A DNA stretch of 64,000 nucleotides. It comes from an uncultured Lachnospiraceae bacterium (lineage in GTDB: Bacteria; Bacillota; Clostridia; Lachnospirales; Lachnospiraceae). The translations under genes and the position numbers were made by a program. Positions within the stretch are counted from its first letter, which is position 1; each line of letters starts with the position of its first letter. The stretch is from contig CATLGW010000003.1 in NCBI GenBank assembly GCA_949948715.1, positions 1-64,000 on the forward strand, in the 5' to 3' direction. Positions 1 through 64,000 of the stretch are shown here, one piece after another. Below the pieces are notes generated by a model, which was not told where the DNA came from, made no database searches, and worked only from the letters and a program-made list of their open reading frames with translations.

Positions 1-158
1 GGGAAAGCCCCCCGCAACTTACGGGGAAAGCCCCCCGCAACTTACGGGGAAAGCCCCCCGCAACTTACGGGGAAAGCCCCCCGCAACTTACGGGGAAAGC
101 CCCCCGCAACTTACGGGGAAAGCCCCCGCAACTTACGGGGAAAGCCCCCGCAACTTAC
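1..158. repeat. Tandem array of ~23-bp units (GGGGAAAGCCCCCCGCAACTTAC), about 7 copies, truncated by the window edge
   Basis: Direct reading: GGGGAAAGCCCCC(C)GCAACTTAC repeats with 23-nt period; the last two copies are 22 nt (one C fewer). Confidence 0.97.
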
Positions 159-274
159 GGGCAGAGACCCGAAAAAACGGTGTTTTTTCGGGTTCGCTTC
201 GCTCGTCAAATACTCAAATAAGCATCTCCTCGAGCAAGCTCGGCAGATGCTTATTCGAGTACTTGACTCTGCCC
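159..274 (-). ncRNA. Three-way-junction structured element, copy 1 (candidate ncRNA/structured repeat)
   Basis: Reverse complement GGGCAGAG-[22-bp hairpin]-CGAGCGAAGCGA-[ACCCGAAAAAAC/GTTTTTTCGGGT hairpin]-CTCTGCCC; same architecture with compensatory changes at 7768-7880; TATAAT (plus-strand 284-289) just upstream in minus orientation. Confidence 0.75.
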
Positions 275-430
275 TTTGCGGACATTATACCACACTCCCC
301 TGGAGAATAACATAGGGGTGGAGAGATTTTACTACAGCTTTGCTGTCGGTCTTCAATAATAATTCAGCTCTAAATCAGAGCCGTCCAATATAAGCCGTCT
401 CTCTAATTTTGGGGGATAAGTTATTTATTT

Positions 431-1138
431 TTAACATATATTTACCCGCTTTTTCCTAATCAGTACAAGATAAATACCTGCCGCAATCATGTCCATACCT
501 GCCGTCAGCAGCAACAGCGGAACCGTTGTAAACTGATTTTTGAGGATTAAAAATCTCACCGTTGACATTGCGGGTAAAATCGGCAACGGCAGAACTGTGT
601 TTAACAGATAAATAACAATAATATATGCAAAACTGTTTTCCAAGGAACAGCAATTATTTAAAATCATGTATAGAATCATTATACCAAAGAATCCCAAGCC
701 ATCCATCAGTAAATACAACAGATTTGAAGGGGCTTGCTCTAAATAGAATCCCGCAAAGCAATAATATACAATATGGGAGACTGTAAGCAGTATTTCCCCC
801 AACATAATTACGACTGCCGAATAGGAAACCACGAATTTTCTGTAATTTGTTATTCTGGCGAGAATATATATCATAATATCGCCGGATAATTTATCGGCAA
901 TTTTCCCCGCCGTGATAAAAACAAGGGAAATATTTAAAAGCTTTAATAAAACCGTACTTAAATTTAAGGTATAAACAGCGTTTCCTCCTTGCCAGAGAAT
1001 AGCGCCGTTTTCCCTGTTAAGCGAAACGCCGGTAAAATTTGCATACAAAAAATCCACTAAAACAAAAAGGAAAACGGAAATAAATATATTCTTTCTAAAC
1101 TCTTTAACGATTATTTTAAAGAGTATATACACTTTCAT
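431..1138 (-). CDS. Multi-pass membrane protein, possible ABC-2 type permease subunit
   Basis: ORF with several hydrophobic segments (FIISVFLFVLVDFLY-like, VVIMLGEILLTV, YIIVIYLLNTVLPLPILP); AT-rich. Confidence 0.6.
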   Translation of the reverse strand: MKVYILFKIIVKEFRKNIFISVFLFVLVDFLYANFTGVSLNRENGAILWQGGNAVYTLNLSTVLLKLLNISLVFITAGKIADKLSGDIMIYILARITNYRKFVVSYSAVVIMLGEILLTVSHIVYYCFAGFYLEQAPSNLLYLLMDGLGFFGIMILYMILNNCCSLENSFAYIIVIYLLNTVLPLPILPAMSTVRFLILKNQFTTVPLLLLTAGMDMIAAGIYLVLIRKKRVNIC

Positions 1139-1442
1139 TTTCTAAAAACTCCCATCTCTTAGAGAAACAACCCATTGATATCCGGATATAAAACGCCAAG
1201 TACCCAGCCAAGTGAGCGTTATAAAAGAAAATGGAATTCCATAAGACAACGCCGTCAATGGCGAAAACATAATTTCCACCCGCCGAGAAGTCTAAAATCG
1301 GCACCATGAAACATTCTTCTTTAAAAGACGCTATGCCCTGTATAAATTTTACAGATGTATTATGCCGGGTAAATAAGCCGGTTATAGCCCCAAGAAGCAT
1401 CTCGGAATTTAGGCACCCAAAAGATTTAATCACGTTTTCCAT
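1116..1442 (-). CDS. Small hypothetical membrane-associated protein, possibly a truncated permease partner
   Basis: ORF overlapping the start of the downstream membrane ORF; short for a permease. Confidence 0.4.
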   Translation of the reverse strand: MENVIKSFGCLNSEMLLGAITGLFTRHNTSVKFIQGIASFKEECFMVPILDFSAGGNYVFAIDGVVLWNSIFFYNAHLAGYLAFYIRISMGCFSKRWEFLENESVYTL

Positions 1443-1501
1443 GCCATTCCTTTAAAACTGTCTCCGCCGGTGCAATTAATTGTTCTTGGGACGTTCCCCT
1501 G

Positions 1502-2119
1502 TCACTTTATTCTTCTGGCAACAATTTTGTTTGATGCGTGCAAATGTTTAGGAACATTCGGATGTTCATCTTCGAACACATAAGACTTAAATTGTAAGAC
1601 ATCCCAATCGGTATACAATTCTTTGATTTCCTCATCTTTTGCCAAACCAATTGCAAATGGTGCGATATCCTCTGATGCCGGTACGGTATCTGTAAATATT
1701 TGAATTATATGAATACCGCCTATATTGGTATACTCTTTTGCATTGTTAATAAACCTTTTCCAATCATTCTTATCTACAAAATGCAGTGTTCCAAAACAAA
1801 GAATCATATCATAATTCTGTTTAAATTGATATGTAGTCAAATCTGCCACAAATGCGTTTACTTGTGCATTAGATAGTTCACATCTATGTTTCAGCTTTGC
1901 AATCCCATATTCAGACAAGTCGAAAGCATCAACATGATATCCTTTCCGGGCTAAATATATAGCATTTTGACCTTCTCCGCACCCTGCCTCTAATACATTT
2001 GATGGAGTGCCGATTAAATGTTCAAATTCAGTAATGGTTCGATTGGGCTCACTGGAAAATGCAATGATATCGTCTTTCCGATATGCTTCTTCCCAAAATG
2101 GAACTAAATTTTTATTCAT
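1502..2119 (-). CDS. Class I SAM-dependent methyltransferase (TehB-like)
   Basis: VLEAGCGEGQNAIYLARKGYHVDAFDLS motif I; MILCFGTLHFV. Confidence 0.85.
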   Translation of the reverse strand: MNKNLVPFWEEAYRKDDIIAFSSEPNRTITEFEHLIGTPSNVLEAGCGEGQNAIYLARKGYHVDAFDLSEYGIAKLKHRCELSNAQVNAFVADLTTYQFKQNYDMILCFGTLHFVDKNDWKRFINNAKEYTNIGGIHIIQIFTDTVPASEDIAPFAIGLAKDEEIKELYTDWDVLQFKSYVFEDEHPNVPKHLHASNKIVARRIK

Positions 2120-2297
2120 TTGACACCTCCTCTTTTCTATTGTCCCTCAATATGTGGTTTTTTGCTTTGATTCTATCATTTATATAGTATCATTTCAAGG
2201 CAAACCGGGAAAACAAAATATTTTCTCCCGAAAGACATATCCGGGACGAGTTCTCATATATATAGAACAGCAAGAAAACCAGCATGGAGGTGAGAGA

Positions 2298-3458
2298 ATG
2301 CAGGAGGAATTGCTGCAACTGTTTCCCATAGAGAGACGAGCCTTCTGGAGCCGGGTGGCCGCCCAGGCCGATGATGTGGAGGAGATCAGGCTTAGGGCGG
2401 ACAGGCCGGTGTTTGTGAGGATGGCGGGGCGGGAATGGTATCTGGACAGGCAGGGGGAATTGACCTCCCGGGCGGGAGGCGCGTACTGTGCGGGAGAGGG
2501 GGAGCTGGAGGAGCTGTTGCTGCACATCTGCAATTATTCTCTTTACGCTTTTGAGGACGAGCTCAAACAGGGATTTATCACCGTCTCCGGAGGGCACCGG
2601 GTAGGCCTGGCGGGCCAGGCGGTGTTAAATGCGGACGGAAGCATCCGGACCATGAAACACATTTATTATATGAATATACGCGTCTCCCATGAAATCAGAG
2701 GGGCCGCCGATCTGGTACTGCCCTATCTGTACCGGGAGGGCATGGTGAAGAATACGCTGATCCTCTCGCCGCCGGGGTGCGGCAAGACCACGCTGCTTCG
2801 GGACCTGGTGCGGCAGATCTCCGACGGAAGTGTCCACGGAAGGGGCCTTTGTGTGGGGCTGGTGGATGAGCGGTCGGAGATAGCGGGATCTTATCTCGGG
2901 AAGCCGCAGAATGACGTGGGTATGCGGACGGATGTGCTGGACGCCTGTCCCAAGGCGCTGGGCATGAGTCTGCTGCTTCGCTCCATGGCTCCCCAGGTGA
3001 TTGCGGTGGACGAATTGGGAGGCGAGGCGGATATGGAGGCTCTCCATATGGCGGCCTCCTGCGGCTGCAGTCTCCTGGCTACGGCCCACGGGGAGGGGAT
3101 AGAGGATGTGGCGGCGAAGCTTGGAGAGAGCAGATTTGTCAGGGAAGGACTGTTCGAGCTTTGCGTCATTCTGGGCAGAAGGGCCGGAAAACCTACCCTG
3201 CTGCGGGTCTGTGAGAAGGAGGAGATCTATGCTTCGCTTGTTGGGAAGCGCCATGATATTGGCGGGGACTTTCGGATTGGGCATATGGTACGGAGAACAG
3301 TTCCGGCGGCGGATCCAGGCTCTCAGACGTCTGGGGGAGGTGTTGGAGATGCTGATGAGCGAGGTGCGCTACAAAAGGGCCACGCTGCCGGAATGCTGCA
3401 GACATGTGGCGGAACGTGCGCCGGAGCCGCTGGCGGGCTGTCTGAAGGGCATCTATGA
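2298..3458 (+). CDS. spoIIIAA: Stage III sporulation protein AA (ATPase); ORF tail overlaps spoIIIAB
   Basis: LSPPGCGKTTLLRDLVR Walker A, VDERSEIAG, AVDELGG; first gene of spoIIIAA-AH; ATG at 2298 with upstream AGGTGAGA. Confidence 0.92.
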   Translation: MQEELLQLFPIERRAFWSRVAAQADDVEEIRLRADRPVFVRMAGREWYLDRQGELTSRAGGAYCAGEGELEELLLHICNYSLYAFEDELKQGFITVSGGHRVGLAGQAVLNADGSIRTMKHIYYMNIRVSHEIRGAADLVLPYLYREGMVKNTLILSPPGCGKTTLLRDLVRQISDGSVHGRGLCVGLVDERSEIAGSYLGKPQNDVGMRTDVLDACPKALGMSLLLRSMAPQVIAVDELGGEADMEALHMAASCGCSLLATAHGEGIEDVAAKLGESRFVREGLFELCVILGRRAGKPTLLRVCEKEEIYASLVGKRHDIGGDFRIGHMVRRTVPAADPGSQTSGGGVGDADERGALQKGHAAGMLQTCGGTCAGAAGGLSEGHL

Positions 3459-3747
3459 GGAGATGTGCGGCAATACGGGGAGAAAATTCGGAGAAATCTT
3501 TGCGGAGGGAATGGGGCGCTGTCTTTCTGCCCTTCCCATATGTCCGTCAGATGCGGACATTTTCCTTCGTTTTGCAAAGCAGAGCGGATTTGCGGAGGGA
3601 GAGATGCAGTTGAAATGGATGGAGGAAAGCAGAGAGCGGCTGGCCCACAGGGTGGAGGAGCTGGAGGCTGAGCTTGCGGGCAGGAGCCGGGTAGCCGTAA
3701 GCCTGGGGGCCATGAGCGGTCTGCTGTTGGTGATTTTGTTGTGGTGA
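3229..3747 (+). CDS. spoIIIAB: Stage III sporulation protein AB
   Basis: MLRLLGSAMILAGTFGLGIWYGEQFRRRIQALR..; operon position. Confidence 0.9.
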   Translation: MLRLLGSAMILAGTFGLGIWYGEQFRRRIQALRRLGEVLEMLMSEVRYKRATLPECCRHVAERAPEPLAGCLKGIYEEMCGNTGRKFGEIFAEGMGRCLSALPICPSDADIFLRFAKQSGFAEGEMQLKWMEESRERLAHRVEELEAELAGRSRVAVSLGAMSGLLLVILLW

Positions 3748-3783
3748 GGGACGTTATACTGACAAACGTGAGGCTGGAAGACT

Positions 3784-3978
3784 ATGGAAGTGAGTTTGAT
3801 TTTTAAAATAGCGGCGGTAGGGATTCTGGTCACCGTGCTGAGTCAGGTACTGAAGCACAGCGGCAGGGAGGAGCATTCCTTTCTGGTGAGCCTGGCGGGA
3901 CTGATATTGGTGCTGACCTGGATTGTGCCGTACATATATGATTTGTTCCAGACGATCCAGGCCTTGTTTGCCATTTGA
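3784..3978 (+). CDS. spoIIIAC: Stage III sporulation protein AC
   Basis: 64 aa, two TM segments, operon position. Confidence 0.92.
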   Translation: MEVSLIFKIAAVGILVTVLSQVLKHSGREEHSFLVSLAGLILVLTWIVPYIYDLFQTIQALFAI

Positions 3979-3996
3979 CAAAGAGGAGGGGAGCGG

Positions 3997-4383
3997 ATGG
4001 AGGGAATTGTAAAGGTGGGGATCCTGGGGGTGGCGGGAGTGCTCCTGGCGATTCAGTTCAAGCAGCAGAAGCCGGAGTATGGGATGTACATCGGATTTGG
4101 GGTCAGCATATTGATTTTTGGCTTTTGCCTGCGGCAGGTGTCTGCAGTGATGGAGCAGCTTGCTCTGGTAAAGAACTATCTGGGAGGTGCAGAGGGCTAT
4201 CTGTCCACGCTGTTAAAGGTCATCGGCATCACCTACATCTGTGAGTTCAGCGCAAGCGTATGCAAGGACGGGGGATTTGGGGCCGTGGCGGATCAGATCG
4301 AGATCCTGGGTAAGCTCTCTGTGATGTTTGCGGGGCTGCCCATCCTGTTTGCCGTCATCGATCAGATATACGGGCTGGGATAG
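3997..4383 (+). CDS. spoIIIAD: Stage III sporulation protein AD
   Basis: 128 aa membrane protein, operon position. Confidence 0.92.
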   Translation: MEGIVKVGILGVAGVLLAIQFKQQKPEYGMYIGFGVSILIFGFCLRQVSAVMEQLALVKNYLGGAEGYLSTLLKVIGITYICEFSASVCKDGGFGAVADQIEILGKLSVMFAGLPILFAVIDQIYGLG

Positions 4384-4465
4384 CGTGAATAGTATTTTTA
4401 ACCGTTCGCGGCAAGGGGCTGCTTCTAGGAAGGCTTTAGGATAATGTGAGAGGAGGTGAGGCGGT

Positions 4466-5542
4466 GTGCTTTCGGCGGGAATCGTGGAAGTGGAGGATAT
4501 CTGGCAGGAGTACGGACTGGACAGGCTGCGGGAGGGGATGGACGCTCTGTTTCCCAGCTCGGGAGTTTCCCTGGAGGAGCTTTTTTCCCAGGTGATGACA
4601 GGGGATGTGCTGGGGGCCTTCACTCGCTTTTTTCAGGGGAATCTGCAGGGACTTGCAGCTCAGGCCGCCGGGCTTAAGAGCGTTCTGGCCTGGCTGCTGG
4701 TGCTGGGTGTGGTCTCCGCACTGTTGACTCATTTTGTGGAGATCTTTGACAGGCATCAGGTGGCGGATTTAAGTTTTTATTTTCTATACCTTTTGTTTGC
4801 GGCGGTGCTCTTAAAGTGTTTCTCCCAGGCAGCGGGAACGGCTATGGTGGCCATGGAGAATATTGTGCTGTTCGTCAAGCTTCTGGTGCCCACCTATCTG
4901 CTGGCCGTGGGCGCGGCCACCGGGGCCGTCACAGTGGGAGCCTGCTATGAGCTTTTGCTCCTGCTGATCTATGGGGTGGAAAATATCCTGGCGGGGGTGG
5001 TGATGCCGCTTATCTACGGCTATGTGATGCTGGCTGTGGTGAACGGCGTCTGGGCGGAGGAAAAGCTGACGCTGTTGATCGAGCTTCTGGAAAAGGGAGT
5101 GGGATGGATCCTGAAAGCGGCGCTGGGACTGGTGACTGGGGTCAGCATTTTTCAGGCGGCGGTGGGGCCCATGGTGGATTCCCTGCAGGCCACCGCGCTG
5201 CAGAAGGCGGTTTCCGCCCTGCCGGGAGTGGGAAATGCGGCGGACGGGGTGATGGATCTGGTGGTGGGCTCCGCCGTGGTGATCAAAAACAGCGTGGGGG
5301 TTGTCCTGCTGATTCTCCTGCTTACGCTCTGTACGGCGCCCCTTTTAAAGATTTTTCTCATCGCGCTGCTCTTGAAGGGAGCCGCGGCGTTTATGGGGAT
5401 CGTCAGCGATAAGCGCATCACCGCCTGCGCCAATCGGGCGGGCAATGCGGGACTTTTGCTGCTTCGGGTGGCGGGGACGTCCATGCTTTTGTTCCTCATC
5501 TGTCTGGCTGTGGTGGCGGCGTCCACCAACAGAGGCTTTTAG
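4466..5542 (+). CDS. spoIIIAE: Stage III sporulation protein AE
   Basis: 358 aa polytopic membrane protein, operon position. Confidence 0.92.
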   Translation: MLSAGIVEVEDIWQEYGLDRLREGMDALFPSSGVSLEELFSQVMTGDVLGAFTRFFQGNLQGLAAQAAGLKSVLAWLLVLGVVSALLTHFVEIFDRHQVADLSFYFLYLLFAAVLLKCFSQAAGTAMVAMENIVLFVKLLVPTYLLAVGAATGAVTVGACYELLLLLIYGVENILAGVVMPLIYGYVMLAVVNGVWAEEKLTLLIELLEKGVGWILKAALGLVTGVSIFQAAVGPMVDSLQATALQKAVSALPGVGNAADGVMDLVVGSAVVIKNSVGVVLLILLLTLCTAPLLKIFLIALLLKGAAAFMGIVSDKRITACANRAGNAGLLLLRVAGTSMLLFLICLAVVAASTNRGF

Positions 5543-5689
5543 AACCCTCTAAAATTGTCAAGTTTGTTTCTTCACAGCATCTGCCCGGACAGTGCCCGGA
5601 ACAAAGTCCGGCTATGTCTTCCAGACGGACATTGTTCTGCCGGTGGAGGTACTGGAGGGGAAGATGCGGAACTAAAATAGGGAGGATAT

Positions 5690-6223
5690 ATGTGGAGCTT
5701 CTTTTATAAAAGTATCTGCCAGGTGGGGATTTTTATGATTTGCTCTCAGGCCATCATCCACTTTCGGCCCAATCGTTCCTATGAGAAGTATTTGAAGCTT
5801 CTGGTGAGCGTCATGATATTGATTCAGCTTCTGCATCCTGTGGTCAGTTTGATAGGCGGCGCCGGGCGCGGAGATTTTGAGGCCAGGGTGGAGCAGTTCA
5901 GAGAGCAGCTCGCCCAAAGCAGACAGCGGGCGGAAGAGAGCGCGGTCCTGTCTCAGGAGCGGCTGGGAGAACTGACCCTTTCCGAGCTTCGAAAAATCTG
6001 GGGGGAGAGAGAAGAAGGGGCAGTGACGGATGAGACGGGGGGAAGGTCGGAGCCGGAGGGGAGGGGAGAGGCAGGGGGAGAGCCGGAGCCGGATGGGACA
6101 GGAGACACCGAGGAGAAGCAGGAATCGTATGGGACAGGAGAGGCGCAGGGAGACGGGAAGGAGACGGGGGATTCGGTTGCCGTCGAGCCTGTGGAGCAGG
6201 TGGTTCCGGTGAAGATAGAATGA
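5690..6223 (+). CDS. spoIIIAF: Stage III sporulation protein AF
   Basis: Two N-terminal TM segments, VSVMILIQLLHPV; operon position; Glu/Gly-rich C-terminus. Confidence 0.88.
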   Translation: MWSFFYKSICQVGIFMICSQAIIHFRPNRSYEKYLKLLVSVMILIQLLHPVVSLIGGAGRGDFEARVEQFREQLAQSRQRAEESAVLSQERLGELTLSELRKIWGEREEGAVTDETGGRSEPEGRGEAGGEPEPDGTGDTEEKQESYGTGEAQGDGKETGDSVAVEPVEQVVPVKIE

Positions 6224-6239
6224 GTGCTGCGGAAGGGTC

Positions 6240-6896
6240 TTGAGGAGAGCGAGGATGGGGATAATGGAGAAGTTCAGGCGTTGGCTGGAAGAAAAGGGGT
6301 ATGAGAAGTGGTTTCGAAAGGATAATCTGATTGTTCTGGCATTGGCGGGAGTGCTTTTGTTCATTATCGCGCTGCCTGCAAAGGATGCCAGGGAGGAGCT
6401 GAATGAGGGGATCTTTTCCGGCCTGGGGGAGGGGGAGGGCGTATCCAAACCGGAGAGCGCAAAGGACAAAACCCGGGAGGACGCGGGAAGCCTGTCCCAG
6501 GAGGAATATGCCGATTATCTGGAGGAGAAGCTGGAGGATATCCTGGCGGGAATGGACGGCGTGGGTAAGGTGGAGGTCATGATTACCCTGTCCTCCTCCC
6601 GGGAGCTGGTGCTAGAGAAGGACAGTGATACGGACGGTTCCCAGACCGACGAGGAGGATAACCAGGGGGGCAGCAGGCATATTTCTCAGACCACGCGGCA
6701 GGAAACCACGGTATTTCGAACGGAGGGAAACGTGAGCGAGCCCTATGTGATCAAGACGCTGCTGCCCCGTGTGGAGGGCGTGGTGGTGGTGGCGGAGGGC
6801 GCGGGAAACGGCGTGACGGACAAGAGCATCACCGAGGTGGTACTGACGCTGTTTGACGTGGGGGCCCACAAGGTGAAAGTGGTGAAGATGAAATGA
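6240..6896 (+). CDS. spoIIIAG: Stage III sporulation protein AG
   Basis: YLEEKLEDILAGMDGVGKVEVMITLSSS and PRVEGVVVVAEGAGN; operon position. Confidence 0.92.
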   Translation: MRRARMGIMEKFRRWLEEKGYEKWFRKDNLIVLALAGVLLFIIALPAKDAREELNEGIFSGLGEGEGVSKPESAKDKTREDAGSLSQEEYADYLEEKLEDILAGMDGVGKVEVMITLSSSRELVLEKDSDTDGSQTDEEDNQGGSRHISQTTRQETTVFRTEGNVSEPYVIKTLLPRVEGVVVVAEGAGNGVTDKSITEVVLTLFDVGAHKVKVVKMK

Positions 6897-6963
6897 AGAC
6901 AGGACATATTTTTTCATACAGGCTCATACAATGAAGTAGGAAAATTCAAAAAGGGAGAAAGTC

Positions 6964-7722
6964 GTGAAAAATCTAATCAAAAAAAATCAGCTTATGATCA
7001 CCGCGCTTGCGATTATGATTGCGATTGCAGGGTATCTACAGTTTGCGGGAACGGATCTCGATGAGGACTACCTGGCGGACGCATCCGGGAATGACACCAG
7101 CGCGGTAAATTCAAACGGGATCATCACAGACAACTACACGGCGGGCGGACTGCAGGAGGCGGCTGGACTGCAGGGAGATGTCGGGCTGGACGGTACATTG
7201 GATCTCTCGGAGGAGGATCTGTTATCCGCCGGACTCACAGACATTGAAAGTCTGGATTCCGACGGGAACATACTTACAGAGGACTATCTGCAGGGCGGCA
7301 TGGATGTGGCCCAGGCTACGCCGGAGGCCGGCGAGGTTCCCGGCGAGGCGGTTTTCACCTCCACGGGAGGCGTGGAGATTCTGTCCGAGGCGAAGCTCTT
7401 GAAGGAGCAGACGAGAGCCAGGAACAGAGAGACTCTGATGGAGGTCATTGACAGCGCGGGACTCACCGACGAACAGAAGCAGGAGGCCGTGGACAGCATG
7501 ATCCGTATGACCGAGATCGCCGAGAAGGAGTCGGCTGCGGAGATCCTGCTGGAGGCAAAGGGATTTTCCGACGTGGTGGTCAGCATCAACGGGGACGCGG
7601 TGGACGTGGTGGTGAACGCTGCGGAGCTCACGGATGTCCAGAGAGCCCAGATTGAGGATATCATCCGGCGAAAGACAGATATCGCGGCGGAAAACATCGT
7701 GATCAGCACCGTGGTTCACTAA
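6964..7722 (+). CDS. spoIIIAH: Stage III sporulation protein AH
   Basis: Single N-terminal TM; KESAAEILLEAKGFSDVVVSI; operon position. Confidence 0.9.
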   Translation: MKNLIKKNQLMITALAIMIAIAGYLQFAGTDLDEDYLADASGNDTSAVNSNGIITDNYTAGGLQEAAGLQGDVGLDGTLDLSEEDLLSAGLTDIESLDSDGNILTEDYLQGGMDVAQATPEAGEVPGEAVFTSTGGVEILSEAKLLKEQTRARNRETLMEVIDSAGLTDEQKQEAVDSMIRMTEIAEKESAAEILLEAKGFSDVVVSINGDAVDVVVNAAELTDVQRAQIEDIIRRKTDIAAENIVISTVVH

Positions 7723-7767
7723 CAAAATGTGTACATTCACCGGTTTATGGGGTATAATATCCGTACA

Positions 7768-7880
7768 GGGCAGAGTCAAGTGGGCGAAGAAGCATATGCC
7801 AAGCTTGCTTGAGCATATGCTTTTTCGTCCATTTGACGAGCGTAGCGAACCCGAAAACCGAAGGTTTTCGGGTCTCTGCC
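7768..7880 (+). ncRNA. Three-way-junction structured element, copy 2
   Basis: GGGCAGAG-[24-bp hairpin TCAAGTGGGCGAAGAAGCATATGC/GCATATGCTTTTTCGTCCATTTGA]-CGAGCGTAGCGA-[ACCCGAAAACC/GGTTTTCGGGT]-CTCTGCCC; TATAAT at 7753-7758. Confidence 0.75.
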
Positions 7881-8008
7881 CGTAGTCGTCCGGCGACTCG
7901 GGCAGGGCAAAGGAAGAAATTTTGCTGCCGGTTTCGGCTCTCTGCCCGCAGTCGTCCAAAAGCCCGGCAAACACAGTCAGGCTCTTACAATATGCCCGGG
8001 AGGTACAC

Positions 8009-9187
8009 ATGAAGCGGATATTTTTGATTGTATTGGACAGCTTTGGAATCGGAGCCATGCCGGATTCAGAGCAATATGGGGATTTTCAGGTGAACACACT
8101 GGGAAGCGTTTCGGGGAGCGCCCATTTCCATGTGCCGAATCTGGAGCGGATGGGGCTGTTTGCCATCGACGGAGTAAAGGAGGCGGGACTGAGAGGGAGC
8201 GCCTCCTCCCACACGGCGGTGGTGGCCCGGATGGCGGAGGCCTCCCGGGGCAAGGACACTACCATCGGGCATTGGGAGATTGCCGGCTTGCGCTCAGAGA
8301 GGCCGCTGCCCACCTATCCGGAGGGGTTCCCGGAGGAGGTGCTGGCGCCCTTTAAGGAGGCCACGGGCCGGGAGGTGCTGTGCAATCGACCCTATTCCGG
8401 AACGGAGGTCATTCAGAGGTACGGCGCGGAGCATCTGCGCACGGGCGCTCTGATTGTCTACACCTCCGCGGACAGCGTGTTCCAGATTGCCGCCCACGAG
8501 GAGAAGGTTCCCGTGGAGCAGCTCTATGAGTACTGTCTTATCGCAAGAAGGATTCTGCAGGGGAAGCACGGCGTAGGACGGGTGATTGCCAGACCCTTCC
8601 TGGGTACGGAGGGAAATTTCACCCGTACCTCGAGAAGACATGACTTTTCCATTTTGCCCCCCGGCATCACCATGCTGGATCAGCTCTCCGGGAGCGGAAG
8701 GGATGTGATCGCCGTGGGAAAGATCAAGGATATTTTTGCCGGGAAGGGGATCACCGAGGCGGTTTACACCGGAGGAAACGAGGAGGGCATCGGTCGGACC
8801 CTGGAGTATATGGAGCGGGATTTTGAGGGTTTGTGTTTTGTGAACCTGGTGGACTATGATATGCTCTACGGGCACAGGCGGGATGTGGACGGATATGCCC
8901 GGGCCCTGAGCTATTTTGACAGGCGGCTGCCGGAGATTGTGGAAAGGCTGAAGCCGGAGGACATTTTGATGCTGACCGCCGACCACGGCTGTGACCCCGC
9001 CTACACCGCCACCACCGACCACACCAGGGAATACACCCCTTTTCTGATGGCCGGGCCGGGGATCCCGCCCCGAAATCTCGGCACGAGAAGCTCCTTTGCG
9101 GACATAGGGGCCACGGTGCTCGATTATTTCGGCATCCGGCCGGAGTTTGCCGGGGAGAGTATGCTCTCTGACGGCTATCGAAATTAA
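8009..9187 (+). CDS. deoB: Phosphopentomutase
   Basis: MKRIFLIVLDSFGIGAMPDSEQYGD; KDTTIGHWEIAG; LTADHGCDPAY. Confidence 0.97.
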   Translation: MKRIFLIVLDSFGIGAMPDSEQYGDFQVNTLGSVSGSAHFHVPNLERMGLFAIDGVKEAGLRGSASSHTAVVARMAEASRGKDTTIGHWEIAGLRSERPLPTYPEGFPEEVLAPFKEATGREVLCNRPYSGTEVIQRYGAEHLRTGALIVYTSADSVFQIAAHEEKVPVEQLYEYCLIARRILQGKHGVGRVIARPFLGTEGNFTRTSRRHDFSILPPGITMLDQLSGSGRDVIAVGKIKDIFAGKGITEAVYTGGNEEGIGRTLEYMERDFEGLCFVNLVDYDMLYGHRRDVDGYARALSYFDRRLPEIVERLKPEDILMLTADHGCDPAYTATTDHTREYTPFLMAGPGIPPRNLGTRSSFADIGATVLDYFGIRPEFAGESMLSDGYRN

Positions 9188-9216
9188 ACCAGAAAAGTAT
9201 CACGGAGGACATCACA

Positions 9217-10812
9217 GTGAATCATTATACAGAAGAAATTAACCGCAGGCGCACCTTTGCCATTATTTCTCATCCGGATGCGGGCAAGACGACGCTCACG
9301 GAGAAATTCCTGCTCTACGGCGGAGCCATTAATCTGGCGGGGAGCGTGAAGGGGAAGGCTACCGCCAGGCATGCCGTGTCGGACTGGATGGAGATTGAGA
9401 AGGAGAGGGGTATTTCCGTCACCTCCTCGGTGCTCCAGTTTGAGTACGGCGGCTATTGTATCAATATATTGGACACGCCCGGGCACCAGGACTTCTCGGA
9501 GGACACCTACCGTACCTTGATGGCGGCGGATTCGGCGGTCATGGTCATCGACGGAGGCAAGGGAGTGGAGGCCCAGACCAGGAAGCTGTTCAAGGTCTGC
9601 GTCATGCGCAGGATTCCTATTTTTACTTTTATCAATAAGATGGACAGAGACGCAAACGACACCTTTGAGCTGTTGGATGAGATCGAGAAGGAACTGGGGA
9701 TTGCCACCTGCCCCTTAAACTGGCCCATCGGCTCCGGAAAGGAGTTTAAGGGTGTGTACGACAGGGAGAAGAAATGCGTTATCTCCTATGCGGACACGGA
9801 GAAGGGCACCAGGGAGGGCACCGCCACGGAGATTCCCGTCTCCGACGAAGAGAGGCTGACTGAGTTTATCGGAAAAAGCGCGGCGGACAGGCTTTTAGAG
9901 GAGGTGGAGCTCCTGGACGGGGCCAGCGCAGAATTCGATTTGGAGCAGGTCCAGGCGGGAAATCTGACTCCGGTATGCTTTGGTTCCGCGCTGACCAATT
10001 TTGGGGTGGAGATATTTTTGCAGCATTTTTTGAAAATGACCACCACCCCCCTGCCCAGACGGGCCGACAAGGGATTGATCCAGCCGGCGGAAAACGAGTT
10101 CAGCGCCTTTGTCTTCAAAATACAGGCAAATATGAACAAGGCCCATCGGGACAGAGTGGCCTTCATGCGAATCTGCTCCGGGCGCTTTGACGCAAATATG
10201 GAGGTTCGTCATGTACAGGGGGGGAAAGTCATGCGTCTGTCCCAGCCCCAGCAGATCATGGCGGACGAGAGAAAAATATTGTCGGAGGCCTTTGCGGGGG
10301 ATATTATCGGGGTGTTTGATCCGGGTATTTTCTCCATCGGGGATACCATCTGTATGCCGAAGGAGAATTTCAGATATGAGGGTATTCCCACCTTTGCCCC
10401 GGAGCATTTTGCGAGAGTCCGCCAGGTGGACACCATGAAAAGAAAGCAGTTTGTGAAAGGGATTGAGCAGATCGCCCAGGAGGGAGCCATCCAGATCTTT
10501 CAGGAGTTCAACACGGGACTGGAGGAGATTATCGTGGGCGTGGTGGGAGTGCTGCAGTTCGATGTGCTCAAATACCGCCTGGAGAATGAGTACAATGTGG
10601 AGATCCGCCTGGAGAACCTGCCCTATGAGCATATCAGGTGGATTGAGAATAAGGATGAGGTGGATATGACAAAGCTTGTGGGCACCTCCGATATGAAGAA
10701 GGTCAAGGACATGAGGGGGAATCCGCTGTTGCTCTTTGTCAACTCGTGGAGCGTAGGAATGACCCTGGAGCGAAACGAAGGCCTGATTCTGACGGAATTT
10801 AGCCGAAACTGA
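9217..10812 (+). CDS. prfC: Peptide chain release factor 3
   Basis: RRRTFAIISHPDAGKTTLTEKFLLYGGAI; ERGISVTSSVLQF; DTPGHQDF. Confidence 0.96.
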   Translation: MNHYTEEINRRRTFAIISHPDAGKTTLTEKFLLYGGAINLAGSVKGKATARHAVSDWMEIEKERGISVTSSVLQFEYGGYCINILDTPGHQDFSEDTYRTLMAADSAVMVIDGGKGVEAQTRKLFKVCVMRRIPIFTFINKMDRDANDTFELLDEIEKELGIATCPLNWPIGSGKEFKGVYDREKKCVISYADTEKGTREGTATEIPVSDEERLTEFIGKSAADRLLEEVELLDGASAEFDLEQVQAGNLTPVCFGSALTNFGVEIFLQHFLKMTTTPLPRRADKGLIQPAENEFSAFVFKIQANMNKAHRDRVAFMRICSGRFDANMEVRHVQGGKVMRLSQPQQIMADERKILSEAFAGDIIGVFDPGIFSIGDTICMPKENFRYEGIPTFAPEHFARVRQVDTMKRKQFVKGIEQIAQEGAIQIFQEFNTGLEEIIVGVVGVLQFDVLKYRLENEYNVEIRLENLPYEHIRWIENKDEVDMTKLVGTSDMKKVKDMRGNPLLLFVNSWSVGMTLERNEGLILTEFSRN

Positions 10813-10828
10813 TTGGTGGAGCGACTGC

Positions 10829-12076
10829 ATGAAAATTGGTGTGAAGGGGTATCTGGCGCTGCTTGCCTTTTGGGGCTCGGCCGTACTTTTTGGCGGCTGT
10901 GCGGTGGAGGAGCTGACGGCCCGGGTATGGAAAAACACATATTGGGAACCGGAGTCTGGATGGGAGGACCGGGACAGGGAACCTTTGAGCGAGCGCAAGA
11001 TCCAGGAGGATATCCAGGTCGCCCAGGAGAGGAGCCTTCTGACAAAGGAAGCCGGACATTACGCCTACGACTGTCTCACGCAGGCGCAACAGCTCTGGTA
11101 TCGGGACATTGAGAAAAGCCTCGGCAGCATGGCGGAATTTACCAGACTCTCGGAGGAGGGCCTATCAGAGGGATTGGACGAGGATTGTATCGACACCGTA
11201 TTTCAATGTGTGATGAATGATCACCCTGAGATTTTCTACGTGGAGGGCTACAGCTACAGCAAATACACCAGAGGGGACAAGGTGGTGGCAATCGCCTTTT
11301 CAGGCTCCTACAGCATGGATTGGCAGGAGGCGGTTCTTCGCCAGGAGGCCATAGAGGCCGAAGCCGAGGCGCTGTTAACGGGGGCGGAGGACTGTGAATC
11401 CGAATATGATAAGGTCAAATATGTCTATGAGACTCTGATCCGAAATACGGATTACGATCTGGAAGCGGAGGAAAACCAGAATATTTATTCCGTGCTGGTG
11501 AATCGTTCCTCCGTGTGCCTGGGCTATGCCAAGGCCACCCAATATCTGTTGAACCGTCTGGGGGTGGAATGCACTCTGGTACAGGGAACGGTGGATACGG
11601 GGGAAGGACACGCCTGGAATCTTGTGAAGGTGGACGGTGAGTACTACTATGTGGATACCACCTGGGGGGACGCCTCCTATCAGTCCTTAGAGGGACTGCA
11701 GGAGACGGAGCCCTACAGGCCTTCTATCAACTACGACTATCTGTGTGTGACCACAAAACAGCTCCTTTGCACCCACACGCTGGACTGTGTGGTGCCCATG
11801 CCGGAGTGCACGGCCATGGCGGCGAATTACTATGTGAGAGAGGAGGCCTTTTTCACCGACTATGACAGGGGGCAGATGGAGAGGCTCTTTGCCCGGGCCG
11901 GGGAGCGGGGCTGGCCGGACGTGACGGTGAAATGCGCCGACAGGGAGTGTTTTGAGCTGATTTTGGAGGCAATGATCGACGGACAGGAGATCTTTTCGTA
12001 TCTGGACGCGGAGGAGACGGTTGCGTATGCCTGCAATGACAAGCAGATGTCGATTACCTTTTGGACGGTGAAGTAG
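10829..12076 (+). CDS. Transglutaminase-like domain lipoprotein
   Basis: Lipobox LFGGC; SVCLGYAKATQYLLN, GHAWNLVKVDGEYYYVDTTWGD. Confidence 0.85.
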   Translation: MKIGVKGYLALLAFWGSAVLFGGCAVEELTARVWKNTYWEPESGWEDRDREPLSERKIQEDIQVAQERSLLTKEAGHYAYDCLTQAQQLWYRDIEKSLGSMAEFTRLSEEGLSEGLDEDCIDTVFQCVMNDHPEIFYVEGYSYSKYTRGDKVVAIAFSGSYSMDWQEAVLRQEAIEAEAEALLTGAEDCESEYDKVKYVYETLIRNTDYDLEAEENQNIYSVLVNRSSVCLGYAKATQYLLNRLGVECTLVQGTVDTGEGHAWNLVKVDGEYYYVDTTWGDASYQSLEGLQETEPYRPSINYDYLCVTTKQLLCTHTLDCVVPMPECTAMAANYYVREEAFFTDYDRGQMERLFARAGERGWPDVTVKCADRECFELILEAMIDGQEIFSYLDAEETVAYACNDKQMSITFWTVK

Positions 12077-12080
12077 AGCG

Positions 12081-12119
12081 GGGGGGAGGGGATGGATAAG
12101 GCCCCTTCCCCCTTTTTTT
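12081..12119 (+). terminator. Rho-independent terminator after the transglutaminase lipoprotein gene
   Basis: GGGGGAGGGG..CCCCTTCCCCC followed by TTTTTTT. Confidence 0.75.
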
Positions 12120-12202
12120 GCCCTAACTGGACTTTTTTGGTGACAAAATGGGTATAAATATGATATACTAAACAATAAATCATATTTCAGGAGGGCATTG
12201 TC

Positions 12203-12589
12203 ATGGAGAGAGAGACAGACAAAAACGCGCTGGTTCTGAAAGCGGATGAGAATATCGGCGCAGTGCAGATCGCCGACGACGTTGTGGCCATGATCGCGTC
12301 GTTAGCGGCCACCGACGTGGACGGGGTCAGTGCCATGGCCGGCAATATCACCAATGAACTGATGAGCAGAGTCGGTGTGAAGAACCTTACCAAGGGCGTG
12401 AGAGTGGCAGTGCAGGAGGACAATGTCAGAGTGGATCTGGCAGTGCTTTTGGAGTACGGCTACAATATTCCCGCCACCTGCCAGCAGGTACAGCGCAAGG
12501 TGAAGAGCGCCATTGAGAACATGACGGGATTAAACTGCAGCGATGTCAATATCCGTATTTTGGGAATAACGAACAAGAAGGACAATTAG
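12203..12589 (+). CDS. Asp23/Gls24 family envelope stress response protein
   Basis: ASLAATDVDGVSAMAGN; VDLAVLLEYGYNIPATCQQVQRKVKSAIENMTGL. Confidence 0.93.
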   Translation: MERETDKNALVLKADENIGAVQIADDVVAMIASLAATDVDGVSAMAGNITNELMSRVGVKNLTKGVRVAVQEDNVRVDLAVLLEYGYNIPATCQQVQRKVKSAIENMTGLNCSDVNIRILGITNKKDN

Positions 12590-12598
12590 GAAAAGGTC

Positions 12599-13009
12599 AT
12601 GGGACGACATGAGTTGAGAGAGCAGATTTTTAAGCTGCTGTTTCGGGTGGAGTTTTATCCCCCCGACGAGATGCCGGAGCAGGTGAGCCTCTTTGTGGAG
12701 GATGGGGAGAATCCCCTCCGAGAGAAGGACGCGGACTATGTGAGGGAGAAGTTTCAGGAGATCCAGGAAAGACTTCCCGAGCTGGATCGGCTGATCAATG
12801 AGAATACGGAGGGCTGGAATACCGTGCGCATGGGCAAGGTCGAATTGACCCTGCTGAGAATCGCCGTGTACGAGAGCCTGTATGACGAGGATATTCCTGT
12901 CAGTGTGGCAATTAACGAGGCCGTGGAGCTTGCCAAGATTTACGGGCAGGAGAACGCAGCCTCCTTTGTGAACGCTATTCTGGCAAAGATTGCAAAGCTG
13001 GGTGGTTGA
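12599..13009 (+). CDS. nusB: Transcription antitermination factor NusB
   Basis: RHELREQIFKLLFRVEFYP; INEAVELAKIYGQENAASFVNAIL. Confidence 0.95.
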   Translation: MGRHELREQIFKLLFRVEFYPPDEMPEQVSLFVEDGENPLREKDADYVREKFQEIQERLPELDRLINENTEGWNTVRMGKVELTLLRIAVYESLYDEDIPVSVAINEAVELAKIYGQENAASFVNAILAKIAKLGG

Positions 13010-14219
13010 GATTCGAAACGTATACACGGTGGGACAACTGAATTCCTATATCAAAAATATGTTCATGCAGGATTATCTGTTGCAGGCTCTGTTCGTAAAG
13101 GGTGAGGTCAGCAACTGCAAATATCATTCCTCTGGACATATTTATTTTACGTTGAAGGATAGCAAGGGGGCCGTAAACTGCGTTATGTTCGCGGGCAACC
13201 GCACCGGGCTTTCCTTTCGGCTGACCGACGGGCAGCAGGTGGTGGCGGGCGGCACGGTGGATGTGTATGAGCGGGACGGGAAATATCAGCTCTACGCGAA
13301 ACAGATTATCCTGGACGGCGCGGGACTGCTCTATGAGAAGTATGAGCAGTTGAAACGGGAGTTGGAGGAGCTGGGGATGTTTGCCCTTCAGTACAAGCAG
13401 CCGATCCCTAAGTATATCCGTTCCCTGGGAGTGGTCACCGCGGACACAGGGGCTGCCGTGCGGGATATCATCCAGATTACCCGGCGAAGAAATCCTTATG
13501 TCCAGATTATTCTGTATCCTGCCATCGTCCAGGGTGAGGCAGCCGCGGGCAGCGTCGTCCGCGGGATCCGGGCGCTGGAGAGACAGGGCGTGGATGTGAT
13601 GATCGTAGGGCGGGGGGGAGGTTCCATCGAAGATCTGTGGGCCTTTAACGAGAGAGAGGTGGCCCAGGCGGTATTTGACTGTTCGGTGCCCATTATTTCG
13701 GCGGTGGGCCATGAGACGGACACCACCATCATAGATTTTGTGTCGGATATGCGGGCGCCCACGCCCTCCGCGGCGGCGGAGCTGGCGGTGACGGATATCC
13801 GGGAAATACTGGGGAGCCTGGAGGCATATCGCGTCGCTCTGGAACAGGGGATGAACCGCAGAGTGCAGGAGGCCAGAAAACAGGCCGAGCAATATGGGAT
13901 GCGGCTTGGGTACTTGAGTCCCCTCTCCCGTATCAGGCAGCAGAGGCAGGACGGGATAAAGCTGGAGGAGAAGCTCAGGGACCGTATGCGGGCAGTTCTT
14001 CTGGGGAAGCGCCAGGAGATGGCTCTCTACATTGAAAGGATGAGAGGGTTGTCCCCGTTGGAGAAGCTAAACAGCGGGTTTTCCTATGTGGAGGACAGCG
14101 AGGGGCGAAATATTCGCACCGTCTCCCAGGCAGAGCCGGGGCAGACGGTGCGTATCCGGGTGAGGGACGGCTGTATCCACGCCCAGGTGACGGGGAGCGA
14201 GTTCCTGGAAAAAGCATGA
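12990..14219 (+). CDS. xseA: Exodeoxyribonuclease VII large subunit (non-ATG start, overlaps nusB end)
   Basis: VYTVGQLNSYIKNMF; GRGGGSIEDLWAFNEREVAQAVF; SAVGHETDTTIIDFVSDMRAPTPSAAAEL. Confidence 0.96.
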   Translation: MQSWVVEIRNVYTVGQLNSYIKNMFMQDYLLQALFVKGEVSNCKYHSSGHIYFTLKDSKGAVNCVMFAGNRTGLSFRLTDGQQVVAGGTVDVYERDGKYQLYAKQIILDGAGLLYEKYEQLKRELEELGMFALQYKQPIPKYIRSLGVVTADTGAAVRDIIQITRRRNPYVQIILYPAIVQGEAAAGSVVRGIRALERQGVDVMIVGRGGGSIEDLWAFNEREVAQAVFDCSVPIISAVGHETDTTIIDFVSDMRAPTPSAAAELAVTDIREILGSLEAYRVALEQGMNRRVQEARKQAEQYGMRLGYLSPLSRIRQQRQDGIKLEEKLRDRMRAVLLGKRQEMALYIERMRGLSPLEKLNSGFSYVEDSEGRNIRTVSQAEPGQTVRIRVRDGCIHAQVTGSEFLEKA

Positions 14220-14267
14220 TTATAACGGGCAGTTTTTGTGCAGAATAACAGAAAGGGCAGGTTTGAT

Positions 14268-14492
14268 ATGGGTAAAGCGGCACAGGAGAAAAGGGAGCGC
14301 AGCCTGGAGGAAAATTTCGCCAGTCTGGAGGAGACCATAGAGAGGCTTCAGGCGGAGGACATCTCACTGGAGGAAGCCTTTGCCGTATACAGCCAGGGAA
14401 TGGCGATTCTAAAGCGGTGCGGCGAGCAGATCGACCGGGTGGAAAAACAGGTTTTGAAGCTGACGGAGCAGGGAGAGCTGGAGGAACTGTGA
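14268..14492 (+). CDS. xseB: Exodeoxyribonuclease VII small subunit
   Basis: ENFASLEETIERLQAEDISLEEAFAVYSQGMAILKRC; adjacent to xseA. Confidence 0.95.
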   Translation: MGKAAQEKRERSLEENFASLEETIERLQAEDISLEEAFAVYSQGMAILKRCGEQIDRVEKQVLKLTEQGELEEL

Positions 14493-14535
14493 GGGCGGGC
14501 CGCCTGAGGGAAGAATTTAGGTTCGGGCATCCTGC

Positions 14536-15522
14536 ATGACAGGGAGGAGCACTTTGGAGGAGAGAGAATTTCAGGAGCTTTTAAAGACAAGGACGGACGA
14601 GGCGGAGCAGATAATTCGAAGCTATCTGCCCCCGGAGGAGGGATTTCAGAGGACGGTTCTGGAGGCCATGAATTACAGCCTTCTGGCGGGAGGGAAAAGA
14701 CTGCGCCCGCTTTTCATGGGGGAGACCTATCGGATGTTCGGGGGAAGCGGCCGGGTGGCGGAGCCCTTTATGGCGGCCATGGAGATGATACATACCTATT
14801 CCCTGGTCCACGATGACCTGCCTGCCATGGACAATGATATGTACAGACGGGGCAGGGAGACCGCCTGGAAGGTGTACGGTGAGGGCATGGGCGTCCTGGC
14901 GGGAGACGGACTGCTCAACTACGCCTATGAGACCGCCCTCAGGGCCTTTGACATTGTCCGGGCAGACGACAGGGCAAGGCAGGGCGGTTCCGGGGAGCCT
15001 GACGCCCGGGGAGGAGAAGACCGGAGCGGGGTCCTGACGGTGGCCAGAGCTTTGGCAGTGCTGGCAGAGAAAGCGGGCGTCTATGGGATGATCGGAGGCC
15101 AGTGCGCGGATGTGGAGGCGGAAGAGAAGGGCACGGCAGTGTCGGAGGAGCTGCTTCTGTTTATCCATGAGCACAAGACGGCGGCCCTGCTGCAGGCATC
15201 CATGATGATAGGAGCCATTCTTGCCGGAGCCAGTGAGGAGGAGATCCGGGCGGTGGAGAGATGCGCTCTCAATGTGGGGATTGCCTTTCAAATCCAGGAT
15301 GACATACTGGATGTCACCGGCGACAGCGGGGAGCTGGGGAAGTCGGTGGGAAGCGATGCCCAGAATCACAAGGAGACCTATGTGACGGTCAAAGGGCTGG
15401 ATCAGTCGATTGCGGACGTGGAGAAGCTGTCCCGGGAGGCGGTTAATATTTTAAGCGGTCTGCCCGGCGAGCATTCCTTTTTGGAGAGGCTGATCCTCAT
15501 GCTGATACACCGCAGAGCGTGA
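14536..15522 (+). CDS. ispA: Polyprenyl (farnesyl/geranyl) diphosphate synthase
   Basis: HDDLPAMDND and QIQDDILDVTGD aspartate-rich motifs; GGKRLRP. Confidence 0.95.
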   Translation: MTGRSTLEEREFQELLKTRTDEAEQIIRSYLPPEEGFQRTVLEAMNYSLLAGGKRLRPLFMGETYRMFGGSGRVAEPFMAAMEMIHTYSLVHDDLPAMDNDMYRRGRETAWKVYGEGMGVLAGDGLLNYAYETALRAFDIVRADDRARQGGSGEPDARGGEDRSGVLTVARALAVLAEKAGVYGMIGGQCADVEAEEKGTAVSEELLLFIHEHKTAALLQASMMIGAILAGASEEEIRAVERCALNVGIAFQIQDDILDVTGDSGELGKSVGSDAQNHKETYVTVKGLDQSIADVEKLSREAVNILSGLPGEHSFLERLILMLIHRRA

Positions 15523-15607
15523 TCAGATATTGTGCCCTCCGGGGCGGCAGCATACACAGCGGTATGGGAAGAACTTGCGCAGGGGCTAAAGATGAGAGGA
15601 ACGGCAT

Positions 15608-17467
15608 ATGTGGTTGGAACAAATAGAGAATCCCAATGATATCAAGAAGATTGCCAAGGAAAATTATGGGGAGCTGGCGGAGGAGATCAGACAGTTTCTC
15701 ATAGAGAAGATCAGTGTGACGGGCGGGCACCTGGGCTCTAATCTGGGGGCGGTGGAGCTGACGATGGCGCTTCACCTCTCCTTAAATCTGCCGGAGGACA
15801 AGATTATCTGGGACGTGGGGCATCAATCCTACACCCATAAGCTTTTGACCGGACGTAAGGACGGATTCGATTGTCTGCGCCAATTTCATGGCATGAGCGG
15901 TTTCCCCAAGCGAAAAGAAAGCAAATTTGACGCCTTTGACACAGGGCACAGCTCCACTTCCATCTCGGCGGGGCTGGGCCTGGTCAAGGCGCGGGACATA
16001 AGGGGGCAGAAAAACACGGTGGTCTCCGTGATCGGGGACGGATCTCTCACGGGAGGGATGGCCTACGAGGCTCTGAACAACGCGGCCAAGCTGGAGACAA
16101 ATTTTATTATTATCCTGAATGATAACAATATGTCCATCTCGGAAAATGTGGGCGGCGTGTCCAAATATCTGAACAATATCCGCACTGCCAGCGGATACCT
16201 GGACCTGAAGGAGGGGATCTACAATGCCCTGAAGGGTACCCCGGGCGGCGACAATATGGTGTCCAAGATCCGCAGGGCCAAGAGCAGCGTAAAGCAGCTT
16301 GTGATTCCGGGAATGCTGTTTGAGGATATGGGCATCACTTATCTGGGGCCGGTGGACGGCCACAGCATTGCGGCGCTGACCCGGGTGATGCGGGAGGCCA
16401 GGAGGGTGAAGGGAGCCGTGCTGATTCATGTCATCACCCAGAAGGGGAAGGGCTATGGGCCTGCGGAGCGTCATCCCGCAAGGTTTCACGGGGCGGAGCC
16501 CTTTGACATTGAGACGGGCCTTCCCTCCCATCCCAGGACGGCGGCCAACTATACCGACATTTTTTCCACTGTCATGTGTAAGCTGGGCCAGAGGGACGAG
16601 AGCATTGTGGCCATCACCGCTGCCATGCCTGACGGCACCGGACTCAAGCGCTTCCGCAATATGTATCCGGAGCGGTTTTTTGACGTGGGAATCGCGGAGG
16701 AGCACGCGGTGACCTTCGCCGCAGGATTGGCGGCGGGAGGGATGAAGCCCATTGTGGCGGTGTATTCCTCCTTCCTGCAAAGGGGTTACGACCAGATTCT
16801 GCATGATGTGTGCATTCAGAATTTACCGGTGGTGTTTGCCATTGACCGGGCGGGCCTGGTGGGGAGCGACGGGGAGACCCACCAGGGGATCTTTGACTTG
16901 AGCTATCTGTCAGGCATTCCCAATATGAATATCTGCGCTCCCAAGAACAAGTGGGAGCTTTCCGATATGTTGAAGTTTGCCGTGAAGCTGGGGCTGCCCG
17001 TCGCCGTCCGCTATCCCAGGGGCCAGGCCTACGCCGGTCTGCGGGAGCACCGGCCGCCCGTGGAGCTGGGAAAGGCGGAATGGATTTACCGGGAGAGGGA
17101 GATCGCTCTGTTTGCGGTGGGAAGTATGGTGAAGACGGCGGAGGCGGTGCGGGAGCGGCTGAAGGGGGAGGGGTACTGCGTGAGCCTCGTCAATGCCCGG
17201 TTCGTGAAGCCCATCGACAGGGAGGCCGTGCTGGAGGCCTGCCAGGATCACCGGATTATCGTTACCATGGAGGAGAACGTGCAAAACGGCGGCTACGGTG
17301 AGAAGGTCCTGAGCTGTCTGAACGAGCAGAGGCTGTCCAACAAATGTATTGTGGTGGCCGTGCCGGACGCTTATGTGGAGCACGGAAATGTGGAGCAGTT
17401 AAAACGGGAAATCGGCCTGGATGCGGAGAGCATCGCAAGGCGTGTTCTGGAGGCGGACGGGCAATGA
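15608..17467 (+). CDS. dxs: 1-deoxy-D-xylulose-5-phosphate synthase
   Basis: TGGHLGSNLGAVELTMALH, VIGDGSLTGGMAYEALNN, LNDNNMSISENVGG. Confidence 0.97.
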   Translation: MWLEQIENPNDIKKIAKENYGELAEEIRQFLIEKISVTGGHLGSNLGAVELTMALHLSLNLPEDKIIWDVGHQSYTHKLLTGRKDGFDCLRQFHGMSGFPKRKESKFDAFDTGHSSTSISAGLGLVKARDIRGQKNTVVSVIGDGSLTGGMAYEALNNAAKLETNFIIILNDNNMSISENVGGVSKYLNNIRTASGYLDLKEGIYNALKGTPGGDNMVSKIRRAKSSVKQLVIPGMLFEDMGITYLGPVDGHSIAALTRVMREARRVKGAVLIHVITQKGKGYGPAERHPARFHGAEPFDIETGLPSHPRTAANYTDIFSTVMCKLGQRDESIVAITAAMPDGTGLKRFRNMYPERFFDVGIAEEHAVTFAAGLAAGGMKPIVAVYSSFLQRGYDQILHDVCIQNLPVVFAIDRAGLVGSDGETHQGIFDLSYLSGIPNMNICAPKNKWELSDMLKFAVKLGLPVAVRYPRGQAYAGLREHRPPVELGKAEWIYREREIALFAVGSMVKTAEAVRERLKGEGYCVSLVNARFVKPIDREAVLEACQDHRIIVTMEENVQNGGYGEKVLSCLNEQRLSNKCIVVAVPDAYVEHGNVEQLKREIGLDAESIARRVLEADGQ

Positions 17468-18393
17468 GAGAACGGTTGGACATTATTTTGGTGAACAGGG
17501 GTTATGCCCCCTCCCGGGAGAAGGCCAAGGCTATGATTATGTCCGGCAGCGTGTTTGTGAACGGGCAGAGGGAGGATAAGGCGGGCACCTTTTTTCGCCA
17601 GGATAAAATAAAAACTCTGGAGGTCCGGGGGAGCGGACTGAAATATGTGAGCCGGGGAGGGCTGAAGCTGGAGAAGGCTCTTTTGGTCTGGGAACTTTCT
17701 CTGAAGGGCCTTGTCTGCATGGATATCGGAGCCTCCACGGGAGGATTTACGGACTGTATGCTGCAAAACGGCGCGCAAAGGGTCTATTCCGTGGACGTGG
17801 GTTCCGGTCAGTTGGCCTGGAAGCTGAGAAACGATCCGCGGGTGGTCTGTATGGAAAAGACCAATTTCCGCTATCTGACGAAAGAGGCTGTGGGGGAGGT
17901 GATGGACTTTGCCAGTGTGGACGTCTCCTTCATCTCCCTGACAAAGATTCTGATTCCCGCCAGGGAGCTTCTGAAGGCCGGCGGGGAGATGGTGTGTCTG
18001 ATTAAGCCTCAGTTTGAAGCGGGCCGGGAGAAGGTGGGCAAAAACGGCGTGGTGCGGGACGAGGCGGTGCACCGGGAGGTCATTCACAGAATGGTGGATT
18101 ACGTCCACTGTGTGGGATTTGAGCCGCTGCATCTGGAGTATTCCCCCATCAGGGGGCCGGAGGGAAATATTGAGTACCTCCTGCATATAATGAAGCGGGA
18201 ACCCGTTCCGGAGGAGGTGAGGGCGCTGACGGAGCATGAGGCCGAGGAGCGCCTGGGGGAGATTGCGGAATCCGGCAGGGGGAAATCTCATCAGGGGGAA
18301 TGGGAACAAAGGATCGCGGACACGGTGGAGAGATCCCACGGCCTTCCCGGAACTGACGGACAGGGCGCCGGGCGGGAGGAGGCAGACATCTAA
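17464..18393 (+). CDS. tlyA: TlyA family RNA methyltransferase
   Basis: MRERLDIILVNRGYAPSREKAKAMIMSG S4-like domain; MDIGASTGGFTDCMLQNGA. Confidence 0.94.
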   Translation: MRERLDIILVNRGYAPSREKAKAMIMSGSVFVNGQREDKAGTFFRQDKIKTLEVRGSGLKYVSRGGLKLEKALLVWELSLKGLVCMDIGASTGGFTDCMLQNGAQRVYSVDVGSGQLAWKLRNDPRVVCMEKTNFRYLTKEAVGEVMDFASVDVSFISLTKILIPARELLKAGGEMVCLIKPQFEAGREKVGKNGVVRDEAVHREVIHRMVDYVHCVGFEPLHLEYSPIRGPEGNIEYLLHIMKREPVPEEVRALTEHEAEERLGEIAESGRGKSHQGEWEQRIADTVERSHGLPGTDGQGAGREEADI

Positions 18394-18430
18394 GCGCGGT
18401 TTGGGTTATGGAAAGGGCAGGGTTATACAT

Positions 18431-19297
18431 ATGAAGCATTTTCTGATTTATTCCAATGGGTATAAGGATAAGGGACTGGCGGTCACAGGCCGAGTGGTGA
18501 AGCATCTGGAGAGCAGAGGACAGAGGGCGACGCTTAAACTGAAGGAGGCCGATTGGAAGTCCGGAGCCGGTGAGGAGAGCGAGGAGGCGAAAAACATTCC
18601 CTCCGATGTGGACTGCATGATAGTGCTGGGCGGGGACGGCACCGTGCTGCAGGCGGCCAGAGAGACCAAGAAGCTGCACATTCCCATTATCGGTGTGAAT
18701 CTGGGGACCCTGGGGTTTATGACGGAGATCGAGCCGGAGCATCTGGAGGAGTCTCTGGACCGTCTGATTGCCGGGGACTACGAGCAGGAGAGCCGGATGA
18801 TGCTAAACGGAAAGGTACTCTTTGGGGACGGGAGAATGGACGAGGGCTGGGCGCTGAACGATATCGTAGTCTCCCGCAGCGGCACACTGCAGATCATTAA
18901 TTTTGACATCTATGTGAACCATCAGTTTCTCAACGACTACAAGGCGGACGGAATGATTATCACCACGCCCACCGGTTCAACGGGATACAATCTTTCGGCA
19001 GGCGGGCCCCTGGTGGAGCCTCGGGCAAAGCTCCTCACCATGACCCCCATCTGCCCCCACACACTGACCCAGAGGAGCATTATCCTGTCCCCGGAGGATG
19101 TGATCGAAATTGTGATTCCGCCGATCAGAGGGAATCTGTCCCAGACTGTGGAGGCAAACTTTGACGGCAGCCACAAGATCGCTCTGAGCACCGGGGACCG
19201 CATCCGCATTGTACAGTCGGAGAAGACCACGGAGTTCATTCAGCTCAATCAGATGAGCTTTTTGGAGGTGCTCAACCGTAAAATGAAGGAAGTGTGA
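18431..19297 (+). CDS. nadK: NAD(+) kinase
   Basis: LGGDGTVLQAAR; NLGTLGFM; TPTGSTGYNLSAGGP. Confidence 0.96.
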   Translation: MKHFLIYSNGYKDKGLAVTGRVVKHLESRGQRATLKLKEADWKSGAGEESEEAKNIPSDVDCMIVLGGDGTVLQAARETKKLHIPIIGVNLGTLGFMTEIEPEHLEESLDRLIAGDYEQESRMMLNGKVLFGDGRMDEGWALNDIVVSRSGTLQIINFDIYVNHQFLNDYKADGMIITTPTGSTGYNLSAGGPLVEPRAKLLTMTPICPHTLTQRSIILSPEDVIEIVIPPIRGNLSQTVEANFDGSHKIALSTGDRIRIVQSEKTTEFIQLNQMSFLEVLNRKMKEV

Positions 19298-19369
19298 TCA
19301 GGGGTACTAATTTTTGTTACTTGTATATGCCACGCGTCGGAGAGGGCGGCATACATAAGGAGAGAAAAA

Positions 19370-21097
19370 ATGTTACAAAGCTTACATGTGAAAAATCTGG
19401 CCTTGATGGAGGAGACGGAGGTAGAGTTCGGGGAGGGGTTAAATATCCTGACCGGAGAAACCGGGGCGGGAAAATCCCTTTTGATCGATTCCGTGACCCT
19501 GGCCTTAGGCGGAAAGTTCGACCGGGATATGCTCAGAAAGGGCGCGGACAGCGCCTATGTGGAGCTGGTGTTCTCCGGCGGGGACGAGAAGGTGGCGGAA
19601 AAGCTTAGGGAACTTGCGTTTCAGGAGGATGAATGCGTCATTGTCAGCCGCAGGATGCAGGCGGGGAAAAGCGTGTACAAGATCAACGGGGAGACGGTGA
19701 CGGCCAGGCAGGTGAAGGAACTGGCGGAAATCCTCATCGACATTCACGGGCAGCACGAGCATCAGTCATTGCTTCATAAGAAGAAGCATATGGAGATTTT
19801 GGACGCTTACTGCGGGGAGGACAACAGGGAGCCGGCCGCCCGGGTAGACCGGCTTTATCATGCCTGCAGGGAGCTGGAAAAGCGTCTGGAGGAGGAGACC
19901 ATGGACGAGTCTGCCAGAGAGAGGGAGCGCGCTCTGGCGGAGTTTGAATGCCGGGAGATTGAGGAAGCCGCCCTTATCCCGGGGGAGGATGAGGAGCTGG
20001 AGACGCGTTACCGTTTTATGGTAAACGGAAGGAAGATTGCGGAAAATCTGGCGGAATGCTGCAGATACACGGGCAGCGGGGAGGAGGACGGAGCCGGAAG
20101 CGCTCTCAGCCGCGCCCTGCGGGCCCTGGGAAGCGTATCCGCCTTGGACGGCAGGCTGGAGCAGCTCCAGGGACAGCTTGAGGAGGTGGACAATCTTCTG
20201 GCTGATTTTAACCGGGATGCGGCGGAGTATCTGCAGGACTGCGAGTTTGACCAGGAGGAATTTACACGGGTGGAGGAGCGGCTGAATCTGATCAATCGCT
20301 TAAAGGGAAAGTACGGCGGCACCCTGGAGGAGGTTGTGAGATACGGGGAGTCCAGGCAGGAGCTGCTGCAAAAGCTTTCCGATTACGATTCCTTTATGAA
20401 GGAGCTCGGGGAGGAGTGGGAGCGGACGGACAGAGAGCTGAAAGCTGCCTGTGGTGAGCTGTCCGGGCTTCGAAGCAGGAATGCCCTGCAGCTTCAAGGG
20501 CTTTTGAAGGAGGCCCTGGTCAACCTGAATTTCCTGACGGTGGAGTTTGAGATTGCGGTGCGGCCGGGCCAGACCGTCACTGCCAGGGGGTACGACGACG
20601 TGGAGTTTTTGATTTCCACGAACCCCGGAGAGCCCCTGAGCCCTTTGAGCCAGGTGGCCAGCGGAGGCGAGCTGTCCAGGGTGATGTTAGCCATCAAGAC
20701 CGTGCTGGCCGGGCGGGATCATGTGGATACCTTGATTTTTGACGAGATCGATGCCGGCATCAGCGGACGCACCGCCTGGAAGGTGTCCGGACAGTTGGAC
20801 GCGGCGGCCCGCGCCCACCAGGTGATCTGCATCACCCACCTCCCTCAGATCGCGGCCATGGCGGACCGGCATTTTGTGATCGAAAAAAGCAGCACCGACG
20901 ACAGCACCATCACGGACATCCGCAGCGTGGAGGGAGAGGAAAGCCTGGCGGAGCTGGCCAGACTTTTGGGAAGCGACGCTCTCACGGAGGCGGCTTTGGA
21001 GAACGCCAGGGAGATGCGGGAGCAGGCGCTTAAGCGCAAGGAGGGCTTTCCGCGGAAGGCTGTGACAGGGGTGGGAGACAGAGGTAACACACAATAA
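19370..21097 (+). CDS. recN: DNA repair protein RecN
   Basis: LHVKNLALMEETEVEFGEGLNILTGETGAGKSLLIDS; IFDEIDAGISGRTAWKV. Confidence 0.96.
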   Translation: MLQSLHVKNLALMEETEVEFGEGLNILTGETGAGKSLLIDSVTLALGGKFDRDMLRKGADSAYVELVFSGGDEKVAEKLRELAFQEDECVIVSRRMQAGKSVYKINGETVTARQVKELAEILIDIHGQHEHQSLLHKKKHMEILDAYCGEDNREPAARVDRLYHACRELEKRLEEETMDESARERERALAEFECREIEEAALIPGEDEELETRYRFMVNGRKIAENLAECCRYTGSGEEDGAGSALSRALRALGSVSALDGRLEQLQGQLEEVDNLLADFNRDAAEYLQDCEFDQEEFTRVEERLNLINRLKGKYGGTLEEVVRYGESRQELLQKLSDYDSFMKELGEEWERTDRELKAACGELSGLRSRNALQLQGLLKEALVNLNFLTVEFEIAVRPGQTVTARGYDDVEFLISTNPGEPLSPLSQVASGGELSRVMLAIKTVLAGRDHVDTLIFDEIDAGISGRTAWKVSGQLDAAARAHQVICITHLPQIAAMADRHFVIEKSSTDDSTITDIRSVEGEESLAELARLLGSDALTEAALENAREMREQALKRKEGFPRKAVTGVGDRGNTQ

Positions 21098-21236
21098 AGG
21101 GCATTGTGGAGATTCTGTCCCTGGGGATTCTCCTGCCGGGCTTTGACGCGCTCTGTAAAGGGGGGAGCGGGGCGGCTTAATTTGCGATACAGGAAGAAGA
21201 AACTTTTGCGCCCGGGGCGTGAAGGGGAGTTGACGG

Positions 21237-22634
21237 ATGGGGAATGGGGAAAATGAAATAGTGATAGATTTGCGGGAGCTGCTGGGGGCGCTGTGGCGCG
21301 GAGCGTGGCTGATTCTGTTGTGCGGGACGGCGGCGGGAGCCCTTGGTTTTTGTACCAACCGGATCCGAACGACCATACAGTACCAGTCTACCACCCGTAT
21401 TTATGTGCTGAACAGGCAGGATGACAGCGCCTTGACCTACAGCGACGTTCAGCTTGGGACGCAGCTTGCCAGAGATTTTGTCCAAATCATAAAGAGCCGG
21501 TATGTATTGGAGAAGGTGGCAGCCTCTTTGGGGCTGGAGGAAAGCGCCGAATCTCTGGCGTCGAGGATTAGTGTGGCCGCTCAGCCGGACACAAGGATCG
21601 TGGCTATCACGGTGACGGATCCTGATCCGGAGACGGCGAGACGTTTGGCGGACGAGGTGAGAGAGACGGCTGCAGAACGGATCAAGAGTGTGATGGATAT
21701 TCAGGCGGTGAATCTGGTGGACGAGGCGAATCTTCCCTCCGAGCCCGTACCGTCCCGGGCGGTGCGATGGTTGATGGGCGGAGCGATGGTTGGATGTTTT
21801 CTGTCCGGGATGGTGATTTTGACGCTGTTTCTTATGGACGATACGCTGAGAACCGCAAAAGACGCGGGGAAGTATCTCGGTTTGAGCACCCTTGGGGTGG
21901 TTCCCTGCCGGGGAGAAGCGGGAGCGGGCAGACGCGGAGGGCTTGCCCGGGAGGAGTCGGACATTCGCTTCCGGGAGGCTTTTCGGACCCTTCGGACCAA
22001 TATTGAGCTTTCCGGGGAGGGAGCGAGGGTGATCTGTCTGACAAGCTGTATTCCCCGGGAGGGAAAATCAAAGCTCTCCTATGAGCTGGCGAGAGCCTTT
22101 GGGGATAAGGGGGAGCGCGTGCTTTTGGTGGATGCCGATTTAAGAGGGGCCGCCATGGGCGGCAGACAGAGGAAGGCAATGACCTGCGCGGGACTGGTGG
22201 ACTGTCTGGTGGGAATGGCTTCCCTGGAGGAAGCTCTGTGTAGCGCGGAGAATGAGAATTTCCAAATGATAATTCCGGGGAGGACCCCTGCCAATCCCAG
22301 TGAGCTTTTGGGGAGTGAAAGCTTCGGCGCACTGGTGCGTCAGGCCAGGGAGCAGTATGATATGGTGGTGATAGACACGCCTGCCCTGGGAAGCGTCATA
22401 GACGCGGCGGAGGTGGCGAGAGTCTGCGACGGGGCGATTCTGGTGGCGGAGAGCGGGGCCGTCAGCTTCCGGTTCGCTGGCCGGGTGTTGGAGCAACTGC
22501 GGCTGACAGGCTGCCCTGTTCTGGGGTGTATATTGAACAAGGCGGACAGGAAGAGAAAGGGCTGCCCGGGGATGGCCCGGGGGAGACATTACGAGAAAGA
22601 ATATAATAAATTCTACGGCGGCTGTGGGGATTAG
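21237..22634 (+). CDS. Fused chain-length-determinant/tyrosine-kinase (Wzz-BY-kinase) protein
   Basis: N-terminal Wzz-like region with TM segments, then FREAFRTLRTNIELS, TSCIPREGKSKLSYELA, VLLVDADLR, VVIDTPALGSVIDA; C-terminal Tyr cluster HYEKEYNKFYG. Confidence 0.85.
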   Translation: MGNGENEIVIDLRELLGALWRGAWLILLCGTAAGALGFCTNRIRTTIQYQSTTRIYVLNRQDDSALTYSDVQLGTQLARDFVQIIKSRYVLEKVAASLGLEESAESLASRISVAAQPDTRIVAITVTDPDPETARRLADEVRETAAERIKSVMDIQAVNLVDEANLPSEPVPSRAVRWLMGGAMVGCFLSGMVILTLFLMDDTLRTAKDAGKYLGLSTLGVVPCRGEAGAGRRGGLAREESDIRFREAFRTLRTNIELSGEGARVICLTSCIPREGKSKLSYELARAFGDKGERVLLVDADLRGAAMGGRQRKAMTCAGLVDCLVGMASLEEALCSAENENFQMIIPGRTPANPSELLGSESFGALVRQAREQYDMVVIDTPALGSVIDAAEVARVCDGAILVAESGAVSFRFAGRVLEQLRLTGCPVLGCILNKADRKRKGCPGMARGRHYEKEYNKFYGGCGD

Positions 22635-22774
22635 GGCCGATTGAGTACAGAACGGAGTTTTATGGGCTGCGGATTCATGCGGTCCATATTTTTTGTTATA
22701 CTAAAATTATAATTTCTCCGCCCGCAGGAGGGGAGGATTTCGTTATACATAATGAAAGGAGGGGTTCGGCGTCC

Positions 22775-23239
22775 ATGGACAACAGGAAGGAGCTGGCGGA
22801 GCAGTACGACAGGATATACCGGTATTGTTATTACAGGCTGCGGCACAGGGAACTTGCGGAGGATATCACCCAGGAAACCTTCCTTCGATTTTTCCGAAGG
22901 GAACAATATCATTTTTTGGAGAATCCCCTCAAAATTATGTATGTCATAGCCAGGAACCTGTGTGTAGACCAATGCCGCAGAAGCAACAGAGCCGGGGTGG
23001 AGAGGATGGAGGTGGAGGAGCTTGCAGGCGCGGGAATCGAGGAGGGCATTGTGGACCGGGAAATTTTGCGGGGCGCGATGTCGCGACTTGGGGAGGAGGA
23101 GCGGGAAATCGTCTTTTTGCGGGCCGTGAACGGGGAGGACTTCTCTGTGATCGGAGAGATGACCGGGTTGTCACGGTATGCCGTCCGCAGGAGATATCAG
23201 AGCGCATTGCAGACATTGCGGAAGGAGTTGACGGACTAA
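22775..23239 (+). CDS. ECF-type RNA polymerase sigma factor
   Basis: HRELAEDITQETFLRFFRR; LGEEEREIVFLRAVNGEDFSVIGEMTGLSRYAVRRRYQSALQTLRK. Confidence 0.88.
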   Translation: MDNRKELAEQYDRIYRYCYYRLRHRELAEDITQETFLRFFRREQYHFLENPLKIMYVIARNLCVDQCRRSNRAGVERMEVEELAGAGIEEGIVDREILRGAMSRLGEEEREIVFLRAVNGEDFSVIGEMTGLSRYAVRRRYQSALQTLRKELTD

Positions 23240-23243
23240 AGTT

Positions 23244-23954
23244 ATGAGCGATAGGCGAAAGAGTTTGGAAAAGGAAATAAAAGAGCTGTATGAGATTCCG
23301 GAGCCGGTGAGAAAGAAGGAGTTTCTGCGGCAGTTTGAAAGCCCCTATATTTCCATGGGGAAGTTTATGTGGGAGCAGCTATGGTATCTCAAAAAGTGGG
23401 TGTGGCTTCTGTCGGGCTTTCTCTTTGTGCTGATTTTCTGGCTGGGCAGTAATCTGGAGGCGGAGAAGGCTTGGGTGTTGTACGCCATTATCCCTTTTCT
23501 GGCGCTGTCTCTGTTAATCGAGAGCGACAAATCAAATATACACGGCATGGAGGAATTGGAGTGTGCCACGCGGTTTTCCCTGAAAAGTCTGCTGTTAGCC
23601 AGGATGGGCGGACTGGCCGGGCTGCACAGCGCCTTTATGCTGCTTTTGCTCATCTGTCTGAAGGATCGGCTTATGCCGATGCTCCATGACGTGCTCTATA
23701 TGCTGGTGCCCTATTTTCTGACGGTGTGCCTGGGTTTCCATATTCTGCGGAAGTTCAGGGGAAAGGAATCGGTCTATCTGTGTATGGGGGCATCGGTCCT
23801 GGTGAGCTCTTTGGTGTGTGTGGTGGAACAGACGGCTCCTTTTGTGTTTGGTATATCAATGGCAGGAAGTTGGTTTGCCGCATTTGCGGTCATTGTCTTT
23901 TTGACCGGAAGAGAACTGCTTCTTTTCTATCGGAGGGCACAGATGCCGGCCTGA
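23244..23954 (+). CDS. Membrane protein, possibly anti-sigma-like/ABC-associated
   Basis: Follows the sigma factor gene by 4 nt; soluble N-terminus then several TM segments. Confidence 0.5.
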   Translation: MSDRRKSLEKEIKELYEIPEPVRKKEFLRQFESPYISMGKFMWEQLWYLKKWVWLLSGFLFVLIFWLGSNLEAEKAWVLYAIIPFLALSLLIESDKSNIHGMEELECATRFSLKSLLLARMGGLAGLHSAFMLLLLICLKDRLMPMLHDVLYMLVPYFLTVCLGFHILRKFRGKESVYLCMGASVLVSSLVCVVEQTAPFVFGISMAGSWFAAFAVIVFLTGRELLLFYRRAQMPA

Positions 23955-24041
23955 GGCGGAAAGGAGAAGGCTACGGGAAATTTTGCGAAGGAAAGTACGG
24001 GCGGGAATCGCATAAACCGCGGAAAGGACGGGTTAACAAGG

Positions 24042-24755
24042 ATGGAGTGGAAAGCGGACAGAATTTCAAAACAATATCAGGGCAAGATTGCGGTGGACAG
24101 GGTCAGCCTGAGCCTGGGAAAGGGGGTTCACGGCCTGCTGGGGGCCAACGGGGCGGGCAAGACAACGCTGATGCGGATGCTGTGCGGTATTCTGCGGCCT
24201 GATGGCGGCAGCATATCCTACGACGGTCTGGATGTAGTCTCGGAGGAATACAGGAGCATTCTGGGCTATCTGCCTCAGGATTTCGGGTATTATCCTGATT
24301 TCACAGGCATGGATTTTCTGCTCTATATGGCGGCGCTGAAGGGCCTTCCCAAAAACCGGGCGAGGGAGCGTGCCAGGGAGCTTTTGGAGGTGGTGAAGCT
24401 TCAAAATGCGGCGGGGAAGAGGGTAAAGACCTACTCCGGAGGCATGAAGCAGCGTCTGGGAATCGCCCAGGCTCTTTTGAACGAGCCGCGGATACTGGTG
24501 CTGGACGAGCCCACGGCGGGCCTGGACCCCAAGGAGAGAGTGCGCTTCAGAGAACTGATTGCGGAATATGGGAAAGAAAATATTGTTCTCCTCTCCACTC
24601 ACATCGTATCGGATGTGGAACACAGCGCAAAGGATATTCTGATGATGAGGGAAGGCCAGATCATTTTTCAGGGTGAGTGGGACAATGGGGGGGAGGACCT
24701 GGAGGCATTTTACTTAAGACAGTTTGGAGAGGGCAAGGAGGAGGACGATGTGTAA
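24042..24755 (+). CDS. ABC transporter ATP-binding protein
   Basis: LLGANGAGKTTLMRML; TYSGGMKQRLGIAQALL; LVLDEPTAGLDP. Confidence 0.95.
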   Translation: MEWKADRISKQYQGKIAVDRVSLSLGKGVHGLLGANGAGKTTLMRMLCGILRPDGGSISYDGLDVVSEEYRSILGYLPQDFGYYPDFTGMDFLLYMAALKGLPKNRARERARELLEVVKLQNAAGKRVKTYSGGMKQRLGIAQALLNEPRILVLDEPTAGLDPKERVRFRELIAEYGKENIVLLSTHIVSDVEHSAKDILMMREGQIIFQGEWDNGGEDLEAFYLRQFGEGKEEDDV

Positions 24756-25947
24756 GAATGTAACTGTTTTGATGAAATATGAGTGGAAGAAGCTATGGCT
24801 GAAAAGGAGGGTGTGGATTGCGGTGGCTGTGGTAGCTATGTTTGAGATACTGTTGAATCTGTCCTTTCTGACGCGCTTCTATGGGACCGCCATCAGAACT
24901 TCGGACGGAGCGGAGGAGGTGTTTATGGAATCCGGCTACGAGAGGATGGTGCGGGACCGGAGCAATGCCAGGGATCTGGACGGCAGGCAGATAGACGATG
25001 CCCTGCTCTCGGAGATGAGGCGGTACGCGAAAGGTTATATTCGGACGAGGAAAGGGGATGACCGAAAATATGAGCAGATCTATCGGCTGCTGATTGGAGT
25101 GTGGAAAAATCCGGATTTGCTTATGGATGGAAATGCCGCAGATCTCTATGCCGACTGGAGGGAGCTGGTACGGCAGAGGGGTCAAAGCTTTTACCTTTCC
25201 CGGGAGGAGACTGCTTACTGGGAGGGCAGGATGGAGCGGATGGAGGAACCGCTTACTTACCGGTATGCCTTCTCCTGGAAAAATGTGCTGGAGCAGACTT
25301 TGCCAAACGGCATTATGGTGCTGATGCTGATCGCCGTATGTCTGTCGGGGATGTTTGCGGACGAGCATCAGTTTCGCACGGACCAGCTTCTCCTGTGCAT
25401 GAAAAACGGCAAAAATACCGTCTATTGGGTAAAGATGGCAGTAGGGATCCTGTTTGGGGTCTGCTGTACGCTTTTGGTATACGGCATATCCTTTGCAATC
25501 TGCTTCGCCCTCTATGGAGCGGAGGGATTTGACGCTCTCTTGAGGCTTGATGTATTGGCGGCGCCCTTTGACCTGTCCGTGGGAGAGGCGGTGTTAATCA
25601 TGTTTGGGCTTTCTCTTCTTGCGGGAATGCTGGAGAGCGCTCTCGCCTGCTTTTTGTCCGAGAGGCTTGGCAGCAATGTGGCTGTTATGGCTGTCATGGT
25701 GGGACTCATGTTACTCACACAGTTTGCGGTGATTCCCAGGGAGTGGCGCGGCCTGTCCCAGCTCTGGGAGCTGATGCCCACCTCTGTGCTGAACAGGTAT
25801 AAATTCGAAGACGGACGGACGGTGGCTCTTTTTGGGGAATATCTGACATGTTTTCAGTGCGCGGCTTTTGTCTATCCCGCTGTGACGGCTCTGTTTGTTT
25901 GGCTGGGAAAGAGAAGGTATCTGCGCTCTCAGGTGACGGGGCGGTAA
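24748..25947 (+). CDS. ABC transporter permease-like membrane protein
   Basis: Overlaps upstream ATPase stop by 8 nt; multiple TM segments. Confidence 0.75.
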   Translation: MCKNVTVLMKYEWKKLWLKRRVWIAVAVVAMFEILLNLSFLTRFYGTAIRTSDGAEEVFMESGYERMVRDRSNARDLDGRQIDDALLSEMRRYAKGYIRTRKGDDRKYEQIYRLLIGVWKNPDLLMDGNAADLYADWRELVRQRGQSFYLSREETAYWEGRMERMEEPLTYRYAFSWKNVLEQTLPNGIMVLMLIAVCLSGMFADEHQFRTDQLLLCMKNGKNTVYWVKMAVGILFGVCCTLLVYGISFAICFALYGAEGFDALLRLDVLAAPFDLSVGEAVLIMFGLSLLAGMLESALACFLSERLGSNVAVMAVMVGLMLLTQFAVIPREWRGLSQLWELMPTSVLNRYKFEDGRTVALFGEYLTCFQCAAFVYPAVTALFVWLGKRRYLRSQVTGR

Positions 25948-25954
25948 AAACTGT

Positions 25955-25983
25955 TTGACAAATTCCTCCTTTGCCCATACAAT
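25955..25983 (+). promoter_or_regulatory. Sigma-A-type promoter TTGACA-N17-TACAAT
   Basis: TTGACA 25955-25960, TACAAT 25978-25983, 17-bp spacer; upstream of 26047 ORF. Confidence 0.75.
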
Positions 25984-26046
25984 TAAGGATAACGGTCATA
26001 CTATATTGGGAACAGGATTGGAAGAAAGGGATAGGAGGAAAATGCC

Positions 26047-26496
26047 ATGACGAATTACGAGAGGCCCGCTGTCTGGTTAAGCGAGGGGAGTGCGGAGGGC
26101 GTGTACGCAGCCAGTGGAGCGGTTTCCGAGGGAGAGGGAGGAAGCGGCTCCGCGGGCGGAGAGGGCGCTGTGGGAGGAGCAGGCTCGTCTTCCGTGTCTG
26201 TCTCCCAGGTGGAGCTTACGTCGGAGGGAAATCAGTATGACAAAAGGAATATTTACACCGTGACATTGCAAAACGACACCGGGGCGGACAGCTCGGACTG
26301 GTCGTTTACGCTCACTGTGACCGCGGGCACTGCTGTTAGCGCCCAGGTGTACAACGGCTGGCTGGCAAACGCGTCCTTGTCAGGCAACACCATTACCGTC
26401 ACCCCGGGAGGAGGCGGAACCATCAAGGCGGGGGAATCCAAAGGGATTGAGGTTGTGGTCGAATATGATGGAAGTGATTTCATCACGGTTCAGTAG
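26047..26496 (+). CDS. Small CBM2-like (cellulose-binding-like) domain protein with an unusual N-terminal leader
   Basis: MTNYERPAVWLSEGSAEGVYAASG leader, Gly/Ser linker, then VTLQNDTGADSSDWSFTLTV..VYNGWLANASLSGNTITVTPGGGGTIKAGESKGIEVVVEY. Confidence 0.65.
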   Translation: MTNYERPAVWLSEGSAEGVYAASGAVSEGEGGSGSAGGEGAVGGAGSSSVSVSQVELTSEGNQYDKRNIYTVTLQNDTGADSSDWSFTLTVTAGTAVSAQVYNGWLANASLSGNTITVTPGGGGTIKAGESKGIEVVVEYDGSDFITVQ

Positions 26497-26513
26497 GGAC
26501 AGAGGTTATTATA

Positions 26514-27794
26514 TTGCGTTATTCCGTATATGAATTGTTGATTTTCGGGTTTGTCTATTCCTTCGGAGGCTGGCTGGCGGAGACGGCAGTGGCCTCCGGC
26601 CGGAAGAAAAAGTACCAGAACAGAGGCTTTGCGTCGGGACCTTTCTGCTATCTCTACGGGGTGGGAGCGGTGGTCATCACCCTGTTTTTGCAGGAGCTGC
26701 GGGGCGAGCCTCTGTTTTTGTTTGTGGGATCTTTGGTTTTGGCCACCCTGACGGAGTGGCTTGCGGGAAAGCTTCTGGAGCGGATGAACCGCCAGCGGTG
26801 GTGGGACTACTCCCGCAAGCGATGGAACCTGGACGGCTATATCTGTCTCCAGTATTCTCTGCTGTGGGGATGCCTGGGAACCGCCGCGGTGCTGTACGGG
26901 AACGATCTGATACAGGCGGTGTATCACCTGTTCCCTCCCCTCCTGCGCACTCTGATCGTGTGGGGACTGGCGGTGCTGGGATGTCTGGATATACTGGGTT
27001 CCTGGTTCTCCGTCCGGCATCTGGAGGAATGGGTTTCCGGTCTGTTCCGCTTCAGCAGAAAAGTGGAGGCCTTTATCGCCAGAGCGGGTGGAGCGGTGGC
27101 GGACCGGGTGGAGCGGCGGCTTGTCCGGGTCTATCCCGTCACTCCTTCCTCCCGGGGCCAGGCGGTGGGAAAGCGGGATTTTGCGGAGCTGTTCTGGCTT
27201 TTTGTCATGGGGTCTTTTTTGGGTGATCTGATCGAGACGGTATTCTGCCGTCTGACCATGGGAACCTGGATGAGTCGCAGCAGTGTGGTTTGGGGGCCCT
27301 TTAGCGTGGTGTGGGGGCTGGCCATCATGATGGCCACGGCGCTTCTCTACCGGGACAGGGATAAGCCGGACGGCTATATTTTTGTCATCGGCACCGTGCT
27401 GGGAGGCGCTTATGAGTACATATGCAGCGTGTTTACGGAGCTTGCCTTCGGCACGGTCTTTTGGGATTACAGCGGCATTCCCTTTAACCTGGGAGGAAGG
27501 ATCAATCTGCTGTACTGCTTTTTCTGGGGGATCGCCGCCGTTATATGGATCAAAAAGCTCTATCCCAGGGCCCATAAGCTGATCTGTCAAATTTTGGATG
27601 CCACGGGTCATTGGCTCACGGTGGCAGCGCTTCTCTTTATGCTGGCCAATTTGGGAGTTTCCGTGCTGGCCCTGGCCCGGTATGACGGCCGCAGACAGGG
27701 TTTGGAGCCCCGGTCGGGTTTGGAGCGGTTGATAGACCTGCGTTTTGGCGACGATAGAATGGAGCGCATTTATCCAAACGCCATCACAAGATAA
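26514..27794 (+). CDS. Putative ABC transporter permease (CmpB-like, PF06541-type), internally duplicated; TTG start
   Basis: LLIFGFVYSFGGWLAETAVA..NRGFASGPFCYLYGVGAV and second copy LFWLFVMGSFLGDLIETVFC..VWGPFSVVWGLAIM. Confidence 0.75.
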   Translation: MRYSVYELLIFGFVYSFGGWLAETAVASGRKKKYQNRGFASGPFCYLYGVGAVVITLFLQELRGEPLFLFVGSLVLATLTEWLAGKLLERMNRQRWWDYSRKRWNLDGYICLQYSLLWGCLGTAAVLYGNDLIQAVYHLFPPLLRTLIVWGLAVLGCLDILGSWFSVRHLEEWVSGLFRFSRKVEAFIARAGGAVADRVERRLVRVYPVTPSSRGQAVGKRDFAELFWLFVMGSFLGDLIETVFCRLTMGTWMSRSSVVWGPFSVVWGLAIMMATALLYRDRDKPDGYIFVIGTVLGGAYEYICSVFTELAFGTVFWDYSGIPFNLGGRINLLYCFFWGIAAVIWIKKLYPRAHKLICQILDATGHWLTVAALLFMLANLGVSVLALARYDGRRQGLEPRSGLERLIDLRFGDDRMERIYPNAITR

Positions 27795-27823
27795 AAAAGA
27801 ATACTAAAAAATTAAAAATGTCG

Positions 27824-27875
27824 CATACTAGCATTTAGAGATTTCTGAATGCCGGTGTGCGGCATTTTTGATTGG
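27824..27875 (+). terminator. Nested hairpin terminator between the CmpB-like gene and spoIVB
   Basis: AAAAATGTCGCATACT..GGTGTGCGGCATTTTT with inner GCATT/AATGC stem. Confidence 0.6.
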
Positions 27876-27906
27876 GCTGTTTTGCCTGTGATGGAGATAA
27901 CGGATT

Positions 27907-29259
27907 ATGAAAGTGTGGGTAAACGCAAACGATAAGGTAAGGAAGCAGGCCGGGGATGATATGGTGATTTTCCTGAAAAACTGGAAGCGGAAGGTGCGCA
28001 GATACTGCATTTACCGGTTCTGTCTCAGCGTCCTGCTGATGGCAAGCTGCGCCGCATTTCTCGAGGGCGGCTATTATATGCTGGACAGCAGAATTCCCAA
28101 AAGCCTCCGGCTGAGGGCGGGGGAGGAACAGGTGCTGAGTCTGGGAATTCCCGCCAGGGCGGAGATTGTGAGCGCAAGCGGTCAGGGGGAGAGCAATATC
28201 CCCAGGGGGGCCGTAACCATCGACCTGAGCGAGCCGGTGACCATGCGCATGGGAGATCTGCAGGCCTATCTGATGCAGGTGAAGCTCTTTGGCATTCTTC
28301 CCTTCAAGCAGGTGGAAATCCAGGTGGTGGAGGCCATGGAGCTGGTGCCCATGGGGATACCTGTGGGCATCTATGTGAAGACGGACGGGATTCTGGTGAT
28401 CGGCGTGGGAGAATTTACGGGAGAGAACGGCGTGCAGTGTTCTCCGGCCAAATATGTGTTGAGCAGCGGCGATTATATCCGCCAGGTGAACGGGGAGCAC
28501 GTCACGGATAAGGAGGATTTCATGAGCCGGGTGGAGGCAAGCTGCGGGGCGGAGCTGGTGCTTACGGTGGAGCGAAACGGCGAGATGACGGAGGTTCGGG
28601 TGATGCCCGAGAAGGATCAGAGCGGTGCGTACAAGCTGGGCGTGTGGATCAGGGATAATGCCCAGGGGGTGGGCACCATGACCTATATGGACAGCGAGGG
28701 GAACTTCGGCGCCCTGGGGCACGGCATCAATGACCTGGACACCAGTACTCTCATGGACATGGAAGACGGAACCCTGTATCAGACGGAGATTGTTTCTCTT
28801 CGCAGGGGAGAGGTGGGCAACCCGGGGGAGATGACGGGCATGATCGTGTATGCCAAGGACCGGATGCTGGGGGATATCACGGAGAACAGCGAGAGAGGGA
28901 TTTTCGGCCAGTGCAACGAGCAGGCAAGAGGCCTGGCGGTGGAGCAGCCGCTGCCCATCGGCTTCAAGCAGGAAATTCAGAAGGGGCCTGCCGAAATACT
29001 CTGCACGGTGGACGGCGTGACCAGGTACTATCAGGTGGAGATCACGTCGGTGCATCTGGACCACGACAATGTGAACCGGGGAATTGAGCTGCAGGTGACG
29101 GATCCGGAGCTTTTGCAGCTTACGGGAGGCATCATCCAGGGAATGAGCGGCAGCCCCATCGTACAGAACGGGAAATTTATCGGGGCTGTCACCCATGTGC
29201 TGGTGCAGGATCCCGCCAGGGGATACGGCATCTTTATAGAAGAGATGCTGGCGGGATGA
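27907..29259 (+). CDS. spoIVB: SpoIVB peptidase
   Basis: PDZ region GDYIRQVNGEHVTDKEDF; GALGHGINDLDT; GGIIQGMSGSPIVQNGKFIGAVTHVLV. Confidence 0.95.
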   Translation: MKVWVNANDKVRKQAGDDMVIFLKNWKRKVRRYCIYRFCLSVLLMASCAAFLEGGYYMLDSRIPKSLRLRAGEEQVLSLGIPARAEIVSASGQGESNIPRGAVTIDLSEPVTMRMGDLQAYLMQVKLFGILPFKQVEIQVVEAMELVPMGIPVGIYVKTDGILVIGVGEFTGENGVQCSPAKYVLSSGDYIRQVNGEHVTDKEDFMSRVEASCGAELVLTVERNGEMTEVRVMPEKDQSGAYKLGVWIRDNAQGVGTMTYMDSEGNFGALGHGINDLDTSTLMDMEDGTLYQTEIVSLRRGEVGNPGEMTGMIVYAKDRMLGDITENSERGIFGQCNEQARGLAVEQPLPIGFKQEIQKGPAEILCTVDGVTRYYQVEITSVHLDHDNVNRGIELQVTDPELLQLTGGIIQGMSGSPIVQNGKFIGAVTHVLVQDPARGYGIFIEEMLAG

Positions 29260-29262
29260 GAA

Positions 29263-31098
29263 TTATTTTTTGTTGTTTGCGGCCCTCTTTCTCATGGTGG
29301 CGTCCAGGATTTTCTTGCGGATCCGAAGCTTTCCCGGGGTCACCTCCAGAAGTTCGTCCGTGTCGATAAAGTCAAGAGCCTGCTCCAGGGACAGGATCTT
29401 GGGAGGGGTGAGCCGCAGGGCTTCGTCCGCGCTGGAGGAGCGGGTGTTGGTGAGCTGCTTCTTCTTGCAGACGTTGATCTCAATATCCTCTGCCCGTCCC
29501 GTCTGGCCCACCACCATGCCGGAGTAGACCTTTTCCCCGGGGCCGATGAACAGGATGCCTCGCTCCTGGGCGTTAAACAGACCGTAGGTGATAGACTCAC
29601 CCGCCTCGAAGGCGATCAGGGAGCCCTGCTTGCGGTACTGGATGTCGCCCTTGTAGGGAGCGTAGCCGTCGAAGACGGTGTTCAGGATCCCGTTGCCCTT
29701 GGTGTCCGTCAAGAATTCGCCCCGATAGCCGATGAGGCCCCTGGCGGGGATGGAGAACTCCAGGCGGGTGTAGGTTCCGCCGGAGAGGGAGCCCATATTG
29801 CGAAGCTCGCCCTTTCTCTGCCCCAGCTTCTCGATGACGGCTCCGGAAAATTCGTTGGGCACGTCGATATATGCCAGCTCCATGGGCTCCAGCTTCTTTC
29901 CGCCCTCATCCGTGCGGTAAAGCACCTCCGCCTTACTTACGGCGAATTCAAAGCCCTCTCTGCGCATATTCTCTATCAGGACGGAGAGATGCAGCTCTCC
30001 TCTCCCGGACACCTTGAAGCGGTCGGGGGAGTCGGTCTCCTCCACCCTCAGGGACACATCCGTGTTCAGCTCCCGAAACAGGCGGTCTCTCAGGTGGCGG
30101 CTGGTGACATATTTTCCCTCCAGGCCCGCAAGAGGAGAATCGTTTACCATAAACTCCATGGCGATGGTGGGCTCGCTGATCTTCTGGAAGGGGATGGGCT
30201 CCACGTGATCGGGGGCGCAGAGGGTGTCCCCGATATGGATGTCCGCTATGCCGGAGATGGCAACGATGGAGCCGATGCCGGCCTCGGCCACCTCCACCTT
30301 GTTCAGACCGTCGAACTCGTAGAGCTTGCTGACCTTCACTTTGGTCTGCTTGCCGGGCTCGTGGTGGTTGCAGATCACAACCTCCTGGTTGACTCGGATG
30401 GAGCCGTTGTCCACCTTGCCCACGCCGATGCGCCCTACATATTCATTGTAATCGATGGTGCTGATAAGCACCTGGGTTCCGGCCTCGGGGTCTCCCTCGG
30501 GGGCGGGTATGGCGCTTAAGATGGTGTCAAATAAGGGTTCCATGCTGGTGCCCGGCGTCTCCGCGTCCAGGGAGGCGATACCGGCCTTGGCGGAGGCGAA
30601 GACAAAGGGGCAGTCCAACTGGGCGTCGTCCGCGTCCAGCTCCAAAAACAGCTCCAGTACCTCGTCCACCACCTCGTCGGGTCTCGCCTCGGGACGGTCG
30701 ATTTTGTTGATGCACACGATGACGGGAAGCTTCAGCTCCAGCGCCTTTCTCAGCACGAATTTGGTCTGGGGCATGGAGCCCTCGAAGGCATCCACCACCA
30801 GCACCACGCCGTTGACCATCTTAAGAACCCTCTCCACCTCGCCGCCGAAGTCCGCATGGCCCGGGGTGTCGATGATATTGATCTTGGTTCCCTTGTACAT
30901 GACGGCGGTGTTTTTGGAGAGGATGGTGATGCCTCTCTCTCTCTCGATGTCGTTGGAGTCCATTACCCGTTCCGCCACCTCCTGATTTTCCCGGAACACG
31001 CCGCTTTGCTTTAACAGCTCGTCCACCAAAGTGGTCTTGCCGTGGTCCACGTGTGCGATAATGGCGATATTTCTGATATCTTCCCGTTTCTGTCTCAT
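29263..31098 (-). CDS. typA: Translational GTPase TypA/BipA
   Basis: IRNIAIIAHVDHGKTTLVDELLKQSG; RGITILSKNTAVMYKGTKINIIDTPGHADFGGEVERVL. Confidence 0.97.
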   Translation of the reverse strand: MRQKREDIRNIAIIAHVDHGKTTLVDELLKQSGVFRENQEVAERVMDSNDIERERGITILSKNTAVMYKGTKINIIDTPGHADFGGEVERVLKMVNGVVLVVDAFEGSMPQTKFVLRKALELKLPVIVCINKIDRPEARPDEVVDEVLELFLELDADDAQLDCPFVFASAKAGIASLDAETPGTSMEPLFDTILSAIPAPEGDPEAGTQVLISTIDYNEYVGRIGVGKVDNGSIRVNQEVVICNHHEPGKQTKVKVSKLYEFDGLNKVEVAEAGIGSIVAISGIADIHIGDTLCAPDHVEPIPFQKISEPTIAMEFMVNDSPLAGLEGKYVTSRHLRDRLFRELNTDVSLRVEETDSPDRFKVSGRGELHLSVLIENMRREGFEFAVSKAEVLYRTDEGGKKLEPMELAYIDVPNEFSGAVIEKLGQRKGELRNMGSLSGGTYTRLEFSIPARGLIGYRGEFLTDTKGNGILNTVFDGYAPYKGDIQYRKQGSLIAFEAGESITYGLFNAQERGILFIGPGEKVYSGMVVGQTGRAEDIEINVCKKKQLTNTRSSSADEALRLTPPKILSLEQALDFIDTDELLEVTPGKLRIRKKILDATMRKRAANNKK

Positions 31099-31453
31099 AC
31101 AAACCCAGCCTTTCCCTATACAAAACAGGGTATGTCGACGATTGCATTTTGCCGCCCTGTTTTGTCAAACTCTTTTTCAACCCGTTTTCGAAACCGTTAC
31201 AGTATAGCACCATTTTTCCCGGGACGCAAGAGGGGAAGGAGCCCCGGCGTCTTTTTTTACGGTGTGTCACAACTAATATAATGCTAAACAGAGCATAACG
31301 GTGCGGAAATTATGGGAAAACATGATAAAAACGTCGATTTGCGCGATGAAAGCAGGTATTATTTTCCAGGGAAATATAGTATAAATGTATAAACGGTATT
31401 GCATTACTTGGGCATTAAGAAAAATTCTTAAGGTGTAAGAAAGGGGAACGGAG

Positions 31454-32083
31454 ATGACAGATAAGGTTATTGAAAACAATCAGGTAACGGTCATGGGGGA
31501 GGTCGTCAGTGATTTTTCCTATAGCCATGAAATTTACGGGGAAGGCTTTTATATGGTGGATGTGAGTGTGAAGCGTCTGAGCGAGAGCTATGACATTATT
31601 CCGGTGATGGTTTCGGAGAGGCTTTTGGATGTGTCGGTCAGTTATATAGGGATGCTGGTCTGTGTCAACGGACAATTCCGTTCCTACAATCGGCATGAGG
31701 AAAAGAAGAACAGATTGGTGCTGTCGGTATTTGCCCGGGAGATAGAATTTATAGATCAGGTGGAGGAGAGCTCCAAAACGAATCAGATTTGCCTGGACGG
31801 CTATATCTGTAAGGAGCCCATCTACAGAAAAACCCCTCTGGGGAGGGAAATCGCGGATCTTTTGCTGGCCGTAAACCGTCCCTATGGGAAATCGGATTAC
31901 ATTCCCTGTATCTGCTGGGGAAGAAACGCCCGATATGCCAACAGCTTCAAGGTGGGAGAGCGTTGTGTCATATGGGGGCGCATTCAGAGCAGGGAATATA
32001 TGAAAAAACTGGATGAGGAGCATGTGGAAAAAAGGGTGGCCTTTGAGGTGTCGGTAAGCAAGCTGGAGCTGATGGAGGAATAA
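31454..32083 (+). CDS. Single-stranded DNA-binding protein-like (OB-fold) protein
   Basis: Two OB-like halves: QVTVMGEVVSDFSYSHE.. and ICLDGYICKEPIYRKTPLGREIADLLLAVNRPYGKSDYIPCICWGRNA. Confidence 0.7.
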   Translation: MTDKVIENNQVTVMGEVVSDFSYSHEIYGEGFYMVDVSVKRLSESYDIIPVMVSERLLDVSVSYIGMLVCVNGQFRSYNRHEEKKNRLVLSVFAREIEFIDQVEESSKTNQICLDGYICKEPIYRKTPLGREIADLLLAVNRPYGKSDYIPCICWGRNARYANSFKVGERCVIWGRIQSREYMKKLDEEHVEKRVAFEVSVSKLELMEE

Positions 32084-32190
32084 TCCGTAAAAAATTGCCA
32101 AATTTTGGAAAGTATGTTATACTCACTTAAACACTTGTGTGCAGCAGCCGGGTCTGTGGGCCCACGGCTGTATCGTCTGTGAGGTATCGT

Positions 32191-32676
32191 ATGGAAAAAG
32201 GAACTGTATACATTTATACGGGGGACGGCAGCGGCAAGTTTCCGGCGGCTATGGGCCGGGCGGTGTTGGCTGCCATCGAAGAAAAAAACGTGGTGATCAT
32301 ACAATTCTTGAAGGGGCGCAGAAACGGAAACTCCGATTTCCTCAGAAGGATGGAGCCGGATATCAAGTTCTTTCAGTTTGAGAAATCCGGTGAGAATTTT
32401 GAGGAGCTTTCCGGAGAGCGAAGGCAGGAGGAGATACTGAATATCAAAAACGGTATTAACTTTGCGAAGAAGGTGCTCACAACGGGGGAATGCGACCTGC
32501 TGATTCTGGACGAGGTTTTGGGTGTGGTGGAGAACGGGATTCTATCCGTGGAGGAGCTAAAATCCCTGCTTCAGTGCAGGGAGGAGACAGCCGTCATTCT
32601 CACGGGGATCCATTTAAGCGACGGGGTCCGTGCTCTGGCGGACGAGATTTCACGGATTGAGACGATAAAGTTGTGA
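32191..32676 (+). CDS. CobA/CobO-like cob(I)yrinic acid a,c-diamide adenosyltransferase family protein
   Basis: GTVYIYTGDGSGKFPAAMGRAV; VVIIQFLKG; DLLILDEV; GIHLSDGVRALADEIS. Confidence 0.75.
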   Translation: MEKGTVYIYTGDGSGKFPAAMGRAVLAAIEEKNVVIIQFLKGRRNGNSDFLRRMEPDIKFFQFEKSGENFEELSGERRQEEILNIKNGINFAKKVLTTGECDLLILDEVLGVVENGILSVEELKSLLQCREETAVILTGIHLSDGVRALADEISRIETIKL

Positions 32677-32693
32677 CATTGGGAAGAAAGCCG

Positions 32694-32722
32694 TTGACAG
32701 CGGCAGGTTAAAATGTTATCAT
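32694..32722 (+). promoter_or_regulatory. Promoter TTGACA-N17-TATCAT for the dapA riboswitch leader
   Basis: TTGACA 32694-32699; TATCAT 32717-32722. Confidence 0.8.
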
Positions 32723-32737
32723 AGAATTCGATATAGA

Positions 32738-32902
32738 AGATAGAGGTTGCGTGTTTCAAAAGTATTCCTTCGGATGTGGCAGGCACAGGTGAGGAAGGTT
32801 GAAAGGGAAATACGCCGAAAGGAGCGGTGTACTGCGGCTGTATCCTTGGGCATGGGGTTAAGAGCCACATGACTGTCATCTAGCAATAGGTGGTGCGCTA
32901 TC
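32738..32902 (+). promoter_or_regulatory. Lysine riboswitch (L box) aptamer
   Basis: AGAGGTTGCG..AAAAGTATT..GAGGAAGGTTGAAAGGGAAATACGCCGAAAGGAGCGG..TTGGGCATGGGGTTAAGAGCCACATGACTGTCAT..GGTGGTGCGCTATC; upstream of dapA. Confidence 0.93.
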
Positions 32903-32926
32903 GAAGGGATAGGGAGCGTATATTAT

Positions 32927-32956
32927 CCGTCGGCGCCACAGGTGCCGACGGTTTTT
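32927..32956 (+). terminator. Riboswitch expression-platform terminator
   Basis: CCGTCGGCGCC-ACA-GGTGCCGACGG-TTTTT. Confidence 0.85.
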
Positions 32957-32980
32957 GCGTATCAGAATGGAGGAGCGGAT

Positions 32981-33868
32981 ATGGCGATTTTTAGAGGAGC
33001 GGGTGTGGCGATTGTCACTCCCATGAAGAAAAACGGCGAGGTGGATTTCGAGAGGTTTCGGGAACTGATCGAGTTCCAGGTGGAGAACGGAACGGATGCG
33101 GTCATTGTGTGCGGCACCACGGGGGAGGCCTCCACATTGACCCATGAGGAGCACCTGGAGACCATACGTTTTTGTGTGGAGACGGTGGCGGGGCGGATCC
33201 CTGTCATAGCGGGCACCGGCTCCAACTGTACGGAGACGGCCGTTTACCTCTCCAGGGAGGCCCAGGACCACGGCGCGGACGGACTGCTGGTGGTATCCCC
33301 CTACTACAACAAGGCGACACAGAACGGTCTTTACCAGCACTTTAAGGCCATTGCGGAGTCGGTTAAGATTCCGGTAATCCTCTACAACATTCCCGGGCGC
33401 ACCGGCTGCAATATTCTGCCGGAGACTGTGGTGAGGCTGTGCAGGGAGGTTGACAATATCGTGGGGGTCAAGGAGGCCAGCGGCAATATCGTCCAGATCG
33501 CCCAGCTTGCGGCTCTGTCCCACGGTTATGTGGATATTTATTCCGGGGATGACAATCAGATTCTGCCCATACTGGCCCTGGGAGGAGTGGGTGTGATCTC
33601 CGTGCTCTCCAATGTGGCGCCCAGACAGACCCATGAAATCTGCCAGAAATTCTTCGACGGGGATATTGAGGGCAGCCGCAGGATGCAGTTGGAGGCCCTG
33701 GAGCTGATCAACGCTCTGTTTTGCGAGGTGAATCCCATTCCTGTGAAAAAGGCGCTGAGCCTTATGGGCAGGATAGAGGGGACCTTGCGCCGGCCTTTGA
33801 CGGAGATGGAGGAGGCCGGCGCGGCAAGACTGGCCGACGCCATGAAGGCTTACGGGTTATTACCGTGA
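32981..33868 (+). CDS. dapA: 4-hydroxy-tetrahydrodipicolinate synthase
   Basis: GVAIVTPMKKNGEVDF; VCGTTGEASTLTHEEH; PYYNKATQNGLYQHF; VILYNIPGRTG. Confidence 0.97.
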   Translation: MAIFRGAGVAIVTPMKKNGEVDFERFRELIEFQVENGTDAVIVCGTTGEASTLTHEEHLETIRFCVETVAGRIPVIAGTGSNCTETAVYLSREAQDHGADGLLVVSPYYNKATQNGLYQHFKAIAESVKIPVILYNIPGRTGCNILPETVVRLCREVDNIVGVKEASGNIVQIAQLAALSHGYVDIYSGDDNQILPILALGGVGVISVLSNVAPRQTHEICQKFFDGDIEGSRRMQLEALELINALFCEVNPIPVKKALSLMGRIEGTLRRPLTEMEEAGAARLADAMKAYGLLP

Positions 33869-33993
33869 GAAGATTTTTAAGTTTCCTTGTCTTGATTTGA
33901 GTTACGGCAAAGCTGTGACATGGGGATTGGCGTGAAAGCGGTGCTTGGCCCGCCGGGCGAGAGGATCGTCCCGGCGGCGGAATGAGAGGAAAA

Positions 33994-34767
33994 ATGATTA
34001 AAATTATAATGAACGGATGTAACGGTAAAATGGGTCAGGTGATCAGCGGCATGATCGAGGAGGATCCCGAGACCGAGATGGCGGCGGGGATTGATTTGAG
34101 GGACGACGGGCATAATTCTTATCCGGTGTTCACCGACATAGAAAGCTGTGACGCCCAGGCAGACTGTCTGATTGATTTCTCCTCGGCAGCGGGCTTGGAT
34201 GCCATGCTGGACTACTGTGTGGACAAAAAGCTTCCCTGTGTGCTCTGCACCACAGGCTTAAGCGAGGAACAGCTAGGGAGGGTGCGGGAGGCCTCCCACC
34301 GGATCCCCATTCTGAAATCTGCCAATATGTGTCTGGGCATAAATATGCTGTTGAAAATTTTGAAGGAGGCTGCGGGGATTTTAGCGCCGGCGGGCTTTGA
34401 CATTGAAATTGTGGAGAAGCACCACAATTTGAAGCTGGACGCGCCCAGCGGCACGGCTTTGGCGCTGGCTGATTCCATCAATGAGGAACTTGACGGGGCC
34501 TATGAATATGTATATGACAGAAGCGGAAGAAGGACCCGGAGGGAACATAAAGAGATCGGCATCAGCGCCGTTCGGGGCGGGACCATTGTGGGGGATCACG
34601 ACGTGATCTTCGCCGGGACGGACGAGGTGGTTACCTTCTCCCACAGGGCCTATTCCAAGGCGGTGTTTGGCAGAGGAGCGGTACAGGCGGCAAAGTTTTT
34701 GGCGGGCAGGGAGCCCGGCCTCTATGACATGGGAGATGTCATAGGCGAAACCATGAAAACGGAATAA
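33994..34767 (+). CDS. dapB: 4-hydroxy-tetrahydrodipicolinate reductase
   Basis: IIMNGCNGKMGQVI; EIVEKHHNLKLDAPSGTAL; upstream GTG/ATG starts also possible. Confidence 0.96.
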   Translation: MIKIIMNGCNGKMGQVISGMIEEDPETEMAAGIDLRDDGHNSYPVFTDIESCDAQADCLIDFSSAAGLDAMLDYCVDKKLPCVLCTTGLSEEQLGRVREASHRIPILKSANMCLGINMLLKILKEAAGILAPAGFDIEIVEKHHNLKLDAPSGTALALADSINEELDGAYEYVYDRSGRRTRREHKEIGISAVRGGTIVGDHDVIFAGTDEVVTFSHRAYSKAVFGRGAVQAAKFLAGREPGLYDMGDVIGETMKTE

Positions 34768-34786
34768 TCGGACAAAGAATCCACAT

Positions 34787-34839
34787 AAAAGCACCTTCTA
34801 TGGGCCGTTGTCTCGTTTGTCGGCGTAGAAGGTGCTTTT
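34787..34839. terminator. Bidirectional terminator between dapB and the convergent lipoprotein gene
   Basis: AAAAGCACCTTCTA..TAGAAGGTGCTTTT. Confidence 0.85.
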
Positions 34840-34846
34840 GAATACG

Positions 34847-35338
34847 TTATCTGACGGTATTTCCGGTGCTCCTGCCGCTGGTCACGCTGTTGTTGTTGAC
34901 ATCGGCATTATTGTTGGTTCCGTTTACTGTGCCGTGGTTGCCGGTCAGGTCGTTTGTCAGATCGTTTACGCCGTCCACAGCGCCGTCGATGACATCATTG
35001 ATCACATTTCCGGCGTCGTCCAACAGGGAACGGTCCGTGCCGTTCATGGTGCCGTTGGTGCTGTCGGTGCCGTTCATGGTACCGTTGGTGGTGCCGGTGC
35101 TGTCGGTGCCGTTCATGGTACTGTTGGTGGTGCCGTTGGTTCCGTTTATATTGCTGCCAGTGCCGCTTGTGCTGTTTTCAGCGCCGGAGGCAGTACCGGA
35201 TTGTGTCTCCGTACTGCCTGCCATGTCGCCGTTGTTTGTGTTGTTCTTGTTACCGCTGGAGCAGGCGGTGGCGATACACATATACGCCGCGATCAGTCCC
35301 AGCGCAAGAAACTTGTTCATGTGCTTTGTCTTTTTCAT
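34847..35338 (-). CDS. Low-complexity Asn/Gly/Thr-rich repeat lipoprotein
   Basis: MKKTKHMNKFLALGLIAAYMCIATACSSG lipobox; repeated NGTMNGTDST-type motif; GGAGG RBS upstream. Confidence 0.75.
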   Translation of the reverse strand: MKKTKHMNKFLALGLIAAYMCIATACSSGNKNNTNNGDMAGSTETQSGTASGAENSTSGTGSNINGTNGTTNSTMNGTDSTGTTNGTMNGTDSTNGTMNGTDRSLLDDAGNVINDVIDGAVDGVNDLTNDLTGNHGTVNGTNNNADVNNNSVTSGRSTGNTVR

Positions 35339-35471
35339 AGGATCCTCCATTTTGCTCAGTTTCGGACTTTTTCGCCGTCCGCTGATAGTATGTGCAGAGA
35401 CCATGAATTTATACAAAAGGATATTTTTGCCAGGCGGCAAAAAAGATCAAAATAGAATGAAAAAAGGAGAA

Positions 35472-36299
35472 ATGGGAAAGATGGAGTTTCGCCCCTGTAT
35501 AGATATTCATAACGGAAAAGTTAAGCAGATTGTAGGCGGCAGCCTGCGGGACGAAAAGGGCCGGGCGGAGGAAAATTTTGTGTCTGATCAGGACGCGGCC
35601 TTTTTTGCGGATTTGTATCGGTCCGCAGGGCTTAGAGGGGGACACGTTATTCTGCTCAACGCCTCGGACAGCGAATTATTTTCCGTCACAAAGACGCAGG
35701 CTCTGGAGGCGCTGAGGGCTTATCCGGGAGGGCTGCAGGCGGGGGGAGGAATCACGCCGGAAAATGCGGAGGAGTATCTGGACGCAGGAGCTTCCCATGT
35801 GATTGTCACATCCTATGTATTTCAGGGCGGGCGCATCCATCTGGACAGGCTGAGACGGATGGTGGAAACGGTGGGGAGAGAACGGCTGGTTTTGGATATG
35901 AGCTGCAAGAGGAGAGGGCAGGAGTATGTGGCGGTCACGGACCGGTGGCAGAGAGAGACCAGCGAGGCGGTGAACGGGGAGCTTTTGGCCGGGCTGTCGG
36001 AATACTGTGACGAATTTCTGATCCACGGCGTGGATGTGGAAGGGAAGTCGGAGGGGATAGAGCGGGAGCTGGTAAAGCTTCTGGGGGAATTTGACCGCCG
36101 CCCCGTGACCTATGCGGGGGGTGTCCACAGTATGGAGGATCTGAGGCAGATCCGCGAGTTAGGCAGGGAACGCGTCAATGTCACCGTGGGAAGCGCGCTG
36201 GATTTGTTCGGCGGGAAAATGAGGTGGGAGGACGTGCTGGCGCAGTGTGTCACAGTACAGACAGGTCACGGAGCCGTTAACGCAGTGCCGTTTGAATAG
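35472..36299 (+). CDS. hisA: HisA-family isomerase of eukaryotic (HIS6-like) subtype
   Basis: FRPCIDIHNGKVKQIVGGSL; LQAGGGITPENAEEYLDAGASHVIVTSYVF; VTYAGGVHSMEDL; RVNVTVGSALDLFGG. Confidence 0.85.
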   Translation: MGKMEFRPCIDIHNGKVKQIVGGSLRDEKGRAEENFVSDQDAAFFADLYRSAGLRGGHVILLNASDSELFSVTKTQALEALRAYPGGLQAGGGITPENAEEYLDAGASHVIVTSYVFQGGRIHLDRLRRMVETVGRERLVLDMSCKRRGQEYVAVTDRWQRETSEAVNGELLAGLSEYCDEFLIHGVDVEGKSEGIERELVKLLGEFDRRPVTYAGGVHSMEDLRQIRELGRERVNVTVGSALDLFGGKMRWEDVLAQCVTVQTGHGAVNAVPFE

Positions 36300-36391
36300 G
36301 AACATATTTTTTGTCTGGGGTTGACTTTCTTCGCCCCCTGTGATAATGTAATGCCAACTGACAAGACAGTGGTATACACAGGAGGCGGGAT

Positions 36392-37444
36392 ATGAAAGAC
36401 AGGCTTAAGTTTTGGTTTCATGAAATTTTTATCGACGGATTGAGCGGTATGGCCCTGGGGCTGTTCTCCACTCTGATCATAGGCACTATCATAGCGCAGG
36501 CGGGCACTTTGATCGGCGGCACGGTGGGAATGTACCTGACCGCCGTCAGCAATGTGGCGAAGACGGTGACGGGAGCGGGTATCGGAGTGGGCGTGGCCTG
36601 CAAGTTTAAGGAGGGGCCTCTGGTGACGGTGTCCGCTGGGGTGACGGGACTGATCGGCGCTTTTCCTGCCGTGGCGTCCATGGAAACGTTGAAGTTTGGT
36701 GCGCCGGGAGAGCCTCTGGGAGCTTTTATCGCTGCCGTGGTGGCGATAAAAGTGGGGCGTCTGGCAGCGGGCAGGACCAAGGTGGATATCCTGGTAACGC
36801 CCCTGGTGTCCATCCTCTCCGGCGCGCTGGCGGGATTGGTGGCAGGGCCCCCCATCACCGCGTTTATGGGATGGCTGGGAGCCTTGGTCAATTTCAATGT
36901 GGAGGTGCATCCCGTCATCGGGGGCGTCGTTGTGTCCGTGCTGATGGGGATGATACTGACGCTGCCCATCAGTTCCGCGGCAATCGGCATCTCCATGAGC
37001 ATAAGCGGTCTGGCCGCGGGGGCCGCCACCGTGGGCTGCTGCTGCAATATGGTTGGGTTTGCGGTGGCCAGCTATCGGGAGAATAAGATGGGAGGTCTGG
37101 TGGCCCAGGGGGTTGGCACCTCCATGCTTCAGGTTCCCAATATTGTGAGGAAGCCCGTTATCTGGCTGCCGGCAATTATTTCCAGCGCCATACTGGGACC
37201 TGTTGCCTCCGCGGTACTTGGCATGACCAGCACTCCGGTGGGCTCCGGTATGGGCTCTGCCGGCTTTGTGGGGCAGATTGCGGCGTACGGGTCCATGACG
37301 GAAGGGGGAATGAGCGGGATTATGGCCATCGCCCTGATCCTTCTGATGCACTTTGTTCTTCCCGCCGGGCTGACCCTGGCCGTCTCCGAACTGATGCGGA
37401 GAAAAGGTATGATTGCACAAGGAGACATGGAGATCAAGGCATAG
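36392..37444 (+). CDS. PTS transporter subunit IIC (PTS_EIIC_2-like)
   Basis: Polytopic; MALGLFSTLIIGTIIAQAG; HPVIGGVVVSVLMGMILTLPISSAAIGI; TVGCCCNMVGFAV. Confidence 0.8.
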   Translation: MKDRLKFWFHEIFIDGLSGMALGLFSTLIIGTIIAQAGTLIGGTVGMYLTAVSNVAKTVTGAGIGVGVACKFKEGPLVTVSAGVTGLIGAFPAVASMETLKFGAPGEPLGAFIAAVVAIKVGRLAAGRTKVDILVTPLVSILSGALAGLVAGPPITAFMGWLGALVNFNVEVHPVIGGVVVSVLMGMILTLPISSAAIGISMSISGLAAGAATVGCCCNMVGFAVASYRENKMGGLVAQGVGTSMLQVPNIVRKPVIWLPAIISSAILGPVASAVLGMTSTPVGSGMGSAGFVGQIAAYGSMTEGGMSGIMAIALILLMHFVLPAGLTLAVSELMRRKGMIAQGDMEIKA

Positions 37445-37610
37445 GGAAATACCGATTTTGTCAGTATTGCACAAAAAATAAAGGTTTTTATAGTGAATTT
37501 CGCTCTTAAAAATGAAGAAATTCAGAAAAATGTTACAAAAATATTAAGCTGTTATTGATGTGCCGGGTCGCTTGTGGTAAAATGATATGGCTTACCGGAG
37601 GTGACCCTTT

Positions 37611-38345
37611 ATGCATAGCAGAAAACACAAACGTAAAAAAAATCATGTAGTGCTTGTTACCTCAGATGCCGTAGACACAGGCCTAAAGCAGTACCGTGTC
37701 AAGTCGTGGCTTCTGCACACGTTGGTTTTTGTGCTGTGCGCCGGCATTGGCGCACTGATCGGTTATCTGGTATATGAGGGACAGAACAAGGGTGTTGTGT
37801 TCGTGGAAAACACGGAGCAGACAGCCAGGGTGCAGACCCTGGAGTCGGAGAAGGCAGCTCTGGAGTCGGAGAAGACTGCCCTGGAGTCCCAGATTGTTCA
37901 GTTGAACGAGCAGATTCAGATTCTCAGTGCGACGGTAAATGAAAAGATACAGAGCGAGAGTGATTTGGCAAGGCAGTTAGAACAGCAGAGTATTCCCTCC
38001 AAATTTCCCCTCACGGGCTCTGCCTCCATGGAGGAGCCGACCGAGGGTGATCCTATCTGTATCTTTACAGCGTCCGTGGGTACCATGGTGGTGGCTACCG
38101 CCAGCGGGACGGTGATGTCCGTCAATGACGATGCGGATTACGGTCACAATGTGTGGATCAACCATGGAAACGGTTATATTACGATCTACCGCAATCAGGG
38201 CGACGTCACAGTGAAGCAGGGTGAGACGGTGGCCCAGGGAGCCACGCTGTTTGTGATTGGAGAGGATAACGGTAAGCTGGGGTACCAGATGATGAGGGAC
38301 AATGAGTATATCGATCCGATGGAGGTCGTGTCCATCAGCGGTTAG
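37611..38345 (+). CDS. M23/LytM-like protein with one TM and coiled coil; catalytic residues appear degenerate
   Basis: TM segment, LESEKAALESEKTALESQIVQLNEQIQ, then HNVWINHGNGYITIYRNQGDVTVKQGETVAQGATLFVIGED; HxH motif replaced by LGYQMM. Confidence 0.75.
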   Translation: MHSRKHKRKKNHVVLVTSDAVDTGLKQYRVKSWLLHTLVFVLCAGIGALIGYLVYEGQNKGVVFVENTEQTARVQTLESEKAALESEKTALESQIVQLNEQIQILSATVNEKIQSESDLARQLEQQSIPSKFPLTGSASMEEPTEGDPICIFTASVGTMVVATASGTVMSVNDDADYGHNVWINHGNGYITIYRNQGDVTVKQGETVAQGATLFVIGEDNGKLGYQMMRDNEYIDPMEVVSISG

Positions 38346-38384
38346 GGAAACTGCGGAATGCTTACAGGCAGGTGAGGAGGAAAA

Positions 38385-38882
38385 ATGTTGGGAAAGAAGA
38401 ATGAGGAAGTCAGAATCAGCACTTTATTGGGCCAGGAGGCCGAGATCAACGGCGATTTCAACACCAGCGGTTCAGCCAGGATGGACGGAACGGTCAACGG
38501 CAACGTGACTGTCTCGGGAACCCTGATTTTGGGAGCCGGGGGATGCATCAACGGGAATATTGAGGCGGATGCGGTTTTGATCGGCGGGGAGGTTTTGGGA
38601 AATATCATGACCAAGACCAAGGCGGAGCTGACCGGCACGGCCCGAGTGTTTGGAGATATCATCACCAGCGTCATCGTCATCGATGAGCACGCTGTCTTCC
38701 AGGGCAAGTGTGATATGCATCAGGATGTGAATGACAAGAGGGCCAGGAACAATGCGGCCAAAGCGGCACGCGCCAGCAGGAAATCCGCCAAGGCGGCTAT
38801 CGCCGAGGCGCTGAAGGATGTGGAGGAAGGCCGCAGCGAAATCCAGACGGACCAGCAGACAGCCTCACAGAATGTAGGCTGA
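38385..38882 (+). CDS. Bactofilin (polymer-forming cytoskeletal protein)
   Basis: GQEAEINGDFNTSGSARMDGTVNGNVTVSGTLILGAGGCINGNIEADAVLIGGEVLGNI. Confidence 0.93.
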   Translation: MLGKKNEEVRISTLLGQEAEINGDFNTSGSARMDGTVNGNVTVSGTLILGAGGCINGNIEADAVLIGGEVLGNIMTKTKAELTGTARVFGDIITSVIVIDEHAVFQGKCDMHQDVNDKRARNNAAKAARASRKSAKAAIAEALKDVEEGRSEIQTDQQTASQNVG

Positions 38883-38909
38883 GAACATAGAGGGTATATC
38901 GCCCCAGAG

Positions 38910-38963
38910 AATAAGCTATAGGAGACCTTTCGGCGTTTGCGGGGGGCTCTTATAGCTTATTTT
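38910..38963. terminator. Bidirectional terminator
   Basis: AATAAGCTATAGGAGACC..GGCTCTTATAGCTTATTTT. Confidence 0.8.
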
Positions 38964-38970
38964 GTGTCCG

Positions 38971-39285
38971 TTATTTTTCTATGTCCCCGGAGGCGGCCCG
39001 GGCGTTCATCTTGGAAAACACCATCTCATAGCCGTCGTTTCCGTAGTTCAGAGATCGGTTTACCCGGCTGATAGTGGCGGTGGAGGCTCCCGTTTTCTCC
39101 GCGATCTCCAGGTATGTTTTATTGTCCCGAAGCATGGTTGCCACCTCGAATCTCTGGGATAGGGACAAAAGCTCGTTGACCGTGCACAGATCCTCAAAGA
39201 AACGATAACACTCTTCTTTGGTCTCAAGGCTGACAATTGCCCTAAACAGGGCATCTACGGAATCTGTCTTGATTTTTTTATTCAT
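38971..39285 (-). CDS. YerC/YecD family TrpR-related protein
   Basis: DLCTVNELLSLSQRFEVATMLRDNKTYLEIAEKTGASTATISRVNRSLNYGNDGY. Confidence 0.92.
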   Translation of the reverse strand: MNKKIKTDSVDALFRAIVSLETKEECYRFFEDLCTVNELLSLSQRFEVATMLRDNKTYLEIAEKTGASTATISRVNRSLNYGNDGYEMVFSKMNARAASGDIEK

Positions 39286-39571
39286 AGGGTTTTCCCATAC
39301 CTCTCTTTCTGTACTGTTTGGTAAAAAGCGAATACTCATATTTTAACATATTAAAGTCTTAAAGTAAAGATACGCTTTCTGCCAAAGGGTCAAAAGAAAA
39401 GTGTGCCGGCTGTTTTGGGGCCAAACTGAATTTTTAAAAAAGATTGTCATGTAGTTTTGAATACTATATAATGGAGGAAAAGCAAAGGAGCGTACCGGTC
39501 CCTTTGGAGCGCATACGATTATGGTCAGGGGCCGCGGCCTCTCGGGGCTCTGCGGCAGAATGAGAGGGAAT

Positions 39572-40219
39572 ATGACGATTGACAATTCTGATGATTTGTT
39601 GAAGGGAATTATGGAAAGTCTGGACAGGCTGAATTACATCCGGCCGGAGGATATACCGAACATTGATCTCTACATGGATCAGGTGACCACCTTTATGGAC
39701 AGAAGAATGCGGTCCGCTGCCCGTTATCCGGAGGAGGGCAAGATTCTGACCAAGACAATGATCAACAATTATGCGAAGAACGACCTGCTTCCCCCGCCGG
39801 TGAAGAAGAAATATTCCAAAGAGCATATGATGATCCTGATTTTTATTTACTATTATAAGAGCATTCTGTCCATCGGCGATATCCAGGCGCTGCTCCATCC
39901 CATCACAGACCGTTTTTTCGGACGGGGGGAGAGTTTTAATATAGAGAGTATTTACAGGGAGGTCTTTGCCATGGAGCCGGGGACGGTGGAACAGCTCAAG
40001 GAGGACATCCGGCGAAAGTATGCCCGGGCGGAGGAGACCTTTGAGGACGCGCCGGAGGACAGCGTAGAGTTTTTGAAGAAATTTGCCTTTATCTGCGAGC
40101 TGAGCTTCGACGTATACATGAAAAAGCTTTTGATCGAGAAGCTGGTGGACGGATTGGGACAGGGGGGAAGGGCCGCCGGAAAGGGAGGCAGGAGGGAACC
40201 CGGGGAGCAGGGAGAGTAG
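39572..40219 (+). CDS. DUF1836 domain protein
   Basis: FMDRRMRSAARYPEEGKILTKTMINNYAKNDLLPPPVKKKYSKEHMMILIFIYYYKSILSIGDIQ. Confidence 0.85.
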   Translation: MTIDNSDDLLKGIMESLDRLNYIRPEDIPNIDLYMDQVTTFMDRRMRSAARYPEEGKILTKTMINNYAKNDLLPPPVKKKYSKEHMMILIFIYYYKSILSIGDIQALLHPITDRFFGRGESFNIESIYREVFAMEPGTVEQLKEDIRRKYARAEETFEDAPEDSVEFLKKFAFICELSFDVYMKKLLIEKLVDGLGQGGRAAGKGGRREPGEQGE

Positions 40220-40381
40220 GTTTGGCTGCCCGCTGGAAAATAGTACCGGCTTTAAAATCGCATTGACGGCGGGGCCCGGAAATTGTAAAATAATGAAGAG
40301 ACTCCCGGTTGGTTTTGGCCTTTGTGCACAAGCGGCCGGCGGGTGTGCGGAAGGCGGCTCCGCAGAGGAGGAGAGCAGACA

Positions 40382-41371
40382 ATGATTTTTAAATGTAAAA
40401 ATTGCGGGGGAAATGTGGTGTACAGCCCGGAGAAGCGCGCTATGTACTGTCCTTTTTGTGAAAGCGAGGGCAGCCAGGAGCGAAAGGATTACTCGGAGGA
40501 GGATTTACAGGTCTGTCCCAACTGCGGGGGACAGGTGCCTGTTTTGGAGCACACCGCTGCCACCAGATGTCCTTATTGTGACAATTACCTGATCTTCAAC
40601 CAGAGGGTGGAAGGCAAGTATAAGCCTCTGCGCATTATTCCCTTTCAGATGGGAAAGGAGGTCTGCAAGAAATCCCTCAGAGATAAATTTAAGAAATGTA
40701 TCTTTGCCCCCACGGATTTTCTGTCGGAGGCAAGACTTGAGAGTATGCAGGGGACCTATGTGCCTTACTGGTTCTATGATTATGAGACCGACTGTGATTT
40801 TCAGGCGGAGGGAACCCGCGTACGCACCTGGTCCTCCGGCGATATGCGGTACACGGAGACCTCTCATTACCGTATCTATCGAAATGTGCAAATTGATTTT
40901 CGCGATATTCCCGCGGACGCTTCCGTGGAGATGCCGGATGATGTGATGGAGCTGATAGAGCCCTTTGACTGCGGCCGGATGGAAGCGTTTAAGGAGGAGT
41001 ATCTCTCCGGATTTTACGCGGAGAAATACAATATGGAGGCTGATTTGACAGAGAGCCGGGCCAAGGCAAAGAGGGATGAGGATATCGCCCAGCTTCTCCG
41101 CTCCTCCTACAGCGGATACAGCAGCGTGAAGGTGCAGCATCAGAACGTGGGTGTGAGAGAGCGCCGCGTCACTTACGGGATGCTGCCGGTGTGGAAATAT
41201 ATTTATGAGTACAAGGGAAAGCAGCATCCCTTTTATGTGAACGGGCAGACCGGCAAGATCGTGGGAACGGCCCCTATTTCCGCGGCAAAGGTTTGGGCTT
41301 ATGCGGGTACCCTTTGGGGATGTCTGACATTGCTTCTGGTGTCTGCCAACTGTATCCTGGGATGGCTGTGA
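40382..41371 (+). CDS. Double zinc-ribbon membrane protein
   Basis: CKNCGGNVVYSPEKRAMYCPFC..CPNCGGQVPVLEHTAATRCPYC; C-terminal TM. Confidence 0.85.
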   Translation: MIFKCKNCGGNVVYSPEKRAMYCPFCESEGSQERKDYSEEDLQVCPNCGGQVPVLEHTAATRCPYCDNYLIFNQRVEGKYKPLRIIPFQMGKEVCKKSLRDKFKKCIFAPTDFLSEARLESMQGTYVPYWFYDYETDCDFQAEGTRVRTWSSGDMRYTETSHYRIYRNVQIDFRDIPADASVEMPDDVMELIEPFDCGRMEAFKEEYLSGFYAEKYNMEADLTESRAKAKRDEDIAQLLRSSYSGYSSVKVQHQNVGVRERRVTYGMLPVWKYIYEYKGKQHPFYVNGQTGKIVGTAPISAAKVWAYAGTLWGCLTLLLVSANCILGWL

Positions 41372-41405
41372 ATGTGAGTGTATATTCTGATCAATATGTT
41401 AGGAA

Positions 41406-42305
41406 ATGGAGCGAAAGATGGATAAGGAGATAAAGAGAGAGTCCGCAAGGCAGTATATGCGGTATTTCAGGCTGTGGTTTGTCGCAGTGGGGATTTTGGC
41501 GGTAATTTGTGTCGTGGCGGGAATACTACATATGACAAGGAGCAGGGGAGGCAGAGGGAATCTCACGGACTCTGTCCAGAGGGTCTTTGATTACGGAGAG
41601 GTGCTCTCCCCGGAGGAGGAGAGCAGCTTGCAGGATTATATCGACGGCTGCCAGGAGAAATACGGGATAGATATTGTGCTGGTGACCATCCGTGAGGATG
41701 TGGAGAGCCTGGGGGACTGGGAGGACGTCATGATGAATTATGCCGACGACTTCTATGACCAGGGGGATTATGGCTATGACAAGGTACACGGAGACGGTTT
41801 CCTGCTCCTGGACAATTGGTACGAGGACGCGGACGGGAGCCAGAAGGGGAACTGGCTGTCCACCTGCGGCAGGGTGTACCGGCTGTTTGGGATGGGGGAT
41901 ATAGATTATGTGCTGGATCAGGTGGATAAACGTGTTGACATAAGCCCCTATGAGGGCTACCAAAACGGAATCAAGGCGGCCTGCGCGCGGCTGGCTGCCC
42001 GGGAGAAAAACCCTATTGTGCTTCCCTGGAGCGCAGTGCTCCTGCTGCCTCTGGTGGCGGCGGGAATCTATGCAGGGGTACATTTGAGAAAAACGCCCGC
42101 CCGGGATACCACCACGGCCACCACCTATCTGGCGGGACGTGATCCCGTGTTCAAGAGGCGGGAGGATGAGTTCCTGTATAAGAATGTGGTGAGCAGGCGG
42201 ATCGAGACGAGCAGTTCCGGGGGCGGCGGGGGCCGTTCCGGAGGAGGCGGAGGCCATGTGAGCAGCGGCGGCGTCAGCCACGGGGGCGGAGGACACAGGC
42301 GCTGA
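41406..42305 (+). CDS. TPM-domain membrane protein with Gly/Ser/His-rich tail
   Basis: VFDYGEVLSPEEESSLQDYIDGCQEKYGIDIVLVTIRE; SSSGGGGGRSGGGGGHVSSGGVSHGGGGHRR. Confidence 0.85.
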   Translation: MERKMDKEIKRESARQYMRYFRLWFVAVGILAVICVVAGILHMTRSRGGRGNLTDSVQRVFDYGEVLSPEEESSLQDYIDGCQEKYGIDIVLVTIREDVESLGDWEDVMMNYADDFYDQGDYGYDKVHGDGFLLLDNWYEDADGSQKGNWLSTCGRVYRLFGMGDIDYVLDQVDKRVDISPYEGYQNGIKAACARLAAREKNPIVLPWSAVLLLPLVAAGIYAGVHLRKTPARDTTTATTYLAGRDPVFKRREDEFLYKNVVSRRIETSSSGGGGGRSGGGGGHVSSGGVSHGGGGHRR

Positions 42306-42350
42306 CACAGGGAATTTTCACGGGCAGCATTTTCCGTGTTCCATAAAACG

Positions 42351-42400
42351 GTAAAACAAAAGAGCATCCACATGACGGTATGGATGCTCTTTCGTTTTAC
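42351..42400. terminator. Bidirectional terminator between the TPM gene and rpsT
   Basis: GTAAAACAAAAGAGCATCCA..TGGATGCTCTTTCGTTTTAC. Confidence 0.85.
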
Positions 42401-42457
42401 TGTAAGTGAGGCGCGGCAGCGCAGCTTGCAGCCGGTCTCACGGTATACCGGAAAGTG

Positions 42458-42736
42458 TTAAGCCATCTTGTTGACAGCCGTGGCAATGCGGGAAACCTTT
42501 CTGGACGCATTGTTCTTATGGTAAACACCCTTGGTGGCAGCCATCTCGATCACCTTGGTGGCAGCGGCAAGCTCCGTCGCAGCGGCGGACTTGTCACCGG
42601 ACTCAACAGCGGCAAAGACCTTCTTCATCGCGGTCTTTACGCCGGATCTGATGGACTTGTTCCTCTCAGCATGGGTACGGTTTACTAAGATTCTCTTTTT
42701 TGCGGATTTAATGTTAGCCAAGTTACACACCTCCAT
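42458..42736 (-). CDS. rpsT: 30S ribosomal protein S20
   Basis: ANIKSAKKRILVNRTHAERNKSIRSGVKTAMKKV. Confidence 0.97.
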   Translation of the reverse strand: MEVCNLANIKSAKKRILVNRTHAERNKSIRSGVKTAMKKVFAAVESGDKSAAATELAAATKVIEMAATKGVYHKNNASRKVSRIATAVNKMA

Positions 42737-42989
42737 TTGTATGAAATCTATGTTTTGATTTTGTTGTGAAAATGTTTACCTTAGCCAGACACGGGCGACT
42801 AATTAAACATACGATAGTAGTTTAGACAAAATAGATAGGTTTGTCAATACATATTTTTAATTTTTCTACAAAAACTGTTGTGGTGAAGCAACTGTTCGGC
42901 TATACGGCGCCGCAAAGGGCGGGACTGGAATCATGTTCATCGGACCGAAGGGAATCTGCGGTGTGCGCTGATGGAGAAAGAGGAAAGGA

Positions 42990-43907
42990 ATGGGCAATTT
43001 TCAGATAAGGACGGATCTGGCGCTGGAGGCCAGGGAGAGCGTCAGCGATGCGGACGGCTCCATGCGGGGCGTCAGGGTGGAGGAATATTACAGGGAAGCG
43101 GAAGATATCCAGGTGACAAAGGTGATGATAGATACGCAAAACGCCGCCAAGGTCATGGGGAAACCCAGGGGGATCTATGTGACCATGGAGGCTCCCGCGC
43201 TGGTGGAGCCGGACGAGGATTATCACAGGGAGATATCCGATTGTCTGGCGGAGGAGCTTTTGGAGCTGATACCGGACTCCGAGAAGGAACAGTCCGTGCT
43301 GGTAGTGGGACTGGGAAACAGAGAGGTGACCGCGGACGCTCTGGGCCCCCAGGTGGTAGACAATCTGTTTATCACCCGGCATGTGGTAAAAAATTACGGG
43401 AAGGCCGCCTATAACTGCAGCCGCATGAATCTGGTGAGCAGCATCGAGCCCGGGGTTATGGCAAAGACCGGAATGGAGACGGCGGAGATTGTCAAGGGCG
43501 TGGTGCAGGAGACGAAGCCGGACGTGCTGATCGTGATCGACGCCCTGGCGGCCCGCAGCACCAAAAGGCTGAACCGTACCATACAGATCACAAACACCGG
43601 CATTCAGCCCGGTTCCGGCGTGGGCAACCACAGAAACGCCCTGACCAAGGAGAGCCTGGGAGTGCCCGTCATCGCCATAGGCGTTCCCACGGTGGTGGAT
43701 GCCGCCACCATAGTGGGGGACGCCCTGGACCAGATCCTCAACGACGAGGAGTTTGACGGGCTGAAATATGTGGGACAGAACAGCATGGCCATGGCGGAGT
43801 TAAACAATATGTATATGACGGGCAAGGACATCGACGCGGTCATCAAGCGGGTCAGCTTTACCGTTTCCGAGGGCATCAACATTGCCATGGAGCGGGGAAT
43901 GGCCTGA
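42990..43907 (+). CDS. gpr: GPR endopeptidase (germination protease)
   Basis: RTDLALEARESV; VVGLGNREVTADALGPQVVDNLFITRH; IVIDALAARSTKRLNRTIQITNTGIQPGSGVGNHR. Confidence 0.97.
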   Translation: MGNFQIRTDLALEARESVSDADGSMRGVRVEEYYREAEDIQVTKVMIDTQNAAKVMGKPRGIYVTMEAPALVEPDEDYHREISDCLAEELLELIPDSEKEQSVLVVGLGNREVTADALGPQVVDNLFITRHVVKNYGKAAYNCSRMNLVSSIEPGVMAKTGMETAEIVKGVVQETKPDVLIVIDALAARSTKRLNRTIQITNTGIQPGSGVGNHRNALTKESLGVPVIAIGVPTVVDAATIVGDALDQILNDEEFDGLKYVGQNSMAMAELNNMYMTGKDIDAVIKRVSFTVSEGINIAMERGMA

Positions 43908-43965
43908 CGTTTCGTTGGAATGACATTCGCCCCTGGCGCATAAAATTAGCAGAGAGCGCAGGTAC

Positions 43966-45261
43966 GTGCTGTGGGACGGCGCGTATGGAAAGGGAGCGGC
44001 GGACGTAAAGGGACATGTGAAATCGAAAACCAAAAATCTAGGCCTGGCAGTCCTGGCGCTGTTGGGGATCGTCATGGGCAATCATCTTTTCCTGGCCCAG
44101 GATAAGCTGGGAGAGGCGGCAAAGCAGGTGCTGGCCACGGAACTGTGCAGCGCTCTGTACCGGCAGTTTCTCCCTGCCGTCTCATGGATGCAGGGGGAGG
44201 ATTCCCTGCTGCAGAGCCAGATTACGGACGTGATGCCGCTGTACGGCTATGCCGGAATTCTGGCTCAGACCAGGGAGGATCCCCATGAGGGGGTTCTCTA
44301 TTATGAGGAGTTGTTTCCGGACACGTCCCCCGACGTAACCGAACCTGCCGCCGGGGAGGAGGAAGAGGAGATCAGGGATGTGCCGGCGGGAGACATGGAT
44401 TCCATAGAGAGCCTTTTAAAGGCGGAGAATGAAGCGGCTATGCTGGCCCTGGAGGAGCAGAACAGACTTCAAACCCCCTTTGTGCCCCACGGGGTGCAGA
44501 GCGTGATTGATCTCTCCCTTCTGACAGATTACGAGACTCTGGTACATAGCTTTTACACCATAGACAGCAACACCATGGCGGGGAGCGATCAGCTCAATGT
44601 GGAAGCTCTTACGTCCTATGACATGACCATAGACAAGACGGCCCAGGGGCCCCAGATTCTGATTTATCATACCCATTCCCAGGAGGCCTTCGCCGACTCC
44701 CTTCCCGGGGACGAGGGAACCTCCATCGTCGGCGTGGGGGACAGACTGGCTCAGATTCTGACGGAGCAGTACGGCTATCAGGTGCTGCACCACAGGGCAA
44801 AGTATGACCTGGAATCCAGAAACGACGCATACGCGGAGTCTCTGCCGGATCTGGAGCGGATCCTCGCCGAAAATCCTTCCATTCAGGTGGTGATAGATCT
44901 GCACCGGGACGCGGTGGCGGAGGGGACGAGACTGGTGACGGAGGTGGACGGCAGACCCACCGCCAGGTTTATGTTTTTCAACGGCTTAAGCCGCACGAAA
45001 AAGACGGGCAGCATCTCCTATCTGTACAATGGGAACCAGGGGGGGAATCTGGCGTTTTCCTTTCAGATGCAGTTGGCCGCCGAGACTTACTACCCGGGCC
45101 TGGCCCGGAAAATATACTTAAAGGGCTATCGGTATAATCTCCATCTGCTCCCCCGCAGTCTTCTCATCGAGCTGGGGGCACAGACAAACACGGTGGAGGA
45201 GGCCATGAATGCCTGCGATCCCATCGCTCACATCCTGGACGCGGTATTGTCTGGACAATAG
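43966..45261 (+). CDS. spoIIP: Stage II sporulation protein P
   Basis: QILIYHTHSQEAF; VIDLHRDAV; ARFMFFNGLSRTK. Confidence 0.94.
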   Translation: MLWDGAYGKGAADVKGHVKSKTKNLGLAVLALLGIVMGNHLFLAQDKLGEAAKQVLATELCSALYRQFLPAVSWMQGEDSLLQSQITDVMPLYGYAGILAQTREDPHEGVLYYEELFPDTSPDVTEPAAGEEEEEIRDVPAGDMDSIESLLKAENEAAMLALEEQNRLQTPFVPHGVQSVIDLSLLTDYETLVHSFYTIDSNTMAGSDQLNVEALTSYDMTIDKTAQGPQILIYHTHSQEAFADSLPGDEGTSIVGVGDRLAQILTEQYGYQVLHHRAKYDLESRNDAYAESLPDLERILAENPSIQVVIDLHRDAVAEGTRLVTEVDGRPTARFMFFNGLSRTKKTGSISYLYNGNQGGNLAFSFQMQLAAETYYPGLARKIYLKGYRYNLHLLPRSLLIELGAQTNTVEEAMNACDPIAHILDAVLSGQ

Positions 45262-45342
45262 CGGGGAATTCTGCTACAATGTAGAAATATTAAAGGTTTC
45301 ACCCATTGTACGGAAGGTGTGAGGGAAGGCGGAAAGGCATAC

Positions 45343-47151
45343 ATGGAGCAGAGTAAAATTCGAAATTTTTGTATCGTTGCGCATATAGATCACGGAAAAT
45401 CCACATTGGCGGACCGCATTATCGAGCATACGGGGCTGCTCACCAGCAGGGAAATGCAGGATCAGGTTCTGGACAATATGGATTTAGAGAGGGAGAGGGG
45501 TATCACCATCAAGGCCCAGACGGTGCGGACGGTCTATCGGGCAAAGGACGGGGAGGAGTATATCTTTAACCTGATCGACACGCCGGGGCATGTGGATTTT
45601 AATTATGAGGTAAGCCGTTCCCTGGCGGCCTGTGACGGAGCCATTCTGGTGGTGGACGCCGCTCAGGGGATCGAGGCTCAGACCCTGGCAAATGTCTATC
45701 TGGCGCTGGATCACGACCTGGAGGTATTCCCGGTGATCAACAAGATCGATCTGCCCAGCGCCCAGCCGCAGAGGGTGATCGATGAGATTGAGGACGTCAT
45801 AGGGCTGGAGGCTCAGGATGCTCCCCAGATTTCCGCCAAGAACGGCATCGGCATCGAGGAGGTGCTGGAACAGGTGGTGCACAGGCTTCCCCCGCCCTCG
45901 GGCGACCTTTCTGCTCCCCTGCAGGCCCTGATTTTTGATTCCCTGTACGATCCCTACAAGGGCGTCATTATTTTCTGCAGGGTGATGGAGGGCACCGTGA
46001 AGAAGGGCACTGTCATCCGCCTCATGGCTACGGGGGCCAGGGAGGAGGTGGTGGAGGTGGGGTATTTCGGCGCGGGCCAGTTTATCCCCTGCGAGGAGCT
46101 CTCCGCCGGAATGGTGGGCTATATCACGGCCTCCATCAAGAATGTGAAGGATACCGCGGTGGGGGACACCGTCACCGACGCGGAGCGTCCCTGCGAAAAG
46201 CCCCTGCCGGGCTACAAGAAGGTGCTGCCCATGGTATACTGCGGCCTGTACCCTGCGGACGGGGCCAAGTACCCGGATCTGCGGGATGCCCTGGAGAAGC
46301 TGCAGTTAAACGACGCTTCCCTGCACTATGAGCCGGAGACCTCCGTGGCCCTGGGCTTCGGTTATCGCTGCGGCTTTCTGGGACTTTTGCACCTGGAGAT
46401 TATTCAGGAGCGGCTGGAGCGGGAGTACAATCTGGATCTGGTAACCACGGCTCCCGGTGTGGTCTACAAGGTGCACAGGACGAACGGCGCGGTCATCGAG
46501 CTGACCAATCCCTCCAATCTTCCCTCCCCCACAGAGATCGAGTATATGGAGGAGCCCATCGTCAGCGCGGAGATTATGGTGACCACAGAGTTTATCGGGG
46601 CCATCATGGAGCTCTGCCAGGAGCGTCGGGGGCGTTATCTGGGCATGGAATATATTGAAGGTAGCCGGGCGCTGTTAAAGTACGAGCTGCCCTTGAACGA
46701 GATTATATATGATTTCTTCGACGCGCTGAAATCCCGCTCCAGAGGCTATGCTTCCTTTGACTATGACATCAAGGGCTATGAGCAGTCGGAGCTTGTAAAG
46801 CTGGACATCCTCATCAACAGGGAGGAGGTGGACGCCCTCTCCTTTATCGTCCATGGGGGTTCCGCCTACGAGCGAGGCAGAAAGATGTGTGAGAAGCTGA
46901 AGGACGAGATTCCCCGGCACCTCTTTGAGATTCCCATCCAGGCGGCCGTGGGGGGGAAGATTATCGCCAGGGAAACCGTGAAGGCCATGCGAAAGGATGT
47001 GCTTGCAAAGTGCTATGGCGGTGACATCACCCGCAAGAAGAAGCTTTTGGAGAAACAGAAGGAGGGAAAGAAGCGTATGCGCCAGATCGGCAATGTGGAG
47101 ATTCCCCAGAAGGCCTTTATGAGTGTGCTGAAGCTGGATGACAGGAAATGA
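45343..47151 (+). CDS. lepA: Elongation factor 4 (LepA)
   Basis: [62 protein letters not shown]. Confidence 0.97.
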
Positions 47152-48305
47152 GCGCCATGAAACCCATAGAGTTATACTTTCATATTCCCTTTTGCGTAAG
47201 GAAGTGCCTGTACTGCGATTTTCTGTCGTTTCCCGGAGAACGGAGGACGATAGAGGCCTATATGCGGGCGCTTTGCACAGAGCTGGAGGAGAGGGCGGAC
47301 GAGTACCGGGAATCCTTGGTCTCGTCCGTCTTTATCGGCGGCGGCACGCCCTCCGTGGCAGAGCCCGGGCTGGTGGAGGAGCTGTTAAAACGGGTGCATA
47401 CGCTCTTTTGTGTGGAGGACGGGGCGGAGATCACTCTGGAGATGAACCCGGGCACGGCGGATGGGGAAAGCATGAAGAGATACAGAAGAGCCGGAATCAA
47501 CCGCCTGAGCATGGGACTGCAGTCTGCCTGGGACAGAGAGCTCAAAAGGCTGGGGAGAATCCATACCTTCGGGGAGTTTTTGGAGTGCTACGCCGCTGCG
47601 TTTTCGGCGGGATTTGACAATATCAGCCTGGATCTGATGTTCGGTCTGCCGGGGCAGACCCAGGAGGATTGGAGGGGGACGCTTAAACGGGTGCTGGCCT
47701 TAAGGCCCCTTCCCGCCCATATCTCAGCCTACAGCCTGATCGTGGAGGAGGGCACGCCCTTTTATGCGCTGCAGGAGCAGGGAAAGCTGTCTCTGCCGGA
47801 GGAGGACTGTGAGAGGCAGATGTATGCGGACACGGAAAAGATCCTGGGAAGCGCTGGTTTTTTCCGGTATGAGATTTCCAATTATGCCAGGGAGGGGTAT
47901 GAGTGCCGACATAACTGCGGCTATTGGCAGCGGAGAGACTATATCGGCTTTGGCATAGGGGCGGCCTCTCTGTTTCAAAACACCCGGTTTCGCAACGGCA
48001 GCGATCTGCAGGAGTACCTGCGGTCGCCTGGGGCCTTGCGGGAGGCGGAGGAGGTTTTGGACAAGAGGGCCCAGATGGAGGAGTTTATGTTTCTGGGACT
48101 GCGCATGATGAGAGGGGTGAGCGGGAGAGTGTTCCGGGAGACCTTCGGCGAAGGGCTGGAGGCAGTGTACGGGGACATACTTTCCAGGAATGAAAGGGAC
48201 GGGCTTCTGTACCGGAGGGAGGAGCCGGGGGATGTCTTCTGGGCCCTCACGGTACGGGGCATCGATGTGAGTAATTATGTGATGAGTCAGTTTCTCTTTG
48301 GCTGA
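47148..48305 (+). CDS. hemW: Radical SAM protein HemW (coproporphyrinogen III oxidase-like)
   Basis: [45 protein letters not shown]. Confidence 0.95.
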
Positions 48306-48369
48306 CAGGCACGCCGGGGGCCGGACACTCATAAAATAATGTTGAGAGTGATATCCACGGAGGTTGTTT

Positions 48370-49005
48370 TTGAAAACCTTTCAAAAGCCCCTTTCCTCGG
48401 TCGAGGAAGCGGAGTTTATCCGCTTGTTACGGGAGGGAAACGAGCAGGAGGCCAGACGGGCGAAGGACGTTCTGATCGAGCGGAATCTGCGCCTGGTGGC
48501 TCATATTGCGAAAAAATACCAGAACGTGGATGAAAGTTCCGAAGATCTGATTTCCATAGGCTGTATCGGTCTGATCAAGGCGGTGGACACCTTTGATGCC
48601 GGAAAGGGAAGGCTGGCCACCTATGCCTGTCGCTGTATAGACAATGAACTTTTGATGTTTATCCGCAGTAAGAAGAAAAGCTCCCGGGAGGTGTCTTATT
48701 TTGAGCCCATCGGACAGGACAAAGAGGGAAACGAGATACATTTGGTGGATGTGATCGAACAGCAGCAGCCCGACATCGTGGAACGGCTGGAATGCGAGCG
48801 AAACTGCAGACGGCTCTTTGAGCTGATGGAGGGGTGCCTCACGGACAGGGAGCGGGAAATTATCATTTTGCGGTACGGGCTGAACGGGAAGCAGGAGGCG
48901 ACCCAGAGCGAGATCGGAGCAAAGCTGGGCATTTCCCGCAGCTATGTGTCCAGGATAGAAAAGAGGGCGCTTAGTAAGCTGCGGGAGAGGTTTGAGCAGG
49001 GGTAG
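48370..49005 (+). CDS. sigK: RNA polymerase sporulation sigma factor SigK (TTG start)
   Basis: MKTFQKPLSSVEEAEFIRLLREGNEQEARRAKDVLIERNLRLVAHIAKKYQN; GGAGG 6 nt before TTG 48370; intact, no intervening element inside. Confidence 0.93.
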   Translation: MKTFQKPLSSVEEAEFIRLLREGNEQEARRAKDVLIERNLRLVAHIAKKYQNVDESSEDLISIGCIGLIKAVDTFDAGKGRLATYACRCIDNELLMFIRSKKKSSREVSYFEPIGQDKEGNEIHLVDVIEQQQPDIVERLECERNCRRLFELMEGCLTDREREIIILRYGLNGKQEATQSEIGAKLGISRSYVSRIEKRALSKLRERFEQG

Positions 49006-49008
49006 GCA
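48943..49008 (+). repeat. 66-bp direct repeat copy 1 (3' end of sigK)
   Basis: TATGTGTCCAGGATAGAAAAGAGGGCGCTTAGTAAGCTGCGGGAGAGGTTTGAGCAGGGGTAGGCA. Confidence 0.97.
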
Positions 49009-49044
49009 CAGAGGATAGAGGAGATACAGGAACACCGGGGCGAT

Positions 49045-49097
49045 GGGATAGAGCCTATTTCAGCTATAAATGCTGAAATAGGTTCTGTCCCGTTTTT
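49045..49097 (+). terminator. Strong terminator downstream of sigK
   Basis: 20-bp stem GGGATAGAGCCTATTTCAGC/GCTGAAATAGGTTCTGTCCC followed by GTTTTT. Confidence 0.9.
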
Positions 49098-49199
49098 GTT
49101 GCCTGCTGGCGATAGCGGTGAAAATTGCCGAAGTGCTGTTAACTTTTCCTTGCAAAAGGGATATGCCTATATTAGAATAATATTATATCGCTTGCCGGA

Positions 49200-49670
49200 G
49201 TGTGGTTTTCCAATGAGAATGAAATGGGGAGAAACAAAAGGATGAGCAGCAGGATAAATATCACAAGGCGGGAGTTTCAGGACAGCTACCGCAGACATTA
49301 TAAAATGTACAAAGAAACTACCGGAAATAGCAAATCACGAAGACTGCTTTTGTTTTATTCTGTAGAATGCGGCTTGAAAAGTCTGCTGATGAAAGACTTG
49401 GGCAATAATACTTACGAGGAGTTTCTGGAATGCTGCGGGAGCGAGAAAAGGGAACTGACAGGACATAACATAAGCGCCATGCTGAAAAAATTGAATCCTC
49501 ATAGCAGTTATTATCTTCGAAATATCCATTTGAAAAGAGGCGGTTATGCTCCTCCGGAAAAGTTCAACGAGCTGTGGAGGTATGGCGCCGAGCCGGAAGA
49601 TGGAGATGAGGAAGAAAAGGCAGAGAAGACGCTGGCAAGGATAGCGGAATGGATTCATACAAAATTATAG
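49200..49670 (+). CDS. HEPN-like helical protein, partner of downstream ATPase
   Basis: SRRLLLFYSVECGLKSLLMKDL..ELTGHNISAMLKKLNP; 7-nt gap to next ORF; true start may be a downstream ATG (about 49224-49242). Confidence 0.5.
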   Translation: MWFSNENEMGRNKRMSSRINITRREFQDSYRRHYKMYKETTGNSKSRRLLLFYSVECGLKSLLMKDLGNNTYEEFLECCGSEKRELTGHNISAMLKKLNPHSSYYLRNIHLKRGGYAPPEKFNELWRYGAEPEDGDEEEKAEKTLARIAEWIHTKL

Positions 49671-49677
49671 GAGAGTA

Positions 49678-52317
49678 GTGATGCGTCTGTTTACATGGTA
49701 TGATATTGAGGTTGAACTCAAGAAAAAGCGGAATCTGTGGCCGCTGTGGTGGAACAGAGTTGATGTCTATGGTGACGAGATTGTAGTCAATATTGACCCA
49801 AAGAGAAATAGGAAAGAGGATAACGAAGAGACATTTAAGACAATCTTCGGAAAACTATACACAGACGGCAAAGTGATGGTTGAATTCGACCAAAAAATGT
49901 TGGAGATCATTTACGAAGAAGGGGAGGAAGCTGACAGGACTGAGCCGGTAAAGTCTCCGCTGTTTAAGGATATGTATTCGAAAGAAGAAGGGGAGGCTAA
50001 AACAGCTGACTTACCCGGAAGGCCAGTCACGGTATTCCATTCCTATAAAGGTGGCGTAGGGAGGACGCTGGCGCTGATTTCCCTGGTGCGGGAGATATCA
50101 GAGAAATATGGGAATCAAAAAAAGGTATTGATCATTGACGCCGATTTGGAGGCTCCCGGCCTGACCTGGATGCTGGGACAGGGGATGAGCAATGAGAAAA
50201 TCAGTTATTTTGACGTGTTGGAGCTGCTCCATTTCAACGATGTGGACGGGGGATTTGTGAAGGATGTGGCAAAGCTTGTGGAGAAAAATGTCATTAAAGT
50301 GATAACGGAGAAACTGGAAGTGGAGCATTATTTTCTCCCGGTATACAGAGAAAAGTCTCAGATGATGAATATTTATTCAAGCCCTGAGAAAATAATCGCT
50401 GTCCAGAAAGATAAGTATGTCATCACGGAGTTCCTTTCCAGGTTAGGCGAGGCGCTGGGAGCGGAACTTGTCCTGGTAGATCTGCGGGCCGGGGTCACGG
50501 AATTTTCCGCGCCGTTCCTGTTTGATTCCCGGGTCGATAAGTTTTTTATTTCCTCCACGTCGATGCAGTCGATAAAGGGGACAAAACTCATATTGGAGGA
50601 AATACAGCGAAAGGTAGCGGAGGGGCATTCGAATTCCAAATTGCTGCTGACCATGATTCCGAAGGATATGGAAGAGGATAAGGTGGGCAGCCTGGAAGAT
50701 GAGCTGGCGGAAAGCTTGGAGGAGGATTTCGACCCGGAGAACATGAATGTATTGAGGGAAGACTATCTCTACAGGGTTCCCTTTGATTCGGTGTTTGCCT
50801 CTCTGGGAGATTTCCAGGAGATATGCAGCCTGCTGAAAGGGAAGATGCTTTCCGATGTCATGGCGCGGATTGCCGATGGCATATTGGAGACAGAGGCAGA
50901 GGCAGAAGGCACAGAGGAGAACGGCCTCTCCCTTGAGGACGTGAAGGATACCGTAAATCGGCTGCATGAGATCACCACCATGGAGATAACGGCTGAGGGC
51001 AGCGCGTCCTCCAATATGCTGGCAACGACATCCATACGGGAAATAGTGCGGGAATTCCGGGATGCCGTTCCCCAACTGGTCGTGTTGGGAGCGAAAGGCT
51101 CCGGAAAAACTTACATCTATAAACAACTGCTCTCCAATATGACTTGGGAAAATTTTGCATATGGGGTGGAGCCAGCATGGGAGAAAAACAGGGACAGAAC
51201 ATTTGTCCTTCCCCTTGCCTGTTCGGTGAATATGAAAAGGCTGCTTTCCATGGTGCGGGAATGTCTTAGCAGCTGCAACCGTTCCTTTGAGGAGATAAAC
51301 ATAAAAGCAGATATTGTTGAACGTAATTACAACAAGCTGGCTTCTCATGCCGAAAAGGAGACGTCTCTTACAGAGTGGATGGAGATATGGCAAAGGCTGA
51401 TGCTGGATATGCTGGGGGCTGGTTTTAGCGATTTAGCTGAACTGGATTGTTATCTGGAGAATAAGGGAAAAAGAATCCTGTTTATTGTGGATGGACTGGA
51501 AGACCTTTTCATGGATCTGCAGATTCAGAAGCAGAAGACCTGGAGATTTGCCATCCGGACTCTGTGCCAGAATGTAATGAACACATTGCAGAACCTCCAG
51601 TTCGGAAACATTGGCATTATCATTTTTGCCAGAAAGGATATGGCGCAAGAGGCGATTGAAATCAATTTTGACCAGTTCCAAAACCAGTACCATAAATATG
51701 AACTGAAATGGTCGCCGTCGGAAGCGCTTCGGCTGGCTTTGTGGATCGCGAAACAGGCAGCCCCTGCCCTGGGAGATGGCATCGATATCTTGAAGGCCAG
51801 CCGGGAAGTGCTGGAAGAACGTCTGGAAAAGCTGTGGGGGAAAAAACTGGGGAGATACGATTCCAAAGAGGCGAATTCGGCAAGATGGATTATCGCGGCG
51901 CTTTCTGACTTCTCGAATCAGCTGCAGGCAAGGGACATTGTCAGATTCCTGCAGTTTGCCACCGGTACGTTTCCGGAGGGGCGGCCGCCGTATGAAGATA
52001 GATATATCATGCCTAAGCAGATTAGGGAGGCCATTCCGGATTGCTCCAGAGAAAAGTATACTGAGATCAGGGATGAGATGAAAGCAATCTACCAGATACT
52101 TAAAAAATTTGAGGACATGCCGGAAGAGGAGAAGATGCTGCCGCTTACCTTGGATAAAATCAGCCTGACCGGAGAAGAGATTGCCAGGTTGGAGAACCAG
52201 GGTTACTTTATAATGGCAGATAAAAAATACTATTTCCCAGAAATCATCAGATTCGCTTTGGGATTTAAATATGCAAAAGGGGCAAGGCCCAGGGTGTTGT
52301 CTTTATTGGCGAGATAA
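49678..52317 (+). CDS. Large KGGVGR-variant P-loop ATPase with a second AAA/STAND-like NTPase module
   Basis: TVFHSYKGGVGRTLALISLVREI, VLIIDADLEAPGLTWMLG; second Walker A LVVLGAKGSGKTYIYKQLL and RILFIVDGLEDLF. Confidence 0.8.
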   Translation: MMRLFTWYDIEVELKKKRNLWPLWWNRVDVYGDEIVVNIDPKRNRKEDNEETFKTIFGKLYTDGKVMVEFDQKMLEIIYEEGEEADRTEPVKSPLFKDMYSKEEGEAKTADLPGRPVTVFHSYKGGVGRTLALISLVREISEKYGNQKKVLIIDADLEAPGLTWMLGQGMSNEKISYFDVLELLHFNDVDGGFVKDVAKLVEKNVIKVITEKLEVEHYFLPVYREKSQMMNIYSSPEKIIAVQKDKYVITEFLSRLGEALGAELVLVDLRAGVTEFSAPFLFDSRVDKFFISSTSMQSIKGTKLILEEIQRKVAEGHSNSKLLLTMIPKDMEEDKVGSLEDELAESLEEDFDPENMNVLREDYLYRVPFDSVFASLGDFQEICSLLKGKMLSDVMARIADGILETEAEAEGTEENGLSLEDVKDTVNRLHEITTMEITAEGSASSNMLATTSIREIVREFRDAVPQLVVLGAKGSGKTYIYKQLLSNMTWENFAYGVEPAWEKNRDRTFVLPLACSVNMKRLLSMVRECLSSCNRSFEEINIKADIVERNYNKLASHAEKETSLTEWMEIWQRLMLDMLGAGFSDLAELDCYLENKGKRILFIVDGLEDLFMDLQIQKQKTWRFAIRTLCQNVMNTLQNLQFGNIGIIIFARKDMAQEAIEINFDQFQNQYHKYELKWSPSEALRLALWIAKQAAPALGDGIDILKASREVLEERLEKLWGKKLGRYDSKEANSARWIIAALSDFSNQLQARDIVRFLQFATGTFPEGRPPYEDRYIMPKQIREAIPDCSREKYTEIRDEMKAIYQILKKFEDMPEEEKMLPLTLDKISLTGEEIARLENQGYFIMADKKYYFPEIIRFALGFKYAKGARPRVLSLLAR

Positions 52318-52333
52318 CGCAGGTAAAAATATT

Positions 52334-52415
52334 TTATTCAGGCATTGCTGGAGGATGATATAAAGTCCATGAACGCCTAAATGAACTGGATGGTGCTGAC
52401 CACGTTCATGCCCCA
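52334..52415 (+). pseudogene. Relic of an AAA-ATPase/PD-(D/E)XK gene related to 53205-54896
   Basis: IQALLEDDIKSMNA*MNWMVLTTF vs IRAMLQDDVKSMNAYMNRVALATF in the intact gene. Confidence 0.75.
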
Positions 52416-52497
52416 GGACTAATTTAAGGTTGTATGTTGATTTTGAGATAGCGGGTTCATTTGATGCGCAGCTTTTAGCCCTATCTTGACAGGGGAG

Positions 52498-52557
52498 TAT
52501 GTCTTGAGGACTGAGAAGAAAGCACTTTCGAAGCTGCGGGAGAAGTTTGAGGAGTAG
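52498..52557 (+). repeat. Diverged copy of sigK C-terminal codons (copy 2)
   Basis: Translates YVLRTEKKALSKLREKFEE* vs SigK YVSRIEKRALSKLRERFEQG*; preceded by CTTTTAGCCCTATCTTGACAGGGGAG. Confidence 0.9.
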
Positions 52558-52559
52558 AC

Positions 52560-52717
52560 GTTTGTATCCCCGTCAAGCCCTCGTATCAGATCGATCAGGT
52601 CATTGATAGCGGACTGTGTGTGGGTATGTCGCGGGGCGGCATGAGAACCAAATCGCCGGGTCTGCAGATTGTGACAGTGCTCTTGCCTTTGGAAACATCA
52701 ATACCAACAGCGTTCAT
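52560..52717 (-). mobile_element. IS110-family transposase N-terminal remnant
   Basis: Reverse complement encodes MNAVGIDVSKGKSTVTICRPGDLVLMPPRDI.. then, after a frameshift, HTQSAINDLIDLIRGLDGDTN. Confidence 0.8.
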
Positions 52718-53204
52718 AACAGATACTCTTTTAAGATGTATTAGCAATGGTCAATACCAGATTTACTCATTGCCTGTTCAATCTACTGGGTATCACACGA
52801 ACGCCTAAAGGTTCAACCTGCGTAAAACGAATGCTGCGAATGAGGGCTGGTTGGCTGACTTAAATACGGACGTAAAGTCCTGGAAGGTATTGGCCAGGCT
52901 TATTGTCTTACTCATTCTAACAGCTTAAGCAACAAGATGGATAATTCCTTACTGGCTGTAAGGGGTATTAACCATAAATACATTGTAGTAGGGAGAGGTA
53001 TTAATGCAATGGGACAGAGTTAGTTTGACTGGGGCTGTTGTACTGATTCTGTCCTATTTTGTTTGGTAGGGGTATAGATGCTACGAGATTTTGTGTAATT
53101 TTCTTGTAGGTTATATGAGAAGCATATATAATAAGGGATGGTATTGAGTTTGATATAGAATATGGTGATGGAATGGATGTTTGGAATAGAGAGGATATAT
53201 TGCC

Positions 53205-54896
53205 ATGGCAAGAACTGTAGGGATAGGGATCCAGAGTTTTGATAAATTGATAGGAAACCAGTATTTATATATTGATAAGTCAAACTTTATCAGAGAGTGG
53301 TGGGAAAATGGGGATGATGTAACTTTGATTACCCGTCCGCGCAGATTCGGGAAAACCTTGAATATGAATATGCTGGAGAGATTTCTTTCCATAGAGTATG
53401 CAGGTCAGGGAGAGATTTTTGATGGGCTATCCATATGGAAGGACGAGAAGTACCAAAACCTTCAGGGAACCTACCCTGTAATCTTCTTAAGCTTTGCCGG
53501 GATAAAGTCGTCTTCTTTTGATGAGGCCAGAAAAAGTTTATTATACTTGATTGAAAAATTGTATAACAGATATGAATTTTTGTTGAAAGAAGACAGCCTG
53601 AATGAAAAGGAGAAGGACTTCATAAAGAACATTTCTGTCAATATGGATAACTATTCTGCCATTTCATCTCTGGGGACGCTATCCGAGTTCCTGTATCGTT
53701 ACTATGGGAAAAAGGTGATTATCCTGCTGGACGAATATGATACACCTCTTCAGGAAGCCTGGGTATACGGTTATTGGAAAGAGATGGTGGAATTTATCAG
53801 AGGCCTGTTCAATTCCACATTCAAGACGAACCCCTTTCTGGAGCGGGCGGTAATGACGGGAATCACAAGGATAAGCAAGGAATCTATTTTCTCTGATTTA
53901 AATAATCTGGAAATAGTGACCACTACATCGGAAAAATATGAAGACAGCTTCGGGTTTACGGAGGAAGAGGTATGGGCGGCATTGCAGGAATGCGGCCTGT
54001 ACGAAAACCGACTGGCTGTAAAAGCCTGGTATGACGGTTTCACATTCGGAAAGAGGAAGGATATCTATAATCCATGGTCGATTATCAATTATCTGGATAA
54101 AAAAAGATTTTCCACCTACTGGGCCAACACCAGCAGCAACGGACTGGTAGATAAGCTGATACGGGAGGGAAGCGCAGACACAAAAATATCCATGGAGAAT
54201 CTGCTTAAGGGCGAGCATTTGCACAAGGAAGTCGATGAACAGATCGTTTTTGATCAGTTAGGCGTAGATGAGAACGCCATCTGGAGCCTGTTCCTGACAA
54301 GCGGATACCTGAAAGCGGAGAGTTACGAATTGAATGAGGACACGGGAGCAGATTTGTATGAGCTGGCGCTGACGAACAAGGAAGTACAGATTATGTTCCA
54401 AAAGATGATTCGGAAATGGTTTACCCGTTCCGGGACAGTCTACAACGGCTTTATCAGGGCGATGTTACAGGATGACGTAAAGTCCATGAACGCTTACATG
54501 AACCGTGTAGCCCTGGCCACGTTCAGCTATTTTGACAGCGGAAGAAATCCCTCTATGGAAACGCAGCCGGAACGGTTCTACCATGGCTTTGTACTGGGCC
54601 TGGCTGTGGAACTGGCAGACCGCTATATCATTACCTCCAACCGGGAGAGTGGTTTCGGAAGGTATGATGTGATAATGGAGCCGGAGAACGCAACGGATAA
54701 TGCAGTAATAATGGAATTCAAGGTCAGAGATTCGGGAGAGGAGAAATCGTTGGAGGATACTGCAGATGCCGCGCTGAAGCAGATTGAAGAGCAGCGATAC
54801 CAGGCAGATTTAGAGAGCAGGGGATTCTCTGGAGGCCGAATCCGGAAATATGGCTTTGCCTTTGAAGGGAAACAAGTTCTGATAAAAAGTAAATGA
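53205..54896 (+). CDS. AAA-ATPase-like protein with C-terminal PD-(D/E)XK nuclease domain (PF09820/PF08011 type)
   Basis: GIQSFDKLIGNQYLYIDKSNFIREWWENGDDVTLITRPRRFGKTLNMNML; VIILLDEYDTPLQEAW; NRESGFGRYDVIMEPENATDNAVIMEFKV. Confidence 0.92.
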   Translation: MARTVGIGIQSFDKLIGNQYLYIDKSNFIREWWENGDDVTLITRPRRFGKTLNMNMLERFLSIEYAGQGEIFDGLSIWKDEKYQNLQGTYPVIFLSFAGIKSSSFDEARKSLLYLIEKLYNRYEFLLKEDSLNEKEKDFIKNISVNMDNYSAISSLGTLSEFLYRYYGKKVIILLDEYDTPLQEAWVYGYWKEMVEFIRGLFNSTFKTNPFLERAVMTGITRISKESIFSDLNNLEIVTTTSEKYEDSFGFTEEEVWAALQECGLYENRLAVKAWYDGFTFGKRKDIYNPWSIINYLDKKRFSTYWANTSSNGLVDKLIREGSADTKISMENLLKGEHLHKEVDEQIVFDQLGVDENAIWSLFLTSGYLKAESYELNEDTGADLYELALTNKEVQIMFQKMIRKWFTRSGTVYNGFIRAMLQDDVKSMNAYMNRVALATFSYFDSGRNPSMETQPERFYHGFVLGLAVELADRYIITSNRESGFGRYDVIMEPENATDNAVIMEFKVRDSGEEKSLEDTADAALKQIEEQRYQADLESRGFSGGRIRKYGFAFEGKQVLIKSK

Positions 54897-54937
54897 AAAT
54901 TTTTGGATGAATTTTTAGCCCTAACTTGACAGGAGAG

Positions 54938-55003
54938 TATGTGTCCAGGATAGAAAAGAGGGCGCTTAGTAAGCTGCGGGAGAGGTTTGAGCAGGGGTAG
55001 GCA
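54938..55003 (+). repeat. 66-bp direct repeat copy 3 (identical to sigK 3' end)
   Basis: Perfect match to 48943-49008; preceded by TTTTTAGCCCTAACTTGACAGGAGAG. Confidence 0.97.
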
Positions 55004-55021
55004 GGGAAAGAAAGATTTTTG

Positions 55022-55080
55022 AAAAAGGAGAGAGAGCCAATTTTGCGTCGGAATGCGGAATGGGCACTGTCTCCTTTTTA
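55022..55080 (+). terminator. Terminator-like hairpin downstream of displaced sigK tail
   Basis: AAAAAGGAGA..TCTCCTTTTTA. Confidence 0.6.
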
Positions 55081-55127
55081 ATTGTGGGCACTCTGTCCTA
55101 TATGATTGTAAGTGAATAGAAAATACG

Positions 55128-55895
55128 TTATAATAATTTTGACAATGTATTTTCACACCGATTTTTCGGAAGCGTCTTTGTCAGAACTAAAGCGTATACC
55201 ACAACCACAATCAAGTTTGCAGCGGAGAACAGAATACGCTTTTCTACTGTAAGCCCCGCCTCATTGGCAAAAACGCTGACCGCATTATTTACCGAATGAG
55301 CAATGATACATGGAATCAGACTGCCTCCGCGATAGAAGATGACAACAAAAAGGAAACCACAGACAATCGCACCAACTATTTGATATAGATTTGTAGCCAG
55401 ATCCATCCCGCTGCCGTTGAACAAATTAAGTATGTGCCCCAAACCAAAAGTAACGCTGGATACGATGATTGCCGTTTTGACATTGTCTTTTGCAAGTGCC
55501 TTGAATAAAAAACCTCTAAAAATTACTTCTTCCAAAAAACCAACCCAGAGCATACTTAGGATATAACACACTGTGTCCGCTGCCGGATAATTTACAGCAA
55601 AACCAACCCAGAGATTATGGGACATAAACAAGATCAATGGGATATACCAAAGAAAAGCTGCTGCCGGAGAATTGGCGCTGCATAAACCATAATACTTTGT
55701 CAGTCCCTTTTTCTTGATCCACATAAACAGCATAATTGTTAGAATTGAATTGCATATGAGAGACGCAGAGCTATCGATACCGATTGCTTCTGATATAGGA
55801 TTAGCCAGCGAGTTCACAAAGCAATAGATGCCAATCCAAACCAACGCAAAATAGAGTTCATTTCTTTCGTACAGATTATCGAGCCACCTTTTCAT
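55128..55895 (-). CDS. CPBP family intramembrane (CAAX-type) metalloprotease
   Basis: LWVGFLEEVIFRGFLFKAL; FGLGHILNLF; IIAHSVNNAVS. Confidence 0.9.
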   Translation of the reverse strand: MKRWLDNLYERNELYFALVWIGIYCFVNSLANPISEAIGIDSSASLICNSILTIMLFMWIKKKGLTKYYGLCSANSPAAAFLWYIPLILFMSHNLWVGFAVNYPAADTVCYILSMLWVGFLEEVIFRGFLFKALAKDNVKTAIIVSSVTFGLGHILNLFNGSGMDLATNLYQIVGAIVCGFLFVVIFYRGGSLIPCIIAHSVNNAVSVFANEAGLTVEKRILFSAANLIVVVVYALVLTKTLPKNRCENTLSKLL

Positions 55896-56464
55896 TTTCC
55901 TTCCTCCTGTGATGCTGATATCGCCCCTCGGTACGTTCGTTCCAGATGATCGGAAACAACGGTTTCGTCATACTCAAAGGAATTGTTTGCGATAATACTG
56001 GCATAGCCGTGAGCAAATATTGCAATGGTTAAAAATACTTCTTTCATTTGTTTTTCATTCATTCCGGAGGCTTCCTGCATTGCGGCAAGCAAAGGTTTTA
56101 ATTTCTCGGAATCTATCATTTCAAGCAGGCTATTCTCCACGGCATACCCGGATTGAAACAGAAAGCGGAACAGATGAGGTTCCTCGATTGCAAAACGGAT
56201 ATAGTTTAGTCCTATACCAAGCATAAATTCCTCTGATTCCTCGTCAACATTCCTTAGATAGCTCGAGTGAAACCAATCTGATTTTTCATAAACAACTCTT
56301 TTCAGTTCCTCAATCGTTGCAAAATGGTACATCACCGGTTGCGTGGAACAGTTCAGCTTTTTTGATACCGTCCTTGCATTGATGTTTTCCGCCCCTGTTT
56401 CACGGGCGATTTCAAACGCAGCGTCAATAACCATGTCTTTTGTAATCTTTGCTCTCGGTGGCAC
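55892..56464 (-). CDS. TetR/AcrR family transcriptional regulator
   Basis: ITKDMVIDAAFEIARETGAENINARTVSKKLNCSTQPVMYHF; overlaps the CPBP gene by 4 nt. Confidence 0.9.
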   Translation of the reverse strand: MPPRAKITKDMVIDAAFEIARETGAENINARTVSKKLNCSTQPVMYHFATIEELKRVVYEKSDWFHSSYLRNVDEESEEFMLGIGLNYIRFAIEEPHLFRFLFQSGYAVENSLLEMIDSEKLKPLLAAMQEASGMNEKQMKEVFLTIAIFAHGYASIIANNSFEYDETVVSDHLERTYRGAISASQEEGK

Positions 56465-56491
56465 TCTGTTTTTCCTCTTTTCTATAATTAG

Positions 56492-56503
56492 TGTTATATA
56501 ACA
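56492..56503. promoter_or_regulatory. Palindromic putative TetR operator upstream of the TetR-CPBP operon
   Basis: TGTTATATAACA perfect 12-bp palindrome. Confidence 0.5.
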
Positions 56504-56799
56504 TAAATTATAATAACTTTTGCCGGCGTTGTCAACCCCTGAATTAAAACGTGTTCCTCGACAAGCCTATTATAATTTTTCTTTAATAGATTATCATGCC
56601 GATCCCATAAATCTTGCAAATTTGAACTATTATAATTTCGCAGGGCATGGTTTTTCTTCACTTTGGATTTCTATCGAGGAAAAAAGACTGTTTTTTGTTG
56701 TAAAGGCCTGTGAAAACCGATATAATAATATCGGCGGAAATTGGATATATAACGGTTAACCGATATTGTATTGTGTAAAAAGCAGGCTGAGAGGTCCCT

Positions 56800-57813
56800 A
56801 TGGAGAGATTTTCCGGTAATTATATAGATTGCTATGAAAAAAAGATTTCAGTTCGTCAGATATATCGGATGTATCGGGAAAGAAGGATTGTATTTCCTAC
56901 GGTTCCTCTGATGAAAAGAACCAAGAAAATAGAACGTATTTCCGGGGTCGTAGAAATCATTTTGTTGGGATTTACCCTGCCCACCGTCTATGTATCGGAG
57001 CGGCAGGACGGGAGTCTGCTTGTCCTGGAGTCAGATGACAGGCTGCGGTGTCTTATTGAGTTTTTGGAAGGAAACTATCCTGTCAGGGGGCTTGAATTTT
57101 ACCCGGAATTAGATGAGTGTAAAATAGAGCGGCTAGAGCGGCAGTTTCCCAGAAGGTCATCCTGGTTATATGATTATAGTTTTTCTTTTCTTGTGATCGA
57201 ATATACCACACCTCGGTATATGCATATACAGATGGGAAACTATATTGAGAGATGGAATTTTACCAGGGAGCAGGGAATCAGGAACGAATTGTATGGAGGA
57301 GATTTGGAACAGCGGTTGCGTTTGTTGGAGCAAACCCTTGGAGGCTCCGCCGGTTTTTTCAGCAAAGTGGATTTAAACCGGCAATATATGGTGCTGCGGA
57401 TTCTGATGTATCGTTTTGTGCGTTTGGAGTATATTCAGGAGGAATGGGGAGAAAGTTTGAGTTTTCAACAATTGCTGGATCGGGCAGTAGCGCTTGCCCT
57501 GGAGAAGGACAGTCATTGGATCAGCGAAACGGCAGATGCCCTCAGGGAGGCAACCGAAGAAATTTTATATTGGGAGCGGAAGGCATTTATGAATTTGGAT
57601 CTGGAGAGAGAAAAGGGGAAAGAGCGGCAGGCGAGAGTACTTGGTTATCTGTATAATACGGTATGGATATGCCGGGAAAAGGACTGGGTGGCACAGCGGG
57701 GATTGGAGCGGGTTGTTTCTGACAGTGTGCTTTGGAGAAGGATTGAAAGCGACAAGGTAAACATAGCCGGTATCCGCAGGCATTTTGATATGATAGAAGA
57801 GAGGTTGCGATAA
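56800..57813 (+). CDS. Divergent DUF262-like protein
   Basis: ISVRQIYRMYRERRIVFPTVPLMKR..EIILLGFTLPTVYVSERQDGSLLVLESDDRLRCLIEFLEGNYPV; LESDDRL in place of the usual DGQQRL. Confidence 0.65.
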   Translation: MERFSGNYIDCYEKKISVRQIYRMYRERRIVFPTVPLMKRTKKIERISGVVEIILLGFTLPTVYVSERQDGSLLVLESDDRLRCLIEFLEGNYPVRGLEFYPELDECKIERLERQFPRRSSWLYDYSFSFLVIEYTTPRYMHIQMGNYIERWNFTREQGIRNELYGGDLEQRLRLLEQTLGGSAGFFSKVDLNRQYMVLRILMYRFVRLEYIQEEWGESLSFQQLLDRAVALALEKDSHWISETADALREATEEILYWERKAFMNLDLEREKGKERQARVLGYLYNTVWICREKDWVAQRGLERVVSDSVLWRRIESDKVNIAGIRRHFDMIEERLR

Positions 57814-58844
57814 TGCTGAACTGTATCAGAATACAAGGGTTTAAGTGCTTTCAGGAAGCAGAAATCAGGTTTTCCAATTTTACATTGCTTGCGGGAAAAA
57901 ATTCTACCGGGAAATCCACAGTTATTCAGGCCGTTCTCGCGCTGTATCAGAACAGTGCCAGTTCGCTGGCGGGAAAGTATATGAACATCGGAACTGTCGG
58001 GGAGGTTAAAAACTGGATTGCGGGAAGCAGCGAAATTGTTCTGGAGGCAGCGTATGAATATTGTGGAGAGGAATCCTCGTACAGGAAAACTTTTAGGGAA
58101 GGGTTTGAGAAAAGAGAAGGAGCCGAATTTTCAGATAAAATAAATGTCCGCTATCTGACGGCGGACAGAATCGGCGTGGAGGATACGTACCGGAAATCAC
58201 TGGAAGGAAGGGATAAAATCGGAGTTCGCTGCGAATATGCGTTTTTCTATCTGGCAGGGCATAAGGATGAGGAGATACAGGAGAAAGCATTTATTTATGA
58301 CAGCACGGCGAAGACGACTCTGGGAGGCCAGGTGGACTATTGGCTGGAGAGGATTTTAGGCTACCGGGTGTCCGCGGAAGAAATTCAGGGGACGGAGTTG
58401 ATTCGGGTGGCATACAAAAACCGTGAGCTTGGAAGAGATATCAGGCCTAAAAACGTGGGGACCGGCGTCAGCTATATTGCAGAGATAATTATTGCCGCGT
58501 TTTCCTGTGGAAAGGACGATGTGCTGATCGTCGAAAATCCGGAGATCCATCTCCATCCTTCCGGGCAGTGTGAATTGATGGAATTCTTGGTTTTTTTGGC
58601 GCGAAAGGGTCTGCAGGTGGTGATGGAAACCCATAGCGATCATATTTTTAACGGGCTGCGGAGATGTGTCAGCAGAGATCGGATCACCAATGATAAAGTG
58701 CGGATTTATTTTTTCCGGCAGAACGAGGACAAGATAAGTATACCGGTGGAGATCTTCGTGGAGGAGGACGGGCATGTGAAGAATCAGCAGGATGGGCTGT
58801 TCGACCAGATTGAGAAAGATTTGGATGTGATTTTGGGGTGGTGA
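57813..58844 (+). CDS. AAA family ATPase (OLD/DUF3696-like)
   Basis: IRIQGFKCFQEAEIRFSNFTLLAGKNSTGKSTVIQAVLALYQ; VLIVENPEIHLHPSGQCELMEFL; VVMETHSDHIFNGLR. Confidence 0.88.
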   Translation: MLNCIRIQGFKCFQEAEIRFSNFTLLAGKNSTGKSTVIQAVLALYQNSASSLAGKYMNIGTVGEVKNWIAGSSEIVLEAAYEYCGEESSYRKTFREGFEKREGAEFSDKINVRYLTADRIGVEDTYRKSLEGRDKIGVRCEYAFFYLAGHKDEEIQEKAFIYDSTAKTTLGGQVDYWLERILGYRVSAEEIQGTELIRVAYKNRELGRDIRPKNVGTGVSYIAEIIIAAFSCGKDDVLIVENPEIHLHPSGQCELMEFLVFLARKGLQVVMETHSDHIFNGLRRCVSRDRITNDKVRIYFFRQNEDKISIPVEIFVEEDGHVKNQQDGLFDQIEKDLDVILGW

Positions 58845-58847
58845 GGC

Positions 58848-59702
58848 GTGAATTTTATTTTGAACGAAAAATCTCTGCACGGTCAGTTTGAAAGCGTAGA
58901 GGAATTTCTGAAAAGTCTGGAGACTAACCTGGGGTGCTTTAGGCTGGTGAGAAGCCAGGGAGACGGAGAAATCAGAAAGATTGCGGATTTTTATAAATGC
59001 AAAATCACAGAGAAATTGCGCCTGGGAGATTTAAAACAGTTTCCCAGGTCGGATGAATTGAGCCGCTTCAGGATTGCGCTGGATAAGGAGATGAGAACTG
59101 AGCCTTACTGGGATTTGACGCCGGCTCATGATTATGGTAAGCCCTACTGGATGGGGGAGGAGGATATGGCGGCTACGGCAGTGGCGGAGGCAACAGCGCG
59201 GCAGGAAAGCCTTTTATCTTTTGATTCCGCCGATTATTCTGACCGCAGGCTTTGTATCAGGTTTGACGGAGAAGAATATTCCGTGCTTTCCATATATAGC
59301 CCGGCATATCTGGCAGAATGCCTGGGTGAACGGATGGGGCTGGAACGGGACGAGTGCCTGAAGGCACGTTATGCCAAAACGCGCCTGGATTGTTCCCTTT
59401 TGGAAAGAGAATACGGGGCAGAGGGTTTGGAGAAAGAAGAGTATGCCCTTCTTATGGGAACCCTGGACAAGTTTGTGAAACATGAATCATGGGAAAGCAT
59501 CGGATTGGATGACGGATTGGAATATAAAAAGTACACGCCGGCTTCAAGCGAGGAAGACTGGTTTCGTAATACGGTTTACAGCGATAAGACTATTATGAAA
59601 TTTCGTTTCAGCAGCAGGATGAGGTGTTTCGGATATCGGAAAGGAGACCGTTTTCGATTATTGAGGATAGAAAGGGATCATAAGAGAAGCGACAAGGGGT
59701 AA
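58848..59702 (+). CDS. Uncharacterised third component of DUF262-like/AAA operon (GTG start)
   Basis: ORF 4 nt after AAA stop; C-terminal EDWFRNTVYSDKTIMKFRFSSRMRCFGYRKGDRFRLLRIERDHKRSDKG. Confidence 0.75.
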   Translation: MNFILNEKSLHGQFESVEEFLKSLETNLGCFRLVRSQGDGEIRKIADFYKCKITEKLRLGDLKQFPRSDELSRFRIALDKEMRTEPYWDLTPAHDYGKPYWMGEEDMAATAVAEATARQESLLSFDSADYSDRRLCIRFDGEEYSVLSIYSPAYLAECLGERMGLERDECLKARYAKTRLDCSLLEREYGAEGLEKEEYALLMGTLDKFVKHESWESIGLDDGLEYKKYTPASSEEDWFRNTVYSDKTIMKFRFSSRMRCFGYRKGDRFRLLRIERDHKRSDKG

Positions 59703-60001
59703 TCCATAAGAAATTTTCGGTTCCGGTAAATATAAATCGCCGGAAGAGGTGCCAAAAGAAGGCTCTATGGGAAACCTGCGCCAAGTATGACCGGTATTAC
59801 GTGGCGCAATTGGATGAACTGCACAGGGAGGTGTGCAGAATTCGAGTGGATTGTAAGGCAGGCAGCAGGCAAAGGGCTGCGGAAAAATGTTTTCGGAGGC
59901 GGCGTATGAGTATTGTGCTTTATTTCGAAATATAGTATAATAACAACTACTTTAGGGCGGATGCCTGTGCCGCGCGGCGCGGACAATGGGAGGAAACTGG
60001 G

Positions 60002-60910
60002 ATGTCTGTAATTGAGGATGTGGAAGCGATATTGAGGACGGCGGCGGACGCGGATGCCAGCGATGTGCATTTGTCCGTGGGTGCGACCCCGCGTATGCGC
60101 GTGAGGGGGAAGCTGGCGGAGATGGATTTTCCCAGGCTTTCGCCGGCGGATACCCTGGATATTCTGGTGAATCTGATGAACGATGTTCAGAGAGAGCGCT
60201 TTGAGGAGAAGGGCGAGTTTGACATGGCCTGTTCCTTTGCGGGGAACATCAGGTGTCGTGTCAGTGCGTACAAGCAGATGGGAAACGTATCTCTGGCCTT
60301 TCGCCTTATATCCCCCCATGTGCCCTCCCTGGAGAGTCTGAGCGCCCCGGAGGCAGTGGCCGGACTTTGCGCCGAGAGGAGCGGTCTGGTGCTGGTGGCG
60401 GGCCCCGTTGGCAGCGGCAAGACCACCACATTGGCGGCCATTGCGGACCATATCAACAAAAACAGGGAGGCTCATATCATTACTCTGGAGCGTCCGGTGG
60501 AATATCTGCACATTCATGACAAGTCCGTGGTTGACCAGAGGGAGATCGGTCTGGATTCGGAGAGCTATGCCATGGCCCTGCGCGCGGCTCTCAGAGAGGA
60601 TCCGGATGTGATTCTGGCAGGGGAGCTGGAGGATGCGGATACCGTTTGCGCGGCGCTGGACGCCGTGGAAGCGGGATGTCTGGTGTTTACGGCGGTGGCG
60701 GTGACGGGAGCCAACGGCGCCCTGGAATATCTGCTTCACAAATTTCCCGCGGCTTTGCAGCAGCAAATCAGAAATCGTCTGGCGGGAGTGCTGCAGGCGG
60801 TGGTGGTTCAGAGGAGGTCCCCGGAGAACCATGGCATTTCCTATGAGGTTCTGCAGGTGACAGCTCAGAACAGGGCGGAGCTTAGAGGCGTCAGAACGGG
60901 CAAGGTTTAG
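60002..60910 (+). CDS. PilT-like type IV pilus retraction ATPase family protein, divergent
   Basis: ASDVHLSVGATPRMRVRGKL; VAGPVGSGKTTTLAAIADHIN; VDQREIGLDSESYAMALRAALREDPDVILAGELED. Confidence 0.88.
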   Translation: MSVIEDVEAILRTAADADASDVHLSVGATPRMRVRGKLAEMDFPRLSPADTLDILVNLMNDVQRERFEEKGEFDMACSFAGNIRCRVSAYKQMGNVSLAFRLISPHVPSLESLSAPEAVAGLCAERSGLVLVAGPVGSGKTTTLAAIADHINKNREAHIITLERPVEYLHIHDKSVVDQREIGLDSESYAMALRAALREDPDVILAGELEDADTVCAALDAVEAGCLVFTAVAVTGANGALEYLLHKFPAALQQQIRNRLAGVLQAVVVQRRSPENHGISYEVLQVTAQNRAELRGVRTGKV

Positions 60911-61152
60911 AGGAAGGCGTACGGGGCGGGAGTTCAAACCGGCCCCGGGGAGAGAGCAGCGAGGGTTTTGCCCCAGGGGGGCAGCCACGGCAATTCGGGG
61001 CGAAGAGATCTGGTCTATTCTATTTCTGGTATTTTCTTTTATTTACCCAATCAAGTATACTGTAAAATTTACAATGCCCAAAGGGGTGAACACAGGTCCG
61101 GGCCGTCTGCGGCTTTTCTTTGTGTACCCCCAGGGGCCCAAAGGAGGTTTTT

Positions 61153-62685
61153 ATGTATTGCAGAGTTTTGTCCAGCGCCCTGGAGGGCGTGAAAGCGTAT
61201 CCGGTGGGAGTGGAGGTGGACATTGCGCCGGGGCTTCCTACCTTTAATATGGTAGGTTCTCTGGGAACGGAGGTGAGGGAATCGAGAGAGAGGGTCAGCG
61301 TGGCGTTACGAAATGCGGGCTTCCCGATCCCCTGCGCTCACATTACCGTGAATTTGTCGCCGGCCGACCGCAGAAAGGAGGGAACTGCCTTTGATCTTCC
61401 CATTGCGGTAGGGCTTTTGCAGTCCATGGAATATTTTCCCCGGGGAGCAGCGGAGAATATTCTGTTTCTGGGGGAATTGGGACTTGACGGAGAGCTGAGG
61501 CGGGTCAACGGAGTGCTGCCCATGGTGCAGGCCGCGGCCAAGGGGGGAATCGAAGAATGCATTGTCCCCCTGGAAAATGCCACGGAGGGGGCGGTGGTGC
61601 CGGGGATCACCGTGAGAGGAGCGGAGAATGTGAGACAGGTGCTGCAGTTTTTGCGGGAGGGCAGAGAGAGCCCTGTGCTGGAGGCTGCCCATGTGAATCT
61701 GGAGGAGCTGTTTTATCGGGGAGAGGATGCCGGCCGGGACTTTGCCCAGGTGAACGGCCAGGAAGGGGCAAAGCGGGCGGCCGAGATTGCCGCCGCGGGC
61801 TTTCACAATCTGCTGATGACAGGGCCTCCCGGCGTGGGAAAGTCCATGATTGCCAAGCGGATTCCCGGCATCCTGCCGCCTCTCAACCTGGAGGAGAGCC
61901 TGGAGGTGACGGCGGTGTACAGTGTGGCCGGAAACCTGGGGGATGCGGCGCTGGTGACAGACAGGCCCTTTCAGAGCCCTCACCACACGGTTTCCGCCTC
62001 CGCCTTTATCGGGGGAAGCGCCGTGCCCAAGCCGGGGCTTTTGTCCCTGTCCCATCGGGGCGTGCTGTTTTTGGACGAGCTGCCGGAATTTCCCAGAAAG
62101 CTTCTGGACGGCATGAGACAGCCCCTGGAGGAACGCCGGGTGCAGATATCGCGGGTTTTCGGAAATGTGACTTATCCCGCGGAATTTATGCTGGTCTGCG
62201 CCATGAACCCCTGCCCCTGCGGATATTATCCCGATCTGGGCCGCTGCCGCTGTACCCCAGCCCAGATCAGAAGATATATGGGGAAGGTCTCCGGCCCTGT
62301 GATGGACCGCATCGACCTGTGTGTGGAGCTTCAAGCGGTGGAGCTTATGGGGCTTAGAGAGAGGGGCCGGGGGGAGGACAGCGGGCGGATCAGAGAGCGG
62401 GTCATGGTGGCCAGAAGCCGACAGGAGCGGCGCTTTCGGGGAACCGGATACCGTTTTAACGCGGATATCCAGGCGGCGGATGTGGAGCGATACTGTAAAC
62501 TGGGGGAGAGTGAGGGACTGTGCGCGGCGCAGATTTACCACAGTCTGCAGCTCAGCGCCAGAACCTATCACAGGATTCTCAAGGTGGCCAGGACCATCGC
62601 TGACCTGGCGGATGCGGATGAGATAGGGGACGAGCATCTGCTGGAGGCGGCGGGCTATCGTCCGGCCCAGGACTATTGGCTGTAA
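61153..62685 (+). CDS. comM: YifB/ComM family Mg chelatase-like AAA ATPase
   Basis: YCRVLSSALEGVKAYPVGVEVDIAPGLPTFNMVG; GPPGVGKSMIAKRIPGILPP; CAMNPCPCGYY. Confidence 0.95.
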   Translation: MYCRVLSSALEGVKAYPVGVEVDIAPGLPTFNMVGSLGTEVRESRERVSVALRNAGFPIPCAHITVNLSPADRRKEGTAFDLPIAVGLLQSMEYFPRGAAENILFLGELGLDGELRRVNGVLPMVQAAAKGGIEECIVPLENATEGAVVPGITVRGAENVRQVLQFLREGRESPVLEAAHVNLEELFYRGEDAGRDFAQVNGQEGAKRAAEIAAAGFHNLLMTGPPGVGKSMIAKRIPGILPPLNLEESLEVTAVYSVAGNLGDAALVTDRPFQSPHHTVSASAFIGGSAVPKPGLLSLSHRGVLFLDELPEFPRKLLDGMRQPLEERRVQISRVFGNVTYPAEFMLVCAMNPCPCGYYPDLGRCRCTPAQIRRYMGKVSGPVMDRIDLCVELQAVELMGLRERGRGEDSGRIRERVMVARSRQERRFRGTGYRFNADIQAADVERYCKLGESEGLCAAQIYHSLQLSARTYHRILKVARTIADLADADEIGDEHLLEAAGYRPAQDYWL

Positions 62686-62753
62686 GGAACCGTAAAAATT
62701 GTTTTTTTATTTCAGTTTCGTTTATTGTAAATATCGGGAAAGGCGGGGAGAGG

Positions 62754-63941
62754 ATGGAGAAAGCTTGCGTTTATTGGCTGTGCAGTATGAAAAGCCTGGG
62801 CAGCCGCACCGTAGACAGACTTTTGGAGTATTTCGGGACGGCGGAGGCGGTCTACCGCGCGCCGGAGAGGGAGCTGCGACTGCTCTTGAAGGAGAAAAAG
62901 CTGGGGGAGGTGCTGGAGAGCCGAAGAGACCGGGATCCGCAGCGGGAGTTCGGGCTTTTACAGGAGAGAGGCATCGGATTTCTGGCGAGGGAGGATCCGG
63001 AGTATCCCAGACGGCTCTTGGAGATTCCCGACGCGCCCCGGGGTATATTTTATCTGGGAAGACTGCCGGAGGAGGAACGGCTGTCCGTGGCCGTCATCGG
63101 GGCCAGAGACTGCTCGGAGTACGGCAGATTCGTGGCGGAGGGGCTGGGGAGGGAGCTGGGCAGACGGGGCGTCCAGGTAGTCAGCGGCATGGCCAGGGGG
63201 ATTGACGGAATCGGTCAGAGGGCGGCTTTGGAGGCGGGCGGCAGCTCCTTCGGGGTGCTGGGATGCGGTGTGGATCTGTGCTATCCCAGGCAGAACAGAG
63301 AGTTGTATGAACGGTTGAGGGAGAAGGGGGGCCTGCTGTCCACCTTTGCCCCGGGGACGCCCGCCCTGGCCCGGAATTTTCCGCCCAGAAACCGGATTGT
63401 CAGCGGATTGGCAGACGCCGTGGTGGTCGTGGAAGCCAGGCAGAAAAGCGGCACGCTGATCACGGTGGATATGGCGCTGGAGCAGGGAAAGGAGGTCTAT
63501 GTGGTGCCGGGCCGGGTGACGGACAGATTGAGCGACGGGTGCAACAGGCTCTTAAAGCAGGGGGCGGGGATCTTTCTGTCCCCCGCAGAGTTTGCGGAGG
63601 AGATGGAGGAGCTTTTTCGGCGAAAGACGGGGAGGGGACCGGAGCATAAGGGCGCCGCCGGGGATGTTTCCGGGGAGAGGGACAGAGACGGGCGGGAGCA
63701 AAAAAAGGCTTCTGACGGAAGCGTTTTTTTGGCGGAAGATAACCGGAGCCTGCAGCTTTCGGAGGAATTGGCGGCCATATACGGGGAACTGGATTTTTAT
63801 CCCAAATCCGTGTCCCAAATCCAGGCGGGGCTGTCCGAGAGATACGGTCCGAGAAAGGTGGGGCTGTGCCTGATGGAGCTGTGCGTAAGGAAGCTGGCGG
63901 TGCAGGTGAGTCCCGGTTCCTTCAGGATTTTCACCGCATAG
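62754..63941 (+). CDS. dprA: DNA processing protein DprA
   Basis: VAVIGARDCSEYGRFVAEGLGRELGRRGVQVVSGMARGIDGIGQRAALEAGG; LGCGVDLCYPRQNRELYERLREKGG. Confidence 0.96.
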   Translation: MEKACVYWLCSMKSLGSRTVDRLLEYFGTAEAVYRAPERELRLLLKEKKLGEVLESRRDRDPQREFGLLQERGIGFLAREDPEYPRRLLEIPDAPRGIFYLGRLPEEERLSVAVIGARDCSEYGRFVAEGLGRELGRRGVQVVSGMARGIDGIGQRAALEAGGSSFGVLGCGVDLCYPRQNRELYERLREKGGLLSTFAPGTPALARNFPPRNRIVSGLADAVVVVEARQKSGTLITVDMALEQGKEVYVVPGRVTDRLSDGCNRLLKQGAGIFLSPAEFAEEMEELFRRKTGRGPEHKGAAGDVSGERDRDGREQKKASDGSVFLAEDNRSLQLSEELAAIYGELDFYPKSVSQIQAGLSERYGPRKVGLCLMELCVRKLAVQVSPGSFRIFTA

Positions 63942-64000
63942 ACAGGGAGGGCCAGGCGATACCCGCGCCGGCGTTGGGAAAATACAGAGAAAAGACCAGG

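Follow-up and report, generated by a model that had tools for sequence, protein, structure and literature searches.

Several described systems resemble the gene pair analyzed here. The most similar is PDC-M28, a phage defence candidate in PADLOC-DB v2, which is itself a computational candidate; in a literature search, we found no paper on PDC-M28, KGGVGR, or Sll1717. In a typical PDC-M28, three separate genes lie in the order A-B-C, and they encode a HEPN-like protein (A), a KGGVGR ATPase (B), and a Sll1717-type ATPase (C). The published idea that appears to come closest to the module's mechanism is the pairing of HEPN proteins from the MAE_18760 family with ParA/Soj, which was proposed to be a toxin-antitoxin system (Anantharaman et al. 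2013, PMC3710099).

The locus that we studied lies in a 64,000-nt stretch of DNA from an uncultured Lachnospiraceae bacterium ("the window"). As in the MAE_18760 dyads, a small HEPN gene adjoins the gene for a ParA/MinD-type ATPase. However, the MAE_18760 HEPN retains the Rx4-6H motif and has further domains fused to it (PMC3710099), while the module in the window has no conserved Rx4-6H and has an additional P-loop ATPase. MntA-HepT is also comparable: relatives of component A belong to the same broad Pfam HEPN family (PF05168), and the two systems occur in the same arrays (at L053). But the partner in the window is a dual ATPase instead of a nucleotidyltransferase, and Rx4-6H is again not conserved here. 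Finally, NACHT/STAND defence proteins (e.g., Avs-type) share the P-loop ATPase and a weak, below cut-off resemblance to NACHT/nSTAND. Unlike them, the window protein has no repeat sensor domain and no recognized fused effector, and it does not reach the curated cut-offs.

The gene pair and its relationship to PDC-M28

An earlier note on this DNA had proposed a defence module in which a HEPN-like gene is followed, after 7 nt, by a dual-ATPase gene. The gene pair and its motifs are as described there. The broader interpretation fared unevenly: the module, the HEPN-like nature of the small protein, the KGGVGR motif, and the integration hotspot stand, while the view that the system is unrecognized and the STAND label need correction. 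The features, with positions in the window and with motifs read from the sequence, are:

49200..49670, + strand: component A, small HEPN-like protein, 156 aa, GTG start
49678..52317, + strand: fused component B-C, 879 aa, GTG start, with an N-terminal domain, a KGGVGR MinD/ParA-type ATPase, and a Sll1717-type P-loop ATPase
50047..50067, + strand: deviant Walker A KGGVGRT, aa 124-130
51088..51111, + strand: second Walker A GAKGSGKT, aa 471-478
51472..51510, + strand: Walker B of the second ATPase, RILFIVDGLEDLF, aa 599-611

The two open reading frames are co-directional, and the gap is 7 nt, as claimed. The start of the small gene is uncertain: alignments with homologues begin at the ATG at 49242, which makes this a likelier start than the GTG at 49200. 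In comparisons with close relatives, the small gene had a dN/dS of 0.035-0.077, and the large gene had one of 0.04-0.10. Synonymous changes dominate in both, so these are real genes under selection.

Residues 116-310 of the large protein match the NCBIfam family NF047398, "KGGVGR-motif variant AAA ATPase" (151.3 bits, E = 3.9e-44), which is above the curated cut-off of 90 bits. Residues 467-811 match NF047389, "P-loop ATPase, Sll1717 family" (72.4 bits, E = 3.9e-20), just below its cut-off of 75 bits. Models from PADLOC gave corresponding results: PDC-M28B matches the first half of the protein (7e-15 and 2.3e-5), and PDC-M28C matches residues 467-682 (5.4e-10). The arginine in KGGVGRT, which the earlier note had pointed out together with GAKGSGKT and the Walker B, is a real deviation: 67 of 68 aligned relatives have KGGVGRT, and the remaining one has KGGVGQT. 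All 68 share G-x-x-G-(S/A)-G-K-T as their second Walker A, and the core DG of the Walker B is conserved as well. The second ATPase had been called STAND-like. Its scores for NACHT (21.1 bits vs. a Pfam gathering score of 26.7) and nSTAND1 (16.3 vs. 27.1) are both too low, and no NACHT/STAND family cut-off is passed; the closest family is NF047389 (Sll1717).

In the AlphaFold2 model of the large protein (pLDDT 82), the first domain has a ParA/MinD fold (Foldseek E = 1e-6 to 1e-4), and the nearest folds are the ATPases ParA, MinD, and FlhG. Foldseek also matched the model to BrxC from BREX (E = 5e-5), at a TM of 0.19-0.28 and across two domains. A sequence search of the PDB returned a ParA-type match only.

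In three genomes from the same family, the components are separate genes. The small proteins from these genomes match PDC-M28A (1e-9 to 1e-12), the KGGVGR ATPases match PDC-M28B (1e-57), and a separate P-loop ATPase gene follows in two of the three. The split-gene loci are L017-L019 and L161; L161 is a further A-B-C operon whose third gene matches NF047389 (1.4e-18). Because the B and C models match the large protein and because split A-B-C relatives exist in the same family, the module is PDC-M28 with B and C fused. The components are adjacent and in the same order as in PDC-M28, but this is a fused variant instead of a typical member: B and C form one 879-aa protein, and component A is too divergent to match the PDC-M28A models directly. 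The earlier statement that this is not an established named system is corrected accordingly, to the B-C fused form of a PADLOC candidate. We rejected a new and unrelated defence system in view of the PDC-M28B and PDC-M28C matches and the split relatives.

In the tree that we built from the KGGVGR part, a single branch with 100/100 support separates 24 fused sequences from 9 "other" sequences. One member of the "other" side (L158 from genome G410, which is L114 in the tree) is also fused, with matches for HEPN (4.8e-9), KGGVGR (7e-43), and Sll1717 (1.6e-34; 119.8 bits against NF047389). Because it is fused yet lies across that branch, the fusion of B and C probably arose at least twice. The HEPN of L158 passes the Pfam cut-off (36.8 bits vs. 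22), and L158 also has a weak ORC-CDC6-like Pfam match.

The small protein and its association with the large gene

The small protein from the window has no convincing direct match in any profile library, including the PDC-M28A models, and a sequence search of the PDB found no match. Its family does: a profile of 60 homologues matches the eight split-type M28A proteins (profile-profile comparison, P = 5.8e-7, probability 92%), and five of those eight match the Pfam HEPN family PF05168 (best, 1.9e-9). Also, 18 of the 60 homologues have a PDC-M28A match with E < 1 (the best has 2.8e-4). AlphaFold2 modeled the small protein with confidence (pLDDT 94.6). The model's top Foldseek match is the HEPN protein 2hsb (probability 0.57, E = 0.83), which is not significant alone, and the list includes the HEPN proteins ST0689, YutE, Las1, and Csm6, each non-significant alone. 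Thus, homology gives good support to the proposal that the small protein is HEPN-like, and the fold search gives weak support. In one relative (L086, 4639-5586), the HEPN partner gene has an N-terminal extension of ~170 aa and adjoins a fused ATPase.

Five residues are invariant across the 60 homologues: E42, K46, H75, R113, and Y114 (numbered from 49242). The HEPN RNase motif Rx4-6H is not among the conserved features: no aligned R-x4-6-H column pair is present in more than 22 of the 60 sequences, and no such pair is conserved among the eight split relatives. We therefore rejected the reading of the small protein as an RNase toxin. Similarly, a sensor ATPase plus a HEPN RNase effector cannot be assumed, because the conserved RNase motif is absent.

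The two genes go together. An intact small gene is directly upstream of 61 of the 68 intact large-gene relatives. When we searched 397 genomes separately with each protein, we found the small protein in 8 genomes and the large protein in 9, and all 8 were shared; the HEPN-seeded search found no solo HEPN in these genomes. The distances between small proteins correlate with those between large proteins (mirror-tree r = 0.953, compared to 0.161 for the best of 1000 permutations). Hence the pair is co-conserved, which the earlier note had named as one of the points on which its proposal could fail. The module itself is patchy, with a presence in ~2% of the genomes of the family, and no full-length relatives were found in the viral contigs, phages, and plasmids that we searched. 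A scan of the phylum with PDLC04559 matched nearly every genome via ordinary MinD/ParA proteins, and only its best rows were used.

Some copies are decaying. At five loci (L024, L043, L061, L069, and L071), the large gene is intact and the small gene is broken, often with its 5' part gone. Both genes are broken at about eight loci. Among the re-examined broken copies, the reverse (small gene intact, large gene broken) never occurs. (In this analysis, L093 is a contig end, and the small gene of L098 lacks its first 29 residues.) The small gene accounts for 14% of the coding length, and we estimate that random decay would hit the small gene first in 5/5 cases with a probability of ~6e-5; this asymmetry may be biased, as the large protein served to find the loci, although the HEPN-seeded search turned up no solo HEPN. 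Draft genomes may also contain some erroneous frameshifts. Because five loci have lost the small gene alone and none the reverse, there is a hint that HEPN is the costly arm. Another decayed copy (L027, in G281:C2), near trmK- and nif3-like genes, is closely related to the module in the window (80% identity in one segment), and the same genome carries an intact and more distant copy.

Insertion at the ends of sporulation-related genes

The module lies just downstream of a gene for a sigma factor, and pieces of that gene recur to its right. The features are:

48364..49005, + strand: sigma-factor gene (sporulation-type sigma-70), the insertion target; Sigma70_r2/r4 family among neighbours; the hemW-sigma pair is conserved in two congeners
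48943-49008: left repeat, 66 nt, the 3' end of the sigma gene
52477..52493, + strand: right-end motif of cassette 1, AGCCCTATCTTGACAGG
52498..52563, + strand: degenerate copy (68%) of the sigma-gene 3' end, right boundary of cassette 1
53205..54896, + strand: cargo of cassette 2, AAA-ATPase_like (PF09820) plus PDDEXK_9 nuclease (3.2e-46 and 6.3e-18)
54917..54933, + strand: right-end motif of cassette 2, AGCCCTAACTTGACAGG; the genome has only two copies of the motif
54938..55003, + strand: perfect (100%) 66-nt copy of the sigma-gene 3' end, right boundary of the insertion

The window thus contains two consecutive cassettes, the HEPN-ATPase pair and then the AAA-ATPase_like/PDDEXK_9 gene. Both extra copies of the sigma-gene end are preceded by AGCCCTA(A/T)CTTGACAGG, which is found nowhere else in the available genome sequence. 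The earlier suggestion of an integration hotspot is borne out: three copies of the sigma-gene 3' end flank the two cassettes, and the congener G022 lacks the insert, with the gene order hemW-sigma-pilT-comM-dprA. (We take the names hemW, pilT, comM, dprA, and XerC-like in the congeners from our reading of the translations.) We placed the right flank of the empty site by gene order only, since two congeners have nothing that matches the downstream DNA of the window. In another congener (G738), the gene immediately after the same sigma gene encodes a 273-aa XerC-like tyrosine recombinase (L180, reverse complement, 1942-2763), which is a candidate for the enzyme that integrates at the sigma site. 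Just after the large gene, a 76-nt fragment (52333-52408) is 75% identical to part of the AAA-ATPase/PDDEXK_9 gene (54450-54525). This fragment is probably what is left of a cassette of the adjacent type that has decayed.

At three other loci (L033, L030, and L042), the module is also beside a sigma gene. These sigma genes are 52-57% identical to the one in the window and the modules are 75-84% identical. The module is 84% identical where its target sigma gene is only 57% identical, which indicates horizontal transfer. The module at L033 is bordered by a perfect 90-nt repeat of the end of the sigma gene. More broadly, flanking direct repeats, nearly all of 33-354 nt, are present in 17 of the 65 relatives that we tested (including the window), compared to 4 of 78 control positions, all with one identical 19-nt repeat. 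In a family-wide scan, the palindromic right-end motif was rare (5/250 genomes).

Another seven loci (L053, L061, L062, L063, L069, L079, and L082) have the module within or beside tandem copies of the 3' part of a gene that, from its translation, we take to be spmA. These copies, one after each cassette, nearly always start at codon 113, and in most of the loci they are preceded by the right-end motif CGTGTCAYTAACTTGACACAAGG. The cargo of these arrays includes MntA-HepT (PF01909, 1e-11; PF05168, 7e-18), the BrnT toxin (4e-27), HipA/HIRAN proteins, and AAA-ATPase/PDDEXK genes. We did not see a recombinase inside the cassettes. A literature search with incomplete coverage found no description of such arrays.

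Tentatively, and at somewhat less than an even chance, we propose that the module is one cargo of a type of cassette that lacks a recombinase and that targets the 3' parts of genes related to sporulation (sigma and spmA) in Lachnospiraceae, frequently with tandem insertions. Each cassette would carry a replacement 3' gene end, a short right-end motif (with a TARCTTGACA core), and one or two genes for defence or for a toxin-antitoxin system. Together, these cassettes might form an integron-like stock of immunity genes that is mobilized in trans, and in this cargo a HEPN without the RNase motif would be gated by two coupled ATPases. In most relatives, the nearest flanking genes are mainly housekeeping genes, with few PADLOC matches or known defence families. 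For this reason, we rejected a generic defence island as the setting of the module.

Possible functions of the module

We think that an anti-phage function is likely, and defence is a reasonable reading of the module. In the specific form that we favor, and which we consider about an even bet, this is a horizontally moving two-gene immunity module, the B-C fused form of the candidate anti-phage system PDC-M28, with a HEPN arm that is controlled by a dual-ATPase sensor or switch. The large protein would be ATP-driven, with a MinD/ParA-like dimerizing ATPase joined to a Sll1717-type AAA/STAND-like ATPase, and it would hold the small HEPN-like protein in a complex. Upon infection, the ATPases would change state, and the HEPN arm would be released or activated and would stop growth or block the phage. 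We infer the formation of the complex, the sensing of infection, and the anti-phage outcome; that HEPN is the harmful arm is suggested by its being lost first. This immunity reading is consistent with the domain and PADLOC matches, the split A-B-C operons, the co-evolution of the two proteins, purifying selection, patchiness, and horizontal transfer. It also fits the insertion between repeats of the sigma gene beside a PDDEXK ATPase, the arrays with MntA-HepT, BrnT, and HipA-like genes, and the HEPN-first decay. The housekeeping neighbours in most relatives, the Foldseek E of 0.83 for HEPN, and the possible bias in the decay analysis count against it, as does the status of PDC-M28 as a computational candidate on which we found no paper.

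If the pair were instead a toxin-antitoxin addiction module, HEPN would be a growth-inhibiting toxin, the dual ATPase would be its antitoxin or regulator, and the main effect would be to stabilize the cassette. The one-sided decay (five loci with a broken HEPN gene and an intact ATPase gene, none with the reverse) agrees with this, as do the MntA-HepT, BrnT, and HipA-like neighbours and the published proposal for HEPN (MAE_18760) with ParA (PMC3710099). But the MAE_18760 family keeps the Rx4-6H motif (PMC3710099) that is not conserved here, an antitoxin of 879 aa with two ATPases would be unusually large, and five genomes keep the ATPase alone. We view addiction as rather unlikely.

HEPN might also be just a structural adaptor, with the Sll1717 ATPase (ORC/BrxC-like) remodeling or blocking phage DNA directly. 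The lack of the catalytic HEPN motif, the Foldseek match to BrxC (with its low TM), and the weak ORC-CDC6-like match in L158 point in this direction. However, the BrxC match spans two domains at that low TM, the operon encodes no nuclease or helicase domain, and the loss of HEPN first is left unexplained. We consider such direct processing of nucleic acids to be unlikely. A role outside of defence, as a ParA/MinD-like device that positions or partitions a mobile element, would account for the nearest folds of the large protein, but it seems quite improbable. A ParB or centromere-like partner is absent; the cassettes are chromosomal, ~3.3 kb, and free of replication genes; a second P-loop ATPase is fused, and there is a HEPN partner; nearly all relatives have arginine instead of the P-loop lysine; and the plasmids and phages that we searched have no full-length forms.

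With the module placed as a fused PDC-M28, named domains are now attached to what was an anonymous defence candidate. The occurrence of both its ATPases in a single polypeptide suggests joint action of B and C, and the invariant residues in all parts of the module are available for mutagenesis. The cassette arrays suggest a route by which such modules spread among gut Lachnospiraceae, and they are a place to look for defence genes outside of classical defence islands. Farther along in the window, between the sigma gene and comM, a gene for an OLD/AriA-like ATPase (57813-59702; PDB 6p74, 1.2e-7; AriA, 3e-4) is followed 3 nt later by a gene for a 284-aa partner, and these two genes are a further candidate defence pair.
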